Assembly: GCF_017873815.1 (NCBI RefSeq)
Contig: NZ_JAGGKQ010000002.1
Span: forward strand, 1 to 64,000
Direction: 5' to 3'
Length of the DNA: 64,000 nucleotides
Origin: Halorubrum alkaliphilum
GTDB lineage: Archaea > Halobacteriota > Halobacteria > Halobacteriales > Haloferacaceae
How positions within the stretch are numbered: position 1 is the first letter of the stretch; every line of letters starts with the position of its first letter. The translations under genes were made by a program, and so were the position numbers. Shown one piece after another: positions 1-64,000 of this stretch. The notes below the pieces were generated by a model that did no database searches, was not told where the DNA came from, and was given only the letters and a program-made list of their open reading frames with translations.

Positions 1-184
1 CTCCGCGCCGGCTGCCAGAGAATCTTCGATTCTCGCTGGAGTCAGGGGCGGTCGCCGAGCGGTTCCGGCGACCGCCCCTGACGAGGCTGGGGAGGCCTGA
101 GGCGCGGTGGCGGTTGCGGGGCCGGGTGGGACTCAAAGGGGCAGTCGCCGGACTACGTCCGGCTGGGGCTTTGGAGGTCTTCAA
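1..184 (-). ncRNA. Candidate structured ncRNA element, copy 1 (minus strand)
   Basis: Read on the minus strand, a TATAAG box (5' T at 210) lies 33 bp before the conserved block CCTCCAAAGCCCCAGCCG (from 177). A short hairpin follows, with CCGGAC and GTCCGG arms around GTA. It closes on CGACTGCCCCTTTG (CTTTG at 138-134), so CAAAG pairs with CTTTG and CAG with CTG, around a symmetric CCC/CCC internal loop. A conserved block then ends CCTCCCCAGCCTCGTC (to 80). Two more hairpins follow: a long AGGGGCGGTCGCC stem and GAGAATC/GATTCTC. The same architecture recurs near 28958 and 40897. No ORF fits it. The element may continue beyond the window edge. I know of no named family; the RNA assignment is inference. 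Confidence 0.55.
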
Positions 185-204
185 CGTCGATTCGCAGTCA
201 ACCG

Positions 205-262
205 CTTATAAGCGAGTGGCTGGAGCGTTTGAGTAGTTCATCACATCTTCAATCACGTATAA
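205..262 (-). promoter_or_regulatory. Promoter of the copy 1 element
   Basis: The minus strand carries CTTATAAGCGGTTGACT, preceded by AGCCAC and GAACTACTCAAA. The same string of blocks precedes copy 2 near 28910-28945, so the promoter region as well as the element is conserved. The expected transcript start, about 26 bp downstream of the box, is near position 184. Confidence 0.5.
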
Positions 263-407
263 ACCGCCCCCAGCAACACCGCTCTCCCACTTATATATAT
301 CACCTCTCAGTATACTCGATCTACTCCCGAAACCAATCAACACGCACGTGTGATCGAGTGGTATGGCATCTGGTGCTTTTTATAAGTAGCACCGTTACGT
401 ACCGCAT
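263..407. other. Intergenic stretch before the CARF-like regulator
   Basis: This AT-richer spacer sits between the minus-strand element and the plus-strand gene at 408. It holds a second TATA-like box for the minus strand near 278-285 and the TATAAG box at 381 for the plus-strand gene. I see no gene here; the short open frame at 229-453 is not credible. Confidence 0.5.
376..388 (+). promoter_or_regulatory. TATA box of the 408 gene
   Basis: TTTTTATAAGTAG is centred about 27 bp before the ATG at 408. This is the usual distance for a haloarchaeal leaderless transcript and supports the chosen start. Confidence 0.6.
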
Positions 408-1337
408 ATGCAGACGCACATCGTTCCGGTCGGGTTCGATTACGACCGGATGATCGCCCCGCTCATCCGGGACCAGTTCGACGTCGACCGGGTGATCCTA
501 CTGGAGGGAACGGTCGGTAGCGAGGCGAACGTCGAGTACTCCCGCAACATCGCCCGGAAGCTCGAACAGGACTTTCAAAACCTGCTTGGCGCGGAGACGG
601 TCCGCGAGCGGCTCCCGGACGTGTACGACTACGACGCCGCCTTCGAGCGCGCGTTCGACCTCATCAACGAGGAGCTCGACCGGGAGGGTCCCGACGGCGA
701 GACGCGGGAGGTGTGGGTGAACGTCTGTTCGATGCCCCGGCCCGTCTCCTTCGCGTTCGCGACCGCCGCCCACTCGATCATGGTCGAGCGACAGGCGGAC
801 CGCGACCGGATACACACCTACTACACCGCCCCGGAAAAGTATCTGGAGACCGAACTCGCCGAGGAGCTCCGCGCGAACCGCGACCTCCTACGTGACCTCC
901 AGGAGGGTGACGACGTGGACGACGACCGTATCAGGGACCAGTTGGCCACGACCAGCGACCTGCTCTCGGAGTTCGACGAGCGAGGGACGACCATCGGCGC
1001 AAAACGGATCGGCGACAGCCACGTCATCGAGCTGCCGGTGGCCTCGTTCCAGAACGTCAAGCCGTTCGAGGAGCTCGTTCTGTTCACGCTCGGCGAACAC
1101 GGGGAGTTCGAGTCCGTCTCGGAGCTCGCGGAGACGCTCGCGGCGGACCTCAACGAGGAGTACACCGACTCGTTCCGCTCGAAGGTCATTTATAATGTCG
1201 ACCGGCTCGGCCCCGGCGGCAAGGGATACATCGAGCAGGAGGCACACGGGAAGTCCTACCGAACCTCCCTCTCGCGGATCGGTGAGCTCTGGGTGCGCGC
1301 ACACGCCGACGATGACCACGACCTGACCGCCGAGTGA
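408..1337 (+). CDS. HFX_2341/DUF6293-type transcriptional regulator (CARF-like)
   Basis: 309 aa. The N-terminal ~165 residues open with MQTHIVPVGFDYDRM and contain VWVNVCSMPRPVSFAF near residue 105. This matches the CARF layout of Csa3-like regulators, in which a β-strand/GFD motif is followed by a ligand-loop motif. The C-terminal part (about 200-309) looks like a winged-helix DNA-binding domain of the haloarchaeal HFX_2341 (DUF6293) family. The ligand is unknown; CARF relatives bind nucleotides or cyclic oligoadenylates, but the usual GTK-type loop is not seen here. No cas gene is nearby. The ATG follows a TATA box by 27 bp. Family assignment is from recall of its features. Confidence 0.7.
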   Translation: MQTHIVPVGFDYDRMIAPLIRDQFDVDRVILLEGTVGSEANVEYSRNIARKLEQDFQNLLGAETVRERLPDVYDYDAAFERAFDLINEELDREGPDGETREVWVNVCSMPRPVSFAFATAAHSIMVERQADRDRIHTYYTAPEKYLETELAEELRANRDLLRDLQEGDDVDDDRIRDQLATTSDLLSEFDERGTTIGAKRIGDSHVIELPVASFQNVKPFEELVLFTLGEHGEFESVSELAETLAADLNEEYTDSFRSKVIYNVDRLGPGGKGYIEQEAHGKSYRTSLSRIGELWVRAHADDDHDLTAE

Positions 1338-1393
1338 GCGGAGCGGTGCCGTGACCGTCCCGTTTATACTCGTGGGTCGGCGACGATGAGGGG

Positions 1394-2791
1394 ATGACGA
1401 CGGAGCCCGATATCGACCCCGACGACTTCGGTTTCGCCCCCCCGGAGACCGGACAGTCGTTCGAGAACGCCCTCGCGAAGGCACGGGACGGGCTCCGGTT
1501 GACCGTCGACGACGCGACCGAGTTGCTCGCGACCGGCACCGACACCGCGGGGATCGACCCGGTCCGCAAGGAGGCGGTGCTCGAACTCGCGGACCGCCGC
1601 CGGCAGGAGACAGTTGGCGACGAGGTCACGTTTGTCGCCAACCTCAACAACAACGTCACCACCGCCTGTAACACGGGCTGTCTGTTCTGCAACTTCAAAG
1701 ACTCCGCACACGCGTTCGAGGCCGACAGCGATGTCGACCACGCGGGGTTCACCAAGACGCCCGCGGAGTCCCGCACGGTCGTCGAGAACGCCCTCGACAT
1801 GGGCGTCTACGAGGTGTGTTCGGTTTCCGGGCTCCACCCCGCGCTCGCGTTGAACGAGGAGCACCACGAGATCCTCGCCGCCCACGACGACCCGGCGAGC
1901 GAGGTGAACTACAAGCCGCCGGACGTGTACGCGACCGATCCCGGTACCTACGTCGAGCAGTTGGCAGCGATGTCCGTCGGCGGGATCCATCTCCACTCCA
2001 TGACGCCCGAGGAGGCGTATCACGCCGCCCGTGGCACCGACTGGGACTACGAGACGATCTATCGCGAGCTTGCCGACGCCGGTCTCGACTCCGCGCCCGG
2101 TACCGCCGCGGAGATCCTCGTCGACGAGGTGCGCGACGTGATCTGTCCCGGGAAGATCCGCACCGACGATTGGGTCGCGGCGATGGAGGGAGCGATGAAC
2201 GCCGGACTCGACGTCACCTCGACGATGATGTACGGCCACGTCGAGACGGTCGAACACCGCGCGAAACACCTGAAAGCCATCCGCGATCTCCAAGACCGGA
2301 CCGGCGGGATCACGGAGTTCGTCCCTCTCTCCTTTATTCATCAGAACACCCCGCTGTTCCGTCAGGGCGTCGTCGACTCCGGCCCCTCCCGCGACGAGGA
2401 CGAGCTCGTCGTCGCGGTCGCCCGGCTCTTCTTGGACAACGTCGATCACGTCCAGGCGTCGTGGGTCAAGTCCGGCGACGCCCACGGGCTCAAGCTGCTG
2501 AACTGCGGTGCCGACGACTTCATGGGAACGATCCTCTCGGAGGAGATCACCAAACGCGCCGGCGGCGAGTACGGCGAGTACCGCTCGTTCGACGACTACG
2601 TCGAGATGATCACGGCGATCGGCCGGGTTCCGGTTGAGCGCTCGACCGACTACCGGACCCGTCGCCGGATCGACCCCGACGACGGTCCGCACGGACCGCA
2701 GCTCGGCCCGCGCGCGGACGGGACCCCGATGCTCCCCGGCCGAAGCGGAGCCGGCACCGCCGACGGCGACTCGGTCGGTGCGGACGATTAA
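1394..2791 (+). CDS. cofH: FO synthase subunit 2 CofH
   Basis: 465 aa radical SAM enzyme. With CofG it makes the deazaflavin FO, precursor of coenzyme F420, from tyrosine and a ribityl-diaminouracil. The CX3CX2C cluster motif is CNTGCLFC at residues 92-99. The C-terminal stretch around LLNCGADDFMGTILSEEI and the full length fit CofH better than the shorter CofG, which is not in the window. TTTATA at 1363-1368 lies about 30 bp before the ATG. It stands alone, in the same orientation as the gene before it, with 56 bp between them. Confidence 0.88.
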   Translation: MTTEPDIDPDDFGFAPPETGQSFENALAKARDGLRLTVDDATELLATGTDTAGIDPVRKEAVLELADRRRQETVGDEVTFVANLNNNVTTACNTGCLFCNFKDSAHAFEADSDVDHAGFTKTPAESRTVVENALDMGVYEVCSVSGLHPALALNEEHHEILAAHDDPASEVNYKPPDVYATDPGTYVEQLAAMSVGGIHLHSMTPEEAYHAARGTDWDYETIYRELADAGLDSAPGTAAEILVDEVRDVICPGKIRTDDWVAAMEGAMNAGLDVTSTMMYGHVETVEHRAKHLKAIRDLQDRTGGITEFVPLSFIHQNTPLFRQGVVDSGPSRDEDELVVAVARLFLDNVDHVQASWVKSGDAHGLKLLNCGADDFMGTILSEEITKRAGGEYGEYRSFDDYVEMITAIGRVPVERSTDYRTRRRIDPDDGPHGPQLGPRADGTPMLPGRSGAGTADGDSVGADD

Positions 2792-2830
2792 CTGACCCCG
2801 GTCGCTCCCGTTCTCGTCTCAGCATCGATG

Positions 2831-2884
2831 CCGTTCTTGCTCCCGACTCCGTTCTCGCTCCCGACTCCGTTCTTGCTCCCGATC
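2831..2884. repeat. Three 18-bp tandem repeats after cofH
   Basis: Three imperfect 18-bp units of the form CCGTTCTYGCTCCCGACT lie at 2831-2848, 2849-2866 and 2867-2884. A partial fourth follows. They occupy the spacer between cofH and the convergent CadD-like gene. Confidence 0.7.
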
Positions 2885-2915
2885 TCGTTCTCGATGTCGT
2901 GATGCCGTCACGTGT

Positions 2916-3494
2916 TCACGTCACGGCGAACCCGGTCACGACCACGTATCCGCCGACGAGCACGAGGACGGACGGCACGAGCCATCGATCGACTCGGTCC
3001 GGGATCCCGTCGACAGCGACGCGGGAGACGAGCAGGCGTGCGGCGAGAAACACGAGACCGGCACCGACCAGATACAGCCCGACGACCACCGTCAACTCCG
3101 TCGTTGAGAGGTCAGCGAAGAACGGCACGTACACGGCGATGTTTTCGCCGCTGAGACCGATTCCCGTGATCGCAACGACACCGATACGCCCGGCCGAGTT
3201 CGGAACGACCCGGGACGACTCAACGCTGGCCTCGGGCGGACGGCGAACGAGGCCCCATAAACCAACACAGAGCGGCACGATACCGAGGAGAAACGTCCAC
3301 TCGCAGAGGAGTTCGCTGGCCAAGATCGCCCCGAGAACTGCCGCCGAGAGGCCGATAGCGAACCCCAGATAATGGCCGACGAGCACCTCCCGAGCCCGGT
3401 AGTCGTTGTCGGCACAGAACGCGCTGATAACGACCACCGTATCGAGGTGAGTCACGACGAACAGCGCGACGCCGAGCGTCAGAACGGTCTCCAC
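2916..3494 (-). CDS. Cadmium resistance transporter, CadD family
   Basis: 192 aa membrane protein with about six hydrophobic segments. The N-terminus carries THLDTVVV in the first helix, the hallmark of CadD/LysE-like transporters. A charged cytoplasmic loop (about 85-100) splits two halves of three helices each, and the second half contains GENIAVYVPFF. In bacteria CadD confers cadmium resistance by export; the substrate here is inferred. It converges on cofH. ATG start; full family length. Confidence 0.72.
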   Translation of the reverse strand: METVLTLGVALFVVTHLDTVVVISAFCADNDYRAREVLVGHYLGFAIGLSAAVLGAILASELLCEWTFLLGIVPLCVGLWGLVRRPPEASVESSRVVPNSAGRIGVVAITGIGLSGENIAVYVPFFADLSTTELTVVVGLYLVGAGLVFLAARLLVSRVAVDGIPDRVDRWLVPSVLVLVGGYVVVTGFAVT

Positions 3495-3670
3495 GGAACA
3501 CTACGACGCTCTCGACGGACTCGTTTATTAGTTTCTGTAGACCTTGTTGAAACCCTTCGACTCTGTCAGAGAGCGAGTGGTCGATACAGAGCGCGAATCG
3601 GTCACTACAGGGGTAACGCGGATACCGGCCATGGAAGCACTTATTCTTTTAGTGATGCTTAGGTGAGACG

Positions 3671-3970
3671 ATGGCCGATGGCTTCCGAGATCTACTTAAT
3701 TCGCTCCACGAACGCGGATATAGTACGATTACTCGGGACGAGGGTTACGATACGGAGGCTAGTGGAGTAGTTCCACTTAATCAAGAAGACTGCCGTGAGA
3801 AACCCTCTGGTTGGCGTCGATTTCTTCCTCAGATATACGATGCTGGGGACATCGACCTTGTGCCGAGTGATATTCGGTACATCGTTGACGCTCATGGATT
3901 CCGAGTTGAACCAGTTGGCCGCGACGCAGATTCATTGACAATACTGATACAGCCAGATCTCGCTCAGTAA
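3671..3970 (+). CDS. Hypothetical protein
   Basis: 99 aa, no family recognised. It starts MADGFRDLLNSLHERGY, has a basic/aromatic patch GWRRFLPQIYDAG near residues 47-59, and has no membrane segment or Cys motif. Base and codon use are clearly AT-richer than neighbouring genes, which suggests recent acquisition. CTTATTCTTTTAG at 3643-3655, about 25 bp before the ATG, can serve as a TATA element, so expression is plausible. The flanks (3495-3670 and 3971-4252) are also AT-richer. Confidence 0.5.
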   Translation: MADGFRDLLNSLHERGYSTITRDEGYDTEASGVVPLNQEDCREKPSGWRRFLPQIYDAGDIDLVPSDIRYIVDAHGFRVEPVGRDADSLTILIQPDLAQ

Positions 3971-4252
3971 GCAGGCTGGTTCTCACGGCTGATTCAGCGC
4001 AGACTGGGTGGAATGAACAGAGTCAGTCTGCTGGACCGATCTTCTCTATCCAGCACGACCACAAAATAGTACTTTTAAATAGTTACGCAGAGCCGTTCCG
4101 CGGAGTATCCCGCCCGTCCAGCGTCGGCGACTCGGGTTTCGAATCCGACGCCATACAGAACGTCCCCCCGACGATCTCGGCCCCCCACCTGCTCCCAACG
4201 AGCAGGAATCGCCGGAAAACGTTTTATATTGACACGCCATACCATATATGAG
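3971..4252. other. AT-richer spacer, no gene seen
   Basis: This spacer contains AGTACTTTTAAATAG near 4070, a GCGTCGG/CCGACGC inverted repeat at about 4121-4152, and TTTATATT at 4223-4230, which is the likely promoter of the next gene. I see no coding region. Confidence 0.45.
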
Positions 4253-4531
4253 ATGCCCGCGTCCGACGCCGTTTCCGCTTCCACCGATGCCGACTTGGGG
4301 ACGCTTACCCGTTCCGACGAGCGGATGCTCTCCTACCTCGCCGACGTGGGAACCGACTATCCGGCGTTCATTGCCGGTAACACGGGCCTGTACGCCGACC
4401 ACGTGGACGAGCGATTAGAGCAATTGGCGTCCGCGGGACTCGTCGAACGGGTGACGGGGGAGTCGGTGTACCGGATCACCGACGCGGGTCGTGACGTCCT
4501 CCGAACCGACTGTGCGGTCTGGTCCGACTGA
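4253..4531 (+). CDS. Small winged-helix regulator (DUF2250-like)
   Basis: 92 aa from the ATG at 4253. The TTG at 4229 lies inside the TATA box TTTATATT (4223-4230), so it is not the start. Residues ~20-85 form one winged-helix: LTRSDERMLSYLADVGTDY, a recognition-helix region around YADHVDERLEQLASAGLVE, and the wing VYRITDAGRDVL. Small proteins of this kind act as DNA-binding regulators in haloarchaea. The target is unknown. It converges with hmgA 62 bp further on. Confidence 0.6.
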   Translation: MPASDAVSASTDADLGTLTRSDERMLSYLADVGTDYPAFIAGNTGLYADHVDERLEQLASAGLVERVTGESVYRITDAGRDVLRTDCAVWSD

Positions 4532-4593
4532 ACGGGTCGACTCGTCCGGAGCTCCGCGAACGGTTCGGCTCTCGTTCCCTACCCGGGTGACGA

Positions 4594-5814
4594 TTACCTG
4601 CCCAGCTCCTCGTGTGCCGACGCGAGGTTTCGGGAGCCGAGCGCGGCGAGCAGCGAGAGCTCGCCCGCGAGCGCGCCGACCGCGATGGCCTCTGCGAGGG
4701 CGTCAGCGTTGCTGCCCGCGGGGTCGCCGCCGCCGCGAACGCCGAGCACGTCGAGTGCGGCGGCCTGCGTCGGGAGCTTCGTTCCGCCGCCGACGGTGCC
4801 GACCTCGAGACTGGCGAGGGAGACGGAGACGTACAGATCGCCGTCGGGAGTGACCTCCGCGGTCGTGATCGCGTTCGCCCCCTCGACCACCTGTGCCTCG
4901 TCCTGCCCGGTCGCGAGGAACATCGCGGCGACCGTGTTGGCGACGTGGGCGTTGAACCCGAGCGACCCTGCCTTCGCGGAGCCGACGTGGTTCTTCCGGG
5001 TGTTGATCTCCGCGATGGCCTCGGGCGTCGTGTGGAGTCGGTCCTCGACGACCTCCCGGGGGATCTCCACGTCCGCGGCGACCGAGCGACCGCGCCCTTC
5101 CACCGCGTTGACGGCGGCGGGTTTCTTGTCCGAACAGAGGTTTCCCGAGAGCGCGACGAGCGACGCGTCGGTTTCCGCCTCGACGACGTCACAGGCCTCG
5201 CGGGTGGCGATGGTGACCATGTTCATCCCCATCGCGTCCTTCGTGTCGTATCGGAACCGCAGGTAGACGTTGTTGCCGACGGCGTAGGGCGTGACCGCGA
5301 GCAGTTCGCCGTGGCTCGTCGTCGACTCGGCGGCCTCCCGGAGCGTCGGGACGTTGTCCCGGACCCACGAGGCGAGCGCCTCGGCCTCGGCGACGTCGTC
5401 GACCCGGAAGACGGGCGCGCGCGTCATCCCGCTCTTGGTGACGCGGGCGGTCGACCCTCCCGCGGCATCGATGACCGAACAGCCGCGGTTGACGGACGCG
5501 ACGAGCGCACCCTCGGTGGTCGCCATCGGGAGGTACCTGTCGCCGGCGAACGCGCCGCCGTCGACGCTCACGGGCCCCGCAACCCCGATCGGTATCTGGA
5601 CGGCCCCGATCATGTTGTCGATGTTCGGGTCGGCGTCGGCGGCGTCGAACGCGTACTCACCGAACGCGTCCACGTCGCTTCCCGATTGCTCGGCGACCGC
5701 ACGACGGCGGACGGTCGCCGCCGTCTCGGCGTCGACGTGTGCGTCGAGCTCGTGGAGCCGTACGTCCCCGTCTCGAACGCGGTCGACGAGGTCGGCAACG
5801 GTTGGATCGCTCAT
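4594..5814 (-). CDS. hmgA: HMG-CoA reductase (NADPH, class I)
   Basis: 406 aa. Reduces HMG-CoA to mevalonate, the committed step of archaeal isoprenoid lipid synthesis and the target of statins. Visible class I features: PIGVAGPV near residue 75-82, TTEGALVASVNRGCSVI with the catalytic Glu at 101, SDKKPAAVN with the catalytic Lys, DAMGMNMV, GTVGGGTKLPTQ, and a C-terminal ASAHEELGR with the conserved His near 401. Length matches archaeal enzymes. The gene stands alone; a GNAT gene lies 89 bp upstream in the same direction. Confidence 0.95.
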   Translation of the reverse strand: MSDPTVADLVDRVRDGDVRLHELDAHVDAETAATVRRRAVAEQSGSDVDAFGEYAFDAADADPNIDNMIGAVQIPIGVAGPVSVDGGAFAGDRYLPMATTEGALVASVNRGCSVIDAAGGSTARVTKSGMTRAPVFRVDDVAEAEALASWVRDNVPTLREAAESTTSHGELLAVTPYAVGNNVYLRFRYDTKDAMGMNMVTIATREACDVVEAETDASLVALSGNLCSDKKPAAVNAVEGRGRSVAADVEIPREVVEDRLHTTPEAIAEINTRKNHVGSAKAGSLGFNAHVANTVAAMFLATGQDEAQVVEGANAITTAEVTPDGDLYVSVSLASLEVGTVGGGTKLPTQAAALDVLGVRGGGDPAGSNADALAEAIAVGALAGELSLLAALGSRNLASAHEELGR

Positions 5815-5903
5815 GTTCGCGTCTCCTCACGGCTGGTGCTAATGACTGTCGGTTCCACGGCTTTCGAGGGGATCGAACGCGCGGATCCGCGGGGTCGCGG
5901 GGC

Positions 5904-6377
5904 CTATCGGCCGACGAAATCGGAGAGGCGCTTCCGGAGGCTCTCGCGTCCCAGAGTGAGGTAATAGGCGTCGCCGCCGTCCTCGTAGTAGTCGTCGATC
6001 CGGCGTTCGATCTCGAAGCCGAGGTGTTCATAGAAGCCGAGCGCCTGCTCGTTGGTCGTCCGGGCGTGACAGGAGACGGATCGGTGGTCCTCGGCGACGT
6101 CGGCGATCAGTCGTTCCGCGTGGCCGCGTCCGCGGTGGTCGGGATCGACCGCGAGAAAGAGGACGTACCCGTCGCGACGGACGGAGGCGAACGCGACGAG
6201 GGTCTCGTCCTCGACGAGGAGATGCGTCGTGGAGCGTCGGTAGGCGTCGACGAAGAACCCGCGTCGCTGACGGAGAACGCCCTCCGCGGAGCGGATCCGC
6301 TCTTTAAGCTCCCACGCCGCACCGACGTGGTCGGATTCGCCCGGCGGATCCGTCCACTTCTCTACGTTGACGCTCAC
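5904..6377 (-). CDS. GNAT family N-acetyltransferase
   Basis: 157 aa from the GTG at 6377. An in-frame ATG at 6398 sits only ~12 bp after a TTATAC box, too close for an archaeal promoter, so the GTG seven codons later is preferred. The acetyl-CoA motif A is visible as LFLAVDPDHRGRGHAERLI, followed by ARTTNEQALGFYEHLGFE, typical of RimI-like enzymes. Substrate unknown. It lies downstream of the sensor kinase in the same orientation, with the 39-bp repeats between them. Confidence 0.75.
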   Translation of the reverse strand: MSVNVEKWTDPPGESDHVGAAWELKERIRSAEGVLRQRRGFFVDAYRRSTTHLLVEDETLVAFASVRRDGYVLFLAVDPDHRGRGHAERLIADVAEDHRSVSCHARTTNEQALGFYEHLGFEIERRIDDYYEDGGDAYYLTLGRESLRKRLSDFVGR

Positions 6378-6433
6378 TACACGGCAGTAACACGCCATGA
6401 CAGTATAACTCCACCGCCACCGGGAACGCTCAC

Positions 6434-6550
6434 GGAGGACCGAGGGCGCTCACGGAGGCCGAGGACGCCCACGGAGGACCGAGGGCGCTCACGGAGGCCG
6501 AGGACGCCCACGGAGGACCGAGGGCGCTCACGGAGGCCGAGGACGCTCAC
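6434..6550. repeat. Three 39-bp tandem repeats
   Basis: The 39-bp unit starts GGAGGACCGAGGGCGCTCAC and ends GGAGGCCGAGGACGCCCAC. It occurs at 6434, 6473 and 6512. Each unit is itself two related half-units of about 20 and 19 bp. The array sits immediately after the stop codon of the sensor kinase. It has no spacers, so it is not a CRISPR array. Confidence 0.85.
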
Positions 6551-6554
6551 GGGC

Positions 6555-9383
6555 TCAGTCGTGGGAGGGGTCCGATCCGTCGAACCCGACCCCGATCACC
6601 TCGAACCGAGCCCCGTCCGCGTCGGCTCCACCACCCGCGCGGATCGCCCATCCGTGAGCCTCGGCGACCCGTTTCGCGATGCTCAGCCCGAACCCGGTTC
6701 CGTCGGTTGCGGTCGTGTAGCCGGCATCGAACACGTCCTCGCGATCGGCCTCCGGGATCCCGGAACCGTCGTCCGCGACGTAGAACCCGTCCGGCAGGTC
6801 GCCGACCGTGACGGTCACGTCCGGTCCGGCGTGCTCGACGGCGTTGCCCAGGAGGTTCTCGAAGAGCTGCCGGAGCCGGCTTCTGTCGGCTCGAACCGTT
6901 CGATCGAGGTCGACGACGAGGGTCGCCTCGTCCGTCCCCGCGACGGTTCCCCAACACGCCTCGACGACGCTCGCCAGGTCGACGGGTTCCAGCGTTCCGA
7001 TGTCGTCACCCTCGCGAGACAGCGTCAGGAGGTCCTCGATGAGCGCGTCCATCCGGTCGTGTGCCTCTGCCACGGCGTCGAGACGGTCGCTTTCACACTC
7101 CTCGCGAGCGAGCGTTAGCTGTCCCTGGGCCACGGTGAGCGGGTTCCGGAGGTCGTGGCTGACCACGTCCGTGAACTCCGCGAGCCGGTCGTTCCGTCGT
7201 TTCAGCTCGTCACGGCTGCGTCGTAGCTCCCGCTGGCGCTCGCGCTCGTCCAGCGCGGTCTCCGTCGCGGTGGCGAGGAGACGCCCGAGCAGTTCGTCGG
7301 TCGCGTCGAACGCGCCCGGAGTCGGTTCGCCGAAGGATATCACCCCGTGACTCCCGACCGGAAGGACCATGAGGCTCCTGAGTCCGGTGTTCTGGGCGTT
7401 CGTTTCGTCCATCTCGATCGAGTCGAGGTCGTCGTACACCCGGATCTCGCCCGTCTCGAACGCGGCCCGTGCGAGCGCGTCCGTCCCGTGGTCCGCCGGG
7501 TTATCATCCGCCGCTGACACGGACGGCGGGACGAGTTCGCCGGTCTCCGGATCCCGAAGTCGGACGACGGTGACGGCGAACCCGAGCACGGACTCGCCCG
7601 CGTCGACGACCCGCTCTGCGACCTCGCGTCGCGACTCGGCACGGACGAGTTCACGCGTCGCGTCGTGAAGGCGTTCGAGCCGATCCTGACGCGTTCGAAG
7701 CGTCTCCTCGCGAGTTACGCGGTCGATCGCGGCCTCGAGGTAGTTCGCGAGGATCTCAACGAGGAGGACATCGGTGTCCGTGAACGCGTTCGCCTCGGGC
7801 GAGGAGATGATGAAGAGGCCGTGTTCGCCGATCGGATGGAGTACCACGCTGCTTGCGGGCGTTGCCTCGCTGAGGAGATCGGAGGCCTGTACGTCGTCGA
7901 TGTGGATCGGTTCGCCGTTCCGGAACACGTTCCACGCGAGGTTCGCCCGCGTTCCCGGCGGCGCGGACTCGTCGTAGGACGGCAGTTCGTCGAACGTTTC
8001 CGGGACGGCGTCGACGACGGCGATCGGTTCCAGCCGAGTTCCGTCGTCGTTCACCAAGTGGACGCCGCTCAACGGCGCCCCGATGATCTCGTCGGCGGCG
8101 TCGTTCGCCGAGCGTGCCGTCTCCGCGACCGTCCGCGTGTAGTTGAGTTCTCGCGTCCGCTCTCTGAGCTGTGTCAGTTTGTCGTCCCGTTCCCGACGCT
8201 CTGAGACGTCTCTGCTGCTGACGAGGAACCGATCGCCCCCGTCGATATCGAGACGACGGGCGTGGACCCTGACCGGAAACGTCGAGCCGTCTCGACGCCG
8301 ATATCGGCCGTCAATCTCCAGCCGATCCCCGACGTCCATCCCGTCCCAGATCGCTCGCGCCTCGTCGGGGTCGATCGTCTCGTCGATCTCCCAGACGCGC
8401 ATATCGGTCAGCACGTCCGCGTCATATCCGGTCTCCGTACATAAACGGGGGTTCACCTCGAGGATCCGGCCCTCCGCGTCGTGGACGTTGATCATGTCAG
8501 GGGAGTTCTCGAACAGCGCCTCGAGACGGGCGGTCGTTCGCTCCAACCGCTCCGCCCTCTCCTTCCGACCCGTAATTTCTGTAATAAATCCCTCGATCGC
8601 GACCGGATCACCGGAGCCCTCGGCTTCGTCCGCCTCGCCCGTCTCGCCGCTCTCGCCGGCCACGCTACGTCCGCGTTCCCATACCCACTTCGTGGTCCCG
8701 TCGGCGCTCACGATCCGGTAGGTGATCTCGAAGCTGTCGGCGTCGGCCAACGCGTCCTCGATCGCCTCCCGGATCGGCCCGCGGTCCGCCGAGTAAACGA
8801 GGTCGTCTCCCCACGTTACCTCGTTTCGCTCCAACGCTCCCGCGGAATAGCCCGTCAGCTCCTCGACTTCCCCCTCGACCGTCTCCATCGGCCAGCCCTC
8901 CTCGTTGCGGCACCGATAGATCAGTCCCGGGAGCGTGCTGATGAGCGTCTCCAGCCGCTGGGTCCGTTCCGTCAGCATTCGGCGCGCGCGGGTGCTCTCC
9001 ACCGCGTTCAGCACGCGATTGGCGAGCAGTTCGTACTGTTCGGTTCCCGTGCCCTTCTGGAGGTAGTCGGTCACGCCGGCGGAGATGGCCTCGCCGGCCA
9101 CCGACTCGGACCCCCTGCCGGTGAAGAGGAGAAACGGGAGGTCGGGATACGCCTCGCGGACCGCTCGAAGGAACTCGATCCCGGTCCGTCCCGGCATCTC
9201 GTGATCGGAGACGACACAGTCGAACGCCTCTCGATCCACCGCCTCCAACCCGTCCTCTGCGTCCGCCTCGACGTGGACGTCGATTCGGTCGTCCTCGCGT
9301 TCGAGATACGTCGCGACGATCTCGGCGAGACTCGGATCGTCGTCCACGTGGAGCACGCGGATCGGGTCGTCGGTCTCGCTCAT
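6555..9383 (-). CDS. Response-regulator/PAS/GAF hybrid sensor histidine kinase
   Basis: 942 aa cytoplasmic signalling protein. Domains in order: receiver domain (1-125, phospho-acceptor Asp60 in VVSDHEMPG), PAS (about 145-260), PAS (about 285-400), two GAF-like sensor domains (about 410-560 and 570-710), HisKA with His743 in VSHDLRNPL, then HATPase with NLLGNAVEHA, DDGSGIP and GTGFGLSIAKRV. No membrane segment is seen, so it should sense an internal signal. An N-terminal receiver on a kinase is common in haloarchaea. The TATA box CTTATAAC about 28 bp upstream of the ATG supports the start. No partner regulator is adjacent. Confidence 0.9.
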   Translation of the reverse strand: MSETDDPIRVLHVDDDPSLAEIVATYLEREDDRIDVHVEADAEDGLEAVDREAFDCVVSDHEMPGRTGIEFLRAVREAYPDLPFLLFTGRGSESVAGEAISAGVTDYLQKGTGTEQYELLANRVLNAVESTRARRMLTERTQRLETLISTLPGLIYRCRNEEGWPMETVEGEVEELTGYSAGALERNEVTWGDDLVYSADRGPIREAIEDALADADSFEITYRIVSADGTTKWVWERGRSVAGESGETGEADEAEGSGDPVAIEGFITEITGRKERAERLERTTARLEALFENSPDMINVHDAEGRILEVNPRLCTETGYDADVLTDMRVWEIDETIDPDEARAIWDGMDVGDRLEIDGRYRRRDGSTFPVRVHARRLDIDGGDRFLVSSRDVSERRERDDKLTQLRERTRELNYTRTVAETARSANDAADEIIGAPLSGVHLVNDDGTRLEPIAVVDAVPETFDELPSYDESAPPGTRANLAWNVFRNGEPIHIDDVQASDLLSEATPASSVVLHPIGEHGLFIISSPEANAFTDTDVLLVEILANYLEAAIDRVTREETLRTRQDRLERLHDATRELVRAESRREVAERVVDAGESVLGFAVTVVRLRDPETGELVPPSVSAADDNPADHGTDALARAAFETGEIRVYDDLDSIEMDETNAQNTGLRSLMVLPVGSHGVISFGEPTPGAFDATDELLGRLLATATETALDERERQRELRRSRDELKRRNDRLAEFTDVVSHDLRNPLTVAQGQLTLAREECESDRLDAVAEAHDRMDALIEDLLTLSREGDDIGTLEPVDLASVVEACWGTVAGTDEATLVVDLDRTVRADRSRLRQLFENLLGNAVEHAGPDVTVTVGDLPDGFYVADDGSGIPEADREDVFDAGYTTATDGTGFGLSIAKRVAEAHGWAIRAGGGADADGARFEVIGVGFDGSDPSHD

Positions 9384-9404
9384 TGGCTCACCAGTATCGT
9401 CAGA

Positions 9405-9416
9405 CGGTTATAAGCG
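9405..9416 (-). promoter_or_regulatory. TATA box of the sensor kinase
   Basis: The minus strand reads ACGCTTATAACC, centred 28 bp before the ATG at 9383. This fits a leaderless transcript. Confidence 0.5.
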
Positions 9417-9496
9417 TATGGAGGATAGCGTCTCTCGACCCGATCGGTCGTCGTCGATGACAACACGGAAATCCGCCGCGCTCGCATCGACGAGAC

Positions 9497-9928
9497 GTGA
9501 CGTACGAACTCCGGGAGCACACCGCGGACGTCGCCGTCGAGGCGACCGGATCCTCGCTCTCAGCGACGTTCGCTGCCGTCGCGGACGGTTTCACGGCTGC
9601 GAGCAGTGAGTCCGTCCCCGACGAGGGCGGCGACCGGTTCGCGGTAACGATAACCGCCGAGAGCCGCGAGGCCCTGCTGTTCGACTACGTGGACCAACTG
9701 ATTTACGAGCGCGACGTGCGGGCGGTTCTCCCCGCCGACCACGACTGTCGGGTCGTCTCTCCGGATGGCGTCGACGCCGCCGATCCGGAATGGACGGTCG
9801 AGGCGACGGCTCGTGGCGTTCCCCTTTCCGACGTCGTCGCTCGCGAGATCAAGGCCGTGACCTACTCACAGATGGCGCTCGAACGACGCGACTGCGGCTG
9901 GTACGCCTACGTCGTCCTCGACGTGTGA
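9497..9928 (+). CDS. Archease
   Basis: 143 aa with a GTG start. MTYELREHTADVAVEATG matches the archease N-terminus. The acidic metal-binding residues include the early HTAD motif and the C-terminal Asp. AREIKAVTYSQMAL and the closing WYAYVVLDV complete the family pattern. Archease accelerates guanylylation and turnover of the RNA ligase RtcB, which is the next gene (99 bp on). The adjacency is a functional pairing conserved in many archaea. Confidence 0.9.
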   Translation: MTYELREHTADVAVEATGSSLSATFAAVADGFTAASSESVPDEGGDRFAVTITAESREALLFDYVDQLIYERDVRAVLPADHDCRVVSPDGVDAADPEWTVEATARGVPLSDVVAREIKAVTYSQMALERRDCGWYAYVVLDV

Positions 9929-10027
9929 GTGGGGACCGATCCGGCCGGACGCCCGTCGTACTCACCTGCGGAGTCGGCGCACCGACCTGACGCAACGCCC
10001 TTCCCCTCCCGCGTCGAACCCCCGGGC

Positions 10028-11536
10028 ATGACCACACGCGAGTTCGACGGGGTCCGGCTGGAGAAGGTGCGAGACCACGTCTGGGAGATCCCGCGCGAGG
10101 GCGACATGAACGTTCCGGCGCGGGTGCTCGCCAGCGAGTCCCTCTTAGAGGAGATCGGCGAGGACGACACGCTCCAACAGCTGAAGAACGCGACCCACCT
10201 GCCGGGGATGGTCGAGCCCGCCCTCTGTATGCCCGACGGCCACCAGGGGTACGGCTTCCCCGTCGGCGGCGTCGGCGCGATCGACGCTCGAACCGGCTGT
10301 ATCTCCCCCGGAGCGGTCGGATACGACATAAACTGCGGCGTTCGGATGGTGAACACCAACCTGAAATATGAAGACATCAGGGGTCGCGAGGAGGAGCTCG
10401 TCGACGCGTTGTTCGAGGCGATCCCCTCGGGACTCGGCGGCGGTGGGGTGATCGGCGGCGACGCCGACGCCATCGAGGGCGCGCTGGAACGCGGCGTCGA
10501 GTGGGCCGTCGAGGCGGGATACGGGATCGAAAGCGACCTCGCTCGGTGTGAGGACGAGGGTCGTCGCTCGGACGCGCGTCCGGAGTTCGTCTCCCAGAAG
10601 GCGATGGATCGCGGCCGCAACCAGATGGGGTCGCTCGGCTCCGGAAACCACTTTCTGGAGGTACAGCGCGTCACCGACGTGTTCCGCGAGTCGGTCGCCG
10701 AGTCGTACGGACTGGAGGAGGACGGCATCGTCGTCCTGATCCACTGTGGGAGCCGCGGGCTCGGCCATCAGACCTGTAACGATTACCTCCGACGGATCGA
10801 GCAGGAACACGACGACCTCCTCGCCGAGCTTCCCGATAAGGAGCTCGCGGCCGCACCCGCCGGCTCCGAACTCGCCGAGGAGTACTACGGCGCGATGGCC
10901 GCGTGTATCAACTTCGCGTGGGTGAACCGCCAGCTCATCACCCACCGGACCCGCGAGACGTTTGGCGAGGTGTTCGACGCCGACCCGATCGACGACCTCG
11001 GCATGGAGCTGCTCTACGACATCGCCCACAACATCGCCAAAAAGGAGACCCACGAGGTCGGCGTCGGGCCGGACGGACTCCCGGCCGTCGGCGACGCGGC
11101 CGTCGACCGCGCGGAGCGCGAGCTGTACGTCCATCGAAAGGGCGCGACGCGCGCGTTCCCCGCCGGACACGAGGACGTTCCCGAAGCGTACCGATCGGTC
11201 GGTCAGCCGGTGATCATCCCCGGGAGCATGGGGGCCGGCTCGTACGTGCTTCGCGGCGGCGACGAGTCGATGGGCGTCTCCTTCGGCTCGACCGCACACG
11301 GTGCCGGCCGGCTGATGAGCCGGACGCAGGCGAAACGGGAGTTCCGGGGCGGCGACGTCCGGGACGACTTGGAATCCACCCAAGCGATCTACGTGAGATC
11401 CCAGTCGGGTGCGACGATAGCCGAGGAGGCACCCGGGGTGTACAAGGACATCGACGAGGTGATCCGCGTCAGCGACGAGCTGGGTATCGGCGACAAGGTC
11501 GCCCGAACCGTCCCCGTGTGTAATATCAAGGGGTGA
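10028..11536 (+). CDS. rtcB: tRNA-splicing RNA ligase RtcB
   Basis: 502 aa from the ATG at 10028. The open frame upstream lacks family similarity. RtcB joins 2',3'-cyclic phosphate and 5'-OH RNA ends with GTP and Mn2+, for example tRNA exons after intron removal. Seen: PDGHQGYGFPVGGVGA, GYDINCGVRM with the metal Cys, SLGSGNHFLE, HCGSRGLGHQ, and near the end GVSFGSTAHGAGRLMSR with the guanylylated His. Length is near the family norm and there is no intein. It is probably co-transcribed with archease. Confidence 0.95.
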   Translation: MTTREFDGVRLEKVRDHVWEIPREGDMNVPARVLASESLLEEIGEDDTLQQLKNATHLPGMVEPALCMPDGHQGYGFPVGGVGAIDARTGCISPGAVGYDINCGVRMVNTNLKYEDIRGREEELVDALFEAIPSGLGGGGVIGGDADAIEGALERGVEWAVEAGYGIESDLARCEDEGRRSDARPEFVSQKAMDRGRNQMGSLGSGNHFLEVQRVTDVFRESVAESYGLEEDGIVVLIHCGSRGLGHQTCNDYLRRIEQEHDDLLAELPDKELAAAPAGSELAEEYYGAMAACINFAWVNRQLITHRTRETFGEVFDADPIDDLGMELLYDIAHNIAKKETHEVGVGPDGLPAVGDAAVDRAERELYVHRKGATRAFPAGHEDVPEAYRSVGQPVIIPGSMGAGSYVLRGGDESMGVSFGSTAHGAGRLMSRTQAKREFRGGDVRDDLESTQAIYVRSQSGATIAEEAPGVYKDIDEVIRVSDELGIGDKVARTVPVCNIKG

Positions 11537-11554
11537 CCGGGAACGGCGACGCCT

Positions 11555-12445
11555 TCAGCGGCCACCGTCGGTCAGCGCGACGCGGTCGTCCGCGTCGGCG
11601 TCGTCGCCGGTTGAGGCGGCATCCGGATCGACCGGCTCTCCGGTCGCCTCCGCGAACGGAGCGTCGTCGCCCGCGAAGTGGGTCCAGAGCGTGACGCCGG
11701 CGACTGCGTATGCAACGAGGTCGTAGTGGACGGCCCCGCCGAACTCGGTGAACGCGGCAAGCGTGCTGTAACCGAACACCGCGACCACCGCGGTGACGAA
11801 GCCGAGTTCGCTCGTGGCTCGTCCCTCGACGGCCGCGTCCAGCGCCCGACGGATGATCGGGCCGCACGCGACGAGGAACGCGATACCCGATAGCGCGGCC
11901 AGATTGACGAAGAAGTGAGTCGCCACCGCCGACTCCAGGATCGACTGGAGGTACGCGACCGTGACGGGATCGTAGAACAGCCACTCGACGCGGGTCGGGT
12001 AGAGTACGCCGATGTACGGCGTTGCGACCATCAGCCCGAAGAGGACCGCGACGGCGACGCGGGCGGAGGCGAACTGTGACGCGCGGCGGCTCTCGAACGC
12101 CTCGTTGCCGGGAGCGACGACGAGCCCGCACGACTCCAGCACGCTCCGGAGGTCGTCGCGTGACACCGCGGCCTCGTGGTGGACCCCGACGGTTCCGTTC
12201 CGCTGCGTCGCCGAGGCGGCGCTGACGCCGTCGTGATCCGCGAGTACGGCTTCCAGTAGCGACTCGTCGCGTTTCGTCTCCAGCCCGCTCACCTCGAAGG
12301 TGTCGTTGACGTGGTCCGCCGGCACTCGTGAAACACGCGGCCCGGCGTCGGGGTCCGCTCCGCCGACGCCCGGACCGTCGATTCCCCGCCGTTCGACCGC
12401 GGCCTCCAGAGCCGACCGAGCGCCGCGGGAGTCGTCCCCTCGCAT
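11555..12445 (-). CDS. Membrane protein resembling the N-terminal half of a P1B-type ATPase
   Basis: 296 aa. Residues ~45-105 look like a heavy-metal-associated βαββαβ domain without the CXXC metal site. After it come four hydrophobic segments (about 125-145, 165-195, 215-240 and 243-260). The stretch GPIIRRALDAAVEGR between helices 2 and 3 resembles the linker in copper ATPases. The phosphorylation DKTG motif, nucleotide domain and CPC helix are all absent, and an acidic tail follows. It is either a decayed transporter or a separate haloarchaeal family. It is convergent with rtcB. The resemblance is my reading, not a search result. Confidence 0.45.
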   Translation of the reverse strand: MRGDDSRGARSALEAAVERRGIDGPGVGGADPDAGPRVSRVPADHVNDTFEVSGLETKRDESLLEAVLADHDGVSAASATQRNGTVGVHHEAAVSRDDLRSVLESCGLVVAPGNEAFESRRASQFASARVAVAVLFGLMVATPYIGVLYPTRVEWLFYDPVTVAYLQSILESAVATHFFVNLAALSGIAFLVACGPIIRRALDAAVEGRATSELGFVTAVVAVFGYSTLAAFTEFGGAVHYDLVAYAVAGVTLWTHFAGDDAPFAEATGEPVDPDAASTGDDADADDRVALTDGGR

Positions 12446-12500
12446 GGAACGTACCTACGGCTCCACGAGCATGAAACTTCCCCCGGGGCGGAAGGACGAA

Positions 12501-12677
12501 CTACTTGGCGTAGTAGCTCGTGAAGAAGCCGGAGAGGAACGATGAGATGCCGACGGCGACCAACAGCTCCGAGCGGTCCCACGAGTCTCGCCCGTCTGCC
12601 GAGGCGGCCACGGTGAGGGCGAGGCTGATGACGAGCGAGATGATACCGTTCGCGAGATGCGTTTTGAGCGATCCCAT
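12501..12677 (-). CDS. Small membrane protein
   Basis: 58 aa from the ATG at 12677; an alternative ATG lies nine codons upstream at 12704. There are two hydrophobic segments, NGIISLVISLALTVAAS and LLVAVGISSFLSGFFTSYY, separated by a charged loop with DSWDRSE. It ends in Lys. No family recognised and no function can be assigned. Confidence 0.5.
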   Translation of the reverse strand: MGSLKTHLANGIISLVISLALTVAASADGRDSWDRSELLVAVGISSFLSGFFTSYYAK

Positions 12678-12791
12678 ACCGATCGACACGACCCTCACCG
12701 ACATATCGTTTCGGGCTGGCGAAACGCGTTCCGGGACCGCCGATATCGGTTTCGAGGCGAACCGGCGCGAGCGCGGGTCGAGCGATGCCGG

Positions 12792-13661
12792 TCAGGCGTT
12801 CACCGATTCGAGATACCGGGTGACGACGATCCGTCCCTTACGGGTCAGGGTCGTTCCGGTCTCGGCGTCGGCGACGAGCCCCTCCTCACGCAGGGAGTCG
12901 AGGATCATCGACGTCCGGGTCGCGTCGCCGGTAACCACGTCGGCGACGTTCGCCTCGCCGCCGGCCGAGTAGATCGACACGAGTACCTCCAGTTCGTCTT
13001 CCGTGGGATCGAGCGCCTCGACCTCCTCGCGCACCTCCGCGTACTCGAGTTTGATGTAGCGACCGAGGACGTTGAGCGTCCGCGCGTCCGGAACCGTCGC
13101 GATCGAGGTGAGCGTCTGTACGTCCGGTACGTGTCGGAAGACCAGCGCCGGGTGTTTAGACCCCCCGATCGTCCGTTCCGTGTGCTCGTAGTCGATGACC
13201 GTCGAGAGATCGACTGAAAAGGGATCGGGACATCCGACGAAGTCGATCCGACCGGGAGACAACGAGAGTTTCGCCTTGTGGTCCGTCGCGTCCGTGACGC
13301 GACCGCCGACCTTCGCCGGGTGCCGAACCGTCACGGTCACGTCGCGCAACAGCGCCTTGAACAGGACCCGAACGAACCGGTCCATGTCGTCGGGTTCCCC
13401 CTCGATGAGGGCGGTGTCGCGGGTGCCGTCGCGGTCGTACGCGAGGGTCACGCTGTCGTTAAAAAACGAGCGGAGGTCGCCGGGAACCGTGCCGACGACG
13501 ACGTCGAACACGCTCGATAGCGGGACCGTCGTCCGCGAGTCGCCCGTCGCCAGGACGAGCCGGCGCTGGCTCAACAGAACACGTCCCCGGACGGGTTCGT
13601 CGTCGTCAAGGTCCGGCGTGTACAGTCGACCGACGAAGTCGGCCACCACGGACTCCTCCAT
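12792..13661 (-). CDS. cheF: Taxis protein CheF
   Basis: 289 aa from the ATG at 13661; a GTG one codon earlier also exists. A TATA-like CAATAAAG lies ~29 bp upstream of the ATG. The protein matches the archaeal CheF family, which links the bacterial-type chemotaxis proteins (CheY, CheC, CheD) to the archaellum switch. Features: an N-terminal LYTPDLDDDEPVRGRVLLSQRRLVL, a middle β-rich part with LSPGRIDFVGCPDPFSVDL, and a C-terminal winged-helix-like segment (about 215-289). No che or arl genes are adjacent, so this is probably a second, dispersed copy. Confidence 0.75.
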   Translation of the reverse strand: MEESVVADFVGRLYTPDLDDDEPVRGRVLLSQRRLVLATGDSRTTVPLSSVFDVVVGTVPGDLRSFFNDSVTLAYDRDGTRDTALIEGEPDDMDRFVRVLFKALLRDVTVTVRHPAKVGGRVTDATDHKAKLSLSPGRIDFVGCPDPFSVDLSTVIDYEHTERTIGGSKHPALVFRHVPDVQTLTSIATVPDARTLNVLGRYIKLEYAEVREEVEALDPTEDELEVLVSIYSAGGEANVADVVTGDATRTSMILDSLREEGLVADAETGTTLTRKGRIVVTRYLESVNA

Positions 13662-13734
13662 CACGCGAACGTAAGGGGAGTCCGACCTTTATTGTTCCGC
13701 GCGACGTATCAACCGTGATAAATCGGTTCGTCGA

Positions 13735-13992
13735 TCAGGCGTCCCCGTCGGACTGGAACGGCTCGCCGACGGCGCGTCGCGGTAACAGACTCATCAGTTC
13801 CGTGTGTAGCTCCTCGGCGGACGCGAACCGGGCCGCGGTCGACCCGGCCATGGTTTCGCCGAGATTCACCTCGCCGTCGGCGAGCCGGACGGTCACGTCG
13901 TCACACTCGGTCGCGACCGTCGACGGATCGGTCGGATATTCCAGCGTCGTGAGGACGGTATCGATCCGGTTCAGCCTGATCGTTCGTGTCAT
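13735..13992 (-). CDS. DUF5789 family protein
   Basis: 85 aa small acidic protein. It has the family pattern: a start resembling MTRTIRLNRIDTVLTTLEYP, then VTVRLADGEVNLG and LPRRAVGEPFQSDGDA at the end. Function is unknown; the family is widespread in haloarchaea. It is divergent from the dsbB-like gene and shares with it an intergenic region carrying GATACG half-sites. Confidence 0.7.
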   Translation of the reverse strand: MTRTIRLNRIDTVLTTLEYPTDPSTVATECDDVTVRLADGEVNLGETMAGSTAARFASAEELHTELMSLLPRRAVGEPFQSDGDA

Positions 13993-13994
13993 GA

Positions 13995-14109
13995 GATACG
14001 ATAACGAGCCCCAGAAACATCAACCTATGTATGGATCCGGCCCCCGTGTGACGACGGCGGTTTCACGGATCGATCGACTGATACGTGATCGCTCGTATCA
14101 CGTGATACG
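13995..14109. promoter_or_regulatory. Divergent promoter with GATACG half-sites and a 16-bp palindrome
   Basis: CGTATCACGTGATACG (14094-14109) is a perfect palindrome. It covers the position expected for the TATA/BRE of the dsbB-like gene (ATG at 14122). A further GATACG lies at 14080-14085, and another at 13995-14000 beside the start of the divergent DUF5789 gene. This looks like an operator for a dimeric regulator; the regulator is unknown. Confidence 0.5.
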
Positions 14110-14121
14110 TACCTGACCGAC

Positions 14122-14529
14122 ATGTCCGCGTCCGCTACTCGTACGATTCTGGTCGCCTGTACGGCCGTTGCGGCCGTCGCGACCGGCGGAAGCCTCTATT
14201 TCAGCGAAGTGATGGGACTGTATCCCTGCGATCTCTGTTGGATCCAGCGGATCGGCATGTATCCGCTCGTCGTCGTGCTGGCCGTCGCCGCCTACGAGGA
14301 CCGGATCGGCGTCTGGCGGACAGTCCTTCCGCTCTCCGTCGGCGGAGCGATCGTTGCCGCATACCACTCGTACATCCAGCGGACGCCGGCAGCGACCTGC
14401 TCGCTCGATGGCGGCTGTACCACCGTTCAATACGAACTGTTCGGACTGCTCTCGATCCCAAACCTAGCGCTGGTCGCGTTCTCGCTGGTCTCTCTCGGGG
14501 TCGTGGTCGGCGCACGACGGAACCGGTAG
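14122..14529 (+). CDS. Disulfide bond formation protein, DsbB family
   Basis: 135 aa with four membrane helices. One periplasm-side redox pair is Cys36/Cys39 in YPCDLCWIQRIGMYP and the other is Cys93/Cys99 in TCSLDGGC. GLLSIPNLAL follows the second pair, as in BdbC/DsbB. These proteins reoxidise a thiol-disulfide oxidoreductase (DsbA-like) using quinone. No DsbA partner is nearby. The upstream palindrome suggests regulated expression. Confidence 0.88.
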   Translation: MSASATRTILVACTAVAAVATGGSLYFSEVMGLYPCDLCWIQRIGMYPLVVVLAVAAYEDRIGVWRTVLPLSVGGAIVAAYHSYIQRTPAATCSLDGGCTTVQYELFGLLSIPNLALVAFSLVSLGVVVGARRNR

Positions 14530-14602
14530 CGAAACCGGACCGGCACTTCGGTCCGGGTTCCCGGGACGTTTATACGCGGGGACGGACGACCCTCGACATC
14601 GC

Positions 14603-15532
14603 ATGGCCGAGCCGATCCTCAAGTGGGCCGGCGGCAAACGACAGCTGCTCGATCCGCTATACGCACGGTTTCCGGCGTCGTACGACCGCTACCACGAACC
14701 GTTCGTCGGCGGCGGCGCGCTCTTCTTCGATCTGGAACCCGACGCCGGCACGATCAACGACGCGAACCCGCGGCTCGTCTCCCTGTACGAGACGGTTCGT
14801 GACGATCCGGACGCCCTCATCGAGCGGCTGGAGTCGTTCGACGACCCGGAGTCCGACCCGGATCCGACGCTCCCGTACGCCGATACCACGCAGCGCGGAC
14901 GCGACGTGGACAACTACTACTACCAGCAGCGCGCCCGGTTCAACGACCGACCGTACACCGGCGAGTTCGACCCGATAGAGGAGGCCGCCCTGCTCGTGTA
15001 CTTGAATCGGACCTGCTACAACGGGCTCTACCGTGAGAACGCCGACGGCGGGTTCAACGTCCCCATCGGTCGGTACGCCGACCCCGATTGGGTCAAACGC
15101 GACCGGATCCGTCGGGCGAGCGACGCGCTCGCCGCGGTCGACGTCCACGGTCGCGACTTCGAGTACGTCCTCGAAGCTGCGGATCCCGGGGATCTCGTCT
15201 ACTTCGATCCGCCCTACGAGCCGATGAGCACGACCGCGGACTTCACCGAGTACAGCGCGGACGGGTTCGATCGGTCCGACCAGGCGCGACTCCTCGACGT
15301 CGCAAGCGAACTCGACGAACGGGGCGTGAGCGTCATCCTGAGCAACAGCGGCGTGATGTACGAGCCGTACGCCGACGCCGGCTTCAACGTCGACACCGTC
15401 GGCGCGACCCGCGCGATCAACAGCGACGGCGATGGACGCGACGAGGTCGACGAGGTGATAGCGACCACCGTCTCCGAGGCCGAGTGGTCGGGGGACGGCC
15501 AGCGATCGCTATCGACGTTCGACGGTGACTGA
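14603..15532 (+). CDS. DNA adenine methyltransferase, Dam/DpnIIA class
   Basis: 309 aa. Transfers methyl from SAM to adenine N6 in DNA. Visible: KWAGGKRQL at 7-15 (motif X), FVGGGALFF at 34-42 (SAM motif I), an Asn/Asp-rich segment after it, and the catalytic DPPY at 202-205 (YFDPPYEPM). Layout and length match class alpha Dam-type enzymes, often GATC-specific, but specificity cannot be read from sequence. No endonuclease gene is adjacent, so it is an orphan methylase. TTTATAC near 14569 provides a promoter. Confidence 0.88.
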   Translation: MAEPILKWAGGKRQLLDPLYARFPASYDRYHEPFVGGGALFFDLEPDAGTINDANPRLVSLYETVRDDPDALIERLESFDDPESDPDPTLPYADTTQRGRDVDNYYYQQRARFNDRPYTGEFDPIEEAALLVYLNRTCYNGLYRENADGGFNVPIGRYADPDWVKRDRIRRASDALAAVDVHGRDFEYVLEAADPGDLVYFDPPYEPMSTTADFTEYSADGFDRSDQARLLDVASELDERGVSVILSNSGVMYEPYADAGFNVDTVGATRAINSDGDGRDEVDEVIATTVSEAEWSGDGQRSLSTFDGD

Positions 15533-15611
15533 GCGGTCCCGACCTCTGGACGGGTCGTCCACGACGGACCATCCGACGGGCTTTTTGAGTCCGCCGGTCG
15601 TCGGGGGTGAT

Positions 15612-16061
15612 ATGACCGATCTCGACATCGATCTCGTCCTCGTGCCGGTGGACGGCAGCGACGCGTCCCACGAGGCGGTCGATTACGCCATCGGAATCGC
15701 CGAGGAGTACGGCGCTGCGGTCCACGCGCTGTACGTCCTCGACGAAGAAGTCGTCCGCGCGCTGGAATCGGGCGACACGGACGAGGCGGATGTCGCCGAC
15801 GACACGCAGTCGTTCACCGACTCCGTCATCCGCCGCGCGGAGGCCGTGGGCGTCGATCACGGGAACTCGATCGCGTACGGCTTCTCGACGGAGGTGAAGA
15901 CGGTCCATCCCGGGAGCGTCGTGCTCGACACGGCCGAGGAGCTCGAGGCGGACTTCATCGTCATCCCACGGGAGCCCGTTACCGGAGACCCGGGACAGGT
16001 GCTGGAGAAGGCGGCCGAATACGTGCTTCTGTACGCGAGCCAGCCGGTCCTCTCGGTGTGA
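15612..16061 (+). CDS. Universal stress protein (UspA family)
   Basis: 149 aa from the ATG at 15612; the open frame upstream is not part of the family. A CTTTTTG TATA-like element lies ~28 bp upstream. It begins with VLVPVDGSDASHEAVDYAI, the β1-α1 unit of USP folds, and ends with the usual QPVLSV strand. The ATP loop G-2X-G-9X-G(S/T) is not intact: EPVTGDPGQVLEKAAEYVLLYA stands at that place. Nucleotide binding is therefore uncertain. Stress function is inferred from the family. Confidence 0.8.
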   Translation: MTDLDIDLVLVPVDGSDASHEAVDYAIGIAEEYGAAVHALYVLDEEVVRALESGDTDEADVADDTQSFTDSVIRRAEAVGVDHGNSIAYGFSTEVKTVHPGSVVLDTAEELEADFIVIPREPVTGDPGQVLEKAAEYVLLYASQPVLSV

Positions 16062-16140
16062 TCGAGGAGACGAACCTCCCGCATCGATCGGTCCTCGGGG
16101 GCGACCCGAAACCCTTTCACGGCGAGCGTCCCCGCATCCG

Positions 16141-17019
16141 GTGATGCTCGAACGCCTCCCGTTTCTTCCCGAGGGAACGACGCTTCCCCCCCTTCCGTAC
16201 CTCGTCGTGACCCTCCTCGCCGGCGGAGCGGTCGCCGTCGCGCTCCACCGACGCCGACCCGAAGTCACGAGGGTACACGTTCTCGCACTAGTTCCGTGGA
16301 TCGCGCTCGGAGCCGCGTTACACGTCCTGTACGTCGTCGACGCGCTGCCGACGCTTTTCAGTCCGTTCGGCGGCTCTCCGACGGTGTACTTGGTCGTCGC
16401 GACGCTCGCCGGCGCGGTCTGGACCGTCGCCGACGCCGCCGGAACCGCGAGGGTGAGAGCCGTCGGAACCGACGACCCCGCGGCCGACGACTCTCTCCTC
16501 GACCGCGAGCGGGTACCCCTCCTGATCGCCGTCGCCGGAACCGTGCTCCTCGTTCCGGTCGTCGCCGCCGCGCTCGCGGGCGGCGTCTCGGGCACGGGCG
16601 GACGTTGGTCGTTCGTCGCACTCGTGGCGACCCTCCCGGTCACCGCCGTCGTCTGGCTCGGACTCACCCAGGCGAGTCCGGAAGCCGCAGTCACCGGCGG
16701 CGTCGGCGTCCTCGTCGTGTTCGGTCATACCCTCGACGGCGTCTCGACCGCGGTTGGCGTCACGCAACTCGGGTTCGGCGAGCGGACGCCCCTCTCTCAG
16801 ACCATCCTCGAACTTGGCGGCGTTCCCCCCGTGCCGCTGCTCGGCGAGGGGTGGGTGTTCCTGCTGGTCAAACTGGCCGTCGCGAGCGTCGTGGTCTACC
16901 TGTTCGCCCCGTACGTCCGCGAGGCACCGGGGGAGGGATCGCTGCTGTTGGGGTTCATCGCCGCGGTCGGGCTTGGCCCCGCCGTCCACAACCTTATCCT
17001 GTTCACCGTCGCGGCTTGA
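16141..17019 (+). CDS. DUF63 family membrane protein
   Basis: 292 aa from the GTG (an ATG follows at the next codon). About eight hydrophobic helices. DUF63-like features include a long segment beginning FLPEGTTLPPLPYLVVTLLAGG, GHTLDGVSTAVGV in the middle, and LAVASVVVYLF near the end. The family is archaeal and its function is unknown. The gene stands alone and converges on the DUF2150 gene. Confidence 0.75.
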   Translation: MMLERLPFLPEGTTLPPLPYLVVTLLAGGAVAVALHRRRPEVTRVHVLALVPWIALGAALHVLYVVDALPTLFSPFGGSPTVYLVVATLAGAVWTVADAAGTARVRAVGTDDPAADDSLLDRERVPLLIAVAGTVLLVPVVAAALAGGVSGTGGRWSFVALVATLPVTAVVWLGLTQASPEAAVTGGVGVLVVFGHTLDGVSTAVGVTQLGFGERTPLSQTILELGGVPPVPLLGEGWVFLLVKLAVASVVVYLFAPYVREAPGEGSLLLGFIAAVGLGPAVHNLILFTVAA

Positions 17020-17069
17020 CGCCGTCGAAAAGGAGATAGTCCTGCTGCCGCCGAAACGGGTCGGTTCGG

Positions 17070-17648
17070 TCAGTCCTCCTCGACGACCTCGGGGTCCTCG
17101 ATGGCCGACTGGAGGGAGTCGATCCCGTTGACCCACTCCGAAACGAGACCGTACTCCAACTCCTCGACGAGATCGATGTCGAGGTGGTGGCCGCCGATGA
17201 CCCGCGTTCCGGCCTGTACGACGTAGCCGAGCGCGGCGTCGAGGTCCTCGTCGGCCTCGGCGTCGGCCGCAGCCTCGATGAACTCCGCGACGTCGCCGTC
17301 GACGACGCCGCCCACGACGAACTCCTCGGCGGCGTAGAACACGGGCACGAGCGAGGTCTGGACGCCGTCGATCAGCATGGTCTTGTCCTCGTCGTCCAGC
17401 GAGACCTCGGCGAGGACGATGTCGCTGACCCCGCGGATCTCCTCGACCGCGCGCTCCTCGTCGATACGGCCGTCTTCGAGCGCCGCCAGCACCTTCGCGA
17501 CCGCAATGGCGGCGTCGTCCTGGAGGTTCAACAGGAGTCGAGCGGAGTCCTCGTTTTCGGGGTCGAGCTCCTCCTCGGCGAGCCTGTCGAGCCAGTTCTG
17601 CCAGCGCTCCTCGGAGTAGAACGTCTCAACGGCGTCATCCTCGGTCAT
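17070..17648 (-). CDS. DUF2150 family protein
   Basis: 192 aa from the ATG at 17648; another ATG nine codons upstream is less likely, since family members start near MTEDDAVETFYSEERWQNW. The protein is soluble, helical and strongly acidic (about a quarter Asp+Glu). It is an archaeal family of unknown function. The next gene on the same strand (TatD-like) ends 100 bp upstream of it. Confidence 0.7.
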   Translation of the reverse strand: MTEDDAVETFYSEERWQNWLDRLAEEELDPENEDSARLLLNLQDDAAIAVAKVLAALEDGRIDEERAVEEIRGVSDIVLAEVSLDDEDKTMLIDGVQTSLVPVFYAAEEFVVGGVVDGDVAEFIEAAADAEADEDLDAALGYVVQAGTRVIGGHHLDIDLVEELEYGLVSEWVNGIDSLQSAIEDPEVVEED

Positions 17649-17747
17649 GTCCAATATCTCTCCCGGACTACTCAAAGGCCTTTCCTATCACCGTTCGCCG
17701 CGAGACGCCGTCACACCCTTCCGAGAGCTCCGATCGGCGACGCCGTG

Positions 17748-18614
17748 TCAGCGCGTCTCGGGATCCGCGAGCGTGGCTTCGGTGTCGATCCCGTACACCG
17801 CGGCGGGCGTCTCCACGTGTGCCCGGCGGACCGCCTCGTCGTACCCCTCCTCCAGCAGCCAGCGAACCCGCCGCGGGACCGTCTTCGGACCGAGCACCAT
17901 TCCCGGCTTCTCCGGATCGTCGACGAAGTCCGTCTCCATCAGGAACGGCTCGCCGGACTCGACGGCGCGTTCGAGCCGATCACGGTCGCTCATCACGCTC
18001 GGCACGACCCCCTCCAGCCGCCCGGCTGCGTAGTGTTTCACCACGCGACCGGGGTCGAGCCCGACCGCCTCGGCCGTCTCCGCGAGGTCGGTGAGGTCCT
18101 CGGTCGCCTCCGTGTGGAGCTGTACCGCACAGCCGACCTCGGCCGCGCGCTCGAAGGCGGTCCGCGTCACCGCGTTCGACGCCTCCCACACCGCATCGGT
18201 CACGTCGTAGTGGGGGCGACCGGACTTCAACGCGAGCGCACGGCCGTCCGCGACGTACTCGCTCGCGACCTCGATCCCGCCCGCCATCAACTCCCGCGCT
18301 TCCTCCGGCGAGAACCCCCGTTCGTCGACGAGCCGGCTTATCAGGCCGGGATGGACGCCGAGGACGGGCCAGGCCCGTCCCGGAAGGACGTCGGTCGCGT
18401 CGTCGACGGCGTCGATCGTCTCCTCGAACACTGCCTGGAAGTCCTCGGGCTCGTCCGGCTCGACGCCGAGGTGCCAGGAGGGTTTGTTGACGACGAGCAG
18501 ATGCGTGCCGCCGAGTCGAACGAACTCGTTGACGGCGTCGATCCCCTGCCCGTGTCGCGGATCGAGGTGGAGGTGGTCGTCCAATACGGGCGTATCAAGG
18601 TCGGGTTCGCTCAT
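17748..18614 (-). CDS. TatD-like metal-dependent hydrolase
   Basis: 288 aa from the ATG at 18614; the frame continues upstream through 20-bp repeats that are not coding. TIM-barrel amidohydrolase features: VLDDHLHLD near the N-terminus (HxH metal pair), VLGVHPG, a metal Glu region, LHTEATED, VVKHYA and MSD/METDFVDDP towards the end. The family includes TatD nucleases. The haloarchaeal members are of unproven substrate. Confidence 0.78.
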   Translation of the reverse strand: MSEPDLDTPVLDDHLHLDPRHGQGIDAVNEFVRLGGTHLLVVNKPSWHLGVEPDEPEDFQAVFEETIDAVDDATDVLPGRAWPVLGVHPGLISRLVDERGFSPEEARELMAGGIEVASEYVADGRALALKSGRPHYDVTDAVWEASNAVTRTAFERAAEVGCAVQLHTEATEDLTDLAETAEAVGLDPGRVVKHYAAGRLEGVVPSVMSDRDRLERAVESGEPFLMETDFVDDPEKPGMVLGPKTVPRRVRWLLEEGYDEAVRRAHVETPAAVYGIDTEATLADPETR

Positions 18615-18660
18615 GTCCCGGATCGCGGTCCGGGAGCGGATATGCGTTCCGTGCCGTCGC

Positions 18661-18709
18661 GTTCGGATCCCCGTCGCCGCGTTCGGATCCCCGTCGCCGC
18701 GTTCGGATC
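18661..18709. repeat. 20-bp tandem repeat upstream of the TatD-like gene
   Basis: GTTCGGATCCCCGTCGCCGC is repeated exactly at 18661 and 18681, with a partial third unit at 18701. It lies in the divergent spacer between the TatD-like gene and the gene at 18791. Confidence 0.85.
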
Positions 18710-18790
18710 GCACCGACCACACGAGTCCACTCCCGCCCGGCGCTCGTAGCCGGCGGAAAGCCTCTTGACGGTGGTGGTCGAACTCCGGAC

Positions 18791-19294
18791 ATGCGCCGCC
18801 CGCTCCTCGTCGTCACGCTCGTCGTGCTTGGCGGCCTGCTGATGGCGAACCCGCTGTACCTCCCGATCGCCCTCGACGAGCCGACCACCGGGTACTCCCA
18901 CGCGGTCCAGCCGATCGAGTCCGATCTCGTCGCCGCCGACGCCGACGTCGTCGACCGGGCCGATCTCGACCCCGAAACCCGCGAGGCGTTCGATCGCGCG
19001 CGAGACTCGCCGGAGGGCGGATTCACCGTCGAGGACCCCGATGAGCGGGTCGGTTCCCTGCCGTATCCCGCGGAGCCGACGACCGGCGACGGGATCCTCG
19101 TCGTCGCCGACGGGAACGACCGCTACGAGTTCTGGACCCGGACGGTCGAGCAGGAGCCCGGATCGACGGTCGTCCAGCGGCTTCTCGTCCAGCCGGTCGG
19201 GTTCCTCGTCGGGTTCCTCTCGCTTGTCGCCGCCGTCGCGGTCGCGATCCGGGGGCGGAACGGCGACGCTCCGGCGGACGCCGACGGCGACTGA
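18791..19294 (+). CDS. Hypothetical membrane-anchored protein
   Basis: 167 aa. It has a signal-anchor-like N-terminal helix (VVTLVVLGGLLMANPLYLP), an acidic extracytoplasmic domain (~30-130) and a C-terminal helix QPVGFLVGFLSLVAAVAVAI with a short charged tail. No Cys and no recognised domain. It is followed 57 bp later by the HTTM gene on the same strand, so the two may be co-expressed. Confidence 0.55.
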   Translation: MRRPLLVVTLVVLGGLLMANPLYLPIALDEPTTGYSHAVQPIESDLVAADADVVDRADLDPETREAFDRARDSPEGGFTVEDPDERVGSLPYPAEPTTGDGILVVADGNDRYEFWTRTVEQEPGSTVVQRLLVQPVGFLVGFLSLVAAVAVAIRGRNGDAPADADGD

Positions 19295-19351
19295 GCCGTA
19301 TCCGCCGGACGCAACACCTATGTCCGCCCCGTAACGACGGATCCGACGTCG

Positions 19352-21010
19352 ATGGTCTCCCGCCCGAGTCCGGACGAAACACGACGGGGTGCCGGGGCGA
19401 TCGCTCGGGGGGTCGCGGCCGGTGTCCGTGAGCGCGTCCGGATCGACACCCGGTCGCTCGCGGCGTTCCGGGTCGCGCTCGGACTCTTGATCGTCGCGGA
19501 CGTCCTCCTCCGGTCGCGGAACCTGACGTACTTTTACACCGACGACGGGGTCGTTCCCGTCGAGTTGGCCGTCGCCGCGGAGCCCGCCGCGGCCTACTCC
19601 CCGTACGCCTTCGTGACCTCGCCCCGCGGCGTCGCCGTCCTGTTCGCGGTCACCGCGCTGGTCGGCGTCGCGCTCGCGGTCGGCTACTACACCCGGCCGA
19701 TGACGCTCGTCGCGCTCGTCCTCGTCGTCTCGCTGGACGCGCGCAATCCGTTCGTGTTGAGCTTCGCCGACGTGCTGTTCGCGACGCTCGTCGCGCTCGC
19801 CGTCCTCCTCCCGCTCGGCGAGCGGTGGTCGATCGACGCGGTCGCCGCCGACCGTCCGCGCCGGGAGTCGGTCGCGAGCGCCGCGACCGCGCTCGTGCTC
19901 GCACAGATGGTTGTCATGTACGTCGTTAACGGGTATCACAAGACGACATCGGAGCTGTGGCGGTCGGGTGAGGCGGCCGTCCTGATCCTCGGGATAGACG
20001 AGATCACCTTTCTCTTCGGGGACGCGTTGCGGGCGGCTCCCGACCTCCTCCGGCTCGGAGGGCTCGTCTGGCTCGCCATGCTGTGTCTCGCGTGGCTCCT
20101 CCTCGCCGTTCGTGACCGCCCGCGACACCTGTTTGTGGCCGCGTTCGCGATCGCACACCTCTCGATGGCGCTCACCGTCCGGATCGGCGCGTTCTCGTAC
20201 GTCTGTCTCGCCGGGTTGCTGCTGTTCCTTCAGGGCTCGGCGTGGACGGATCTCCGACGCGCCGGGCGGGGGATCGGCCTGCGGGTCGATGCGCTCGACT
20301 CCCGTCTCGCTCCGGTTCGCGACCGTTTTATAGGGGCTCGCGACCGCCTCGTCGCGCTCGCCGGTCGCGCCCCTCGTCCGACGACGACCGTTCCCTCCCG
20401 AGCGCTCGCGGCCCTCCGCCGCCGGCTTCCGGATCCGGTCGCTCCACACGCGCTCGTCGTCGTCGCGGTCGCGGGCGTCGCAACCGTCCTGCTCGTCGCC
20501 GGCGGGCTCTCGGCCGTCGGCGTCCTCGACGACGACACCCCGAACGCGGAGGTCGAGGCGGGGGCGAACGCGCTCGTCGAGTTCCAGACCGACTGGTCGA
20601 TATTCGCGCCGGTCCCGCGAACGACCGATCGATACTACGTGTTCCCGGCGCGGACGACCGACGGGTCGTTGGTCGACGCCTACAACGACCGGGAACTCTC
20701 GTACGACCGACCACACGCGACGCTCCAGCACCAGCACGCGACCTACCGCGAACGGTTCTACATGGTCTCCGTGTTCAATGACGACGAGCCGGTCGATCGG
20801 TACCTCGCGGACGACCTCTGTGAGACGTATCGAACTGGCGACGGCGCGTCGCTCGTCGGGATCGAGCTGTACGTCGTAACGGAGGGCATAACCCGGGAGA
20901 CGATCGATGACCCCGGCGCACGCGACCGATCGTTCTCCCAAGGACTCGCGTACGACTGCGAGAACGGCGACGGAGACCCGATTCCGCCGCCGCCATCGGG
21001 GAGCCACTGA
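19352..21010 (+). CDS. HTTM-domain membrane protein
   Basis: 552 aa with about eight to ten hydrophobic helices in residues 35-315. These match the HTTM fold of vitamin-K-dependent gamma-carboxylase relatives: RSLAAFRVALGLLIVADVLLR, FYTDDGVVP, VVNGYHKTTSELWRSG. A second part (330-552) contains one helix near 370-390 and an extracytoplasmic domain with FQTDWSIFAPVPRTTDRYY. In archaea no carboxylase activity is established. The acidic C-terminus is typical of halophiles. Confidence 0.7.
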   Translation: MVSRPSPDETRRGAGAIARGVAAGVRERVRIDTRSLAAFRVALGLLIVADVLLRSRNLTYFYTDDGVVPVELAVAAEPAAAYSPYAFVTSPRGVAVLFAVTALVGVALAVGYYTRPMTLVALVLVVSLDARNPFVLSFADVLFATLVALAVLLPLGERWSIDAVAADRPRRESVASAATALVLAQMVVMYVVNGYHKTTSELWRSGEAAVLILGIDEITFLFGDALRAAPDLLRLGGLVWLAMLCLAWLLLAVRDRPRHLFVAAFAIAHLSMALTVRIGAFSYVCLAGLLLFLQGSAWTDLRRAGRGIGLRVDALDSRLAPVRDRFIGARDRLVALAGRAPRPTTTVPSRALAALRRRLPDPVAPHALVVVAVAGVATVLLVAGGLSAVGVLDDDTPNAEVEAGANALVEFQTDWSIFAPVPRTTDRYYVFPARTTDGSLVDAYNDRELSYDRPHATLQHQHATYRERFYMVSVFNDDEPVDRYLADDLCETYRTGDGASLVGIELYVVTEGITRETIDDPGARDRSFSQGLAYDCENGDGDPIPPPPSGSH

Positions 21011-21026
21011 CCGGGACGAAAGCCAG

Positions 21027-21899
21027 CTACCGTTTCGAGTCGTCGTCGCTGTCGCCGTCAGCCGCGCCGTCGCTGTCGCCGTCAGCCGCGCCGTCGCTGT
21101 CGCCGTCAGCCGCGCCGTCGCTGTCGCCGTCTTCGTCGCCGGTGGCGACCTCGTCTAAGCGTTTCTCGACCGTTTCGTCGACGGTCTCCTCGACCGTTTC
21201 TTCGACCGTTTCATCGACTGTTTCCTTCACCGTCTCCTCGACCGTCTCGCCCACGGTTTCATCGACTGTCTCCTCAACGGTCTCCTTCACCGTCTCGCCC
21301 ACGGTTTCATCGACTGTCTCCTCAACGGTCTCCTTCACCGTCTCATCGACGGTCTCATCCACCGTTTCCTTGACCGTTTCCTCGACCGTTTCCTCGACGG
21401 TCTCGTCCACGGTCTTTTCGACGGTCTCCTCCACCGTCTTCTCGACATCCTCGGACACCTTCTCGACGGTCTCCTCGACGTCCTTCGTCACCTCACTGAC
21501 GGTCTCCTCGACCTCCTCCGAGACCTTGCCGACGCTCTCGTCGACGGCCTCCTCGACTTCCTCGGCACGGGGCCGCCGATCGACCCGGTCGTTCACCGCT
21601 TCGAGCCGGTCGATGACCTCGTCGACTTCGGTTTTGAGCGTCTCCTCGACGTTCTCGGTGACCTCCTCGGTCATCCACTCCGGATCGAACCTCGCCATCT
21701 TCCAGGTGACGTGGACGACGTACGACACGAGCACGCCAAGGCCGAACGCACCGCCGACGGTGCTGCCGACGAACTGGAAGAGGACGACCGCGACGAATAT
21801 CAACAGCCCGTACGCCAAGTCGACGAGGAAGTCGACCCGATTCGGATTCACTGACGCGTTCCTCCGCGTGTTGCGAACGTTCCGATCATTTCTGTTCAC
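21027..21899 (-). CDS. Membrane-anchored protein with V-x-E-T tetrad repeats
   Basis: 290 aa with a GTG start at 21899; a second GTG at 21851 is possible because CGTATACG abuts the first. Hydrophobic helices lie at about 24-42 and 44-66. A long charged helix (70-150) follows, then about two dozen tetrads of the form VEET/VDET/VKET (150-248) with Val at every fourth position. The tail repeats DGDSDGAA three times. Two exact 48-bp DNA copies (21243-21290 and 21291-21338) show recent expansion. A long cytoplasmic coil or rod is likely. Function unknown. Confidence 0.6.
   Translation of the reverse strand: MNRNDRNVRNTRRNASVNPNRVDFLVDLAYGLLIFVAVVLFQFVGSTVGGAFGLGVLVSYVVHVTWKMARFDPEWMTEEVTENVEETLKTEVDEVIDRLEAVNDRVDRRPRAEEVEEAVDESVGKVSEEVEETVSEVTKDVEETVEKVSEDVEKTVEETVEKTVDETVEETVEETVKETVDETVDETVKETVEETVDETVGETVKETVEETVDETVGETVEETVKETVDETVEETVEETVDETVEKRLDEVATGDEDGDSDGAADGDSDGAADGDSDGAADGDSDDDSKR
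21243..21338. repeat. Exact 48-bp tandem duplication inside the tetrad-repeat gene
   Basis: The sequence starting CGTCTCGCCCACGGTTTCAT at 21243 is repeated without a change from 21291. It encodes four tetrads (16 residues) and keeps the reading frame. Confidence 0.9.
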
Positions 21900-21950
21900 G
21901 TATACGTTCCCGCCCCAGCCGGTAATACCGATCGTTTCCGACGCCGAGCG

Positions 21951-22973
21951 CTACGTTCGAGGATCGGTGGCCGACGCGTCGGATTCGAGCGCTCGCCGCG
22001 TCGACTCGTCGACCCGCACGAGATGACACAGCGGGTTGCCGGGATAGACGACCGGGTTCTCGAGGACGCCGATGAGCAGGCCGGTAAAGGGCGCTTCGAC
22101 GCCAATCGGGTCCTCCTTGAACGGGTTCGTGATCGTCGCGATCCGGTCGCCTTTATGTACCAGCGACCCGCTCTCGTAGTGGGTGTCCACGATCCCCCCG
22201 GCGTCCGCCCGGAGCCACGTCTTCTCGCCGGACCCGGCGACGAGCGTCCGCCAGCCGGGCCAGCGGACGGCCTCGCGTTCCAGCAGGCCGTACTCGGCGA
22301 ACACCGAGCGGACGCCCGCGAGCGCGTCGTCGATGAGATTGCGCTGGAACCGGTGCGCCTCGCCCATCTCGATCGTGATCGTCGGGATCCCGTCGTCGGT
22401 CGCCTCGCCGCGCAGGGTGCCGCTCGTTCCCTCGCTGTCGATGACGACGCTCGACCCGAACGCCATCGCGAGCCGATGAACGCCCTCATCGGCCATGTCG
22501 CCCCGAACGTGGAGCATGTTGGTTCGTCCGCGCGTCGAGGTGTGGAAGTCGAGTCCGAAGTCGCACGGCTCGATGAAGTTCGTGTAGATCCGGTGGGCCA
22601 TCCGCTTTGAGCTCGTCGACCCAGGTCTCCCGGGAAACGACCGGTTCAGGTCCCGGTCGTACACCGGGAGATATCGCTGTTGGGCCAGAAAACCGGGCAC
22701 GTTGAGCACAGGGAGACAGACGAGGGTGCCGGCAAGCGCCGAGAGGTCCCACTCGTGGGCCACCTCGCGGACGACCTCGATGCCGTTCAACTCGTCCCCG
22801 TGGGAGGCCGCCGAGAGGAAGATCGTCGGTCCGTCATGCTCACCGTTGATGATCGTCACGGGGATCCGAACCGGATCGCCGAGATACGTCTCGCTTATCC
22901 CGTACCGGACGTTCTGCGTCTCGCCGGGGGCGACCGCGCCGCCGTTGTACGTGAAGGCCCGGTCGTCGTCCAT
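21951..22973 (-). CDS. Succinylglutamate desuccinylase/aspartoacylase family hydrolase
   Basis: 340 aa zinc carboxypeptidase-fold enzyme. Zinc ligands are seen in SAASHGDELNG near residues 55-65 (HxxE), with a later His in LDFHTSTRGR. RDLNRSFPG is the substrate Arg/Asn loop, and TIEMGEAHRF contains the catalytic Glu. The C-terminal β-domain (250-320) includes PFTGLLIGVLENPVVYPG. The family cleaves acyl-amino acids, but the substrate is not determinable here. GTTTATATATG about 30 bp upstream of the ATG gives a leaderless promoter. Confidence 0.85.
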   Translation of the reverse strand: MDDDRAFTYNGGAVAPGETQNVRYGISETYLGDPVRIPVTIINGEHDGPTIFLSAASHGDELNGIEVVREVAHEWDLSALAGTLVCLPVLNVPGFLAQQRYLPVYDRDLNRSFPGRPGSTSSKRMAHRIYTNFIEPCDFGLDFHTSTRGRTNMLHVRGDMADEGVHRLAMAFGSSVVIDSEGTSGTLRGEATDDGIPTITIEMGEAHRFQRNLIDDALAGVRSVFAEYGLLEREAVRWPGWRTLVAGSGEKTWLRADAGGIVDTHYESGSLVHKGDRIATITNPFKEDPIGVEAPFTGLLIGVLENPVVYPGNPLCHLVRVDESTRRALESDASATDPRT

Positions 22974-23294
22974 ATCTCACGTCAGCAGTGGCTGGGGTTT
23001 ATATATGACGGGACCGGCCGAGCGTCACTTCTGCTGAACGGCTGCGGAAGTGGGTAGATCGATGCGGGATGGAGGTTGTTTATAAGTGGCAAGCAAAGGT
23101 GCCGACGGGAGTTTATTGCGTTCATCACTGCCGCCCGAACATCTCTTAAACACGCTCTCGTCGCTCTCGTCGCTCTCGTCGCTCTCGATCCGAGCGATCC
23201 GAGCGATCCGCCCTCACGATCGAGTCTCTCTGTCGGCCGCTCGGCGGCTTCCGTTTGGCGTACAGTTTAGTGGTCCCCGAGGGTGGGTTCGATC
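22974..23294. other. Divergent spacer between the AstE-like and oxidoreductase genes
   Basis: This spacer holds the minus-strand promoter TTTATATATGA (22998-23008). GTTTATAAGTGG at 23078-23089 is the same box type found upstream of the hairpin element at 28844. It also has a 9-bp repeat tract at 23154-23207 and a TATA-like GTTTAG near 23266. No gene is visible. Confidence 0.5.
23154..23207. repeat. 9-bp repeat tract
   Basis: Three exact GCTCTCGTC units and one GCTCTCGAT are followed by two CCGAGCGAT units, all in 9-bp register. Confidence 0.8.
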
Positions 23295-24335
23295 ATGAAG
23301 GCCATCCAGTTCGGTTCCCACGGCGACCGAGACGTGATCGAGTACGGGGAGTTCCCCGACCCGGAGCCCGCCCGCGGAGAGGTACTCTTCGATGTCAAAG
23401 CAGGCGCGCTGAACCACCTCGATATCTGGACCCGACGCGGGCTCCCGGGGATCGATCTGGAGATGCCGCATATCCCCGGCAGCGACGCCGCCGGCGTCGT
23501 CGAGGCGGTCGGCGAGGACGTGACCCGGTTCGAGCCGGGCGACCACGTCGCCGTCAGTGCCGGCGTCGCCTGCGGCGAGTGTGAGTTCTGTCGAAACGGC
23601 GAGGCGTCGTTGTGTACCTCCTTTCACATCATCGGTGAGCACGTCCGCGGGGTCCACGCCGAGCGCGCGGCCGTGCCCGCGAGCAACCTCGTTCCCGTCC
23701 CTGACGGCGTCGACTGGGCGGTCGCCGGCTCCGTCTCGCTCGTCTTCCAGACCGCATGGCGAATGTTACAGACCCGCGCCGACGTCGAGGCCGGGGAGAC
23801 GGTGCTCGTGCTCGGCGCGTCCGGCGGGGTCGGTCACGCCGCGGTCCAGATCGCGGACCACGCCGGCTGTGAGGTGTTCGCGACCGCCTCGACCGAGGAG
23901 AAGCTCTCACACGCCGAGGACTGTGGAGCCGACCACGTCATCGACTACGAGACGAACGACTTCGCCGCGGAGATCGCCGAGTTGACGGGAAAACGCGGCG
24001 TCGATGTCGTCGTCGACCACGTCGGCGAAGCCACGTATCCGGACTCGTTGAAGTCGCTGGCGAAGGGGGGCCGCCTCGTCACCTGCGGAGCCACCACCGG
24101 CCCGAACCCCGGTGCCGGGCTCAACCGGATCTTCTGGAACCAGCTGTCCGTGCTCGGCTCTACCATGGCGACGCCCGGCGAAGTCGACGACGTCCTCGAA
24201 CTCGTCTGGGACGGCACCTTCGAGCCGCGGATCCGCGAGACGCTCCCGATGAGCGAAGCCCCGCGGGCACACGAGCTGATCGAGAACCGTGAGGGATTTG
24301 GGAAAGTGGTCGTAAAACCCGACAGTGAGTTCTGA
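23295..24335 (+). CDS. Zinc-binding alcohol dehydrogenase/quinone reductase family oxidoreductase
   Basis: 346 aa from the ATG at 23295; the GTG at 23283 is less likely. Medium-chain dehydrogenase: a GroES-like domain with the structural-zinc Cys cluster CGECEFCRNGEASLC (residues ~95-109), and a Rossmann domain with LVLGASGGVGHAAVQ. At the catalytic-zinc position ALNHLDIW replaces the usual Cys, as in quinone-reductase-like members. NADPH-dependent reduction is expected; the substrate is unknown. It overlaps the next gene by 11 bp. Confidence 0.82.
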   Translation: MKAIQFGSHGDRDVIEYGEFPDPEPARGEVLFDVKAGALNHLDIWTRRGLPGIDLEMPHIPGSDAAGVVEAVGEDVTRFEPGDHVAVSAGVACGECEFCRNGEASLCTSFHIIGEHVRGVHAERAAVPASNLVPVPDGVDWAVAGSVSLVFQTAWRMLQTRADVEAGETVLVLGASGGVGHAAVQIADHAGCEVFATASTEEKLSHAEDCGADHVIDYETNDFAAEIAELTGKRGVDVVVDHVGEATYPDSLKSLAKGGRLVTCGATTGPNPGAGLNRIFWNQLSVLGSTMATPGEVDDVLELVWDGTFEPRIRETLPMSEAPRAHELIENREGFGKVVVKPDSEF

Positions 24336-24669
24336 CACCGACACGGACGGCGGATACGTCCACGCTCCCGGCTCCGACGGAACGGAGCCCGACGTCGACG
24401 AGGGGGAACCCGATGTCGACGAGCGGAAATCCGACCCCGACGGAACCGAACCGAACCCCGACGGGTTCGGCCGAAGGGGGTGGGTTCTGACGGGCGTTCT
24501 CCTGATGTGTGTGCTCGTTATCCCGGGAGTCATCTACGCGTACCCGTACGCGGCCGGCTCGTTCGGGCTCACTTTCTTTGGGACGTATCTGGTGTTACCG
24601 TTGATCCCGGCGCTGCTGCTCGGACTCGTCGCCGTCTGGTCGATGACTGCGGCGACGGCGGACGAGTAG
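24325..24669 (+). CDS. Small haloarchaeal membrane protein
   Basis: 114 aa with a GTG start inside the end of the oxidoreductase gene (11-bp overlap), suggesting co-translation. The first ~48 residues are acidic and low-complexity (DGTEPDVDEGEPDVDE). Two hydrophobic helices follow: WVLTGVLLMCVLVIPGVIY and FGTYLVLPLIPALLLGLVAV. No family recognised. Confidence 0.6.
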   Translation: MSSDTDTDGGYVHAPGSDGTEPDVDEGEPDVDERKSDPDGTEPNPDGFGRRGWVLTGVLLMCVLVIPGVIYAYPYAAGSFGLTFFGTYLVLPLIPALLLGLVAVWSMTAATADE

Positions 24670-24727
24670 CCCGAGGAGCGCGGCGACGAACGACAACCGT
24701 TTTGAACGGCCCTATCGGATGAGAGAT

Positions 24728-25306
24728 ATGTTGATCACCGTCTCCGGCCCGCCGGGCAGCGGGAAGAGCACGAACGCCGCGGGGCTCGCCGGGGCGCTGG
24801 ATCTCGATCACGTCTCCGGCGGCGACATCTTCCGCGAGATGGCCGCCGATCGCGGGATGACGCCCGTCGAGTTCAATGAGCACGCGGAGGACGACGACGA
24901 GATCGACCGCGACCTCGACCGTCGACTCCACGAGATCGCGACCACCCGGGACGACCTCGTCCTCGAATCACGGCTCGCCGGCTGGCTCGCGGCCGACCAC
25001 GCGGATCTCCGCTTCTGGTTCGACGCCCCGGTCGAGGTCCGCGCCGAGCGGATCGCCGACCGCGAGGGAAAGTCCGTCGATCGCGCCCGCGAGGAGACGG
25101 TTAGACGGGAGACTTCGGAGCGGAAACGATATCGCGAGTACTACGACATCGACATCGGCGATCTGTCCATCTACGACGCCGCGTACAACACCGCTCGATG
25201 GCCTCCAGAGGAGTTTCTCGACGTGCTTGTCGCGACGATAGAGGCGTACGACGCCGACTACGACGAGGGACAGGCCCCGATCGAGGGCGTCTCACACGGC
25301 TTCTGA
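24728..25306 (+). CDS. cmk: (d)CMP kinase
   Basis: 192 aa from the ATG at 24728; an ATG three codons upstream is possible. Phosphorylates CMP/dCMP with ATP in pyrimidine nucleotide synthesis. P-loop GPPGSGKST at residues 6-14, VSGGDIFREMA for the nucleotide-monophosphate site, LESRLAGWLA, and the lid region REGKSVDRAREETVRRE. The archaeal form is shorter than bacterial Cmk, as here. It lies 46 bp before cbf5 in the same direction, a linkage common in archaeal genomes. Confidence 0.9.
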   Translation: MLITVSGPPGSGKSTNAAGLAGALDLDHVSGGDIFREMAADRGMTPVEFNEHAEDDDEIDRDLDRRLHEIATTRDDLVLESRLAGWLAADHADLRFWFDAPVEVRAERIADREGKSVDRAREETVRRETSERKRYREYYDIDIGDLSIYDAAYNTARWPPEEFLDVLVATIEAYDADYDEGQAPIEGVSHGF

Positions 25307-25352
25307 ACCGGACTTCGATGTCACGAACGCCCGAAACCACGAGGTCCGTCCG

Positions 25353-26315
25353 ATGACGAACGCTCCGACCGCCGCCGAGGATCCGCTCCGACCGCCGCCG
25401 AGCGAGCGCTCCGTCCCCGAGCTGCTCCGGTTCGGCGTCGTCAACGTCGACAAGCCGGCCGGGCCCTCCTCACATCAGCTCTCCGCGTGGGTGCGCGACG
25501 CGATCAACGAGACGCTGGAGACGCTGGAGCCGGACGGCCCCCGGATCGACGGCGTCGCCCACGCGGGGACCCTCGACCCGAAAGTCACCGGCTGTCTCCC
25601 GACGCTCACGGGGACCGCGACCCGCGCGGCACAGGTCTTTCTGGAGGGGTCGAAGGAGTACGTCACCGTGCTGGAGCTTCACGGCCCCGCGCCGGCGGAC
25701 TTCCGCGAAGTCGCGGCCGAGTTCGAAGGGGAGATCTACCAGAAACCGCCGCGCAAGAGCGCGGTCACCCGCCGGCTTCGGACCCGGACGATCCACGACC
25801 TCGACGTGCTCGAACTGGAGGAGCGGCGAGCCCTCCTCCGGATCGGCTGTGAGTCCGGGACCTACGTCCGCAAGCTCTGTCACGACCTCGGGCTCGCCGC
25901 GGGCGTCGGCGCGCACATGGGCCATCTGCGTCGAAGCGCGACTGACCCGTTCGACGACTCGGATCTCCACACGCTACAGGACCTGACGGACGCGCTCGCG
26001 TGGACCGAGGAGGGCGACGAGCGCCTGCTTCGTGACGTCGTCCGCCCCGCCGAGGACGCACTAGTCCACCTCCCGTCGGTGACGATTGCCCCCTCCGCCG
26101 CACGCACCGTCGCCACCGGTGCGGCCGTCTACGCGCCCGGCGTGATCGACGTCGACGACGGGCTCGTGATCGATGACGGACGTATAAACGACCGGGACGC
26201 CCCGCTCGTGGTCTGTTACACGCCGGAGGGCACGGCGGTCTGTCTCGGACGGTTCGTCGGCGATCCCGACGCGGAATCGGGCACCGTCGTCTCGCTGGAG
26301 CGGGTTCTCTTGTGA
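25353..26315 (+). CDS. cbf5: H/ACA RNP pseudouridine synthase Cbf5
   Basis: 320 aa. Catalytic subunit of the RNA-guided pseudouridylation particle (with Gar1, Nop10 and L7Ae), acting on rRNA and possibly tRNA U55. N-terminal VVNVDKPAGPSSHQL, catalytic Asp75 in HAGTLDPKVTG, IYQKPPRKSAVTRRLR, and GCESGTYVRKLCHDLG. A C-terminal PUA domain spans about 230-320. Length fits archaeal Cbf5 and is shorter than eukaryotic dyskerin. Gar1 is in this window at 52866. Confidence 0.93.
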   Translation: MTNAPTAAEDPLRPPPSERSVPELLRFGVVNVDKPAGPSSHQLSAWVRDAINETLETLEPDGPRIDGVAHAGTLDPKVTGCLPTLTGTATRAAQVFLEGSKEYVTVLELHGPAPADFREVAAEFEGEIYQKPPRKSAVTRRLRTRTIHDLDVLELEERRALLRIGCESGTYVRKLCHDLGLAAGVGAHMGHLRRSATDPFDDSDLHTLQDLTDALAWTEEGDERLLRDVVRPAEDALVHLPSVTIAPSAARTVATGAAVYAPGVIDVDDGLVIDDGRINDRDAPLVVCYTPEGTAVCLGRFVGDPDAESGTVVSLERVLL

Positions 26316-26420
26316 CCGAACGCGTGTGAGAGAACGCCGACGGACGGACCGCTCCGCCGACGCCGGCAGCGGCGAGGGGAACGACAAGGGCTTTATTCGA
26401 CGGCAGTCAACGCGCTAACC

Positions 26421-27383
26421 ATGTTCGGCCCCGGCGTGCCCGCCGTGTTGAGTACCCTCCCCGACACGTTCACGTTCGCGTGGGTGGTCGCGGTTCTCTT
26501 CGGCGTCGCGTGGGTGCTCGACTCCCGGGGTCTCGCCGCGGGACGGTCGCTCGCGGCCGGCACGTGGGGACTGTTCGGCCTGTTCTGGCTGACGATGGTG
26601 CCGTACTTTGCGTTCGAGCACCAGAGTTACGTCGAGTCGATCCTCGCGCTGGTGGGAGTGCCGGCCTGTGCGTACGTCGGGTACCTGTTATACGACGGTC
26701 GAGCGTCGCTGTTCACGCTCACGCGGGCGGTCGCGATCATGCTCTTCATCTACCTCCCGTTCGAGACGATCCCGGCGTTCACCGTCGCTGGACTGGCGAT
26801 CCCGGAACCCCGGCGGGTGCTCATCGAGATCGTCGCGACCCACACCGGCGCAGTGATCGACCTGCTGGGCTACGCTCCGGAGCGGGTACTGAGTCGCGAG
26901 GGATACGACGCCGCCTTCCGATGGACGCTTGCGGGCGGCGAGACGATTCGGATCAACGTCGTGTTGGCGTGTACGGGTCTCGGCAGCATGGCGATCTTCG
27001 GTGGGCTCGTGGCCGCGGTGGACGGCCCGCTCGATCGGAAGCTCCGGGCGCTACTCGTCTCCGTTCCGCTCATTTACGTCCTCAACATCCTTCGCACGAC
27101 GTTCATCACGGTCGTCGCCGGCAACCAGTACATGCACTGGCAGCCGGATTTCGTCCTGTTGATGTTCGGTGCCACGAACCCGCTTCGGGTCTCCTTTCTG
27201 ATCTCCGATCGCATCATCAGCCAACTCCTCGCCGTCGTCGCGCTGATCGGAATCACCTACCTCGTCGCCCGCCAGCTCCCGGAGCTGGTGGTCGTCTTAG
27301 AGGACGTGCTCTACGTGCTCACGGGCGAGGAACACGACCTCACCGAGTCGCTCGATCTCCCCCGTGAGCCGACGAATAAATAG
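26421..27383 (+). CDS. artA: Archaeosortase A
   Basis: 320 aa membrane transpeptidase with about eight helices. It cleaves PGF-CTERM proteins such as the S-layer glycoprotein and aids their lipid anchoring. The catalytic residues are visible with exact family spacing: Cys184 in LACTGLGSM, Arg225 in LNILRTTFI and Arg264 in ISDRIISQ. No PGF-CTERM substrate is encoded in this window. A CTTTATTC box about 30 bp before the ATG gives a promoter. Confidence 0.93.
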   Translation: MFGPGVPAVLSTLPDTFTFAWVVAVLFGVAWVLDSRGLAAGRSLAAGTWGLFGLFWLTMVPYFAFEHQSYVESILALVGVPACAYVGYLLYDGRASLFTLTRAVAIMLFIYLPFETIPAFTVAGLAIPEPRRVLIEIVATHTGAVIDLLGYAPERVLSREGYDAAFRWTLAGGETIRINVVLACTGLGSMAIFGGLVAAVDGPLDRKLRALLVSVPLIYVLNILRTTFITVVAGNQYMHWQPDFVLLMFGATNPLRVSFLISDRIISQLLAVVALIGITYLVARQLPELVVVLEDVLYVLTGEEHDLTESLDLPREPTNK

Positions 27384-27484
27384 TTCTATATAGCAAGGTA
27401 TAGGCATGTTTCTGATATATATTCTCGTATGCGGGTGACGACTCAGTCGGTGACACGACGGCGAGGTCGGGGCGGTGGTCCCCC

Positions 27485-28732
27485 GTGTTGAGCGCGATCG
27501 ACCCGCTGGTGTATCTGGAGACGAACGTCGCGAAACTGGTGTTAGCGACGCTGCTGGGGATGTTCCTCGGGCTGGAGCGGGAGTGGTCACAGAAGTCGGC
27601 CGGGATCCGGACGTTCGCGCTCATCAGTCTGGCCGCCACCGTGTTCGCGGTCGCGGACGCGCCGGGGCTCCTCGTCGTCGGTGGGGTGCTGATCGTCGCG
27701 ACGGCGGTGCTCCTGGCCGTTCGGAGCTTCGTCGAGGAGGACGTCGACGGGCTCTCGTTGACGACATCGGTTTCGATGCTCGTCACCTACGGAGTCGGCG
27801 TGCTCGTCGCGGCCGAGCTGTTCATCGAGGCGGTGACGGTGGCGGTGCTCTCCTCGATGCTTCTCGTGTTAAAGCGCGAACTCCACCAGTTCGCGTGGGG
27901 GCTCTCGCGCGAGGAGGTCCGTAGTGCCGTCGAGTTCACCATCCTCGCGTTCGTTATCTTCCCGCTTTTACCCGCGGAGACGATCGACCCGTGGGACGCG
28001 ATCCAGCCGCGGCTCATTTGGTCGTTGGTGGTGGCGATAAGCGCGATCGGCTTCGTGAACTACGTGCTCGTCCGGAAGTATCAGGGTCGCGGCTACGCGG
28101 TCACCGGCTTCTTCGGCGGACTCGTCAACTCCACGGCGGTCGTCGCCGAGATGGCGAAACGTGCGAGGGGACAGACGGACCTCGTCGGGCTCGCGGTCGG
28201 CTCGATCCTGCTCGCGAACGCGGCGATGGCGCTCCGGAACGCCGCGCTCGTCGTCGCGTTCGTCCCCGAGGCCGCGCTCGTCGTCGGCGCACCGCTCGGT
28301 GCGATCACTGTCACCGGCGTCGCGATCGCGATATGGCGAAGCGACTGGCGGACGACGATCGAGGCGGAACTCACCTCGCCGTTCAGCCTCCGGAACGCGC
28401 TCACGTTCGGCGCGCTGTTCCTCGTCGTGTTGTTGATATCGGTCCTCGCCGAGGAGGCGTTCGGCGCGACCGGGTTCGTCGCGACCGCCTTTGTAGCGGG
28501 GCTCGTTTCGTCGGGGACCGCGACGACGACCGCGGTGTCGCTTCTGAGTACGGGCCAAATAACCGTCGAAACCGCGGTCGCCGGCGTCGTCGCCGGGACC
28601 GCGGCGAGCATCCTCGTGAAGACGGCCTTCGCCGCGAGCATCAGCCGGGAGCTGATCCGACCGGTCGCGACCTGGAGTACCGTGCTCGTTCTCGTCGGCG
28701 TGCTCGTCGGTGCGCCGCTTCTCCTCTTATAA
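27485..28732 (+). CDS. MgtC/SapB plus DUF4010 membrane protein
   Basis: 415 aa with a GTG start. The N-terminal ~130 residues match MgtC/SapB (LATLLGMFLGLEREWSQKSAGIRTFALIS, with the conserved Arg/Glu). The C-terminal ~215 residues match DUF4010 (FGGLVNSTAVVAEMAKRA, ILLANAAMALRNAALV, GLVSSGTATTTAVSLL). There are about twelve hydrophobic helices. MgtC relatives affect Mg2+ homeostasis; the role in archaea is not known. The AT-rich leader 27384-27484 has two TATA-like elements (CTATATAG and GATATATAT). Confidence 0.85.
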   Translation: MLSAIDPLVYLETNVAKLVLATLLGMFLGLEREWSQKSAGIRTFALISLAATVFAVADAPGLLVVGGVLIVATAVLLAVRSFVEEDVDGLSLTTSVSMLVTYGVGVLVAAELFIEAVTVAVLSSMLLVLKRELHQFAWGLSREEVRSAVEFTILAFVIFPLLPAETIDPWDAIQPRLIWSLVVAISAIGFVNYVLVRKYQGRGYAVTGFFGGLVNSTAVVAEMAKRARGQTDLVGLAVGSILLANAAMALRNAALVVAFVPEAALVVGAPLGAITVTGVAIAIWRSDWRTTIEAELTSPFSLRNALTFGALFLVVLLISVLAEEAFGATGFVATAFVAGLVSSGTATTTAVSLLSTGQITVETAVAGVVAGTAASILVKTAFAASISRELIRPVATWSTVLVLVGVLVGAPLLLL

Positions 28733-28843
28733 GGGTTCGAGCCCGTCGGAACCGGTATCGCCGATCGATCCTCCCGTGGTAGTCAGAACGGAGTGCGCGA
28801 CGAGCGATACCGGGAGTAGGCCTCGCAATACGTTGGAGTGAGT

Positions 28844-28940
28844 GTTTATAAGTGGACTAGTGGTGTTACTGGCAGCTGTTTATAAACAGACGAGGATATG
28901 AGGAACTACTCAAAAGGTCTAGCCACCTGTTTATAAGCGG
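28844..28940 (+). promoter_or_regulatory. Three tandem GTTTATAAG-type boxes before element copy 2
   Basis: GTTTATAAGTGG lies at 28844-28855, GTTTATAAAC at 28878-28887 and GTTTATAAGCGG at 28929-28940. The last box and its flanks (GAACTACTCAAA, AGCCAC, CGGTTGACT) recur before copy 1. Its TATAAG is 33 bp from the CCTCCAAAG block. Confidence 0.55.
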
Positions 28941-28957
28941 TTGACTACTGATCGACA

Positions 28958-29280
28958 GTGAAGACCTCCAAAGCCCCAGCCGTGTGGGCGGCGTAGGCGT
29001 TCACACGGCAGCGAGGCGCGGAGCGCCTCGGGCAGCCGCACGTAGTCCGGCGACTGCCCCTTTGAATACCGCCCCGCACAGCAACCGCCACCGCACCTCA
29101 CGCCTCCCCAGCCTCGTCACCGGCGGCTTTGCCGCCGGTTGCTAGCGAGAGCTCCACTCTTGCCCTGTCGCTGGCGGCGGCCGCCGCCAGCGACTCCCTC
29201 GCGCGTGCTCTTGCCGGCGGCGTTGCCGCCGGCTGTCAGAGAGACCTTCGGTCTCTCCCTACTCGCGGCCTGTCGGCCGC
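28958..29280 (+). ncRNA. Candidate structured ncRNA element, copy 2
   Basis: The conserved 5' block CCTCCAAAGCCCCAGCCG lies at 28965-28982. A variable middle holds two hairpins (CCGTGTG/CACACGG and GAGGCGC/GCGCCTC). Then comes CGTAGTCCGGCGACTGCCCC, identical to copy 1, and CTTTG at 29060-29064, which pairs with CAAAG at 28969-28973. A conserved 59-nt block ends at GCCTCGTC (29118). After it come strong hairpins: CGGCGGC-TTT-GCCGCCG, CGCTGGCGGCGG/CCGCCGCCAGCG, GCCGGCGGC-GTT-GCCGCCGGC and AGAGACC-TTC-GGTCTCT. No ORF is credible. RNA identity is inferred. Confidence 0.55.
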
Positions 29281-29443
29281 TCGGAGGCGCACGCCACCGC
29301 ACGGTTTGTTTATAAGCGATCGTTGCTGTCGCTCACAGTTCTTTTAAATATGCTCTTGTTGCCATCGATCTGAGAGATTCACTCCCGAGATCGATCACGG
29401 ATCGGTTCTCGTCCGCGGTCGTTCCGGTCTTCCCGACCAATGC
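29281..29443. other. Spacer after element copy 2
   Basis: It contains another GTTTATAAGCG box (29308-29318) and CTTTTAAATATG near 29341. No gene starts just downstream on the plus strand. The CBS gene on the minus strand ends at 29444. Confidence 0.4.
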
Positions 29444-29818
29444 TCAGGAGACGTGACGGGCGACGTCGGTCGAGGAGATCATGCCGACGTAGTCGTCGTC
29501 GACGACGGGGAGGTGTTTGACGCCGTACATCGTCATCATCGCCGCGACCTCCTCCATGAGCAGGTCGGGGGTGACGGTTTCGACGTCCTCGGTCATCACG
29601 TCGCGGACGAGCGTCTCCGTCGTGTCCGCTCCGTCGGCGACGGCGGCGATGACGTCGCTCTGGGTGATGATACAGCCGCCGCCGGCGGCCACGACCAGCG
29701 CGCTGATGTCGCGATCGCGCATTCGTCCGGCGGCCTCGCGGATCGACGCGTCGCCCCCGATCGTCTCCAACGGCGTCGACATGACCTCGCTGACTCGCGT
29801 CCGATCATGTAAGTCCAT
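29444..29818 (-). CDS. Tandem CBS-domain protein
   Basis: 124 aa from the ATG at 29818. AATAAACA about 28 bp upstream is the TATA box; a longer frame upstream is not used. Two CBS motifs fill the protein: RVSEVMSTPLETIGGDASIREAAGRM (1-60) and LVRDVMTEDVETVTPDLLMEEVAAMM with LPVVDDDYVGMISSTDVARHV (65-124). Stand-alone CBS pairs bind adenine nucleotides and regulate partners. The gene at 30503 is a paralogue, and two small membrane genes lie between them. Confidence 0.85.
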   Translation of the reverse strand: MDLHDRTRVSEVMSTPLETIGGDASIREAAGRMRDRDISALVVAAGGGCIITQSDVIAAVADGADTTETLVRDVMTEDVETVTPDLLMEEVAAMMTMYGVKHLPVVDDDYVGMISSTDVARHVS

Positions 29819-29965
29819 ACCACACCAGTGCGCTCGCCCCTGTTTATTCTTCCGGCTCGCGCACGGGCCGGTAGCGTCGAGCGAAACGCGAACGAGACCA
29901 CGCGAACGAGAAGCCACGAAACGCCCTGCGAACCATATATACCGATGGACTCCGTGTACTCGTAC

Positions 29966-30223
29966 ATGTCAGGAGTAACTGCCGGGTTGGTCGATTTCGG
30001 CACGCGGTCGCTCGTCACCCACGCGATCATGGCGGCCACGCTGGTGACGGGGCTCGCGATCGGGCTGACGGTCGACTCGCAGGTCGGGTTGGTCTCGTTC
30101 GTCGCGCTGTTGAATTTCACCGCGGGAATGTGGATCTGTCAGTCGATCCACTCGCTCGGCACTTCGGCCCGTGAGGACGAATACGACGGCGTCATCAACG
30201 AGCTCAGGAAGTATGTCGAGTGA
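29966..30223 (+). CDS. Small membrane protein, first of a pair
   Basis: 85 aa from the ATG at 29966. The TATA box CCATATATAC (29933-29942) is ~29 bp upstream, while the in-frame ATG at 29945 is too close to it. Two hydrophobic helices: LVTHAIMAATLVTGLAIGLTV and VGLVSFVALLNFTAGMWIC. A charged C-tail SAREDEYDGVINELRKYVE follows. No family recognised. It overlaps the next gene by 11 bp. Confidence 0.6.
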   Translation: MSGVTAGLVDFGTRSLVTHAIMAATLVTGLAIGLTVDSQVGLVSFVALLNFTAGMWICQSIHSLGTSAREDEYDGVINELRKYVE

Positions 30224-30437
30224 GAACGGACTCGATGTCGGGCGGCTCGGACGGCTACTGACGCTCATCGCGTTCGTCACCGCGGTCTCGCTTCTGACCT
30301 CCGCACAGGTGCTCGCGGAGGAGCTGTTCTCCATTGCCGTCGTGGCGATCGGTAGCATCGCGCTCGTCACCGCGATCATCGGGTTCCTGATCGCGGCGGG
30401 GGCGACCTACGACGAGCAGGTCCACGAGCCCGAGTGA
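30213..30437 (+). CDS. Small membrane protein, second of a pair
   Basis: 74 aa from the ATG at 30213, which lies inside the end of the preceding gene, so translation is probably coupled. Two hydrophobic helices: LLTLIAFVTAVSLLTSAQVLA and FSIAVVAIGSIALVTAIIGFLIAAG. Short acidic tail. No family recognised. Together with its partner it could form a small membrane complex flanked by the two CBS genes. Confidence 0.6.
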   Translation: MSSENGLDVGRLGRLLTLIAFVTAVSLLTSAQVLAEELFSIAVVAIGSIALVTAIIGFLIAAGATYDEQVHEPE

Positions 30438-30502
30438 TCGCGTCACGGACGTTCCGAGCCGTCCGTGTACGACCGTGTAGGCTGCTACGGCCGCGTAGAC
30501 TG

Positions 30503-30889
30503 CTACCGTCGTTCGGCGAGATGTCGCGTGAGATCGGTCGTCGAGAGCATCCCGACCACGACCCGTTCGTCGTCGGTTACGGGGATGTGTGTGTACTCGC
30601 CGTCGGCCAGCGCGGAGAGGGCGTCGACGGAGTCAGTCCGGGAGGCGGTCACGACGTCGGCCGTCATACACGTTCCGACCGGGGTCTCGTCCTCGGGATC
30701 GTTCTCCCGAACGAGCGTCACGAAGTCGGTTCCGGTGAGGAGTCCCTCCAGACGCCCCGCACCGTCGACGATGAGTATCGAGTTGACTCCCGTCTCCAGC
30801 ATCAGGGTCGCCGCTTCGGCCGCAGTAGCTTCGACGCTCACGGTCACGAGGTCGGTCGACATGAGTCGTTCGACGGGTACGTCGGTCAT
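30503..30889 (-). CDS. Tandem CBS-domain protein
   Basis: 128 aa. Two CBS motifs: VERLMSTDLVTVSVEATAAEAATLM with NSILIVDGAGRLEGLLTGTDF (1-65), and VGTCMTADVVTASRTDSVDAL with THIPVTDDERVVVGMLSTTDLTRHL (70-125). It resembles the protein at 29444 in length and in its closing STD(L/V)xRH motif. A regulatory role through nucleotide binding is inferred from the family. It is convergent with the small membrane pair. Confidence 0.85.
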   Translation of the reverse strand: MTDVPVERLMSTDLVTVSVEATAAEAATLMLETGVNSILIVDGAGRLEGLLTGTDFVTLVRENDPEDETPVGTCMTADVVTASRTDSVDALSALADGEYTHIPVTDDERVVVGMLSTTDLTRHLAERR

Positions 30890-30964
30890 ATCCGATACCG
30901 ACGAACCCTATCGTAATTAATCGTGAGGGTCACTGCCACGCGACCAGAGGGGCTCGCCGGCGCG

Positions 30965-31759
30965 TTACTCGAGGATCGATTCGGGCGCGCCCGCCAGTCC
31001 GACGAGCGCTTCCGCCTCGACGTGGTGGAGATCGCCGGGGATGAGTAGCATGTGGAGGGGGTCGCCGAACTCACGGTCGGCGAGCCCGGACAGCGAGTCG
31101 GCCGCGACGACCGGTTCCGGCGACCCGGCGCGGGCGACGACGACGCCCACGGTGTCGGCCCATCCCTCGGCAAGCAGTTCGGCCGCGTAGTCGGCGGTCA
31201 TGTACTCCTCGTGGTCGGGATCGGGGCCGGTCGGTCCGGTGCCGACCTTGATGTCGAGGTAGACGAGCGTGTGGAGGCCGCGCTCCCGGTTCGCCTCGAT
31301 CGCCTCGATCACGCTTTCCGGCACGCCGTCGCCCCCGTGCGCGTACGGGAAGGGGAGCGTTACGGCCTTGCCGAACCGGTAGTTCTGGAGGCCGGTGAGA
31401 CTCGACGCGGCCGACTGGGCGGTGACCCCGTGGAGCACCCGAGTGTCGATCCGGCGGTCCTCGGCCCGCATCCGGAGGTCGGTGTGGGTCGTCGAGATCA
31501 TCGTATCCCCGGCGGTGAGGAAGGCGACGTCATCGGTTTCGGCCGCCGACAGTATCGCCTCCGGGTCGCGTTCGACTCCCTCGCGGTCGCGGACCTCGAT
31601 ATCGACGCCGTGGGCCGTCTCCAGGTCGGCGACGTCGGCACCGACGAGCCGACTCGTGTAGAACTCCGCGAAGACTCGGTCGGCATCCCGGAGGGCCTCG
31701 CGCCCCTCGACGGTGATCGAGTCCTCGTCGTAGAGACCGAGTCCGATGAACGTGAGCAT
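30965..31759 (-). CDS. dph5: Diphthine synthase
   Basis: 264 aa SAM-dependent methyltransferase of the diphthamide pathway. It methylates the modified His of elongation factor 2. Starts MLTFIGLGLYDEDSITVEG; AGDTMISTTHTDLRMRA and PYAHGGDGVPESVIEAIEANR are family blocks, as is LVYLDIKVGTG. Length is typical for the archaeal enzyme. A CCTTTTAGG element ~28 bp upstream of the ATG suggests a leaderless transcript. Confidence 0.93.
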   Translation of the reverse strand: MLTFIGLGLYDEDSITVEGREALRDADRVFAEFYTSRLVGADVADLETAHGVDIEVRDREGVERDPEAILSAAETDDVAFLTAGDTMISTTHTDLRMRAEDRRIDTRVLHGVTAQSAASSLTGLQNYRFGKAVTLPFPYAHGGDGVPESVIEAIEANRERGLHTLVYLDIKVGTGPTGPDPDHEEYMTADYAAELLAEGWADTVGVVVARAGSPEPVVAADSLSGLADREFGDPLHMLLIPGDLHHVEAEALVGLAGAPESILE

Positions 31760-31860
31760 GGCGTGGCTCGGGGCACGAGCACCTAAAAGGGCGCGAAAGA
31801 GCCGGGACGTCCGGAGCTGTCCCGGGTCGACGCGAACTGGATCCGGTGATCGGCGTCGGA

Positions 31861-31935
31861 CGGGACCGGGCGATCGATGGCAGAACGGGACCAGGGGATC
31901 GATGGCAGAACGGGACTGGGCGATCGATATCGAAC
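31861..31935. repeat. Three 25-bp tandem repeats upstream of porA
   Basis: The units CGGGACCGGGCGATCGATGG plus CAGAA lie at 31861, 31886 and 31911, in exact 25-bp register. The third has diverged at its end. They sit in the spacer between dph5 and porA, which run divergently. Confidence 0.85.
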
Positions 31936-32046
31936 GCGGCGTCTCGTAGGTCTTTCATGATCATCCCTTGTGATTCCATAGCAAGCCCTAAGAGGAGACC
32001 GCCACAATTCAAACTCACTAGGCCTTACCGGGCCATGATCCACAAT

Positions 32047-33942
32047 ATGACTGATGACGAACTCATCTGGCGGATATCGGGAGGATCCGGCGACGGGATC
32101 GCTTCCACCAGCCAGAACTTCGCGAAGGCCCTGATGCGATCGGGGTTGAACGTGTTCACACACCGACACTACCCGTCGCGGATCCGCGGTGGGCACACGT
32201 ACACCGAGATCCGTGCCGCCGAGGAACCGGTACGGTCCCGCGGCGACGGCTACAACTTCCTGCTCGCGCTCGGCGACTCGTTCGCCCGTAACCCGCAGGA
32301 GGAGGCCTTCTACGGGAACGAGGAGATCAAACCGCTCTCGGAGAACCTCGACGAACTCCGTGAGGGCGGCGTCATCGTGTACGACGAGGGACTGCTCGAC
32401 ACCTCGGAGATCCCGAACTTCGACGAGCGTGTCGAGGAGAACAACTGGCACGTGTACCCGCTCGACCTGCGCGGACTCGCCCGCGACATGGGTCGTGAAG
32501 TCATGCGGAACACGGCCGGCGTCGGCGCGACCTGTGCGCTGATCGGGATGGAACTCGACCACGTCGAGGATCTCATGCGCGATGCGATGCCGGAGAAGAT
32601 CCTCGACCCCAACCTCGAGATCCTCAACACTGCCTACGACCAGGTCCGTGAGGAGTACGATGTCGACGCGCCGGACGTCTCGGTGCCGACCGGCGATCAC
32701 GACGAGACGCAGCTGCTCATGTCCGGATCGGACGCGATCGCGTACGGCGCGATCGACGAGGGCTGTCGGTTCATTGCCGGCTACCCCATGACGCCGTGGA
32801 CAGAAGTGTTCACGATCATGGCACAGAACCTCCCCGGGTTGGACGGCATCTCGGAGCAGGTCGAAGACGAGATCGCGGCCGCCGCCCTCGCGGTCGGTGC
32901 CTCCCACGCCGGCGTCAAGGCCATGTCGGGCTCCTCCGGCGGCGGCTTCGCGCTGATGTCCGAGCCGCTCGGACTCGCGGAGATGACGGAGACACCCGTC
33001 GTCCTCGTTGAGGCTATGCGCGCCGGCCCGTCGACCGGGATGCCGACGAAGCCGGAGCAGTCCGACCTCGAACACGTCCTGTACACCTCACAGGGCGACT
33101 CCCAGCGCGTCGTCTTAGCGCCGGGCACCGTCGAGGAGGCGTACGAGCAGTCGCGGCTCGCCTTCCGGCTCGCCTACGAGTACCAGATCCCGTCGATCCT
33201 CCTGTACGACCAGAAGCTCGGCGGCGAACTGGTGAACGTCCCGAAGAGCCACTTCGACCGCGATCCGAATCCGACCCTCGGGAAGACGCTGGGCGAGGAC
33301 GCGCTCGCGGATGAGCCGCACTCGGCGGACGGGAAGTTCCACCGTTTCCAGCACGATGTCGACGACGGGGTCTCGCCGCGGTCGGTCCCCGGCCAGAAGG
33401 GCGGTCGCTATCTCGCGACCGGCAACGAGCACGACCCGACCGGCCACATCAGCGAGTCGCCCGACAACCGCGTCGCACAGATCGACCGTCGGACGCAGAA
33501 GCTCGAAGCGATCCGCGCTGACCTCGACACTGAGGACACCGGCTCGTACGCCGGCCCCGACGACGCCAAGTACGGCATCCTCACGTTCGGGAGCCAGCAG
33601 GGAACCGTCGAGGAGGCGGTCGACCGTCTCAACGACGCCGGCGTCTCGGTGAAGTCGTACGGCGTCTCGGACATGCTCCCGTTCCCGACCGATCAGGTCG
33701 AGGCGTTCGTCGAGAGCGTCGACGAGGTGCTCGTCGTCGAGATGACCGCCTCGGGACAGTTCCGCGGGCTCGTTCAGAAGAACCTCGGTCGCTACGGCGA
33801 GAAGCTGTCGAGCCTGCTGAAGTACAACGGGAACCCGTTCGAGCCCGCGGAGGTTGTTGACGGGTTCGAGGCCGCGATACTCGAAGGCGACGGCGACGCA
33901 TCCGGCCATCAGACTACCTTCGTCCCAGCCGCAGGTGATTAA
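32047..33942 (+). CDS. porA: 2-oxoacid:ferredoxin oxidoreductase alpha subunit (probably pyruvate)
   Basis: 631 aa from the ATG at 32047. A fused gamma-alpha subunit: the gamma-like part (1-190) contains ISGGSGDGIASTSQNF and RIRGGHTYTEIR; the alpha part has GYPMTPWTEVFTIMA, MSGSSGGGFALMSEPLG and MRAGPSTGMPTKPEQSD. With PorB it oxidatively decarboxylates a 2-oxoacid to acyl-CoA, reducing ferredoxin with TPP. The pair length (631 + 312) fits the haloarchaeal pyruvate enzyme better than the shorter 2-oxoglutarate pair; this is from recall, so the substrate is not certain. Confidence 0.75.
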   Translation: MTDDELIWRISGGSGDGIASTSQNFAKALMRSGLNVFTHRHYPSRIRGGHTYTEIRAAEEPVRSRGDGYNFLLALGDSFARNPQEEAFYGNEEIKPLSENLDELREGGVIVYDEGLLDTSEIPNFDERVEENNWHVYPLDLRGLARDMGREVMRNTAGVGATCALIGMELDHVEDLMRDAMPEKILDPNLEILNTAYDQVREEYDVDAPDVSVPTGDHDETQLLMSGSDAIAYGAIDEGCRFIAGYPMTPWTEVFTIMAQNLPGLDGISEQVEDEIAAAALAVGASHAGVKAMSGSSGGGFALMSEPLGLAEMTETPVVLVEAMRAGPSTGMPTKPEQSDLEHVLYTSQGDSQRVVLAPGTVEEAYEQSRLAFRLAYEYQIPSILLYDQKLGGELVNVPKSHFDRDPNPTLGKTLGEDALADEPHSADGKFHRFQHDVDDGVSPRSVPGQKGGRYLATGNEHDPTGHISESPDNRVAQIDRRTQKLEAIRADLDTEDTGSYAGPDDAKYGILTFGSQQGTVEEAVDRLNDAGVSVKSYGVSDMLPFPTDQVEAFVESVDEVLVVEMTASGQFRGLVQKNLGRYGEKLSSLLKYNGNPFEPAEVVDGFEAAILEGDGDASGHQTTFVPAAGD

Positions 33943-33945
33943 GAC

Positions 33946-34884
33946 ATGAGCACGTTTTCAGCAATTGGAGAGGAACGAGAGATCGACCGCGACGAGTACA
34001 CCCCCGGCGTCGAGCCACAGCCGACGTGGTGTCCAGGCTGTGGTGACTTCAGCGTCCTGAAGGCGCTGAAACAGGCGCTCCCGGAGGTCGGGCGCTCGCC
34101 GGAAGAAACGCTTCTGTGTACCGGGATCGGCTGCTCCGGCAAGCTGAACAGCTACCTCGACACGTACGGGTTCCACACGATCCACGGGCGATCGCTGCCC
34201 GTGGCTCGCGCCGCGAAGCTCGCGAACCCCGGCGTCGAAGTCATCGCCGCCGGCGGCGACGGCGACGGCTACGGGATCGGCGGAAACCACTTCCTCCACA
34301 CGGCCCGAGAGAACCACGACATGACGTACATCGTCTTCAACAACGAGATCTTCGGGCTCACGAAGGGACAGACCTCCCCGACCAGCCCGAAGGGACACAA
34401 GTCGAAGACGCAGCCGTCTGGCAGCGCCAAGGAGCCGCTCAAGCCGCTCTCGCTCGCGCTCAACGCCGGCGCGTCGTACGTCGCCCGCACGGCCGCGGTC
34501 AACCCGAACCAGGCGAAGGAGATCCTCGTCGAGGCCATCGAACACGACGGCTTCGCACACGTCGACTTCCTCACACAGTGTCCGACGTGGAATAAGGACG
34601 CACGTCAGTACGTCCCATACATTGACGTCCAGGAGTCCGAAGACTACGACTTCGATCCGACGGACAAGGTCGAGGCCGCGGAAATGATGCGCGAGACCGA
34701 GGAGGCGCTCCACGAGGGCAAGGTGCTCACGGGACGCTACTACGTCGACGAGGACCGTCCCTCCTACGGACAGGAGAAGCGTGCGATCGGCGAGATGCCC
34801 GAGGAGCCGCTGGCCGAGCGCTACTGGGACGACGACTACGAGTGGGAGCGCTCCCACGATCGGTTCCTCGAGAAGCACGAGTAG
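33946..34884 (+). CDS. porB: 2-oxoacid:ferredoxin oxidoreductase beta subunit (probably pyruvate)
   Basis: 312 aa, three bases after porA. It carries the TPP and 4Fe-4S sites: WCPGCGDF, GIGCSGKLNSYL, HGRSLPVARAAKLANP, and GGDGDGYGIGGNHF (TPP-binding GDG), then FNNEIFGLTKGQTSPTS. A later Cys in LTQCPTWN may be the fourth cluster ligand. The acidic C-terminal extension is typical for halophiles. Electrons go to a 2Fe-2S ferredoxin not encoded here. Confidence 0.78.
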   Translation: MSTFSAIGEEREIDRDEYTPGVEPQPTWCPGCGDFSVLKALKQALPEVGRSPEETLLCTGIGCSGKLNSYLDTYGFHTIHGRSLPVARAAKLANPGVEVIAAGGDGDGYGIGGNHFLHTARENHDMTYIVFNNEIFGLTKGQTSPTSPKGHKSKTQPSGSAKEPLKPLSLALNAGASYVARTAAVNPNQAKEILVEAIEHDGFAHVDFLTQCPTWNKDARQYVPYIDVQESEDYDFDPTDKVEAAEMMRETEEALHEGKVLTGRYYVDEDRPSYGQEKRAIGEMPEEPLAERYWDDDYEWERSHDRFLEKHE

Positions 34885-35024
34885 GCCTCGCGTTCGGCAC
34901 ACACGAGAACGCGTCGCAGTCGACGCTCGCGGCCTATACGAGGCCGCTCCGGCCCGGTTCGCCGCTTCGATCCACTGTTTTCGGGTTCGCAAGGTATTTT
35001 TTCCGTCGCGACAAAGAGGATCGT

Positions 35025-35453
35025 ATGAGTACGGTATCGACGGAAGAGCGGATCCTCTCCGTGTTGGAGGAGGACGCACAGGCCTCCTGCGGGGAGATAG
35101 CCGAGCGGGCCGACGTCTCGAAGCCCACGGTGCGGAAGTACATCGACAAACTGGAGGAGGAGGGCGTCATCGTCGGCTACTCGGCGGACGTCGATCCGAA
35201 GAAGCTCGCGACCCAGTCGATCGCGATGGTCGGGATGGACGTCGATTCCGGGAAGTACGTCTCGGCGACCCGCGAACTGAAACGACTCGACGAAGTGGAG
35301 GCGTTGTACACGTCCTCCGGTGACCACATGTTGATGGCTGAGGTCCGCGCCACCGACGGCGACGAGCTCGGCGACGTCATCAGCGACGAACTGCTCGCAG
35401 TCGACGGCGTCACCGCCGCTCACCCGTCGTTTCTACAGGAACGACTGAAGTAG
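35025..35453 (+). CDS. Lrp/AsnC family transcriptional regulator
   Basis: 142 aa from the ATG at 35025. GGTATTTTTT ~30 bp upstream is the promoter. N-terminal winged helix-turn-helix (STEERILSVLEEDAQASCGEIAERADVSKPTVRKYI) and a C-terminal RAM ligand domain (about 60-142) with VGMDVDSGKYVSATREL. It lies 140 bp after porB on the same strand and may regulate porAB, in line with Lrp control of central metabolism; that link is inference. Confidence 0.85.
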   Translation: MSTVSTEERILSVLEEDAQASCGEIAERADVSKPTVRKYIDKLEEEGVIVGYSADVDPKKLATQSIAMVGMDVDSGKYVSATRELKRLDEVEALYTSSGDHMLMAEVRATDGDELGDVISDELLAVDGVTAAHPSFLQERLK

Positions 35454-35494
35454 ATCGGAGCGTTTCGTCGCGATGTCTCCCGTCACAAACGCTG

Positions 35495-35971
35495 CTACCC
35501 GCGGATCAGCGTCTCCACGTCGACGACGAACACGGCCTCGTTGCCCTCGGGCCCCTGTCTCCTGCCGCGCGGAGCGAAGCCGTGTGAGCGATAGAACTCT
35601 CGAACGGCCGGTTGATCGACCGGAACGTCCGTTCGGAGCGTTCGGGTTCCCCTGTCGGCGAGCGACGACGCGACTCGTTCGAGCAACTCCTCGGAGATCC
35701 CCTCGCCGGCGTGTTCCGGGTGAACCCACAGAGCGAGTAGTTCGGCCTCCGCCGCGTCCTCGTCGGGGTGGGCGATCGCCACGCCGACCGGGCCGTCGTC
35801 GTCCTCCATCAGGAACCGACACTCCGCGCCCGCGGTCGCCTCCCTGACACCCGCGGCGGACACGTCAAACAGCGGCCCGGCGATGTCGTCGAAAACGGTC
35901 GCCTCGCGGGCTCTCGATACCGCAGTCCGAAGGATCTCCGCATCGCCGGGACGCGCCGGTCAGACACGCAT
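35495..35971 (-). pseudogene. GNAT acetyltransferase gene with a TGA at codon 4
   Basis: From the ATG at 35971 the frame reads Met-Arg-Val-stop (TGA at 35962-35960), then continues open as PARPGDAEILRTAVSRARE and so on to 35495. These residues are exactly what the first strand and helix of a GNAT fold should be. A GTATAC box at 35995-36000 lies ~27 bp before that ATG, as for a leaderless gene, so the TGA probably arose from CGA (Arg). The first possible restart is the GTG at 35863 (122 aa), which lacks the first strand and helix. Acetyl-CoA motif: LLALWVHPEHAGEGISEELL. It is either inactivated, read through or a sequencing error. Confidence 0.65.
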
Positions 35972-35992
35972 GTATGAACGCTACACCGGGAC

Positions 35993-36003
35993 CTAGGTAT
36001 ACG
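35993..36003 (-). promoter_or_regulatory. TATA box of the interrupted GNAT gene
   Basis: The minus strand reads ACGTATACCT, ~27 bp before the ATG at 35971. This supports that ATG, and not the downstream GTG, as the ancestral start. Confidence 0.5.
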
Positions 36004-36088
36004 TTTCGGGGGCGGCGATGTCCGCCGCCCGCTGCCGTTAGGTAGGCGGCTCCGTCAGGCGGTCGGCTCTGTTAAAATGTCGGCCTCG

Positions 36089-39000
36089 TTATGAGACTGG
36101 GTCGATCCCGAGGGTGACGACGACGTCCTCAACGTCCCACTCCTCGACGAGACCGTCGTCGGTTGCGGCGTCGGCGGGGTCGTCGAGCCACGCGTCAGCC
36201 CGCACCTCGCCGGCTATCAGGTCGGCGTGGTCGTCGACGAACCCGGCGACGCGTTCGTCGTCGACCGCGACGCCGACGCGGATCCGCGCCTCAACGTCGA
36301 GGTCGAGTGTCTTACGCATCTCTTGGATCCGACGGATTACGTCGCGAGCGTATCCCTCCGACTCGATTTCTGGCGTCAACGAGGCGTCCACGTACACGGT
36401 CCCGCCGTCGAAGTCGACGCCGGTGACGTGCTCTGGAGGTTCGGCGACGTACTCGACCATCTCGTCGTCGAGTTCGACCGTCTCGCCGTCGACGACGAGG
36501 CCGGCGTCGACCTCCTCACGGGTCGCCCCCTGTACGGCGGCCATCACCTCCTGTGCGTCGCCGCCGAACGCCGGCCCGATGGCGGACATCCGCGGCTCGG
36601 CCGTCTCGACGAGCGCGTCGAACGCCCCGGTGACTTCGAGCGTCCGGGCGTTCACGCGGTCGAGGATCAGCTCCTCAAGATTCCGAACCGCCTCGGCCAC
36701 CTCCTCGTCGTCGGTCTCGACGACGACTCGCGGAACGGGCCACCGGAGCTTGCGACCGGCCTGCTGGCGCGCGTTCGCGGCCGCCTCCTCAACGTTTCGG
36801 AGGACCGCCACGTCGCGTTCGAGGTCGGAGTCGTGGAGTTCGTCATCGGGTTCGGGGTACGAGAGCGCGTGGACCGTCGTCGCCTCCCCGTCGAGCGTCT
36901 GGTACATCCGCTCGGTTAGATACGGCGCGATCGGCGCGAGCAGCCGAATGACCTCGTCGAGTACGGTCGCGAGCGTCGCGTACGCGCCGCGCTTGGTGTC
37001 CGAGTCGGCCTCCTCCCACATGCGGTCGCGGACCGCTTTCACGTAGAACCGCGAGACGTCCTTGGTGACGAACTCGATGATGGCGTTGACCGCGTCGCTG
37101 ACGCGGTACTCCGCCCACGCCTCGGTCACTTCCGTTTCGACCGACTGGAGTCGCGAGAGCACCCACTCGTCGACCAGTTCGAGTTCGCCGTCCGAGAGGT
37201 CCGCCTCGGCGGGGTCGTAGCCGTCGAGTTCCATGTACTCCAGCGGGAAGCGGAAGACGTTCCAGAGGATGTTGAGTTTCCCCTGGATCTCGCCCAGCCC
37301 GTCCCACTCGAACGCGAGGTCGACGCCCTGCTGGTCGTGGCTGAGCAGGTACGTGCGGAGCGGGTCGCGTCCGGCCCGGTCGATCGCCTCCTCGGGAGTG
37401 ACGATGTTGCCGACGGATTTCGACATCTTGCGACCGTCCTCGTCGTTTGCGAACCCGTGCATGAGTACCTCCTCATAAGGGATCTCGCCGACCGCGGCGG
37501 TCCCCATCCCGAGCTGTGACCAGAACCACCCGCGGGTCTGGTCGTGCGCCTCGATTATCAGGTCGGCAGGCCATAGCTCGTCGTGGCTCTCGTCGTTCGA
37601 GGGGTAGCCGAGCGTCCCCCACGTGGCGACCGAGGAGTCCAGCCAGACGTCGAAGACGTCCTCGACGCGGCGATACGTGGTGTCGTCCTCGACGATCGTC
37701 AGGTCGTCGACTGCGGGGCGGTGGAGGTCGATCGTCTCCGGATCGATCTCTTCCTCGACGCGTTCGGCGAGCTCCTCGCGAGTGCCGACCACGATCATGT
37801 CCTCGTCGAGGTGGTCGGCGTCGGCGTCCTCCGGGACCCAGATGGGGATCGGGACTCCCCAGTAGCGCTGGCGGGAGACGTTCCAGTCGGGCGCGTCCTC
37901 GATGAAGTCGCGGAACCGGTTGTCGCGGGCCCACCCCGGGTGCCACTCGGACTCGGCCATGTTGTCGAGAAGGTCCTCCTTCACGTCCGTGATCGAGATG
38001 AACCACTGGTCGGTGACCAGCTGGATGATCCCCGTGTCACAGCGCCAGCAGTGGCCGTAGCTGTGGTTCACGGTACCGTGTGCGAGCATGTGGCCGTCGG
38101 CGACCAGATCGTCGATGATCCCGTCGTTGGCGTCGCGAACGAACTGCCCGGCGTACTCGCCGGCGGCGGCAGTGAACTCGCCGTTCGGCTCGACGGGACA
38201 GAAGACCTCGAGTCCCAGTTCACTGCCGCGGTGGAAGTCCTCCTCACCGTGGCCCGGCGCGGAGTGGACGAGTCCGGTGCGGTCGGCCTCCACGTAGTCG
38301 GCGGCGTACACCTGCCCGGCCCCCTCGAAGTCGGCGTACTCGGCGACGCGGTCGGCGAGCGGATGGTCGTACTCCCAGCCAAGCATGTCGCCGCCGGAGA
38401 GCTCCGCCTCGATCTCGTAGTCCTCATACCGCCCCTCCTGTAGCACGTCCTCGACGCACTCCTCGGCGACGTAGAGAACCTCCTCCTCGCCGCCCTTCTC
38501 TGCGCGGACGGCGTTGTACGTCAACTCCTCGTCGACGGCGACGAAGGCGTTCGCGGGGATCGTCCACGGGGTTGTCGTCCAGATGACGAGGCTTCCCTCC
38601 CGGTCGGCAAGCGGGAACTTCACGTAGATGGAGGGGTCGTCGACGTGCTCGTACTCGACCTCGTTGTTCGCGAGGCCGGTCTCACAGCGCGGACACTGCG
38701 AGACGGACCGTTTCCCCTGCTCGACGAGTCCGTTGTCGGCGACGTTGGAGAACGCCCACCACGCGGCCTCCATGTACTCGGGATCGATCGTCTCGTAGGG
38801 GTCCTCCCAGTCCATCCACACGCCGATCGATTTGAAGTCCTCGTCCATCGCCGCGCGGTTGCGGAGCGCGAACTCCTTACACTTCTGGATGAACGGCTCC
38901 ATCCCGTACTCCTCGATGTCCCGCTTGTTCTCGAAGCCGAGTTCCTCTTCGACTTTGACCTCGATTGGGAGCCCGTGCATGTCGTAGCCGGGACGGTCAG

Positions 39001-39235
39001 TGACGCGGTGACCGGTCATCCGTTTGTGACGGATGACGGCGTCTTTCAGCGTCTTGTTCCACGCCGTGCCGAGGTGCATCTGTCCGGAGGTGTACGGCGG
39101 CCCGTCGACGAAGAAGAACGGCGGGTCGTCGGCGTGTGCCTCCTTGGCCGACTCGTAGGCGTTCGCGTCGTCCCAGTACTCGTCGACTGTGGACTCGACG
39201 TCCGCCGGGGTGTACTGGTCGTCGATATCGTCCAT
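36089..39235 (-). CDS. ileS: Isoleucyl-tRNA synthetase
   Basis: 1048 aa from the ATG at 39235; an ATG 17 codons upstream has no family similarity. Class Ia enzyme: the HIGH-type motif is MHLGTAW near residue 53, followed by the editing domain (about 190-400), then KMSKS in GRKMSKSVGNIV, the anticodon-binding domain and a C-terminal domain with PEHVTGVDFDGG. CRCDTG and CPRCETG pairs look like zinc knuckles. Length matches archaeal/eukaryotic-type IleRS. No T-box or other leader is visible. Confidence 0.96.
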   Translation of the reverse strand: MDDIDDQYTPADVESTVDEYWDDANAYESAKEAHADDPPFFFVDGPPYTSGQMHLGTAWNKTLKDAVIRHKRMTGHRVTDRPGYDMHGLPIEVKVEEELGFENKRDIEEYGMEPFIQKCKEFALRNRAAMDEDFKSIGVWMDWEDPYETIDPEYMEAAWWAFSNVADNGLVEQGKRSVSQCPRCETGLANNEVEYEHVDDPSIYVKFPLADREGSLVIWTTTPWTIPANAFVAVDEELTYNAVRAEKGGEEEVLYVAEECVEDVLQEGRYEDYEIEAELSGGDMLGWEYDHPLADRVAEYADFEGAGQVYAADYVEADRTGLVHSAPGHGEEDFHRGSELGLEVFCPVEPNGEFTAAAGEYAGQFVRDANDGIIDDLVADGHMLAHGTVNHSYGHCWRCDTGIIQLVTDQWFISITDVKEDLLDNMAESEWHPGWARDNRFRDFIEDAPDWNVSRQRYWGVPIPIWVPEDADADHLDEDMIVVGTREELAERVEEEIDPETIDLHRPAVDDLTIVEDDTTYRRVEDVFDVWLDSSVATWGTLGYPSNDESHDELWPADLIIEAHDQTRGWFWSQLGMGTAAVGEIPYEEVLMHGFANDEDGRKMSKSVGNIVTPEEAIDRAGRDPLRTYLLSHDQQGVDLAFEWDGLGEIQGKLNILWNVFRFPLEYMELDGYDPAEADLSDGELELVDEWVLSRLQSVETEVTEAWAEYRVSDAVNAIIEFVTKDVSRFYVKAVRDRMWEEADSDTKRGAYATLATVLDEVIRLLAPIAPYLTERMYQTLDGEATTVHALSYPEPDDELHDSDLERDVAVLRNVEEAAANARQQAGRKLRWPVPRVVVETDDEEVAEAVRNLEELILDRVNARTLEVTGAFDALVETAEPRMSAIGPAFGGDAQEVMAAVQGATREEVDAGLVVDGETVELDDEMVEYVAEPPEHVTGVDFDGGTVYVDASLTPEIESEGYARDVIRRIQEMRKTLDLDVEARIRVGVAVDDERVAGFVDDHADLIAGEVRADAWLDDPADAATDDGLVEEWDVEDVVVTLGIDPVS

Positions 39236-39309
39236 ACTCTGTGTCTCCGCGCCCGCGTATTTGAATACGGCGAACCGGGTTCCCATGCCCGGACGACCCA
39301 GATCCTGTC

Positions 39310-39765
39310 TCAGTCGAAGTCAGGCAGGTCGTCCGGGGCTTCGTACTCCGCCTCCCAGTCGATGTACTCGTCTTTGAGCACCTCACAGGCGATCTGGCCG
39401 AGCTCCGTGAGCCCGGCGTTGATCGCGGAGACGGTCCCCCACGAGTCCAGATGGGGGTGGAGATCGCGCTCCTTCCAGTCCTCCGGGAGTCCGGGCGCGT
39501 GATAGCCGACGCGGTCCGCGAAGTCGTCCCAGAAAAAGTCGTATCGCGAGACGAGACCGAGATCCTCGACTATCGCCCACTCCGCCGCGTCGAGGTCGCT
39601 GCTGCGGGCCCACTGCGTGAACGCGTCCTCCCACGCGCCCTCGCGGAGGAACGCCTCCAACTCGTCACGACGGTACTCGCCGCCGCTGACCTCGGCGTCG
39701 TCGTACTCGTTCGGGTCGACCTCTCGAAGCTCCGGCGGGTTTGGGGTCTCGACGTCGAGTGACAT
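39310..39765 (-). CDS. Conserved haloarchaeal hypothetical protein
   Basis: 151 aa from the ATG at 39765. Strongly acidic and Trp/Asp-rich (WEDAFTQWARSSDLDAAEW, YDFFWDDFADRVGYHAPGLPEDW). No membrane segment and no Cys motif. The gene runs in the same direction as ileS, 74 bp upstream of it, so the two may be co-transcribed. Family not recognised. Confidence 0.6.
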   Translation of the reverse strand: MSLDVETPNPPELREVDPNEYDDAEVSGGEYRRDELEAFLREGAWEDAFTQWARSSDLDAAEWAIVEDLGLVSRYDFFWDDFADRVGYHAPGLPEDWKERDLHPHLDSWGTVSAINAGLTELGQIACEVLKDEYIDWEAEYEAPDDLPDFD

Positions 39766-39880
39766 GAACGCCGATCCGCGCCGGTGGAGTAAAACGCTGC
39801 GGGCTCGCGTCGGGGGGACCACACGATCGGTTTCGGCCTCGATCCGCGCCTTTTACCGCCCCGCCGCGCGATCGGTCGAT

Positions 39881-40288
39881 ATGAACGTTCGTGCGCGCTC
39901 GCGTCAGGCGGGGATCGTCGCCAGCGTCGCCGGCGTGCTCCTGCTGCTCGCCCCGTACGCGATCGTCTCCGGGTTCGAGACGCAGATCGCCGGCTACTAC
40001 GCGGCCGGACCGGTCGGCGCGTGGGGGATCGCGCTGTTCGCGCTGTTGACCGCGGTGGTGTTCGCCTCCGTCGAGCGCGGCAACGTCGATCCGGCAACCC
40101 TAGCCGGGGTGCTCGTCGTGCTCGCGGCGGTGACGCCGCTGCTCGCGATCCTCTGGTACCTCTCGATCGATCCGACGAGGATGTTCGCCGAGTACGGGTG
40201 GCTCGAGTGGCACGCGCCCGCGGTGATCGCGGTGGTGCTTCCGCTTCCGGCGCTGGCCGGAATACACGCCCGCGAACTGCTCGGGTAG
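39881..40288 (+). CDS. Small integral membrane protein
   Basis: 135 aa from the ATG at 39881; the longer frame upstream is antisense to the preceding gene and not used. CCTTTTACC ~30 bp before the ATG may be its TATA element. Four hydrophobic helices: GIVASVAGVLLLLAPYAIV, GPVGAWGIALFALLTAVVFA, LAGVLVVLAAVTPLLAILWYL and PAVIAVVLPLPALAGI. No family recognised. It is the last gene before the SRP RNA. Confidence 0.6.
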   Translation: MNVRARSRQAGIVASVAGVLLLLAPYAIVSGFETQIAGYYAAGPVGAWGIALFALLTAVVFASVERGNVDPATLAGVLVVLAAVTPLLAILWYLSIDPTRMFAEYGWLEWHAPAVIAVVLPLPALAGIHARELLG

Positions 40289-40362
40289 GCGTCGTCGGGT
40301 GAACGGACCGACGTTCACCGCCGAACGAAAGGCCCTTATGGGCCACGCATGTAGTAAAAACT

Positions 40363-40658
40363 GGACTAGGTCGGGCGGTTAGGCCCCGCTCGTAACCCGT
40401 GAGGTAGTCTTCAGCGGGGACCGAACGTCGGGCACGTCCGGTCAGACCGGCACGGGCCTCGAGAGCCAACGTGGAAGCCTCGTCCGCCGGGGACAGCGGT
40501 CCACGGTGCCCGCTCGCAGGAGCGGTCCGTCGTGGTTCGTCGGCGACAGCGGGTCAGGCGCGGAAGCGAGCAGCCCACCGCCGGACGTCCGTCGCTCGTC
40601 GGGTCGCGGGGTGGAGGAGGCAACCGGGATACCCCGTACCGGAACGCCGGGCAAGTCC
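40363..40658 (+). ncRNA. Signal recognition particle 7S RNA
   Basis: About 296 nt. The helix 8 core GGTCAGGCGCGGAAGCGAGC followed by AGCCCACC (40552-40579) has the GGAA tetraloop and the asymmetric AGCAGCC side that SRP54 recognises. The ends pair as archaeal helix 1: GGACT at the 5' end with AGTCC at the 3' end, and GGGCGGTT with AACGCC inside. Helices 3/4 and helix 6 are carried by the 5' Alu-like part and by AGCGGGGACC. A CCCTTATGG box ~28 bp upstream is the promoter. SRP19 is encoded at 53099. Boundaries are estimated from the pairing. Confidence 0.85.
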
Positions 40659-40841
40659 GATCGTCCGTCATTCATATCCGGTTTATGTACAATCAGCTCT
40701 ACTAGGGTACGGAGTGGCCATACCACTCTGAGTGATCGGCTGTATACATACAACCGTGCGGTGTTGTTGGCGGGGATATATACCTCGCTACGGATGTGGT
40801 GACTGTTCTCAACGCCCAAGTGATGACCGCCGGAGCCACGG
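40659..40841. other. Spacer between the SRP RNA and element copy 3
   Basis: The spacer is AT-richer, with several TATA-like sequences (CTGTATACATAC near 40740 and GGATATATACC near 40778). I see no gene. Confidence 0.4.
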
Positions 40842-40969
40842 CGAACACGTCCAAAGCCCAGTCAGCCACGTATAAGTGATCGACGGTGAAGTCGCGGTGA
40901 CGTCCTCCAAAGCCCCAGTCGCTCGGTTATACACGGTTACTCACACACCGACGACGAACACGTCCAAAG
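40842..40969 (+). repeat. Three tandem copies of the element's 5' block
   Basis: GTCCAAAGCCC(C)AGTC-type blocks occur at about 40848, 40904 and 40961. Two have a TATA box exactly 33 bp upstream (TATAAG at 40871 and TATACA at 40928); the first has none. The first and third share CGAACACGTCCAAAGCCC, starting at 40842 and 40955 (113 bp apart), showing local duplication. Only the third is followed by the matching 3' arm. Confidence 0.6.
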
Positions 40970-41265
40970 CCCCAGTCGCGAGGCGGGCGCAGGTGACGCA
41001 AGCACTGGAAGGAGCGAACATCCTGAGCGACTGAAGCGCGCAGCGAGCGTGCGCCCGCCTCGCGACTACCCCTTTGAGTCCCACCCAGTACCGCAACCGC
41101 GCCGCACCTCACACCTCCCCAGCCTCGTCGGCCGGCCTTCGGTTCGGCCGACCGACTCCAGCGAGAATCGAAGAGTCTCTGGCAGTCGGGCGACGCGCGA
41201 CGACCTCGCGCCGGCGACGACGGCGCGCAGCGCCGGCTGCCAGAGGGACCGAAGGTCCCTCGCGG
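40954..41265 (+). ncRNA. Candidate structured ncRNA element, copy 3
   Basis: CAAAG (40965-40969) pairs with CTTTG (41072-41076). Beyond a CCC/CCC internal loop, an 18-bp perfect stem forms between AGTCGCGAGGCGGGCGCA (40974-40991) and TGCGCCCGCCTCGCGACT (41050-41067). The conserved 3' block runs 41072-41129, ending CCTCCCCAGCCTCGTC. Downstream hairpins include GGCCGGCC-TTCGGTTC-GGCCGACC, CAGCGAGAATCGAAGA (shared with copy 1), GCGC-AGC-GCGC-type arms and GGGACC-GAA-GGTCCC. The exact ends are unknown. No ORF is credible. Confidence 0.55.
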
Positions 41266-41347
41266 TGAGCGCCACAGCACTGTATCGCATATACATCACC
41301 CTCGTCATCGACAGCGGTGGAGATCCCGTATTCCGAAGCCGCAACGA

Positions 41348-41357
41348 CTTATAAGAC
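41348..41357 (+). promoter_or_regulatory. TATA box of purE
   Basis: ACTTATAAGA is centred ~26 bp before the ATG at 41377, consistent with a leaderless transcript and with rejecting the upstream in-frame ATG at 41317. Confidence 0.55.
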
Positions 41358-41376
41358 GCCGGACGTTACCGGTGAC

Positions 41377-41994
41377 ATGACCACGGTCGCGGACCTCATT
41401 GAGCGACTTGAAGCGGAGGCGGCGGCAGACGCCGACCCAGAGACAACTCCCGAGGTCGGGATCATCATGGGGTCGGACTCCGACCTCCCGACGATGGAGG
41501 GTGCCTACGACGCGCTTCGCGAACTTGGCTTCGCGGAGCAGACCGACTTCGCCGATCCGCCGAACGCACGATACACCTTCGAGAGCTACGTCGTCTCGGC
41601 CCATCGGACCCCAGAGCTCATGTACGCGTACGCAGAGACGGCGGCGGATCGAGGGCTCGACGTGGTCATTGCGGGCGCGGGCGGGAAGTCGGCCGATCTG
41701 CCGAACATGACCGCGTCGATCGCGTATCCGATCCCCGTGATCGGGGTTCCAGTTCAGGAGAAGTCCGTCGACTCCGTGATCGGGATGCCGACCGGCGCGC
41801 CCATCGTCGCCGTCGACGCGGGCAAGTCGTTCAACGCCGGCCTCTCGGCCGCGCAGGTGCTCGCTCGCGAGCACGACACGATCGAGGACCGACTGGTGAC
41901 GTACCACGAGAGCCTCAAAGGCGGCGTCGCCGAGGTCTCCGCCGACCTTCATGACCTCGGCATCGACGGGTTCCACGAGCGGGGCGGCGAGTAG
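41377..41994 (+). CDS. purE: N5-carboxyaminoimidazole ribonucleotide mutase PurE
   Basis: 205 aa. Converts N5-CAIR to CAIR in purine synthesis. GIIMGSDSDLPTM (substrate phosphate loop), SAHRTPELMYAYA (catalytic His), GAGGKSADLPNMTAS and PVIGVPV are all present. An N-terminal ~25-residue extension precedes the core. The partner purK is often directly upstream in haloarchaea but is absent here; the upstream DNA is the hairpin element. It may lie elsewhere. Confidence 0.93.
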   Translation: MTTVADLIERLEAEAAADADPETTPEVGIIMGSDSDLPTMEGAYDALRELGFAEQTDFADPPNARYTFESYVVSAHRTPELMYAYAETAADRGLDVVIAGAGGKSADLPNMTASIAYPIPVIGVPVQEKSVDSVIGMPTGAPIVAVDAGKSFNAGLSAAQVLAREHDTIEDRLVTYHESLKGGVAEVSADLHDLGIDGFHERGGE

Positions 41995-42125
41995 GAGTCG
42001 ATACGGCTCGACGGATCGCCCGAAACGGTCGATCACAAAGGTCTTCGGCGACGTGCGTCCGGTGGGGTGAAGACTCAACGCTTATGAGGGGGCGGTCCAA
42101 ACGCCAGCACGTTACGGAGACCTAT

Positions 42126-42542
42126 ATGAGCGATTGGATAGCGATCGGCGCCTTGGCGGCCGTCGGCCTGCTCATCCCGATAGGGATGATGACCGTGTCG
42201 GCGTTGCTCCGACCGAGCGTGCCTGAGACCGGTAAAAGCACCACCTACGAGTCCGGCGAGACCCCGACCGGCGGGACGAAGATCCGGTTCAACATTCAGT
42301 ACTACATGGTCGCGCTGTTGTTCGTCGTGTTCGACATCGAGACCGTGTTGTTGTTCCCGTGGGTCGTCATCTACCGACCCGCGATCGAGGGCGGCATCCC
42401 GATGATGGACCTGTTGTGGCCGATGCTGGCCTTCGTCGGGATCCTCGCGATCGGACTCGTCTGGGCGTGGCGGACGGGTGCGGTCAAGTGGACTCGCAGC
42501 CCGCGTGCGGCCAGCAGAAAGACGGAGCGTGATCCCAACTAA
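42126..42542 (+). CDS. nuoA: Respiratory complex I subunit A
   Basis: 138 aa from the ATG at 42126, preceded by a GGAG ribosome-binding sequence 8 nt upstream; the longer frame is rejected. Three membrane helices. TTYESGETPTGG and NIQYYMVALLFVVFDIETVLLFPW are the conserved NuoA loop and second helix. First gene of an eleven-gene operon in which most neighbours overlap by 1-13 bp. CTTATG near 42081 may be the promoter. Confidence 0.93.
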   Translation: MSDWIAIGALAAVGLLIPIGMMTVSALLRPSVPETGKSTTYESGETPTGGTKIRFNIQYYMVALLFVVFDIETVLLFPWVVIYRPAIEGGIPMMDLLWPMLAFVGILAIGLVWAWRTGAVKWTRSPRAASRKTERDPN

Positions 42543-43240
42543 TGAGTAGCGACCAACCCTTCATCACCGACGAATCGCGAGTCGTAACCGAGACCCGGGA
42601 CGCCCGAATGACTGGCCAAGGAGACCGGTTTAACTCCCGGCTCCGGGAGGCGTTCGGCTCCTCGCCGTTCATCCTCACCAAGTTCGACAAGTTCCTGAAC
42701 TGGTGTCGCGGCTCCTCGATGTTCATGCTACAGTTCGGCATCGCCTGCTGTAGCATCGAGATGATGCACACCTACGCGGTGAAACACGACCTCGACCGCT
42801 TCGGCAGCGGGGTCCCGCGCGCCTCGCCGCGGCAGGCCGACGTGATGATCGTCCCCGGGACGATCGTCTCGAAGTTCGCCCCGCGGATGAAGCGCGTCTA
42901 CGACCAGATGCCCGAGCCGAAGTTCGTCGTCGGCATGGGCTCGTGTACCATCTCCGGCGGGCCGTTCCAGGAGGGGTACAACGTGATCAAAGGTGCCGAG
43001 GAGGTCATTCCGATCGACATCCACGTGCCCGGCTGTCCGCCCCGTCCCGAAGCGCTGGTGTACGGCGTCGTCAAACTCCAGGAGCGCGTCGCCAACGGCG
43101 AGGCCGCGCCCGTGACGGTGAAACCGTACGAGCTGGAGCAGTTCTCCGACCTCGAAAAGGACGAGTTGGTCGAGAAACTCACCGACCAGATCGATGAGGA
43201 CGAACTGGTCATGCGGTACAACTTCGCCGATTCGCCATGA
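42542..43240 (+). CDS. nuoB: Respiratory complex I subunit B
   Basis: 232 aa, start overlapping the nuoA stop by one base (TAATG). It holds the N2 4Fe-4S cluster: tandem Cys69/Cys70 in [10 protein letters not shown], Cys135 in [10 protein letters not shown] and Cys165 in VPGCPPRPE. This is the cluster that passes electrons to quinone. The N-terminal ~45 residues are an acidic extension; the C-terminal ~30 residues are also acidic, typical of halophiles. Confidence 0.95.
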
Positions 43241-44904
43241 GCCTCGAAGCACCGGACACACCCGAGACCGACGCGGTAACGGAACACGATCCCGAGGAGC
43301 TCGCGGCCCTGCTCGGTGATCTGGTCGTCGGGCGTGACGACCACCTGAACGCCCCCGGCTTCGTCATCCGCCCGGACACGGTCCAAGAGACGCTGTCGAT
43401 ATTAAAAGAGCAGGCGGGCTACGACCACCTGTCGGTCGTCTCCGCACAGGAGTACGAGAACCGCTACGAGTCGATCTATCACCTGAAGAAGTTCGACGAC
43501 CCGACCCAGGAGGTCAGCGTCGTCGTTCCCGCGGACAAGGATAGCCCGGTTTCGGAGTCCGCGGAACCCGTCTTCCGGACCGCGGACTGGCACGAACGGG
43601 AGGCGTACGACCTGATCGGGATCGAGTACGACGACCACCCCGACCTCCGGCGGATCCTCCTCCCCGAGACGTGGCAGGGTCATCCTCTGTCGATGGATTA
43701 CGACAAGGACCAGCCGCAGATCGCCTCGCTGCCCTCGCACGTCAATCCGATCCAGGAGCATCACATGGACGACGAGTCCGACACGATGTTCCTCAACATC
43801 GGTCCGCACCACCCGGCGACTCACGGCGTTCTCCATCTAAAAACCGTTCTGGACGGCGAGCAGGTCGTCGACGTCGAGTCAGACATCGGCTACCTCCATC
43901 GCTGTGAGGAGCAGATGGCCCAGAACGGGACGTACCGCCACCAGATCATGCCGTACCCCGACCGCTGGGACTACATCTCGGCGGGCCTGCTCAACGAGTG
44001 GGCGTACGCACGTGCGGCCGAGGACCTCGCGGACATCGAGGTTCCGGAGTACGCGCAGGTCATCCGGACGATGGGCGCGGAGATGTGCCGTATCGCCGCG
44101 CACATGCTCGCACTGGCGACGTTCGCGCTCGACGTGAACGGCGACTTCACCGCGACGTTCATGTACGCGATCAACGACCGCGAACGCGTCCAGAATCTGC
44201 TTGAGGACCTGACGGGTCAGCGGCTGATGTTCAACTACTTCCGGCTCGGCGGGGTCGTCTGGGATCTGCCGGAGCCGCGCGAGGAGTTCTTCTCGAAGAC
44301 CCGCGACTTCCTCGATCAGCTGCCCGGCTCCGTCGAGGAGTACCACAACCTCATCACCTCGAACGAGATCTTCCAGATGCGGACGATCGACACGGGAATT
44401 CTCCCGCCCGAGGTCGCGAAGGACTACGGCGCGACCGGTCCGGTCGCTCGCGGTTCGGGCGTCGATTACGACCTCCGTCGTGACGACCCGTACGGCTACT
44501 ACGACGAGCTCGACTGGGACGTGATCACCGAGGACGGCTGTGACAACTACAGCCGCCTCCTCGTTCGGATGCAGGAGGTCGAGGAGTCCGCGAAGATAAT
44601 CGGGCAGTGTATCGACCTGCTCGAGGACTGGCCCGAGGAGGAGCGAAACATCCAGGCGAACGTCCCACGGACGCTGAAGCCGGACGACGACACCGAAATA
44701 TATCGTGCCGTCGAGGCCGCGAAGGGTGAGCTCGGGATCTACATGCGCGCGGACGGCACGGACAAGCCGGCTCGCTTCAAGATCCGCTCGCCGTGCTTCT
44801 CGAACCTCCAGACGCTCCCCGAGATGGCGAACGGGGAGTACATCCCTGACGTGATCGCCGCGCTGGGGAGCCTCGACATCGTGCTCGGAGAGGTGGACCG
44901 CTGA
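43237..44904 (+). CDS. nuoCD: Respiratory complex I fused subunits C and D
   Basis: 555 aa, ATGA overlap with nuoB. The NuoC part (1-175) includes REAYDLIGIEYDDHPDLRRILLPETW. The NuoD part (from ~183) starts FLNIGPHHPATHG and contains the quinone-site His loop, YDYVSAG-like YPDRWDYISAGLLNEWAY, and ends with IRSPCFSNLQTLPEMANGEYIPDVIAALGSLDIVLGEVDR in pieces. C-D fusion is known in several lineages, including haloarchaea. Confidence 0.95.
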   Translation: MSLEAPDTPETDAVTEHDPEELAALLGDLVVGRDDHLNAPGFVIRPDTVQETLSILKEQAGYDHLSVVSAQEYENRYESIYHLKKFDDPTQEVSVVVPADKDSPVSESAEPVFRTADWHEREAYDLIGIEYDDHPDLRRILLPETWQGHPLSMDYDKDQPQIASLPSHVNPIQEHHMDDESDTMFLNIGPHHPATHGVLHLKTVLDGEQVVDVESDIGYLHRCEEQMAQNGTYRHQIMPYPDRWDYISAGLLNEWAYARAAEDLADIEVPEYAQVIRTMGAEMCRIAAHMLALATFALDVNGDFTATFMYAINDRERVQNLLEDLTGQRLMFNYFRLGGVVWDLPEPREEFFSKTRDFLDQLPGSVEEYHNLITSNEIFQMRTIDTGILPPEVAKDYGATGPVARGSGVDYDLRRDDPYGYYDELDWDVITEDGCDNYSRLLVRMQEVEESAKIIGQCIDLLEDWPEEERNIQANVPRTLKPDDDTEIYRAVEAAKGELGIYMRADGTDKPARFKIRSPCFSNLQTLPEMANGEYIPDVIAALGSLDIVLGEVDR

Positions 44905-45977
44905 TGGGAACGGCACCCGCACAGCTGTTCCCCGAGTTCATCGCGGAGACGCTCGGGATATCCGGGGTTCCCGGACAGGTCGTCGGGGCACTCATCGCCG
45001 CGGCTGTCATCGGAAACATCGTTCTCGCGTTCACGGGCGTCGCCGGCCCGTGGGCCAAACGGAAGATCACGGCCGCGTTTACGGACCGGATCGCGGTCGA
45101 CCGTATCGGTCCGTTCGGGCTGTTGATCATCCCGGCGGCGGCGGTCCAACTGCTCGCGAAGGAGCTCATCGTACCCGAGGGCGTCGATCGTCCGACGTGG
45201 GACATCGCGCCGATCCTGCTGCCGGCGTCCGCGCTGCTCGGGTTCGCGGTCATCCCGATGGGACACCTCGGCCCGGTCAACCTCCAACTCGCTGACCCCG
45301 AGGTCGGGCTGGCGTTGGTGTTCGCGTTCGCCTCCATCGCGTCGGTGTCGCTCGTGATGGCCGGCTACGCCTCGAACAACAAGTACTCGATGCTCGGCGG
45401 ACTGCGCGCGGTCGCACAGAACCTCGCGTACGAGATCCCGCTCATCGTCACGGCGATGTCCGTCGTGATCTTCGCCGGGACGCTACAGATGAGCGGCATC
45501 GTCGAGGCACAACAGGACGTGTTGTTCACGATCGCCGGGTTCGACATTCCGACGTGGTATGCCTTGGTGAACCCGTTCGCGTTCGTGTTGTTCCTCACCG
45601 CCAACATGGCTGAGATCGGTCGGAACCCGTTCGACATTCCCGAGGCACCGACTGAGATCGTCGGCGGGTACCAGACGGAGTACTCCTCGGCGTACTTCGT
45701 GTTGTTCTACCTCGGGGAGTTCGTCCACATCTTCCTCGGCGGCGCGATCCTCGCCGTGACGTTCCTCGGCGGGGCGTCCGGCCCCGGACCGGAGAGCATC
45801 GGATTCCTCTGGTTCGTGGTGAAGATCTGGGGCTTCTTCCTGTTCACGCAGTGGGCCCGCGCCGCGTTCCCGCGCGTTCGTATCGACCAGCTGATCGAGA
45901 TCGGCTGGAAAGGGATGCTCGTGTTGTCGTTCGCGAACCTGGTCCTCACGGCCGTAATCGTGGGTGTAATCGTATGA
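44904..45977 (+). CDS. nuoH: Respiratory complex I subunit H
   Basis: 357 aa, one-base overlap with nuoCD (TGATG). About eight membrane helices. EVGLALVFAFASIASVSLVMAGY, LGGLRAVAQNLAYEIPL and NMAEIGRNPFDIPEAPTEIVGGYQTEYS are conserved loops at the quinone entry site. Couples electron transfer to proton pumping as the hinge between arms. It overlaps nuoI by ATGA. Confidence 0.95.
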   Translation: MGTAPAQLFPEFIAETLGISGVPGQVVGALIAAAVIGNIVLAFTGVAGPWAKRKITAAFTDRIAVDRIGPFGLLIIPAAAVQLLAKELIVPEGVDRPTWDIAPILLPASALLGFAVIPMGHLGPVNLQLADPEVGLALVFAFASIASVSLVMAGYASNNKYSMLGGLRAVAQNLAYEIPLIVTAMSVVIFAGTLQMSGIVEAQQDVLFTIAGFDIPTWYALVNPFAFVLFLTANMAEIGRNPFDIPEAPTEIVGGYQTEYSSAYFVLFYLGEFVHIFLGGAILAVTFLGGASGPGPESIGFLWFVVKIWGFFLFTQWARAAFPRVRIDQLIEIGWKGMLVLSFANLVLTAVIVGVIV

Positions 45978-46435
45978 TCGGATTAATGAAATCAATGGCG
46001 ACGACCATGAAGCACGCGCTCGACGGGAAGACGTTCACGGTGGAATACCCGGAGGACGCGCCCGACGTGAGCCCGCGCTTCCGTGGCGTCCACAAGTTCA
46101 GTCAGGAGCGGTGTATCTGGTGTCGACAGTGCGAGAACGTCTGTCCGAACGACACGATCCAGATCGTTCAAGACGACAAGCGCAACGGCGAGCAGTACAA
46201 CCTCCACATCGGACAGTGTATCTACTGTCGGCTGTGTGAGGAGGTCTGCCCCGTCGACGCGATCCTGTTGACACAGAACTTCGAGTTCACCGCGGACACG
46301 AAGGACGACTTCGTGTACAACAAAGAACAGCTCAAGAACGTCCCGTGGTACAAGGGTATCGACCCGCTCGAATCCCGAAACCCCGATCGTGGTGCGTGGA
46401 TCGGTGAGGGTGACGGCGAGATCGACTACCAGTAA
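45974..46435 (+). CDS. nuoI: Respiratory complex I subunit I
   Basis: 153 aa from the ATG at 45974 (4-bp overlap with nuoH). Two 4Fe-4S ferredoxin motifs: Cys47/50/53/57 in CIWCRQCENVCP and Cys82/85/88/92 in CIYCRLCEEVCP, each with the fourth Cys serving the other cluster. Carries electrons towards NuoB. In the absence of NuoEFG it is a probable entry point for electrons from ferredoxin or another donor. A 49-bp gap with a GGAG element separates it from nuoJ1. Confidence 0.95.
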   Translation: MIGLMKSMATTMKHALDGKTFTVEYPEDAPDVSPRFRGVHKFSQERCIWCRQCENVCPNDTIQIVQDDKRNGEQYNLHIGQCIYCRLCEEVCPVDAILLTQNFEFTADTKDDFVYNKEQLKNVPWYKGIDPLESRNPDRGAWIGEGDGEIDYQ

Positions 46436-46484
46436 CGGGCGCGTCTCGAAATCTTCAAAGGGGTTCTCATAGGAGACAAACACA

Positions 46485-46757
46485 ATGGTTTATGCTACTA
46501 TCGCGTTCGGGCTGTTCGCCGCGGTCACGCTGGCGTTCAGCTTAGGGGTCGTCCTCGCGCGCGACGTGTTCCACGCCGCGTTGCTTCTGGGCGGTGCCCT
46601 GACGAGCGTCGCGGTACATTACGTGATGTTACAGGCGGAGTTCATCGCCGCCATGCAGATCCTCGTTTACGTGGGCGGGGTTCTGATACTCGTCACGTTC
46701 GCCGTGATGCTCACGCGATCGGACGACACGGACGATCTGGAGGTGAGTAGCGGATGA
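46485..46757 (+). CDS. nuoJ1: Respiratory complex I subunit J, N-terminal half
   Basis: 90 aa with three hydrophobic helices. It includes RDVFHAALLLGGALTSVAVHYVMLQAEFIAAMQILVYVGGVLIL in pieces, the conserved TM3 region of NuoJ with its π-bulge. It stops where the bacterial protein continues; the rest is the next gene, overlapping by 4 bp. A split NuoJ is characteristic of haloarchaea. GGAG lies ~13 nt before the ATG. Confidence 0.9.
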   Translation: MVYATIAFGLFAAVTLAFSLGVVLARDVFHAALLLGGALTSVAVHYVMLQAEFIAAMQILVYVGGVLILVTFAVMLTRSDDTDDLEVSSG

Positions 46758-47092
46758 CTGAGGACGCCAACGTGAGTCGGGTCCTTCCCGCGGCGGTCGT
46801 CACCCTCGTGTTCGGCGTCATGGCTGTAACGTTCCTCGGCGCCGAATTCGGGGAGTTCTCGACATTTGCGGGCGAGTCAGTCGTCCACAACATCGGGTAC
46901 GCCCTGTTCAACCTCACGGGCTACGAGGAGCTGTCGACGATCCCCTCCGAGGGGTTCCTCGCTGCGTTCCTGATCGTCGCGGTTGCGCTTGACGTCGCCG
47001 TCGACGGGGCGATCTACCTCGCCAAACGCGAGGAGGACGGGTCGATCGTTGCCGCGGTCGGCGAGGCGTTCACCGACGGGGGTGAGCGGTAA
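46754..47092 (+). CDS. nuoJ2: Respiratory complex I subunit J, C-terminal half
   Basis: 112 aa, ATGA overlap with nuoJ1. Two helices: RVLPAAVVTLVFGVMAVTFLG and FLAAFLIVAVALDVAVDGAIYLA, corresponding to NuoJ helices 4 and 5. VHNIGYALFNLTGYEELSTIPSEGF matches the loop before the last helix. It overlaps nuoK by one base. Confidence 0.88.
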   Translation: MTEDANVSRVLPAAVVTLVFGVMAVTFLGAEFGEFSTFAGESVVHNIGYALFNLTGYEELSTIPSEGFLAAFLIVAVALDVAVDGAIYLAKREEDGSIVAAVGEAFTDGGER

Positions 47093-47394
47093 TGGTGCCC
47101 CCCGAGTGGTACCTGCTGCTCGCTGCCGGAGTGTTCTGTATCGGATTATTCGGCGTCCTCACGCGGCGTGATGCGCTGTACTTCCTGATGAGCGTCGAGC
47201 TCATGATGAACGCGGCGAACATCAACTTCGTCGCGTTCGCGCTGTACTACGGTGATCTCACCGGACAGGTGTTCGCCCTGTTCGTCATCGCCTTGGCAGC
47301 TGCGGAGGTCGCGATCGGTATCGGCATCATCCTCGTGTTGTACCGCAACTTCGGGGACACGGACGTCACGGTTCCAACGGAGATGAGGTGGTAA
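47092..47394 (+). CDS. nuoK: Respiratory complex I subunit K
   Basis: 100 aa with three helices. It carries the two conserved membrane Glu residues: SVELMMNAANINFVAFA and AAAEVAIGIGIILVLYR. Part of the proton channel next to NuoJ and NuoN. It starts one base inside nuoJ2 and ends one base before nuoL. Confidence 0.95.
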   Translation: MVPPEWYLLLAAGVFCIGLFGVLTRRDALYFLMSVELMMNAANINFVAFALYYGDLTGQVFALFVIALAAAEVAIGIGIILVLYRNFGDTDVTVPTEMRW

Positions 47395-47395
47395 G

Positions 47396-49453
47396 ATGGT
47401 GGACGCGTTCGCGTACGTCCCGGCCATCGTCCTGCTGCCGTTCTTCTCGTTCGTGGTCGCGCTCGCCGCGGGCCGATACCTCCCGAAGGGCGGTGCCTTC
47501 GGCGGGATCGCGGCGACTGCTGGATCGTCCCTGCTGTCGCTGTGGGTGCTCGCGACGGTCGCCGGCGGCGAGGCATACAACGAGACCATCTACACGTGGG
47601 CAAGCGCCGGCGGTATCGGGCCGACCGACATCGAACTCACGTTCGGACTCCTGATCGACCCGCTGTCGGCGCTCATGCTCGTCATCGTGACGTTGGTCGC
47701 GCTGTTGGTCCACGTGTTCTCGCTCGGCTATATGAACGACGAGGGCGAGACCGGACTCCCGCGCTACTACGCCGGTCTCGGTCTCTTCACCGCCTCCATG
47801 CTCGGGTTCGTCGTCGCCGACAACCTGCTCATGGCGTTCATGTTCTTCGAGCTCGTGGGACTCTGTTCGTACCTCCTGATCGGGTTCCACTTCCGGGAGG
47901 AGGGGCCGCCGTCGGCGGCGAAGAAGGCCTTCTTAGTCACGCGGTTCGGTGACTACTTCTTCCTCGTCGGCGTCGTCGCGGTGCTCGCGACGTTCGGCAC
48001 GGCCCAGTTCGCCGGGGACGGGTCGTTCCCCGCCCTCGCGGACCAAGCGTTGAGCGGTGCCGGTGATGTCGCGTGGGTGCCGGGCGGACTCGAACTCGGC
48101 ACGTGGTTCACGATCATCGGACTGCTGGTGCTCGGCGGCGTCGTCGGGAAGTCCGCACAGTTCCCGCTCCATACGTGGCTGCCCGACGCGATGGAAGGTC
48201 CGACCCCTGTCTCCGCGCTCATTCACGCGGCGACGATGGTCGCAGCCGGCGTCTACCTCGTTGCGCGGATGTTCGGCTTCTACGCGCTGACGCCGACGAC
48301 GCTCGCAGTCATCGCCTTCGTCGGCGGCTTCACCGCCCTGTTCGCAGCGACGATGGGCGTCGTCAAGGACGAACTGAAGCAGGTGCTCGCGTACTCAACC
48401 ATCTCGCAGTACGGCTACATGATGCTCGCGCTCGGCGCGGGATCGTACGTCGCCGCGACCTTCCACTTGATGACGCACGCCTTCTTCAAGGCGCTGCTGT
48501 TCCTCGGTGCGGGTGCGGTGATCATCGCCATGCACCACAACGAGAACATGTGGGACATGGGCGGACTAAAAGAGCGGATGCCCGTTACTTACTGGACGTT
48601 CCTCGCGGGGTCGCTCGCGCTTGCGGGCATCTTCCCGTTCGCGGGCTTCTGGTCGAAAGACGAGATCCTCTATGAGGCGTTCGTCCACGGCCTCAACGAC
48701 CCGCTGCTGCTCGGCGGCTGGGTTATGGGGCTGCTCGCGGTGCCGGTCACTGCGTTCTACACGTTCCGGATGGTGTTCCTGACGTTCCACGGCGAGCCGC
48801 GCAGCGAGTTGGCCCGTGACCCCGAACCCGTTCGCTGGAACGTGAAGGGGCCGTTAACGGTGCTCGGCTCGCTGGCGGTCGTCGCCGGGCTCGTCAACAT
48901 GGTTCCGGTTCAGAAGCTGCTCGGGATCGACGGGATCGACTTTCTCACCCAGTGGCTGAACAACGACTTCGGCGGCATCGACGGCGTGAGCTACTCCGCG
49001 TACAACGACCTGCTCGCGACGTACGGCGGGTACGCGCCGGCGGAGCTTCTCGGACTGAGCGAGGAGTTGACGTTGCTCGTCGCGGCCGGACTCTCGCTCG
49101 GACTCGCCGTCGTCGGCGTACTCGTCGCGTGGCGGCTCTACAACGTCGCGTCACCGACGGAACACACGGCAAAGCTCGGCGGTATCAAGGACGTGCTGTA
49201 CAACAACTACTACCTCGACGAACTGCAGGTATGGACCGCGTATCGGACGGAAGATGCCGCAGGCGGCGCGGACACCTTCGACCAAGGGATCATCGACGGC
49301 GTCGTCAACGGAACCTCCTCGGTCGCGCTCGCGGCGGGGAGCCGGGTTCGACGGATCCAGACGGGGCTCGTCACCCACTACGCCGCGATGTTGACGCTCG
49401 GACTGCTCGCGTTGCTTGTCGCGCTCGGCGTTAGCGGGGGGTGGTTCCTGTGA
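47396..49453 (+). CDS. nuoL: Respiratory complex I subunit L
   Basis: 685 aa, antiporter-like proton channel with about fifteen to sixteen helices. Key residues: the Glu in FMFFELVGLCSYLLIGFHF, Lys in GKSAQFPLHTWLPDAMEGPTPVSALIHAATMVAAGVYL (in pieces), KDELKQVLAYSTISQYGYMM, and ITHAFFKA-like MTHAFFKALLFL. The C-terminal extension (about 560-685), with the lateral helix and NNYYLDELQVWTAYRTEDAAGG, is typical of NuoL. Confidence 0.95.
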   Translation: MVDAFAYVPAIVLLPFFSFVVALAAGRYLPKGGAFGGIAATAGSSLLSLWVLATVAGGEAYNETIYTWASAGGIGPTDIELTFGLLIDPLSALMLVIVTLVALLVHVFSLGYMNDEGETGLPRYYAGLGLFTASMLGFVVADNLLMAFMFFELVGLCSYLLIGFHFREEGPPSAAKKAFLVTRFGDYFFLVGVVAVLATFGTAQFAGDGSFPALADQALSGAGDVAWVPGGLELGTWFTIIGLLVLGGVVGKSAQFPLHTWLPDAMEGPTPVSALIHAATMVAAGVYLVARMFGFYALTPTTLAVIAFVGGFTALFAATMGVVKDELKQVLAYSTISQYGYMMLALGAGSYVAATFHLMTHAFFKALLFLGAGAVIIAMHHNENMWDMGGLKERMPVTYWTFLAGSLALAGIFPFAGFWSKDEILYEAFVHGLNDPLLLGGWVMGLLAVPVTAFYTFRMVFLTFHGEPRSELARDPEPVRWNVKGPLTVLGSLAVVAGLVNMVPVQKLLGIDGIDFLTQWLNNDFGGIDGVSYSAYNDLLATYGGYAPAELLGLSEELTLLVAAGLSLGLAVVGVLVAWRLYNVASPTEHTAKLGGIKDVLYNNYYLDELQVWTAYRTEDAAGGADTFDQGIIDGVVNGTSSVALAAGSRVRRIQTGLVTHYAAMLTLGLLALLVALGVSGGWFL

Positions 49454-50982
49454 TACTCGAAGCGTTCATCGCGTTCACGTTCGTCGCCGCGCTGGTCGTC
49501 ATGGTCGCGCCCGACGAGTGGGCCGGTAAACTCGCCTTCGGGCTGAGTCTGGCTCCGTTCCTCGGGAGTCTCTACCTGTGGTCGCAGTTCGACGCGGTCG
49601 GGAACGCCCTGACTGGCGGCACCATCGCCTTCGAGAGCCGGATCGAGTGGTTGGAGGTCGGCGGTCGGTCGATCTCGTGGTTCGTCGGACTGGATGGCAT
49701 CAGCCTGCCGCTCGTCGTCCTTACGACGTTCCTCGTGCCGCTGGCGATAGTCAGCGCGTGGACGCCGATTGACACGCGACAGAGCCAGTTCTACGGGCTC
49801 CTGCTGTTCATGGAGGCGAACCTGCTCGGCGTGTTCGCCGCGCTCGACTTCTTCCTCTGGTTCATCTTCTGGGAGGCCGTGCTCGTGCCGATGTACTTCC
49901 TCATCGGCGTCTGGGGTGGTCCGCGCCGGAAGTACGCCGCCATCAAGTTCTTCGTCTACACGAATGCGGCGTCGCTGCTGATGTTCATCGGCTTCATGTC
50001 GCTGACGTTCGCGCTCGGCGACTCGGTTAGCTCGTTCGGACTTCCGGAGATCACGCAGGCCATCGCGGCCGGCGGGCTCGGAACGTGGTTCGGCTTCGAG
50101 GCCGGAACGATCGCAATGGCCGCGTTCCTCGCGATGTTCCTCGGATTCGCGGTGAAGGTCCCGATCGTCCCCGTCCACACGTGGCTACCGGACGCTCACG
50201 TCGAGGCACCGACGCCGGTGTCGGTGTTGCTGGCGGGCGTCCTCCTGAAGATGGGGACGTACGCACTGCTCCGATTCAACTTCACGATGTTACCGGATCA
50301 GGCGTCCGCGCTCGCGATACCGATTGCGGCTATCGCCGTCATCAGTGTTATTTACGGCGCGATGTTGGCGCTGGCACAGAAGGATCTCAAACGCATCGTC
50401 GCGTACTCCTCCGTCTCGTCGATGGGATACGTCATCCTCGGCCTCGTCGTGTTCACCGAGTACGGCGTCGGCGGCGCGACGTTCCAGATGGTCGCACACG
50501 GGCTCATCTCGGGGCTGATGTTCATGGCGGTCGGCGTGATGTACAACGCGACGCACACCCGGATGGTCGGCGACATGTCCGGGATGGCCGATCGGATGCC
50601 GGTCACCGTCGGCATCCTCGTCGCCGGAGCGTTCGGCTACATGGGGCTCCCGCTGATGGCCGGATTCGCCGGTGAGTTCTTCATCTTCGTCGGCGCGTTC
50701 GGCGCGCCGTCGCTACCGTACGCGCCAATCTTCACGGCGCTCGCGATGTTCGGCATCGTCGTCGTCGCCGGCTACCTGCTCGCGGCGATGCAGAAGACGC
50801 TGTTCGGGCCGTTCCGGCTCGAAACCGACTACGAGGTCGGTCGTGCGCCCCTCCACGACGTCGCCCCGCTCGCAGTGCTGCTCGCGGCGATCATCGTGCT
50901 CGGCGTCGCGCCCGACATCTTCTTCGAGATGATCCGTGATGCTGCCGGTCCCGTCGTCGAGGGGGTGAGCGTCGATGTCTGA
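49450..50982 (+). CDS. nuoM: Respiratory complex I subunit M
   Basis: 510 aa from the GTG at 49450, which overlaps the nuoL stop as GTGA; a GTG three codons earlier is an alternative. About fourteen helices. FLWFIFWEAVLVPMYFLIGVWGG carries the conserved Glu, VKVPIVPVHTWLPDAHVEAPTPVSVLLAG the Lys, and LAQKDLKRIVAYSSVSSMGYVILG and FQMVAHGLISGLMFMAVG follow. Second antiporter-like proton channel of the membrane arm. Confidence 0.95.
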   Translation: MILEAFIAFTFVAALVVMVAPDEWAGKLAFGLSLAPFLGSLYLWSQFDAVGNALTGGTIAFESRIEWLEVGGRSISWFVGLDGISLPLVVLTTFLVPLAIVSAWTPIDTRQSQFYGLLLFMEANLLGVFAALDFFLWFIFWEAVLVPMYFLIGVWGGPRRKYAAIKFFVYTNAASLLMFIGFMSLTFALGDSVSSFGLPEITQAIAAGGLGTWFGFEAGTIAMAAFLAMFLGFAVKVPIVPVHTWLPDAHVEAPTPVSVLLAGVLLKMGTYALLRFNFTMLPDQASALAIPIAAIAVISVIYGAMLALAQKDLKRIVAYSSVSSMGYVILGLVVFTEYGVGGATFQMVAHGLISGLMFMAVGVMYNATHTRMVGDMSGMADRMPVTVGILVAGAFGYMGLPLMAGFAGEFFIFVGAFGAPSLPYAPIFTALAMFGIVVVAGYLLAAMQKTLFGPFRLETDYEVGRAPLHDVAPLAVLLAAIIVLGVAPDIFFEMIRDAAGPVVEGVSVDV

Positions 50983-52486
50983 ACACGTCCCGCTCTGGAC
51001 AGCACTGCTGCCGGTGTTGATCCTCGGTGTGACCGGGCTCGCCCTGCTGTTGGTTGATACGATTCGGCCGAACGCTCGCTCGAACACGACGCTATCGGTC
51101 GTGAGTGCGCTCGGCGCGCTCGCATCGCTCGCGGTCACTGTGTGGTTCGTCGCCGAGGGAACGGGTGATGTGAGCACGGGCGGCGCGATCTACCTGTTCG
51201 CTGACGCGATCAAGGTCGACACATTGGCGTTGTTCTTCACCGCCATCTTCGCGTCCGTGACGGCGCTCGTCGTCGTCGCCGCCCACGACTACTTCGACGA
51301 CCACGACAGTCCGGCGGCGTTCTATTCGCTCACCGTCTTCGCGGCGACCGGCATGGCGTTGCTTGCGGTCGCGAACTCGCTTGCGGTCGTGTTCGTCGCT
51401 CTGGAGATGGTGTCGCTGCCGTCGTACGCGTTGGTGGCGTACCTGAAAAAGAACCGCGGCAGCGTCGAGGCCGGGTTGAAGTACTTCCTCATCGGCGCGC
51501 TGTCGTCGGCCATCTTCGTGTTCGGCATCTCGCTGGTGTACGCCGCGACCGGGTCGCTGATCTTCTCGGACGTGGCCGCGGAGATAGAGTCCCTTGAGGG
51601 ACTTGCCGGCGTCGCAGGTATCGGGATCGCGATGATCATCGGCGGCGTCGCGTTCAAGACCGCCTCCGTTCCGTTCCACTTCTGGGCACCGGAGGCGTAC
51701 GAGGGCGCGCCCGCTCCCGTGAGCGCGTTCCTCTCGTCGGCCTCGAAGGCCGCCGGGTTCGTCGTCGCGTTCCGCGTGTTCACCGAGGCGTTCCCCATCG
51801 GCGCGTCGCTGGTGGCGGACGTCAACTGGGTGCTCGCCTTCGGCGTGCTCGCCGCGGTGACGATGACGGTCGGGAACTTCGCGGCCGCCGTTCAGGAGAA
51901 CGTCAAACGGATGCTCGCGTACTCCTCGATTGGTCACGCAGGCTACGCGCTGATCGGTCTCGGCGCACTCTCCGGGAGCGCGGCCGGCGATAGCGCCGTG
52001 ATGGGTGCGGCAATGGCTCATCTGTTAGTGTACGGGTTCATGAACACCGGCGCGTTCCTGTTCGTCGCGATGGCCGAGCGCTGGGGCGTCGGCCGGACGT
52101 TCGAGGACTACGCCGGCCTCGCGCGGCGCGCGCCGATCGCGTGTACCGCGATGGCCGTGTTCATGTTCTCGTTGGCCGGGCTTCCGCCGTTTGCCGGGTT
52201 CTTCTCGAAGTACGTCCTGTTCATGGGCGCGATCGACAACGGCTTCGTCTGGCTGGCGGCGGTCGGCGCGATCAACAGCGTGATCTCGTTGTACTACTAC
52301 AGTCGCGTGGTGAAGGCGATGTTCCTCGACGACCCCGAGTCGTCGAGTACGCTCGATACGGTCGACAGCCGGCCGACGGCACTGTACGCCGCAGTCGTCT
52401 TCGCCGCCGTCGCGACGCTCCTGCTGTTGCCCGGATTCGGCCCCGTCATCGAGACGGCCGAGGCCGCGGCCTCCGCGCTGTTCTGA
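50975..52486 (+). CDS. nuoN: Respiratory complex I subunit N
   Basis: 503 aa, 8-bp overlap with nuoM. Third antiporter-like channel, about fourteen helices. VFVALEMVSLPSYALVAYLKKNRGSVEAGLKYFLIGA, KTASVPFHFWAPEAYEGAPAPVSAFLSSASKAAGF and QENVKRMLAYSSIGHAGYALIG (each seen in pieces) are the signature loops. Last gene of the operon. No nuoE, F or G follows, so the complex lacks an NADH-oxidising module. Confidence 0.95.
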   Translation: MSEHVPLWTALLPVLILGVTGLALLLVDTIRPNARSNTTLSVVSALGALASLAVTVWFVAEGTGDVSTGGAIYLFADAIKVDTLALFFTAIFASVTALVVVAAHDYFDDHDSPAAFYSLTVFAATGMALLAVANSLAVVFVALEMVSLPSYALVAYLKKNRGSVEAGLKYFLIGALSSAIFVFGISLVYAATGSLIFSDVAAEIESLEGLAGVAGIGIAMIIGGVAFKTASVPFHFWAPEAYEGAPAPVSAFLSSASKAAGFVVAFRVFTEAFPIGASLVADVNWVLAFGVLAAVTMTVGNFAAAVQENVKRMLAYSSIGHAGYALIGLGALSGSAAGDSAVMGAAMAHLLVYGFMNTGAFLFVAMAERWGVGRTFEDYAGLARRAPIACTAMAVFMFSLAGLPPFAGFFSKYVLFMGAIDNGFVWLAAVGAINSVISLYYYSRVVKAMFLDDPESSSTLDTVDSRPTALYAAVVFAAVATLLLLPGFGPVIETAEAAASALF

Positions 52487-52569
52487 GCGCGGTCCGTCAC
52501 TGGCTCTTCGGATCCGCGTTCTTTCACCGACATCCGCAGGTATTATTCTCGCCGTCCCGTACCGGGAAC

Positions 52570-52839
52570 ATGAGCAGTCGGCAGTATCGCTGTCTGAACT
52601 GCCTCGAACACACGGTCACCCGCAGCTTCGACGCGTCTCATCTCTCGGTGACGTGTCCGACCTGTGGTTCCTTCGAGCGGTTCGTCAACGAGGACGTGTA
52701 CCAGCAGTACGAGACGTTCGAGGAGTCTCCGCCGACGGAGATCGACTGGGACCGGTTGGACCGGATGGAGAAGTTTCTGGTCTGTGAGCGACTCGTCAGG
52801 TCCACGAAAACGCTCGCCGATTTCGAGATAGTGGAGTGA
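52570..52839 (+). CDS. Small zinc-ribbon protein (DUF7836-like)
   Basis: 89 aa from the ATG at 52570. The N-terminal half is a zinc ribbon with Cys8/Cys11 (YRCLNCLEH) and Cys29/Cys32 (VTCPTCGSF). The C-terminal half is acidic and helical (WDRLDRMEKFLVCERLV). Conserved in haloarchaea, function unknown. It follows nuoN by 83 bp but has its own spacer, with TATTATTC near 52540 as a possible promoter. Confidence 0.7.
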   Translation: MSSRQYRCLNCLEHTVTRSFDASHLSVTCPTCGSFERFVNEDVYQQYETFEESPPTEIDWDRLDRMEKFLVCERLVRSTKTLADFEIVE

Positions 52840-52865
52840 ACGAGGCGTATGGAGCGACGCGTGTC

Positions 52866-53096
52866 TCAGCGAGCGTACAGCGGGCCGCCGACGAGCGAGG
52901 CGAGCGAAACGGCGTTCGCGGGCGTGACCGCGACGTAGGGGTGGTTGACGGGCCCGAACACGTCGACGACGCGGCCGACGTTCGAGAGCGACTCGTTCAC
53001 GACTCCCGCGCCGATCTCGGGAGGAGCTTTCCCGGCCTCCCCGCGAGCGATCGCGAGTCCGCCGGCAGTACGGACGACGGTTCCGACGCGGCGCAT
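52866..53096 (-). CDS. gar1: H/ACA RNP protein Gar1
   Basis: 76 aa from the ATG at 53096; an ATG two codons upstream is also possible. A small β-barrel protein: MRRVGTVVRTAGGLAIARG, PPEIGAGVVNESLSNVGRVVDVFGPVNHPYVAV in pieces. Gar1 binds the catalytic domain of Cbf5 and controls substrate loading and release. It lies 2 bp after srp19 on the same strand; this two-gene unit of srp19 and gar1 is a common archaeal linkage. Confidence 0.88.
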   Translation of the reverse strand: MRRVGTVVRTAGGLAIARGEAGKAPPEIGAGVVNESLSNVGRVVDVFGPVNHPYVAVTPANAVSLASLVGGPLYAR

Positions 53097-53098
53097 CG

Positions 53099-53377
53099 TC
53101 ACTCCCGTAAGATCCCGATGTAGGCTGCGGCTGCCTGTACGAGATCGTTTTTCGAGGTGTCCTCGGTTCCTTGAACGACTACCGCTCCACGCGGTTCATA
53201 CTCCCGCGAGTACGTCTTTTCGCGTTCGATCACCGCGTCGTAGCCGACCTGCTGGACCGCCTTGGCGATCTCGTCGACGGTTGGCTCCTCGACCGCGAGG
53301 TCCATCGGAACGCGACGACCCTCCGACCGCGAGCGGTCGGCGTCGAAGTACGCGGGATACACGACGTTCTCGACCAT
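53099..53377 (-). CDS. srp19: Signal recognition particle protein SRP19
   Basis: 92 aa. [20 protein letters not shown] is the RNA-binding start of SRP19, followed by [36 protein letters not shown] in pieces. It binds helices 6 and 8 of SRP RNA and prepares it for SRP54. The SRP RNA itself is in this window at 40363-40658. It is followed by gar1 with a 2-bp gap. Confidence 0.92.
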
Positions 53378-53446
53378 ACGGGAACGGCGAGCGGACGGGG
53401 TAAGGTCGTTTCGACTCCGGTCGACGGATCTCGATCGTGTCGTCGC

Positions 53447-55513
53447 CTACCCGGTTCCGAACTCGAACCGCGCGCCCCCGTCCTCTCCGGTCGTCGCCCG
53501 GATCGTCCATCCGTGCGCTTCGGCGATCCGTTCGACGATCGCGAGTCCGAGCCCCGTTCCGTCCTCGTCGGTGGTGAACCCGGTCTCGAATATCCGGTCC
53601 GCGTCCTCGGGAAGTCCGTGACCGTCGTCCTCGACGTAGAATCCCTCAGTGTCGCCGTCGCGGAGCGTCGTGCCGCCGACTCGAACGGTGAGCACCGCGT
53701 CCGACTCCGCGGCAGTGGTATGGTTCGAACCCTCCGCGGAGTGTTCGTCATCACGAGAGACAGTGTCGCTGTCTCTCGAACGACCGTGTTCCACACTGTC
53801 GCCGGGCTCCGCCCGGCTGCTAGTCGAGCCGTGCTCGACACTGTCGTCGGACTTCGTCCGACTGCTTGTGGAATGGTTCGAAAACTCCGCGGAGTTTTCG
53901 TCATCACGAGAGACGGCGTCGCCGTCTCTCGAACGACCGTGTTCCACGCTGTTCCGAAACAGGTTCTCGAGCAGTTCCCTGGCCCGAGTCGGGTTCGCGT
54001 CGAGTTCCACGTCGTCCTCGACGAGGAGTCTCGCGTCGGATGTGTCGACGCTCGCCCACGCCTCCCGTGCGAGCGAGTCGAGAGACACGGACTCGATGTC
54101 GCCGACGACCTCGCCCTCTCGGGCGAGCGAGAGGAGATCCTCGACGAGCCGGTCCATTCGCGTCAACGCCTCGTCGACCCGTTCGAGGTGGTCGAGATCA
54201 CTGGTCTCACGGGCCAGATCGACGTATCCCTCGGCGACAGATAAGGGGTTTCGGAGGTCGTGTGATACGATCGAGGAGAACTGTTCGAGCCGCTCGTTCT
54301 GTCGGCGGAGCGTGGCCTCGCGCTCACGACGTGCCGTAACGTCGGTGTATATCGCGTAGCCGGAGACGTTCTCCGCGTCGAGGTGGATGGGAATGACGTG
54401 GAGGATGAAATGGCGCTCGCCGTCGGCAGTTTCGCGAGTGACTTCCCGCCGAACGTTCTCGCCGCGTCGGAGCTTGGCGTTGAGCTCCTCGGCCTCGGAA
54501 CGGGACTCGACCTCGTCGGGAACCATGTACTCGTCGATCGATTCGCCGACGATCGATTCGGGGTCGTATCCGAACGTCTCCTCGAACGCGGAGTTGACGC
54601 GCCGGAAGCGCGGTTCTCCATCGATGTCGTCGTACGCGACCGCAGGGTCGGGGACGTTCTCGAACAGCGCGAGGAGTCGGTCGCGTTCGGCGCGGAGCTC
54701 GTCGTCTGTGCGGATCCGGTCGAGCGTCTCCTCGAGGTGTGATGCGAGCAGTTCCACGAGCCGACCGTCCTCGTCGGCGAACCCGCCCGGGTCGTCGGTG
54801 GAGATCTGTAGCACCGTGTCGTCGTCGACCGGTACGGTGATGTGGTGTCCGTTCGACTCGTCTCCCCGTCGCGGGGTGACGATCGGTTCGCCCCGTTCGA
54901 TGACGGTTCCGGCGGATCCACGGCCCGCTCTGACCCGCTGGCACTCGTCGAGAGCCACGTCCGCGGAGACGGCGACCGGCTCGATCCATCCGTCCTCCGA
55001 CACGCCGATGACGACGTCGTACTCCGGGAACACCTCGTCGGCGACGGCGACGGTGGTTCGATAGGCCGTGTCGACGTCCCGGACGGTCGCGAGACGGGTC
55101 GCGCCGGAGCCCAACCGCTCGATGCGTGACGGCGCTGACGACGGCGACGTCCGAACCGGATCGGCGTCGGTCCGGGTCGACAGCCACTCGACCTGCGTCT
55201 CGACCCCGTCCGGGTCCGTTGCGATGGAGTCGACGAGCGGGTGAGCCGCGACCGGCTGCGTCGGATCGTCAACGAGCGCGACCACCGGGAGCGTCGGGTT
55301 GGTTTCCCGAACTCGGTCCAAAGCTGCCGGCTCCATAACGACGAACGCGTCGGCCTCGGAGGGGTCGATCGGCTCGGCCCGTTCGGTTCGGAACCCGTCC
55401 GGAAACGGCTCTTCCGGGGACGAGACGCCGGCTGCCACTGACGACCACGCGACCGCCGATCCGTCCGGGTCGACGGCGACGACGGTTCGCTCGTCCGGAG
55501 ACGCGTGATCCAC
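53447..55513 (-). CDS. GAF/PAS sensor histidine kinase with a repeat insertion in the ATPase domain
   Basis: 688 aa from the GTG at 55513. GTTTATATTC ~30 bp upstream is the TATA box; the longer frame to 55636 runs back through it. Order: a receiver-like N-terminal domain (1-110), GAF (about 155-285), PAS (about 290-405), HisKA with His418 in [10 protein letters not shown], and HATPase (about 510-688) with [17 protein letters not shown] and [12 protein letters not shown]. About 80 residues of Ser/Asp/His-rich repeats ([20 protein letters not shown] type) sit between the N box and the next β-strand, where kinases normally have a short loop. Divergent from alaS. Confidence 0.85.
53720..53947. 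repeat. Hairpin array: two 75-bp repeats and two smaller palindromes inside the kinase gene
   Basis: 75-bp units lie at 53720-53794 and 53873-53947, differing at six positions. Each has two palindromes (GAAAACTCC/GGAGTTTTC type and GAGAGACGG/CCGTCTCTC type). Between them are CCGGGC-TCC-GCCCGG, GTCGAGC-CGT-GCTCGAC and TCGGAC-TTC-GTCCGA. Several differences between copies are paired across the stems. The whole array is in frame with the kinase. Confidence 0.85.
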
Positions 55514-55537
55514 GATACCAACGGATACCCCGGTTTT

Positions 55538-55549
55538 GAATATAAACGT
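55538..55549 (-). promoter_or_regulatory. TATA box of the kinase gene
   Basis: The minus strand reads GTTTATATTC. It is ~30 bp before the GTG at 55513 and decides that start over the longer open frame. Confidence 0.5.
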
Positions 55550-55652
55550 TCCCACCGACTTCGCCGAGCCCGTTCGGGGGTCGACACGGACGCTCCCGGC
55601 GGGTGGGCACACCCCGGAACCCTTTTGGAGCAACACGGGTCAGAACATGGTA

Positions 55653-58430
55653 ATGAGCGATCTCGAAGCGGAGTACCGTCTCGATTATTTCGAGGAGGAA
55701 GGGTTCGTCCGCACGGAGTGTGACTCCTGTGGAGCACACTTCTGGAGCCGCGATCACGACCGCGATCTGTGCGGCGAGCCGCCGTGTGCGGACTATAGCT
55801 TCATCGACGATCCGGGCTTTCCGGAGGAGCACACCCTCTCGGAGATGCGAGAGGCGTTCCTCTCCTTCTTCGAGGCGAACGACCACGAACGGATCGAGCC
55901 GTATCCGGTCGCGGCGAACCGCTGGCGCGACGACGTGCTGTTAACGCAGGCGTCGATCTACGACTTCCAGCCGCTCGTCACGAGCGGGAAGACGCCGCCG
56001 CCGGCGAATCCTCTCACCATCTCTCAGCCCTGTATCCGGATGCAGGACATCGACAACGTCGGCAAGACCGGTCGGCACACGATGGCGTTCGAGATGATGG
56101 CCCACCACGCGTTCAACACGCGCGAGGACGCCGAGGAGGAGTACGCCTACGAGGGGGAGGTGTACTGGAAAGACGAGACGGTACAGTACTGTGACGAGCT
56201 GTTCGAGAGCCTCGGTGCCGATCTGGAGGAGATAACTTATATTGAGGACCCGTGGGTCGGCGGCGGCAACGCGGGTCCCGCCATCGAGGTCATTTATAAA
56301 GGAGCCGAGCTGGCGACGCTCGTCTTCATGTGTATGGAACGGGATCCAGACGGGGAGTACGAGATGAAGGACGGCAACACGTACTCGTTCATGGACACGT
56401 ACATCGTCGACACCGGCTACGGGCTGGAGCGATGGACGTGGATGAGCCAGGGGACGGCGACGGTGTACGAGGCCATCTATCCCGACGCCATCGACTTCCT
56501 AAAGGAGAACGCCGGCATCGAGCACACGGAGGAGGAGCGCGAGCTCATCCATCGCGCCGCGAAGCTCTCCGGGCGACTCGACATCGACGACGTCGACGAC
56601 GTGGAGGCGGCCCGCGGCGACATCGCCGAGAAGCTCGGCGTCGACGTCGAGGCGCTCCGGGAACTCGTTGAGCCGCTGGAGTCGATCTACGCGATCGCAG
56701 ACCACTCGCGCACGCTGGCGTACATGTTCGGCGACGGGATCGTCCCTTCGAACGTGGGGACCGGCTACCTCGCGCGGATGGTGCTTCGCCGGACGAAACG
56801 GCTCGTGGACGAGGTCGGGGTCGACGCGCCGCTCGACGAGCTCGTCGACATGCAGGCCGACCGACTCGGCTACGAGAACCGCGACACGATCCGCGAGATC
56901 GTCCGCACCGAGGAGCGGAAGTACCGGGAGACGCTCGAACGTGGCTCCCGAAAGGTCGAGGCGCTCGCCGACGAGTACGCAGGTACCGGCGAACCGATCC
57001 CGACGACCGAACTGTTGGAGCTGTACGACTCCCACGGGATCCAGCCGGACATGGTCGCCGACATCGCCGTGGAGCGTGGCGCGAGCGTCGACGTGCCGGA
57101 CGACTTCTACGCGCTGGTCGCCGACCGCCACGAGGAGGCCGATGCCGACGCCGAGAGCGACGACCGCGACGACCGCCTCGGCGACCTCCCGGAGACGGAG
57201 AAGCTGTTCTACGACGAGCAGGGACGAACCGAGTTCGAGGCGGTCGTCCTCGACGTGTTCGACCGCGAGGACGGCTACGACGTCGTGTTGGACCAGACGA
57301 TGTTCTACCCCGAGGGCGGCGGACAGCCGGCCGACCGGGGACAGCTCACCGTCGGCGAAACGACGGTCGACGTCTCGGACGTACAGGAGGTCGACGGCGT
57401 CGTCCTCCATCACGCGGACGCGGACCCCGGAAAGGGGGAGTTCGTCCGCGGACAGGTCGACGGGGAGCGGCGGGAGCGGCTGCGGGCCCACCACACGGCG
57501 ACGCACCTGATCGGACACGCGGCCCGCGAGGTGCTCGGCGATCACGTGCGACAGGCGGGCGCACAGAAGGGGCTCGACTCCTCGCGGCTCGATGTGCGTC
57601 ACTTTGAGCGGATCTCTCGGGAAGAAGTCAAAGCGATCGAACGCGTTGCCAACGAGCTGGTCCGCGAGAACCTCTCGGTTCGTCAGGAGTGGCCACACCG
57701 CCACGAGGCCGAGGCGGAACACGGCTTCGACCTGTACCAAGGTGGGGTACCGCCGGGAACCAACGTCCGGCTGATCCACGTCGGCGACGCCGACATCCAG
57801 GCGTGTGCCGGCACCCACGTCGACCGAACTGGCGACATCGGCGCGGTGAAAGTGCTGAAAACGGAGCCGGTACAGGACGGTGTCGAGCGTATCGTCTTCG
57901 CCGCCGGTGAGGCCGCAGTCGAGGCGACACAGCGCACGGAGGACGCGTTGTACGACGCCGCGGACGCGCTCGACGTCGACCCGCTCGACGTCCCGGAGAC
58001 CGCTGAGCGGTTCTTCGAGGAGTGGAAAGCACGCGGGAAGGAAGTCGAGTCACTGAAAGCCGAACTCGCGGAGGCGCGAGCCGCCGGCGGCACCGACGCC
58101 GAGACGGTCGACATCGACGGGTTTACCGCCGTGATACAGCGTGTCGACGGCGACGCCGACGAGCTTCGTGCGACGGCTAACGCCCACGTCGAAGACGGTT
58201 CGGTCGCAGTGGTCGGCAGCGGAGCGAACGGCTCTGCCAGCTTCGTCGTCGGGGTGCCGGAAGAAGTCGGGGTCAACGCCGGGCAGGTCGTTTCCGAGCT
58301 TGCCGGTCGCGTCGGCGGGGGCGGCGGCGGCCCGCCGGACTTCGCGCAGGGTGGCGGGCCGGACGTCGACGCGCTCGACGAGGCGCTCGACGACGCACCG
58401 GACGTGTTGCGGACGCTTCTGGAGGCGTGA
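55653..58430 (+). CDS. alaS: Alanyl-tRNA synthetase, archaeal type
   Basis: 925 aa from the ATG at 55653; an ATG two codons earlier is possible. Class II enzyme: an N-terminal zinc-like segment [11 protein letters not shown], motif 1-2 region [24 protein letters not shown], motif 3 near [16 protein letters not shown], the editing domain with [17 protein letters not shown] and [13 protein letters not shown] (zinc/editing site), and a C-terminal coiled/DHHA1-like domain ending in a Gly-rich [15 protein letters not shown]. Length and the N-terminal extension match archaeal AlaRS. Confidence 0.96.
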
Positions 58431-58440
58431 CTCGATAGCC

Positions 58441-59241
58441 GTGGCCCGCGCGACCAACGACGGCGTCTCGATTCGATACGAGATCGACGAGGGGCGCTCG
58501 GTCGACGATGAAGCGGTCGTGTTCTGTGGCGACGTCGGACTCGGCCCGTGGCAGTTCGGCTGGCAGCACGCGGCGCTTGCGGGTCCACACACGGTACTCA
58601 CACCGGAGACGCGCGGGATCGGGGAGTCCGACGCGCCCCCGGGACCGTACACGGTCGAGGCGCTCGCGAGCGACCTCGACGCGGTCTGTGCGGCCGAGGG
58701 GATCCGGAACGCCCACCTCGTCGGCTACGGGCTGGGCGGCACGGTCGCGCTCGCGTACGGGATGGCCTCCTCACGGCCGGCGAGTCTGACGCTTCTCGGG
58801 ACGCCACCCGCGGGCGACGCGTACAACCCCGACGGCGTCTGGGCCGACCCGAACGACCCGGACGCGGTGGAGGGGTCGCTGAACGGGCTGCTCTCGGTCG
58901 ACTTCCGCGAGGCGCACCCGGACGCGCTATCACGGATCGCGGAGTGGCGCGTCGCGGAGGACGCCGGCCGCGAGGTGTACGAGGCACACCGCGCGGCGGT
59001 TGAGGGGTTCGATCTGGCCGACGCGCTCTTCGAGGTCACGACGCCGGCGCTCGTCGTCCACGGGACCGACGACACGGTCTGTCCGGTCACGGCCGGCGAG
59101 ACGCTCGCTGAGGGGCTCCCGCGCGGCGAGTTCCACGCCGTCGAGGGTGCTCGACATCTCGTTGGTGTCGAAGCGTCGGCCGCGGTCAACGACCTCGTAA
59201 CCGGGTGGCTCGCGGCACAGACGACGGATCCGTCGGCCTGA
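58441..59241 (+). CDS. Alpha/beta hydrolase-fold protein without the nucleophile Ser
   Basis: 266 aa from the GTG at 58441, 10 bp after alaS. The fold is clear: FCGDVGLGPWQFGWQ at the oxyanion region, LTPETRGIGESDAPPGPYTVEALASDL, the nucleophile elbow at 95-100, HGTDDTVCPV with the acid Asp, and GARHLVG with the catalytic His. At the elbow the sequence is GYGLGG, so the nucleophile position (97) is Gly (codon GGG), where hydrolases have Ser. It may be inactive, use another residue or have a binding role. Its neighbours give no hint. Confidence 0.78.
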   Translation: MARATNDGVSIRYEIDEGRSVDDEAVVFCGDVGLGPWQFGWQHAALAGPHTVLTPETRGIGESDAPPGPYTVEALASDLDAVCAAEGIRNAHLVGYGLGGTVALAYGMASSRPASLTLLGTPPAGDAYNPDGVWADPNDPDAVEGSLNGLLSVDFREAHPDALSRIAEWRVAEDAGREVYEAHRAAVEGFDLADALFEVTTPALVVHGTDDTVCPVTAGETLAEGLPRGEFHAVEGARHLVGVEASAAVNDLVTGWLAAQTTDPSA

Positions 59242-59352
59242 CGGCGACTGGGGATCCCGGCCCACTCCGAGCGTCGACTGCCCTCGTCGCCGACACCGGA
59301 GGAACTCCGCATCGACGCAACCGCTTTGAGTCGCTCGCGCGTTCAATACCGT

Positions 59353-60069
59353 ATGGCTCGCCTTCGGTTCGCCCTGTTGAACGCCGCCCACGACGGCGCG
59401 AACACGCGCCGAAACTTCCGCCGTGAGATCGACGCCGACCTCGCCGAGTTCGAGGCGGTCGAGGGACACCTCCCCGACCACACCGACTTCGACGGGGTCG
59501 TCGTTACCGGCTCGCGCTCCTCGGTCTACTGGGACGAAGCGTGGATCCCGCCGCTCGTCGAGTACATCGCCGAGGCGGCCGAGAACGGTGTCCCGGTGCT
59601 CGGCGTCTGTTACGGGCATCAGGTGCTCGCGGAGGCGCTCGGTGGCCGCGTCGCGGGCATGGACGGGTTCGAGATCGGCTACAACACGATCCGGCAGGTC
59701 CGTGATGACGAGCTGTTCACCGACGTCGAGGAGTCGTTCACGGCGTTCACCACGCACGGGGACACGGTCGTCGACCTCCCGCCGGGAGCGACGCTACTCG
59801 CGGAGAACGAACACGGAGTTCACGCCTTCCGGAAGGGCCACTCCTGGGGCGTCCAGTTCCACCCGGAGTACGACGTCGAAACCGCACGCGAGGTGACCGA
59901 GGGGAAACGAGAGCGGATCGGCGACGCCCGCGTCGACGAGGTCCTCGCGGAGATCACGCCGGAAGCGTACGAGGCCGCCTGTGAAGCGAAGTCGCTGTTC
60001 GACAACTTCGTCGCGTACACACAGGATCTGAAACACGAGCGAGAGGCGGCGACCGCCGCTGACGACTGA
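59353..60069 (+). CDS. Class I glutamine amidotransferase (GMP-synthase-like)
   Basis: 238 aa from the ATG at 59353; a CTTTGAG element is ~30 bp upstream. Triad residues: Cys86 in GVCYGHQVLAEALGG and the His-Glu pair in WGVQFHPEYD. FDGVVVTGSRSSVYWDEAWIPPL precedes the Cys loop. It is a stand-alone amidotransferase with no synthase domain, so it releases ammonia from glutamine for an unknown acceptor, or acts as a gamma-glutamyl hydrolase-like enzyme. The C-terminal helical tail is ~60 residues. Confidence 0.82.
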   Translation: MARLRFALLNAAHDGANTRRNFRREIDADLAEFEAVEGHLPDHTDFDGVVVTGSRSSVYWDEAWIPPLVEYIAEAAENGVPVLGVCYGHQVLAEALGGRVAGMDGFEIGYNTIRQVRDDELFTDVEESFTAFTTHGDTVVDLPPGATLLAENEHGVHAFRKGHSWGVQFHPEYDVETAREVTEGKRERIGDARVDEVLAEITPEAYEAACEAKSLFDNFVAYTQDLKHEREAATAADD

Positions 60070-60141
60070 GTCAGAACTCGAATCGCTCGACCCCAGCCAC
60101 TGCCGACAACTACTTTCGACGTGGCGCTGTAATGAGGATCG

Positions 60142-60666
60142 ATGATAGTCGGCCGGATGGAGGGGTGGTTCACGCGGGTCAAAACGGAGATTCAACGCTC
60201 TTTTGCCGAGGAGTACACCCCAAAGGAGACGGCTGGGAGTTTTTCCGTTGGCGTGTTCATCACGATGTTGCCGACGCTCGGAACCGGGCTCCTGTTGTTC
60301 TTCGTTCTCGCGTGGCTGTTCGACCGTATCAACCGCGCGGCGCTGGTTGCGTCCGTCGTCGTCTTCAATCCCGTCGTGAAATGGGGCGTGTACGCGGCCA
60401 GTTTCACGCTCGGTGTACTCATCCTTGGGCCGGTGCCGGGCGTGTCGACCGCGGAGGTGTCGCTGTCGGCCGGCCCGGATGTCGTCGTCCGCCTGCTGGT
60501 CGGGAACCTGATTCTCGCAGTCGTCGCGGCCGTCCCCGGCTACTTCGTCTGCCTCCGGCTGGTGGAGGCGTACCGGACCCACGAGATCGATGTCGTCGAC
60601 GCGGTTTCGGAGATCGTCGAACCCGACGAGGAGGAGTTGGCGAGCCCACCGGGAACGGACGACTGA
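60142..60666 (+). CDS. DUF2062 family membrane protein
   Basis: 174 aa; a start at the ATG 60157 (five codons later) is equally possible. An amphipathic N-terminus (EGWFTRVKTEIQRSFAEEYTPKETAGSFSVGVFI) precedes about three to four hydrophobic helices, with NPVVKWGVYAASF in the DUF2062 core. The C-terminus is acidic. Family function unknown. It stands before the PIN-ATPase gene on the same strand, 100 bp apart. Confidence 0.75.
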   Translation: MIVGRMEGWFTRVKTEIQRSFAEEYTPKETAGSFSVGVFITMLPTLGTGLLLFFVLAWLFDRINRAALVASVVVFNPVVKWGVYAASFTLGVLILGPVPGVSTAEVSLSAGPDVVVRLLVGNLILAVVAAVPGYFVCLRLVEAYRTHEIDVVDAVSEIVEPDEEELASPPGTDD

Positions 60667-60766
60667 TCCGTCGGGGGGCGGACCGATTCGCCGGGGGGCA
60701 AACCGACCGATCCGGCGGTTCGCGGCGGTCGAACACTCTTATACCGTTCCCGCCCGGAACTGGGGT

Positions 60767-62659
60767 ATGAACGTAGTACCGGACACTAGTGCGGTCATCG
60801 ACGGCCGCGTGTCCGAACGTGTCGAGGACGGGTCCTACGAGGGCGCGACCGTGATCGTCCCGGAAGCCGTCGTCGGCGAGCTGGAGTCGCAGGCGAACGA
60901 CGGGCTGGAGTCGGGGTGGGACGGCCTGAGCGAACTCCAGCGACTCGCCGAATTCGCCGACGAGGGCCGGATCGAGCTCCGGTACGTCGGCGACCGACCG
61001 ACCGGAGATGCCCGGTCACACGCAGCCGAGGGCGATGTCGACGCGCTCATCCGCGAGGTCGCCGACGCGGAGGCCGCAACGCTGCTCTCCAGCGACATCG
61101 TTCAGGCGGAGGTCGCTCGCGCGAAGGGTATCGACGTCGAGTACGTCGAGCCGGTCGCCCGCGGCGTCGTCGACGAGCTTCCCATCGAGGAGTACTTCAC
61201 GGACGACACGATGTCCGTTCACCTCAAAACGGGGACGAAGCCGAAGGCGAAACGCGGCGCGTTAGGCGAGATGCGCTACGAGGTCATCGAGGAGACGGAG
61301 ACGACCGAGGAACGAATGACCGAGTTAGCGAACTCGATCGTCGATCTCGCACGGCAGTCTTCCGAGGGGTTCATCGAGCTCTCCGACGACGGAATGGACA
61401 TCGTCCAGTACCGTAACTACCGGATCGCGGTCGCCCGCCCGCCGTTCGCCGACGGGGTCGAGATCACGGCGGTTCGGCCCATCGCGAAGACGACGCTCGA
61501 CGACTACGAGTTCGCGGACGAGCTCCGCGAGCGCTTCCGCGAACGGAAACGCGGCGTACTCATCGCCGGGTCGCCCGGTGCCGGCAAGTCCACGTTCGCG
61601 CAGGCCGTCGCGGAGTTCCTCAACGACAGCGACTACGCGGTGAAGACGATGGAGCAGCCGCGCGACCTCCAGGTCGGCCCGGAGGTCACCCAGTACGGTG
61701 CACTGGGCGGCGAGATGGCGAACACCGCCGACTCCTTGCTCTTGGTCCGCCCCGACTACACGATCTACGACGAGGTCCGCAAGACGAAGGACTTCGAGGT
61801 GTTCTCGGACATGCGGATGGCCGGCGTCGGGATGGTCGGCGTCGTCCACGCCTCCCGCGCGATCGACGCGCTCCAGCGGCTTGTCGGCCGCGTCGAACTC
61901 GGGATGATCCCGCAGATCGTCGACACGGTCGTCTACATCGAGGCAGGCGAGGTCCACACCGTCTACGACGTGACGACGGAGGTGAAGGTGCCCGCGGGGC
62001 TCACGGCGGAAGACCTCGCTCGGCCCGTCATTCAGGTTCGGAACTTCGAGACTGGCACGCCCGAGTTCGAGATATACACGTTCAACCGGCAGGTCGTCAC
62101 CGTCCCCCTGAACGACGAGGAGGGAGAAGAAAGCGAGACCGGAGTCGGCCGTATCGCCAAACAGGAGATCGAACGCGAGATCCGGTCGGTCGCGCACGGC
62201 CACGTCGACGTCGAACTGAAGGGGAACGACGAGGCGATCGTCTACGTCGGCGAGGGCGACATCGGTACGGTGATCGGCAAGGGTGGCGGTCGGATCGCCG
62301 ACATCGAGAACCGGCTCGGCATCGAGATCGACGTTCGCACCCACGACGAGAAGCCGGGCGGACGCGGTGCGGGCAGTGCGGGCGAAAACGGTGCCGGCGG
62401 CGCGGGCGAGGCCGGCGGACAGGTCGGCGAGGAGCGCGGCTCCGTCGTCCAGCCGGAGATCACCTCCCGACACGTCGTTCTCGACGTCGAGGGTGGCGTC
62501 GGCGAGACGGTCGAGGTCCGGGCGAACGGCGAATACCTCTTCACCGCCACGGTCGGTCGCGGGGGTGAGGTCCAGGTGTCGCGCGGCTCCGCGATCGCCG
62601 AGGAGTTGGAGGACGCGATCGACCGGAAGCGGACGATCACCGTCGTTTCCGCACGCTGA
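60767..62659 (+). CDS. PIN domain-ATPase-KH protein
   Basis: 630 aa from the ATG at 60767; CTTATACC ~28 bp upstream is the TATA box. Domains: PIN nuclease fold (1-140, acidic residues in VVPDTSAVIDGR and LLSSDIVQAEVA), a VirB11/PilT-like ATPase (about 215-440, P-loop GSPGAGKSTFAQ, later VRPDYTIYDEVR), and a KH domain (GTVIGKGGGRIADIENRLGI). A Gly/Ala/Glu-rich stretch (about 528-560) follows the KH domain, then a small β-domain. Conserved in archaea. Thought to act in RNA metabolism; substrate not established. Confidence 0.88.
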   Translation: MNVVPDTSAVIDGRVSERVEDGSYEGATVIVPEAVVGELESQANDGLESGWDGLSELQRLAEFADEGRIELRYVGDRPTGDARSHAAEGDVDALIREVADAEAATLLSSDIVQAEVARAKGIDVEYVEPVARGVVDELPIEEYFTDDTMSVHLKTGTKPKAKRGALGEMRYEVIEETETTEERMTELANSIVDLARQSSEGFIELSDDGMDIVQYRNYRIAVARPPFADGVEITAVRPIAKTTLDDYEFADELRERFRERKRGVLIAGSPGAGKSTFAQAVAEFLNDSDYAVKTMEQPRDLQVGPEVTQYGALGGEMANTADSLLLVRPDYTIYDEVRKTKDFEVFSDMRMAGVGMVGVVHASRAIDALQRLVGRVELGMIPQIVDTVVYIEAGEVHTVYDVTTEVKVPAGLTAEDLARPVIQVRNFETGTPEFEIYTFNRQVVTVPLNDEEGEESETGVGRIAKQEIEREIRSVAHGHVDVELKGNDEAIVYVGEGDIGTVIGKGGGRIADIENRLGIEIDVRTHDEKPGGRGAGSAGENGAGGAGEAGGQVGEERGSVVQPEITSRHVVLDVEGGVGETVEVRANGEYLFTATVGRGGEVQVSRGSAIAEELEDAIDRKRTITVVSAR

Positions 62660-62783
62660 GCGGGGAGATCGGCCAGCGCCGCTCACCGCGTTCCGTCGTT
62701 TCACACGAACGGGTTCGACGATCGTCGATAAAATTCCCTCCTGAAAGATAACGCTTTTTTGATGGTGGTCGGAAGTACGTGGC

Positions 62784-63926
62784 ATGTCAGACGAGCTGAA
62801 ACGCGGGTTGGAAGGCGTCCTCGTCACGGAGTCGGAGCTCAGTCACGTCGACGGGGAGGCTGGGAGGCTCGTGTACCGCGGGTACGACATCGAGGAGCTA
62901 GCACGCGGCGCGAGCTACGAGGAAGTGCTGTACCTCCTCTGGCACGGTTCGTTGCCGACACGTGACGAACTCGACTCCTTCTCGGCGTCGCTCGCCGCCG
63001 AGCGCGACGTGGACTCGGAGGTGCTCGAAACGGTTCGGACGTTGGCCGACGCCGACGAGCGGCCGATGGCCGCGCTTCGAACCGCGACGTCGATGCTCTC
63101 GGCGTACGACGACGACGAGGCGGTCGAGAGCCGCGGAGAGACCATCGAACAGGGAACGCGGATCACGGCGAAGGTCCCGACCGTGCTGGCCGCTTTCGAG
63201 CGCGCTCGACAGGGCGAAGCGCCCGTCGACCCGGATCCCGACCTCTCACACGCCGGGAACTTCCTCTATATGCTCACCGGGGTCGAGCCCGACACCGTGA
63301 GCGAGGAGACGTTCGACATGGCGCTGACGCTCCACGCCGACCACGGGCTCAACGCCTCCACGTTCACGGCGATGGTGATCGGCTCGACGATGGCCGACGT
63401 CTATTCCGGCGTCACCGGCGGGATCGGGGCGCTCTCCGGATCGCTTCACGGCGGCGCGAACCAGGACGTGATGGAGCTACTTTATGAGATCGACGAGTCC
63501 TCGAAGGACCCGGTCCAGTGGGTGAAGGACGCTCGCGATGCGGGCCGTCGCATTCCCGGGTTCGGCCACCGGGTCTACGAAGTGAAGGACCCCCGTGCGC
63601 GTATCCTCGAGGACAAGCTCCGTGATCTCTCCGATTCCTCGGGCGATCGCACGTGGCTCGACTACACCACCGCCATCGAGGCGCACCTCACCGAGGAGGG
63701 GCTTCTGGAGAAGGGGATCGCCCCGAACGTCGACTTCTACTCCGGATCCGTCTACGACAGCATGGGTATCCCGATGGATCTGTTCACTCCCATCTTCGCG
63801 ATGAGCCGCGTCGGCGGCTGGGTCGCACACGTCGCCGAGTATCAAGAGGACAACCGCCTTATCCGTCCGCGCGCCCGGTACACTGGCCCCGAGTCCGCGG
63901 AGTTCGTTCCGATCGACGAGCGATAG
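62784..63926 (+). CDS. citZ: Citrate synthase
   Basis: 380 aa. Condenses acetyl-CoA and oxaloacetate in the TCA cycle. Blocks: LVYRGYDIEELARGASYEEVLYLLWHG at the start (in pieces), LHADHGLNASTF with the first active-site His, GSLHGGANQDVM with the second, PGFGHRVYEVKDPRA, and NVDFYSGSVYDSMGIP. The acidic surface and length fit the halophilic archaeal enzyme. CGCTTTTTTG ~28 bp upstream of the ATG gives a leaderless promoter. Confidence 0.95.
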   Translation: MSDELKRGLEGVLVTESELSHVDGEAGRLVYRGYDIEELARGASYEEVLYLLWHGSLPTRDELDSFSASLAAERDVDSEVLETVRTLADADERPMAALRTATSMLSAYDDDEAVESRGETIEQGTRITAKVPTVLAAFERARQGEAPVDPDPDLSHAGNFLYMLTGVEPDTVSEETFDMALTLHADHGLNASTFTAMVIGSTMADVYSGVTGGIGALSGSLHGGANQDVMELLYEIDESSKDPVQWVKDARDAGRRIPGFGHRVYEVKDPRARILEDKLRDLSDSSGDRTWLDYTTAIEAHLTEEGLLEKGIAPNVDFYSGSVYDSMGIPMDLFTPIFAMSRVGGWVAHVAEYQEDNRLIRPRARYTGPESAEFVPIDER

Positions 63927-63957
63927 GCGAGTCTCGGGATGGGCGTGACCGGCGGGA

Positions 63958-63977
63958 TCGGTGCTTATATATAAATC
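63958..63977 (+). promoter_or_regulatory. Promoter for a gene beyond the window
   Basis: GGTGCTTATATATAAATC has a strong archaeal TATA box on the plus strand, with no start codon yet before the window ends at 64000. On the minus strand it could also serve as a box, because the core is palindromic. Confidence 0.4.
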
Positions 63978-64000
63978 TTCGTCGGCGAAACCGCCGTTCT

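Follow-up and report, generated by a model that had tools for sequence, protein, structure and literature searches.

A hairpin array in a haloarchaeal histidine kinase gene probably built up from two families of short palindromic inserts

The array of hairpins within a histidine kinase gene of Halorubrum alkaliphilum has, with a probability that we put at about 0.8, built up from haloarchaeal inserts of two families, both short, palindromic and devoid of a transposase, and the arms of these inserts are kept up at the DNA level. Family 1 is a double-hairpin unit of 45 nt (15 codons), and family 2 is a two-hairpin element that is 63 nt long in the kinase gene, where it occurs twice.

Results

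Modular structure of the array in the host kinase

The window (the whole 64,000-nt stretch that was analyzed) contains on its minus strand, at 53447..55636, an open reading frame for a kinase of 729 residues with GAF, PAS, HisKA and HATPase_c domains (Pfam E-values of 1.4e-13 for HisKA and 1.6e-13 for HATPase_c). The array directly follows the N box (53937..53968), which was recognized by its 11-residue sequence and the invariant N-box columns, and all of its parts lie on the minus strand. The VEHG codons of the N box (GTGGAACACGG, 53937-53947) double as the left arm of hairpin A of the first 45-nt unit. The right arm, TTCCAC, lies at 53868..53873 and is separated from the left arm by copy A of the two-hairpin element (63 nt, 53874..53936). 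In a second kinase of the same genome (locus L008) this hairpin is undivided (GTGGAACACGGTTCCAC). Copy A has the layout CGTTCGA-hairpin-TCGTGATGACGA-hairpin-TCGAACCAT, encodes 21 residues and has an identical counterpart in the paralogous kinase at G000:C3:24549-24610. Its hairpins are at 53907..53931 (CGAGAGACGGC...GCCGTCTCTCG) and 53879..53900 (CGAAAACTCCGCGGAGTTTTCG).

Hairpin B of the first unit is at 53844..53863 (AGTCGGAC-GAA-GTCCGAC, residues SRTKSD). In the second unit, hairpin A (53823..53839, GTCGAGC-ACG-GCTCGAC, residues VEHGST) is a compensated variant of GTGGAAC-ACG-GTTCCAC, and hairpin B lies at 53799..53818 (AGCCGGGC-GGA-GCCCGGC, residues SRAEPG). A further hairpin A, the third, has its left arm in a third copy of the VEHG codons (GTGGAACACGG, 53784..53794), and its right arm has decayed. 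Copy B of the two-hairpin element (53721..53783) also encodes 21 residues and is 90% identical to copy A; its hairpin 1 (CGAGAGACAG...CTGTCTCTCG) is at 53754..53778, and its hairpin 2, at 53726..53747, is imperfect with one mismatch. Both copies of the element thus sit between the arms of a hairpin A.

A sequence-only reading of the window had described repeats, palindromes and paired differences here, and their positions and sequences were accurate. The repeats span 53715-53799 and 53868-53952 and differ at 8 of 85 nt, with six of the differences in the hairpin core. As had been claimed, these differences are mostly paired: four of the six core changes amount to two compensated pairs (A-T to G-C and C-G to A-T), and each of the remaining two is a lone change by which the 53868 copy regains a pair (C.T to A-T and T.G to C-G). 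The small hairpins CCGGGC/GCCCGG and TCGGAC/GTCCGA do stand two compensated pairs apart. That reading had overlooked a third kind of hairpin, GTGGAAC-ACG-GTTCCAC, in which the N-box codons VEHG serve as the left arm. The array is in the kinase frame and open as it had stated, and its estimate of about 80 added residues comes down to roughly 70-75 in comparison with orthologues that read NSVEHG-RDSADDPLSVRVG; the array translates into 72 residues.

Perfect hairpins (arm of 7, loop of 3-5) number 6 in the window array and 0-1 in shuffles of its synonymous codons. Across 158 arrays there were 275 perfect hairpins versus 39 +/- 6 in synonymous shuffles, and control DNA upstream in the array-bearing genes had 32 versus 18 +/- 4. 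Since the counts far exceed those in the synonymous codon shuffles, the array hairpins are not due to chance. The insert is placed between the N-box helix and the next strand of the kinase, and an AlphaFold model of the HisKA-HATPase part, built from a shallow alignment, predicts a folded core and an unfolded insert at about residues 128-200 (pLDDT <50). The unit itself encodes SVEHG, so every insertion leaves the N box complete. The kinase presumably tolerates the array rather than gains from it.

Presence, absence and transfer among kinase genes

The second, diverged kinase of the window genome (contig C3, L008) carries the same modules in another order. Over 108 nt of array the two kinases are 99% identical, while blocks upstream are 50-80% and blocks downstream about 27-43% identical. 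A third kinase of this genome has a single unit, and most of its other kinases have none. Among 30 kinases that matched the N-terminal part of the window kinase, one per genus genome with the window's own included, the array site held no insert (e.g., L400-L405, L408 and L413), one unit or several. The orthologue L413 differs from L411 and L419 by exactly 45 nt. The kinase form of the unit, with hairpin A as GTGGAAC-ACG-GTTCCAC or GTCGAGC-ACG-GCTCGAC (left arm being the VEHG codons) and hairpin B as AGTCGGAC-GAA-GTCCGAC or AGCCGGGC-GGA-GCCCGGC, was found in 76 of 391 genomes of the class, with no match to the reversed control pattern.

The 45-nt unit in other protein genes

Copies outside the kinases were reached by searching with hairpin B alone. 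They share the layout GACAGCG-[hairpin A]-NGGC-A-[hairpin B]-GAC and peptides like DSEAQRASGSRTQSG, and were found in frame in PurA (adenylosuccinate synthetase), the LeuC/aconitase family, 5-FTHF cyclo-ligase, DUF7095, PspA, DUF302 and zf-CHY. The general form of the unit is GAC-AGCGAGGCGC-AAC-GCGCCTC-TGGC-AGCCGGAC-GCA-GTCCGGC, with the peptide DSEAQRASGSRTQSG. A class-wide pattern that leaves three inner pairs free (GACAGCGAGG N9 CCTC N GGC) matched in 96 of 391 genomes, from 36 of the 86 genera, and its reversed version had 0 matches. This search added hosts named, like the others, from Pfam or NCBIfam matches: tRNA-synt_1 (ValS-like), LeuC in further genera, a beta-CASP nuclease, DLDH (dihydrolipoyl dehydrogenase; Pyr_redox_2), Carboxyl_trans, Aminotran_1_2, AA_kinase, PNP_UDP_1 and a cupin. 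By a home-made codon statistic, 18 of 30 fetched class-wide loci had two flanks that scored as coding in the sense frame of the unit itself, and in none did both flanks score as coding in another frame. The unit is also present in intergenic DNA. The kinase form could be an older, separately evolved family of the same architecture.

The sequence-only reading had proposed to check whether the insertion is missing in relatives, and there are indeed kinase orthologues that have no insert and exact 45-nt empty sites. In LeuC, G017 (L506) has an insertion of exactly 45 nt, G003 and G039 are likewise longer by 45 nt, and the site is empty in nearly all other Halorubrum genomes. The only candidate for a target-site duplication in the flank is a 3-nt GAC repeat. 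DLDH is longer than PDB 1ebd by exactly 15 residues at the position of the unit, and the alignments of PurA and LeuC to their PDB relatives are also broken at that position. The LeuC fillings (L506 of G017, G003:C18:18848-19085 and G039:C200:37030-37267) occupy one site, which is filled in other genera as well (L465 and L480); either same-site insertion or old inheritance would give this pattern. In a beta-CASP type nuclease the unit lies at the same position in L462, L472 and L476, which come from genomes of different genera. Given the open sense frames in the coding cases, the units are predicted to be translated into the mature proteins, and a benefit of the 15 extra residues to the hosts is conceivable.

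A class-wide two-hairpin element

Family 2 has the form TCGTTCGA...TCGTGATGACGA...TCGAACCA, a length of about 50-66 nt and the terminal inverted repeats TCGTTCGA/TGGTTCGA, and it consists of a pair of inverted hairpins. By pattern it occurs in 208 of 391 haloarchaeal genomes with up to about 20 copies per genome, and reversed-pattern controls gave 0. The family is apparently unnamed, and its stems vary freely yet stay paired (loci L149-L268). The target is almost always G^C. By the codon statistic, neither flank scored as coding for 124 of 129 testable copies, and the two annotated plasmid copies are intergenic.

Some copies lie within other mobile DNA. An IS200-type tnpA of the window genome (L300, G000:C14:36522-36935) is broken by a 54-nt copy that contains a TGA in frame; G043 (L311) has an insert at this site too, whereas L304 and L310 are cleanly empty there, and no target duplication is seen. 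Three more copies are inserted without duplication in tnpA genes or an IS terminal palindrome (L179, L156 and L196, from Natrinema, Haloquadratum and Salinadaptatus). In the TnpA of Natrinema hispanicum the copy (L179:4935-4985, WFERRSLSSSRESEILER) is antisense and in frame just past the HUH motif, and the reading frame stays open. These four, the C14 tnpA included, are the cases with an IS605-type element or palindrome as target, and most copies are elsewhere. An in-frame copy was also found in GltB, the large subunit of glutamate synthase, of Halobacteriales archaeon QS_4_69_225 (L163:624-5303), where the insert, with SNHS in its peptide, is at residue ~294 and is missing from the PDB relatives.

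No linked transposase or RAYT was found for either family. A TnpA match was near 3 of 116 family 2 loci, and these three are insertions in or beside an IS200 tnpA; the window genome has two Y1_Tnp genes. Neither 2.9 million viral contigs nor phage records contained a pattern match, so that viral carriage of the elements was not seen. Rfam gave no match at the gathering score and sub-threshold matches only; an Rfam origin was rejected.

Arm compensation, loop orientation and the difference between neighbors

In hairpin A of the kinase form, the third positions of the V and S codons pair with each other, as do those of E and G, and all of these changes are synonymous. The clean set for covariation consisted of 80 loci of other genera, retrieved by means of a pattern in which neither pair was fixed. 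Among these class loci, which are related rather than independent sequences, the table for V3 and S3 was 41/2/1/36 (p=3e-19) and that for E3 and G3 was 46/6/2/26 (p=4e-13), while off-register pairs gave p=0.17 and 0.10. Each of the four paired haplotypes is represented (28, 17, 15 and 10). Loci from the window's own genus, unlike the class loci, were collected by similarity to a paired query, and their off-register pairs were also significant because the haplotypes are linked there, which makes the class set the clean test. Loss of compensation with more copies, which the sequence-only reading had named as counting against it, did not take place; compensation across the arms became far stronger.

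The other hairpins behave similarly. In hairpin B the partners covary non-synonymously (T..S, A..P and P..A), and the X1-Y1 pair was AT in 24, GC in 18 and CG in 14 of 58 cases. Inner pairs of the general unit were Watson-Crick in 60-62 of 66 cases and belonged to several pair types, and in family 2 94-97% of positions were paired versus 15-43% when slid. Counts of G.U versus A.C were 13 versus 16 in the kinase hairpins and 2 versus 7 in the general unit, and the proportions in family 2 were 1.4 versus 1.3% and 1.3 versus 0.4%. When global folding was compared with that of synonymous shuffles, the arrays had a median z of -0.42 and control regions one of -0.50. The loops of family 2 occur in both orientations on the same stems (GAA 40 and TTC 35, GGA 26 and TCC 20, AAA 12 and TTT 18).

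Neighboring hairpins tend to differ. Adjacent perfect hairpins A differed at both variable pairs in 46 of 56 cases, where 17 were expected and none of 5000 permutations reached this number, with GATC beside CGCG and CATG beside GGCC. This effect holds among perfect hairpins only; a permutation that included imperfect ones gave none (15 same versus 16.8 expected), because arrays of identical units (L359 and L384) have broken stems. Those two arrays, from G171 and G194, respectively, are made of several near-identical units with an imperfect hairpin A and form the exception to the rule. Likewise, the two hairpins of one family 2 element shared the first five arm bases in 0 of 120 cases, with 15 expected. 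Identical neighbors could cross-pair their arms and then be lost by slippage. Simple tandem duplication of identical units was discarded as an origin of the arrays, since neighbors differ.

Discussion

How might such an array arise and keep its stems? The accumulation of two insert families is a reading that starts from what was seen directly, namely presence and absence, in-frame insertion, dispersal, covariation, the lack of an RNA-type wobble excess and loop symmetry. On this reading, family 1 inserts into protein-coding genes in the sense direction and without shifting the frame, at loops that tolerate 15 extra residues, and in kinases it sits at the N box, where the unit, with the hairpin GTGGAAC-ACG-GTTCCAC, re-encodes SVEHG and keeps the motif intact. 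Family 2 enters mostly at G^C without target duplication and sometimes within other palindromes, and in the window kinase it entered the hairpin of a family 1 unit twice. Units are also passed from one kinase paralogue to another and amplified in tandem, and template switching between the arms would homogenize them and flip the loops. The absence of a G.U excess, the equality of array folding and controls, and the loops in both orientations favor upkeep at the DNA level, and template switching is its most likely agent as judged from the sequences; no reconstructed tree has a change of both arms in one step.

A role of the hairpins in the kinase mRNA, where their folding would regulate translation or stability, seems quite improbable. 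The arms do pair strongly and neighboring hairpins are mutually non-pairing, as independently folding stems would need. However, no family has a clear excess of G.U over A.C, the array folds no better relative to synonymous shuffles than control regions do, the units occur in unrelated genes and intergenic DNA as well, many orthologues have no array, and no Rfam family was hit at the gathering score. The sequence-only reading had offered selection for nucleic-acid structure or palindromic insertion with strand-switch-like upkeep. The former finds no support at the level of RNA, and structure may be under selection at the level of DNA; the latter is supported by the empty sites, dispersed relatives, in-frame copies, paired arms and two-way loops. 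Still less probable, and hardly credible, is that amino-acid selection on a repetitive linker of the HATPase domain produced the palindromes as a by-product of protein composition. The unit restores SVEHG, the insert is made of acidic and small residues of the sort that is usual for halophilic loops, and it is predicted to be unfolded beside a folded core, whereas the covariation of synonymous sites across arms refutes this as the sole cause, residues covary only as the base pairs dictate, and the 275 hairpins compare with 39 in synonymous shuffles.

Local tandem duplication with gene conversion among kinase paralogues, and nothing mobile, would account for the tandem arrays and for the array segments that are 99% identical in two kinases of the window genome. 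As an explanation of everything it is very unlikely, given the 45-nt unit in frame in many other families and between genes, the exact 45-nt empty sites in LeuC, and family 2 copies in tnpA, gltB and intergenic plasmid DNA. Duplication and conversion are thus contradicted for the unit overall and likely remain contributors inside kinases. A better case, albeit a doubtful one, can be made for DNA hairpins that are selected as sites of HUH or IS200-like single-strand transposition, as in REPINs, with compensation arising from that selection and not from template switching. The two inverted hairpins of each family 2 element, its conserved ends, the G^C target and the absence of target duplication would fit, as would hairpins that never share arms, as if they needed to fold separately, and the two Y1_Tnp genes in the genome. 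On the other side, no transposase gene linked to the elements was found, and arms that are almost free and loops that are equally frequent in both orientations are what template switching predicts directly. As for the target-site duplication that marks a MITE of a DDE transposon, the family 2 tnpA cases have none, and the 45-nt unit in LeuC has only the 3-nt GAC repeat.

A bolder version of the two-family accumulation is offered as a tentative suggestion. These would be coding palindromes, spread across a class of Archaea, that have no transposase of their own and an arm adapted to the target, and their arrays would persist only where neighbors are mutually non-pairing. The N-box unit would bring along both the codons of its target and the reverse complement of these, which would restore the motif and preserve the palindrome. 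If true, such elements would amount to genetic inserts of a target-templated, self-maintaining kind. More generally, some insertions in haloarchaeal proteins may be translated selfish DNA and not adaptations, and the hosts include housekeeping enzymes, among them a ValS-like synthetase, LeuC, PurA and DLDH. Since the copies number in the hundreds, the evolution of palindromes becomes measurable through synonymous arm covariation, loop flipping and neighbor avoidance.

A search of the openly accessible literature for the DNA and peptide strings of the elements gave no match and nothing relevant. By their architecture, the closest coding counterparts in the parts of the literature that were accessible are the Rickettsia palindromic elements (RPE; Ogata 2000, 2002), which are described there as about 150 bp long, translated, in frame in many unrelated protein genes and also extragenic (PMC6649704, PMC10969869). 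In-frame palindromes in unrelated protein genes, and outside genes, are likewise found for the 45-nt unit. As far as those descriptions go, the haloarchaeal units differ in their length of 45 nt, two separate hairpins, occurrence in Archaea, tandem arrangement in places, free variation of the arms with pairing retained, and the existence of a kinase form that encodes the N box. Coding palindromic inserts have so far been described as a rickettsial peculiarity, and the same kind of process appears across haloarchaea.

Family 2 resembles the small mobile repeats (SMR) of Haloquadratum walsbyi, SMR-A (about 110 bp) and SMR-B (HqIRS41, 80 bp), which are described along with PATEs (PMC3119063), in its terminal inverted repeats and its lack of a transposase and of target duplication. 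Insertion into IS605-type elements and their palindromes, a trait of the SMRs, is seen in the four family 2 cases above, most copies being elsewhere. Copies of one SMR type are commonly >95% identical (PMC3119063), whereas family 2 has 50-66 nt, two hairpins, free arms and a class-wide distribution. REP elements and REPINs with their RAYTs share short hairpins in inverted pairs, conserved head sequences and a preserved stem complementarity that has been noted for REP elements too (PMC2817692); here, no flanking RAYT gene was found, copies are few per genome (up to about 20), and family 1 is mostly intragenic. PARCELs (PMC2996958) are tandem coding repeats with dyad symmetry that are shuffled within genomes, but they encode a 25-residue amphipathic motif in ORFs of no assigned function, whereas our 15-residue units interrupt conserved enzymes. 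Arm homogenization and spacer inversion are the published signature of template-switch mutagenesis at inverted repeats (PMC8604942), and such cases (PMC8604942, PMC8794818), together with the coding palindromes of nematomorph mitochondria (PMC6649704), match the paired arms and two-way loops seen here. In those systems the arms arise in existing sequence, whereas in the haloarchaea the palindromes arrive as inserts.
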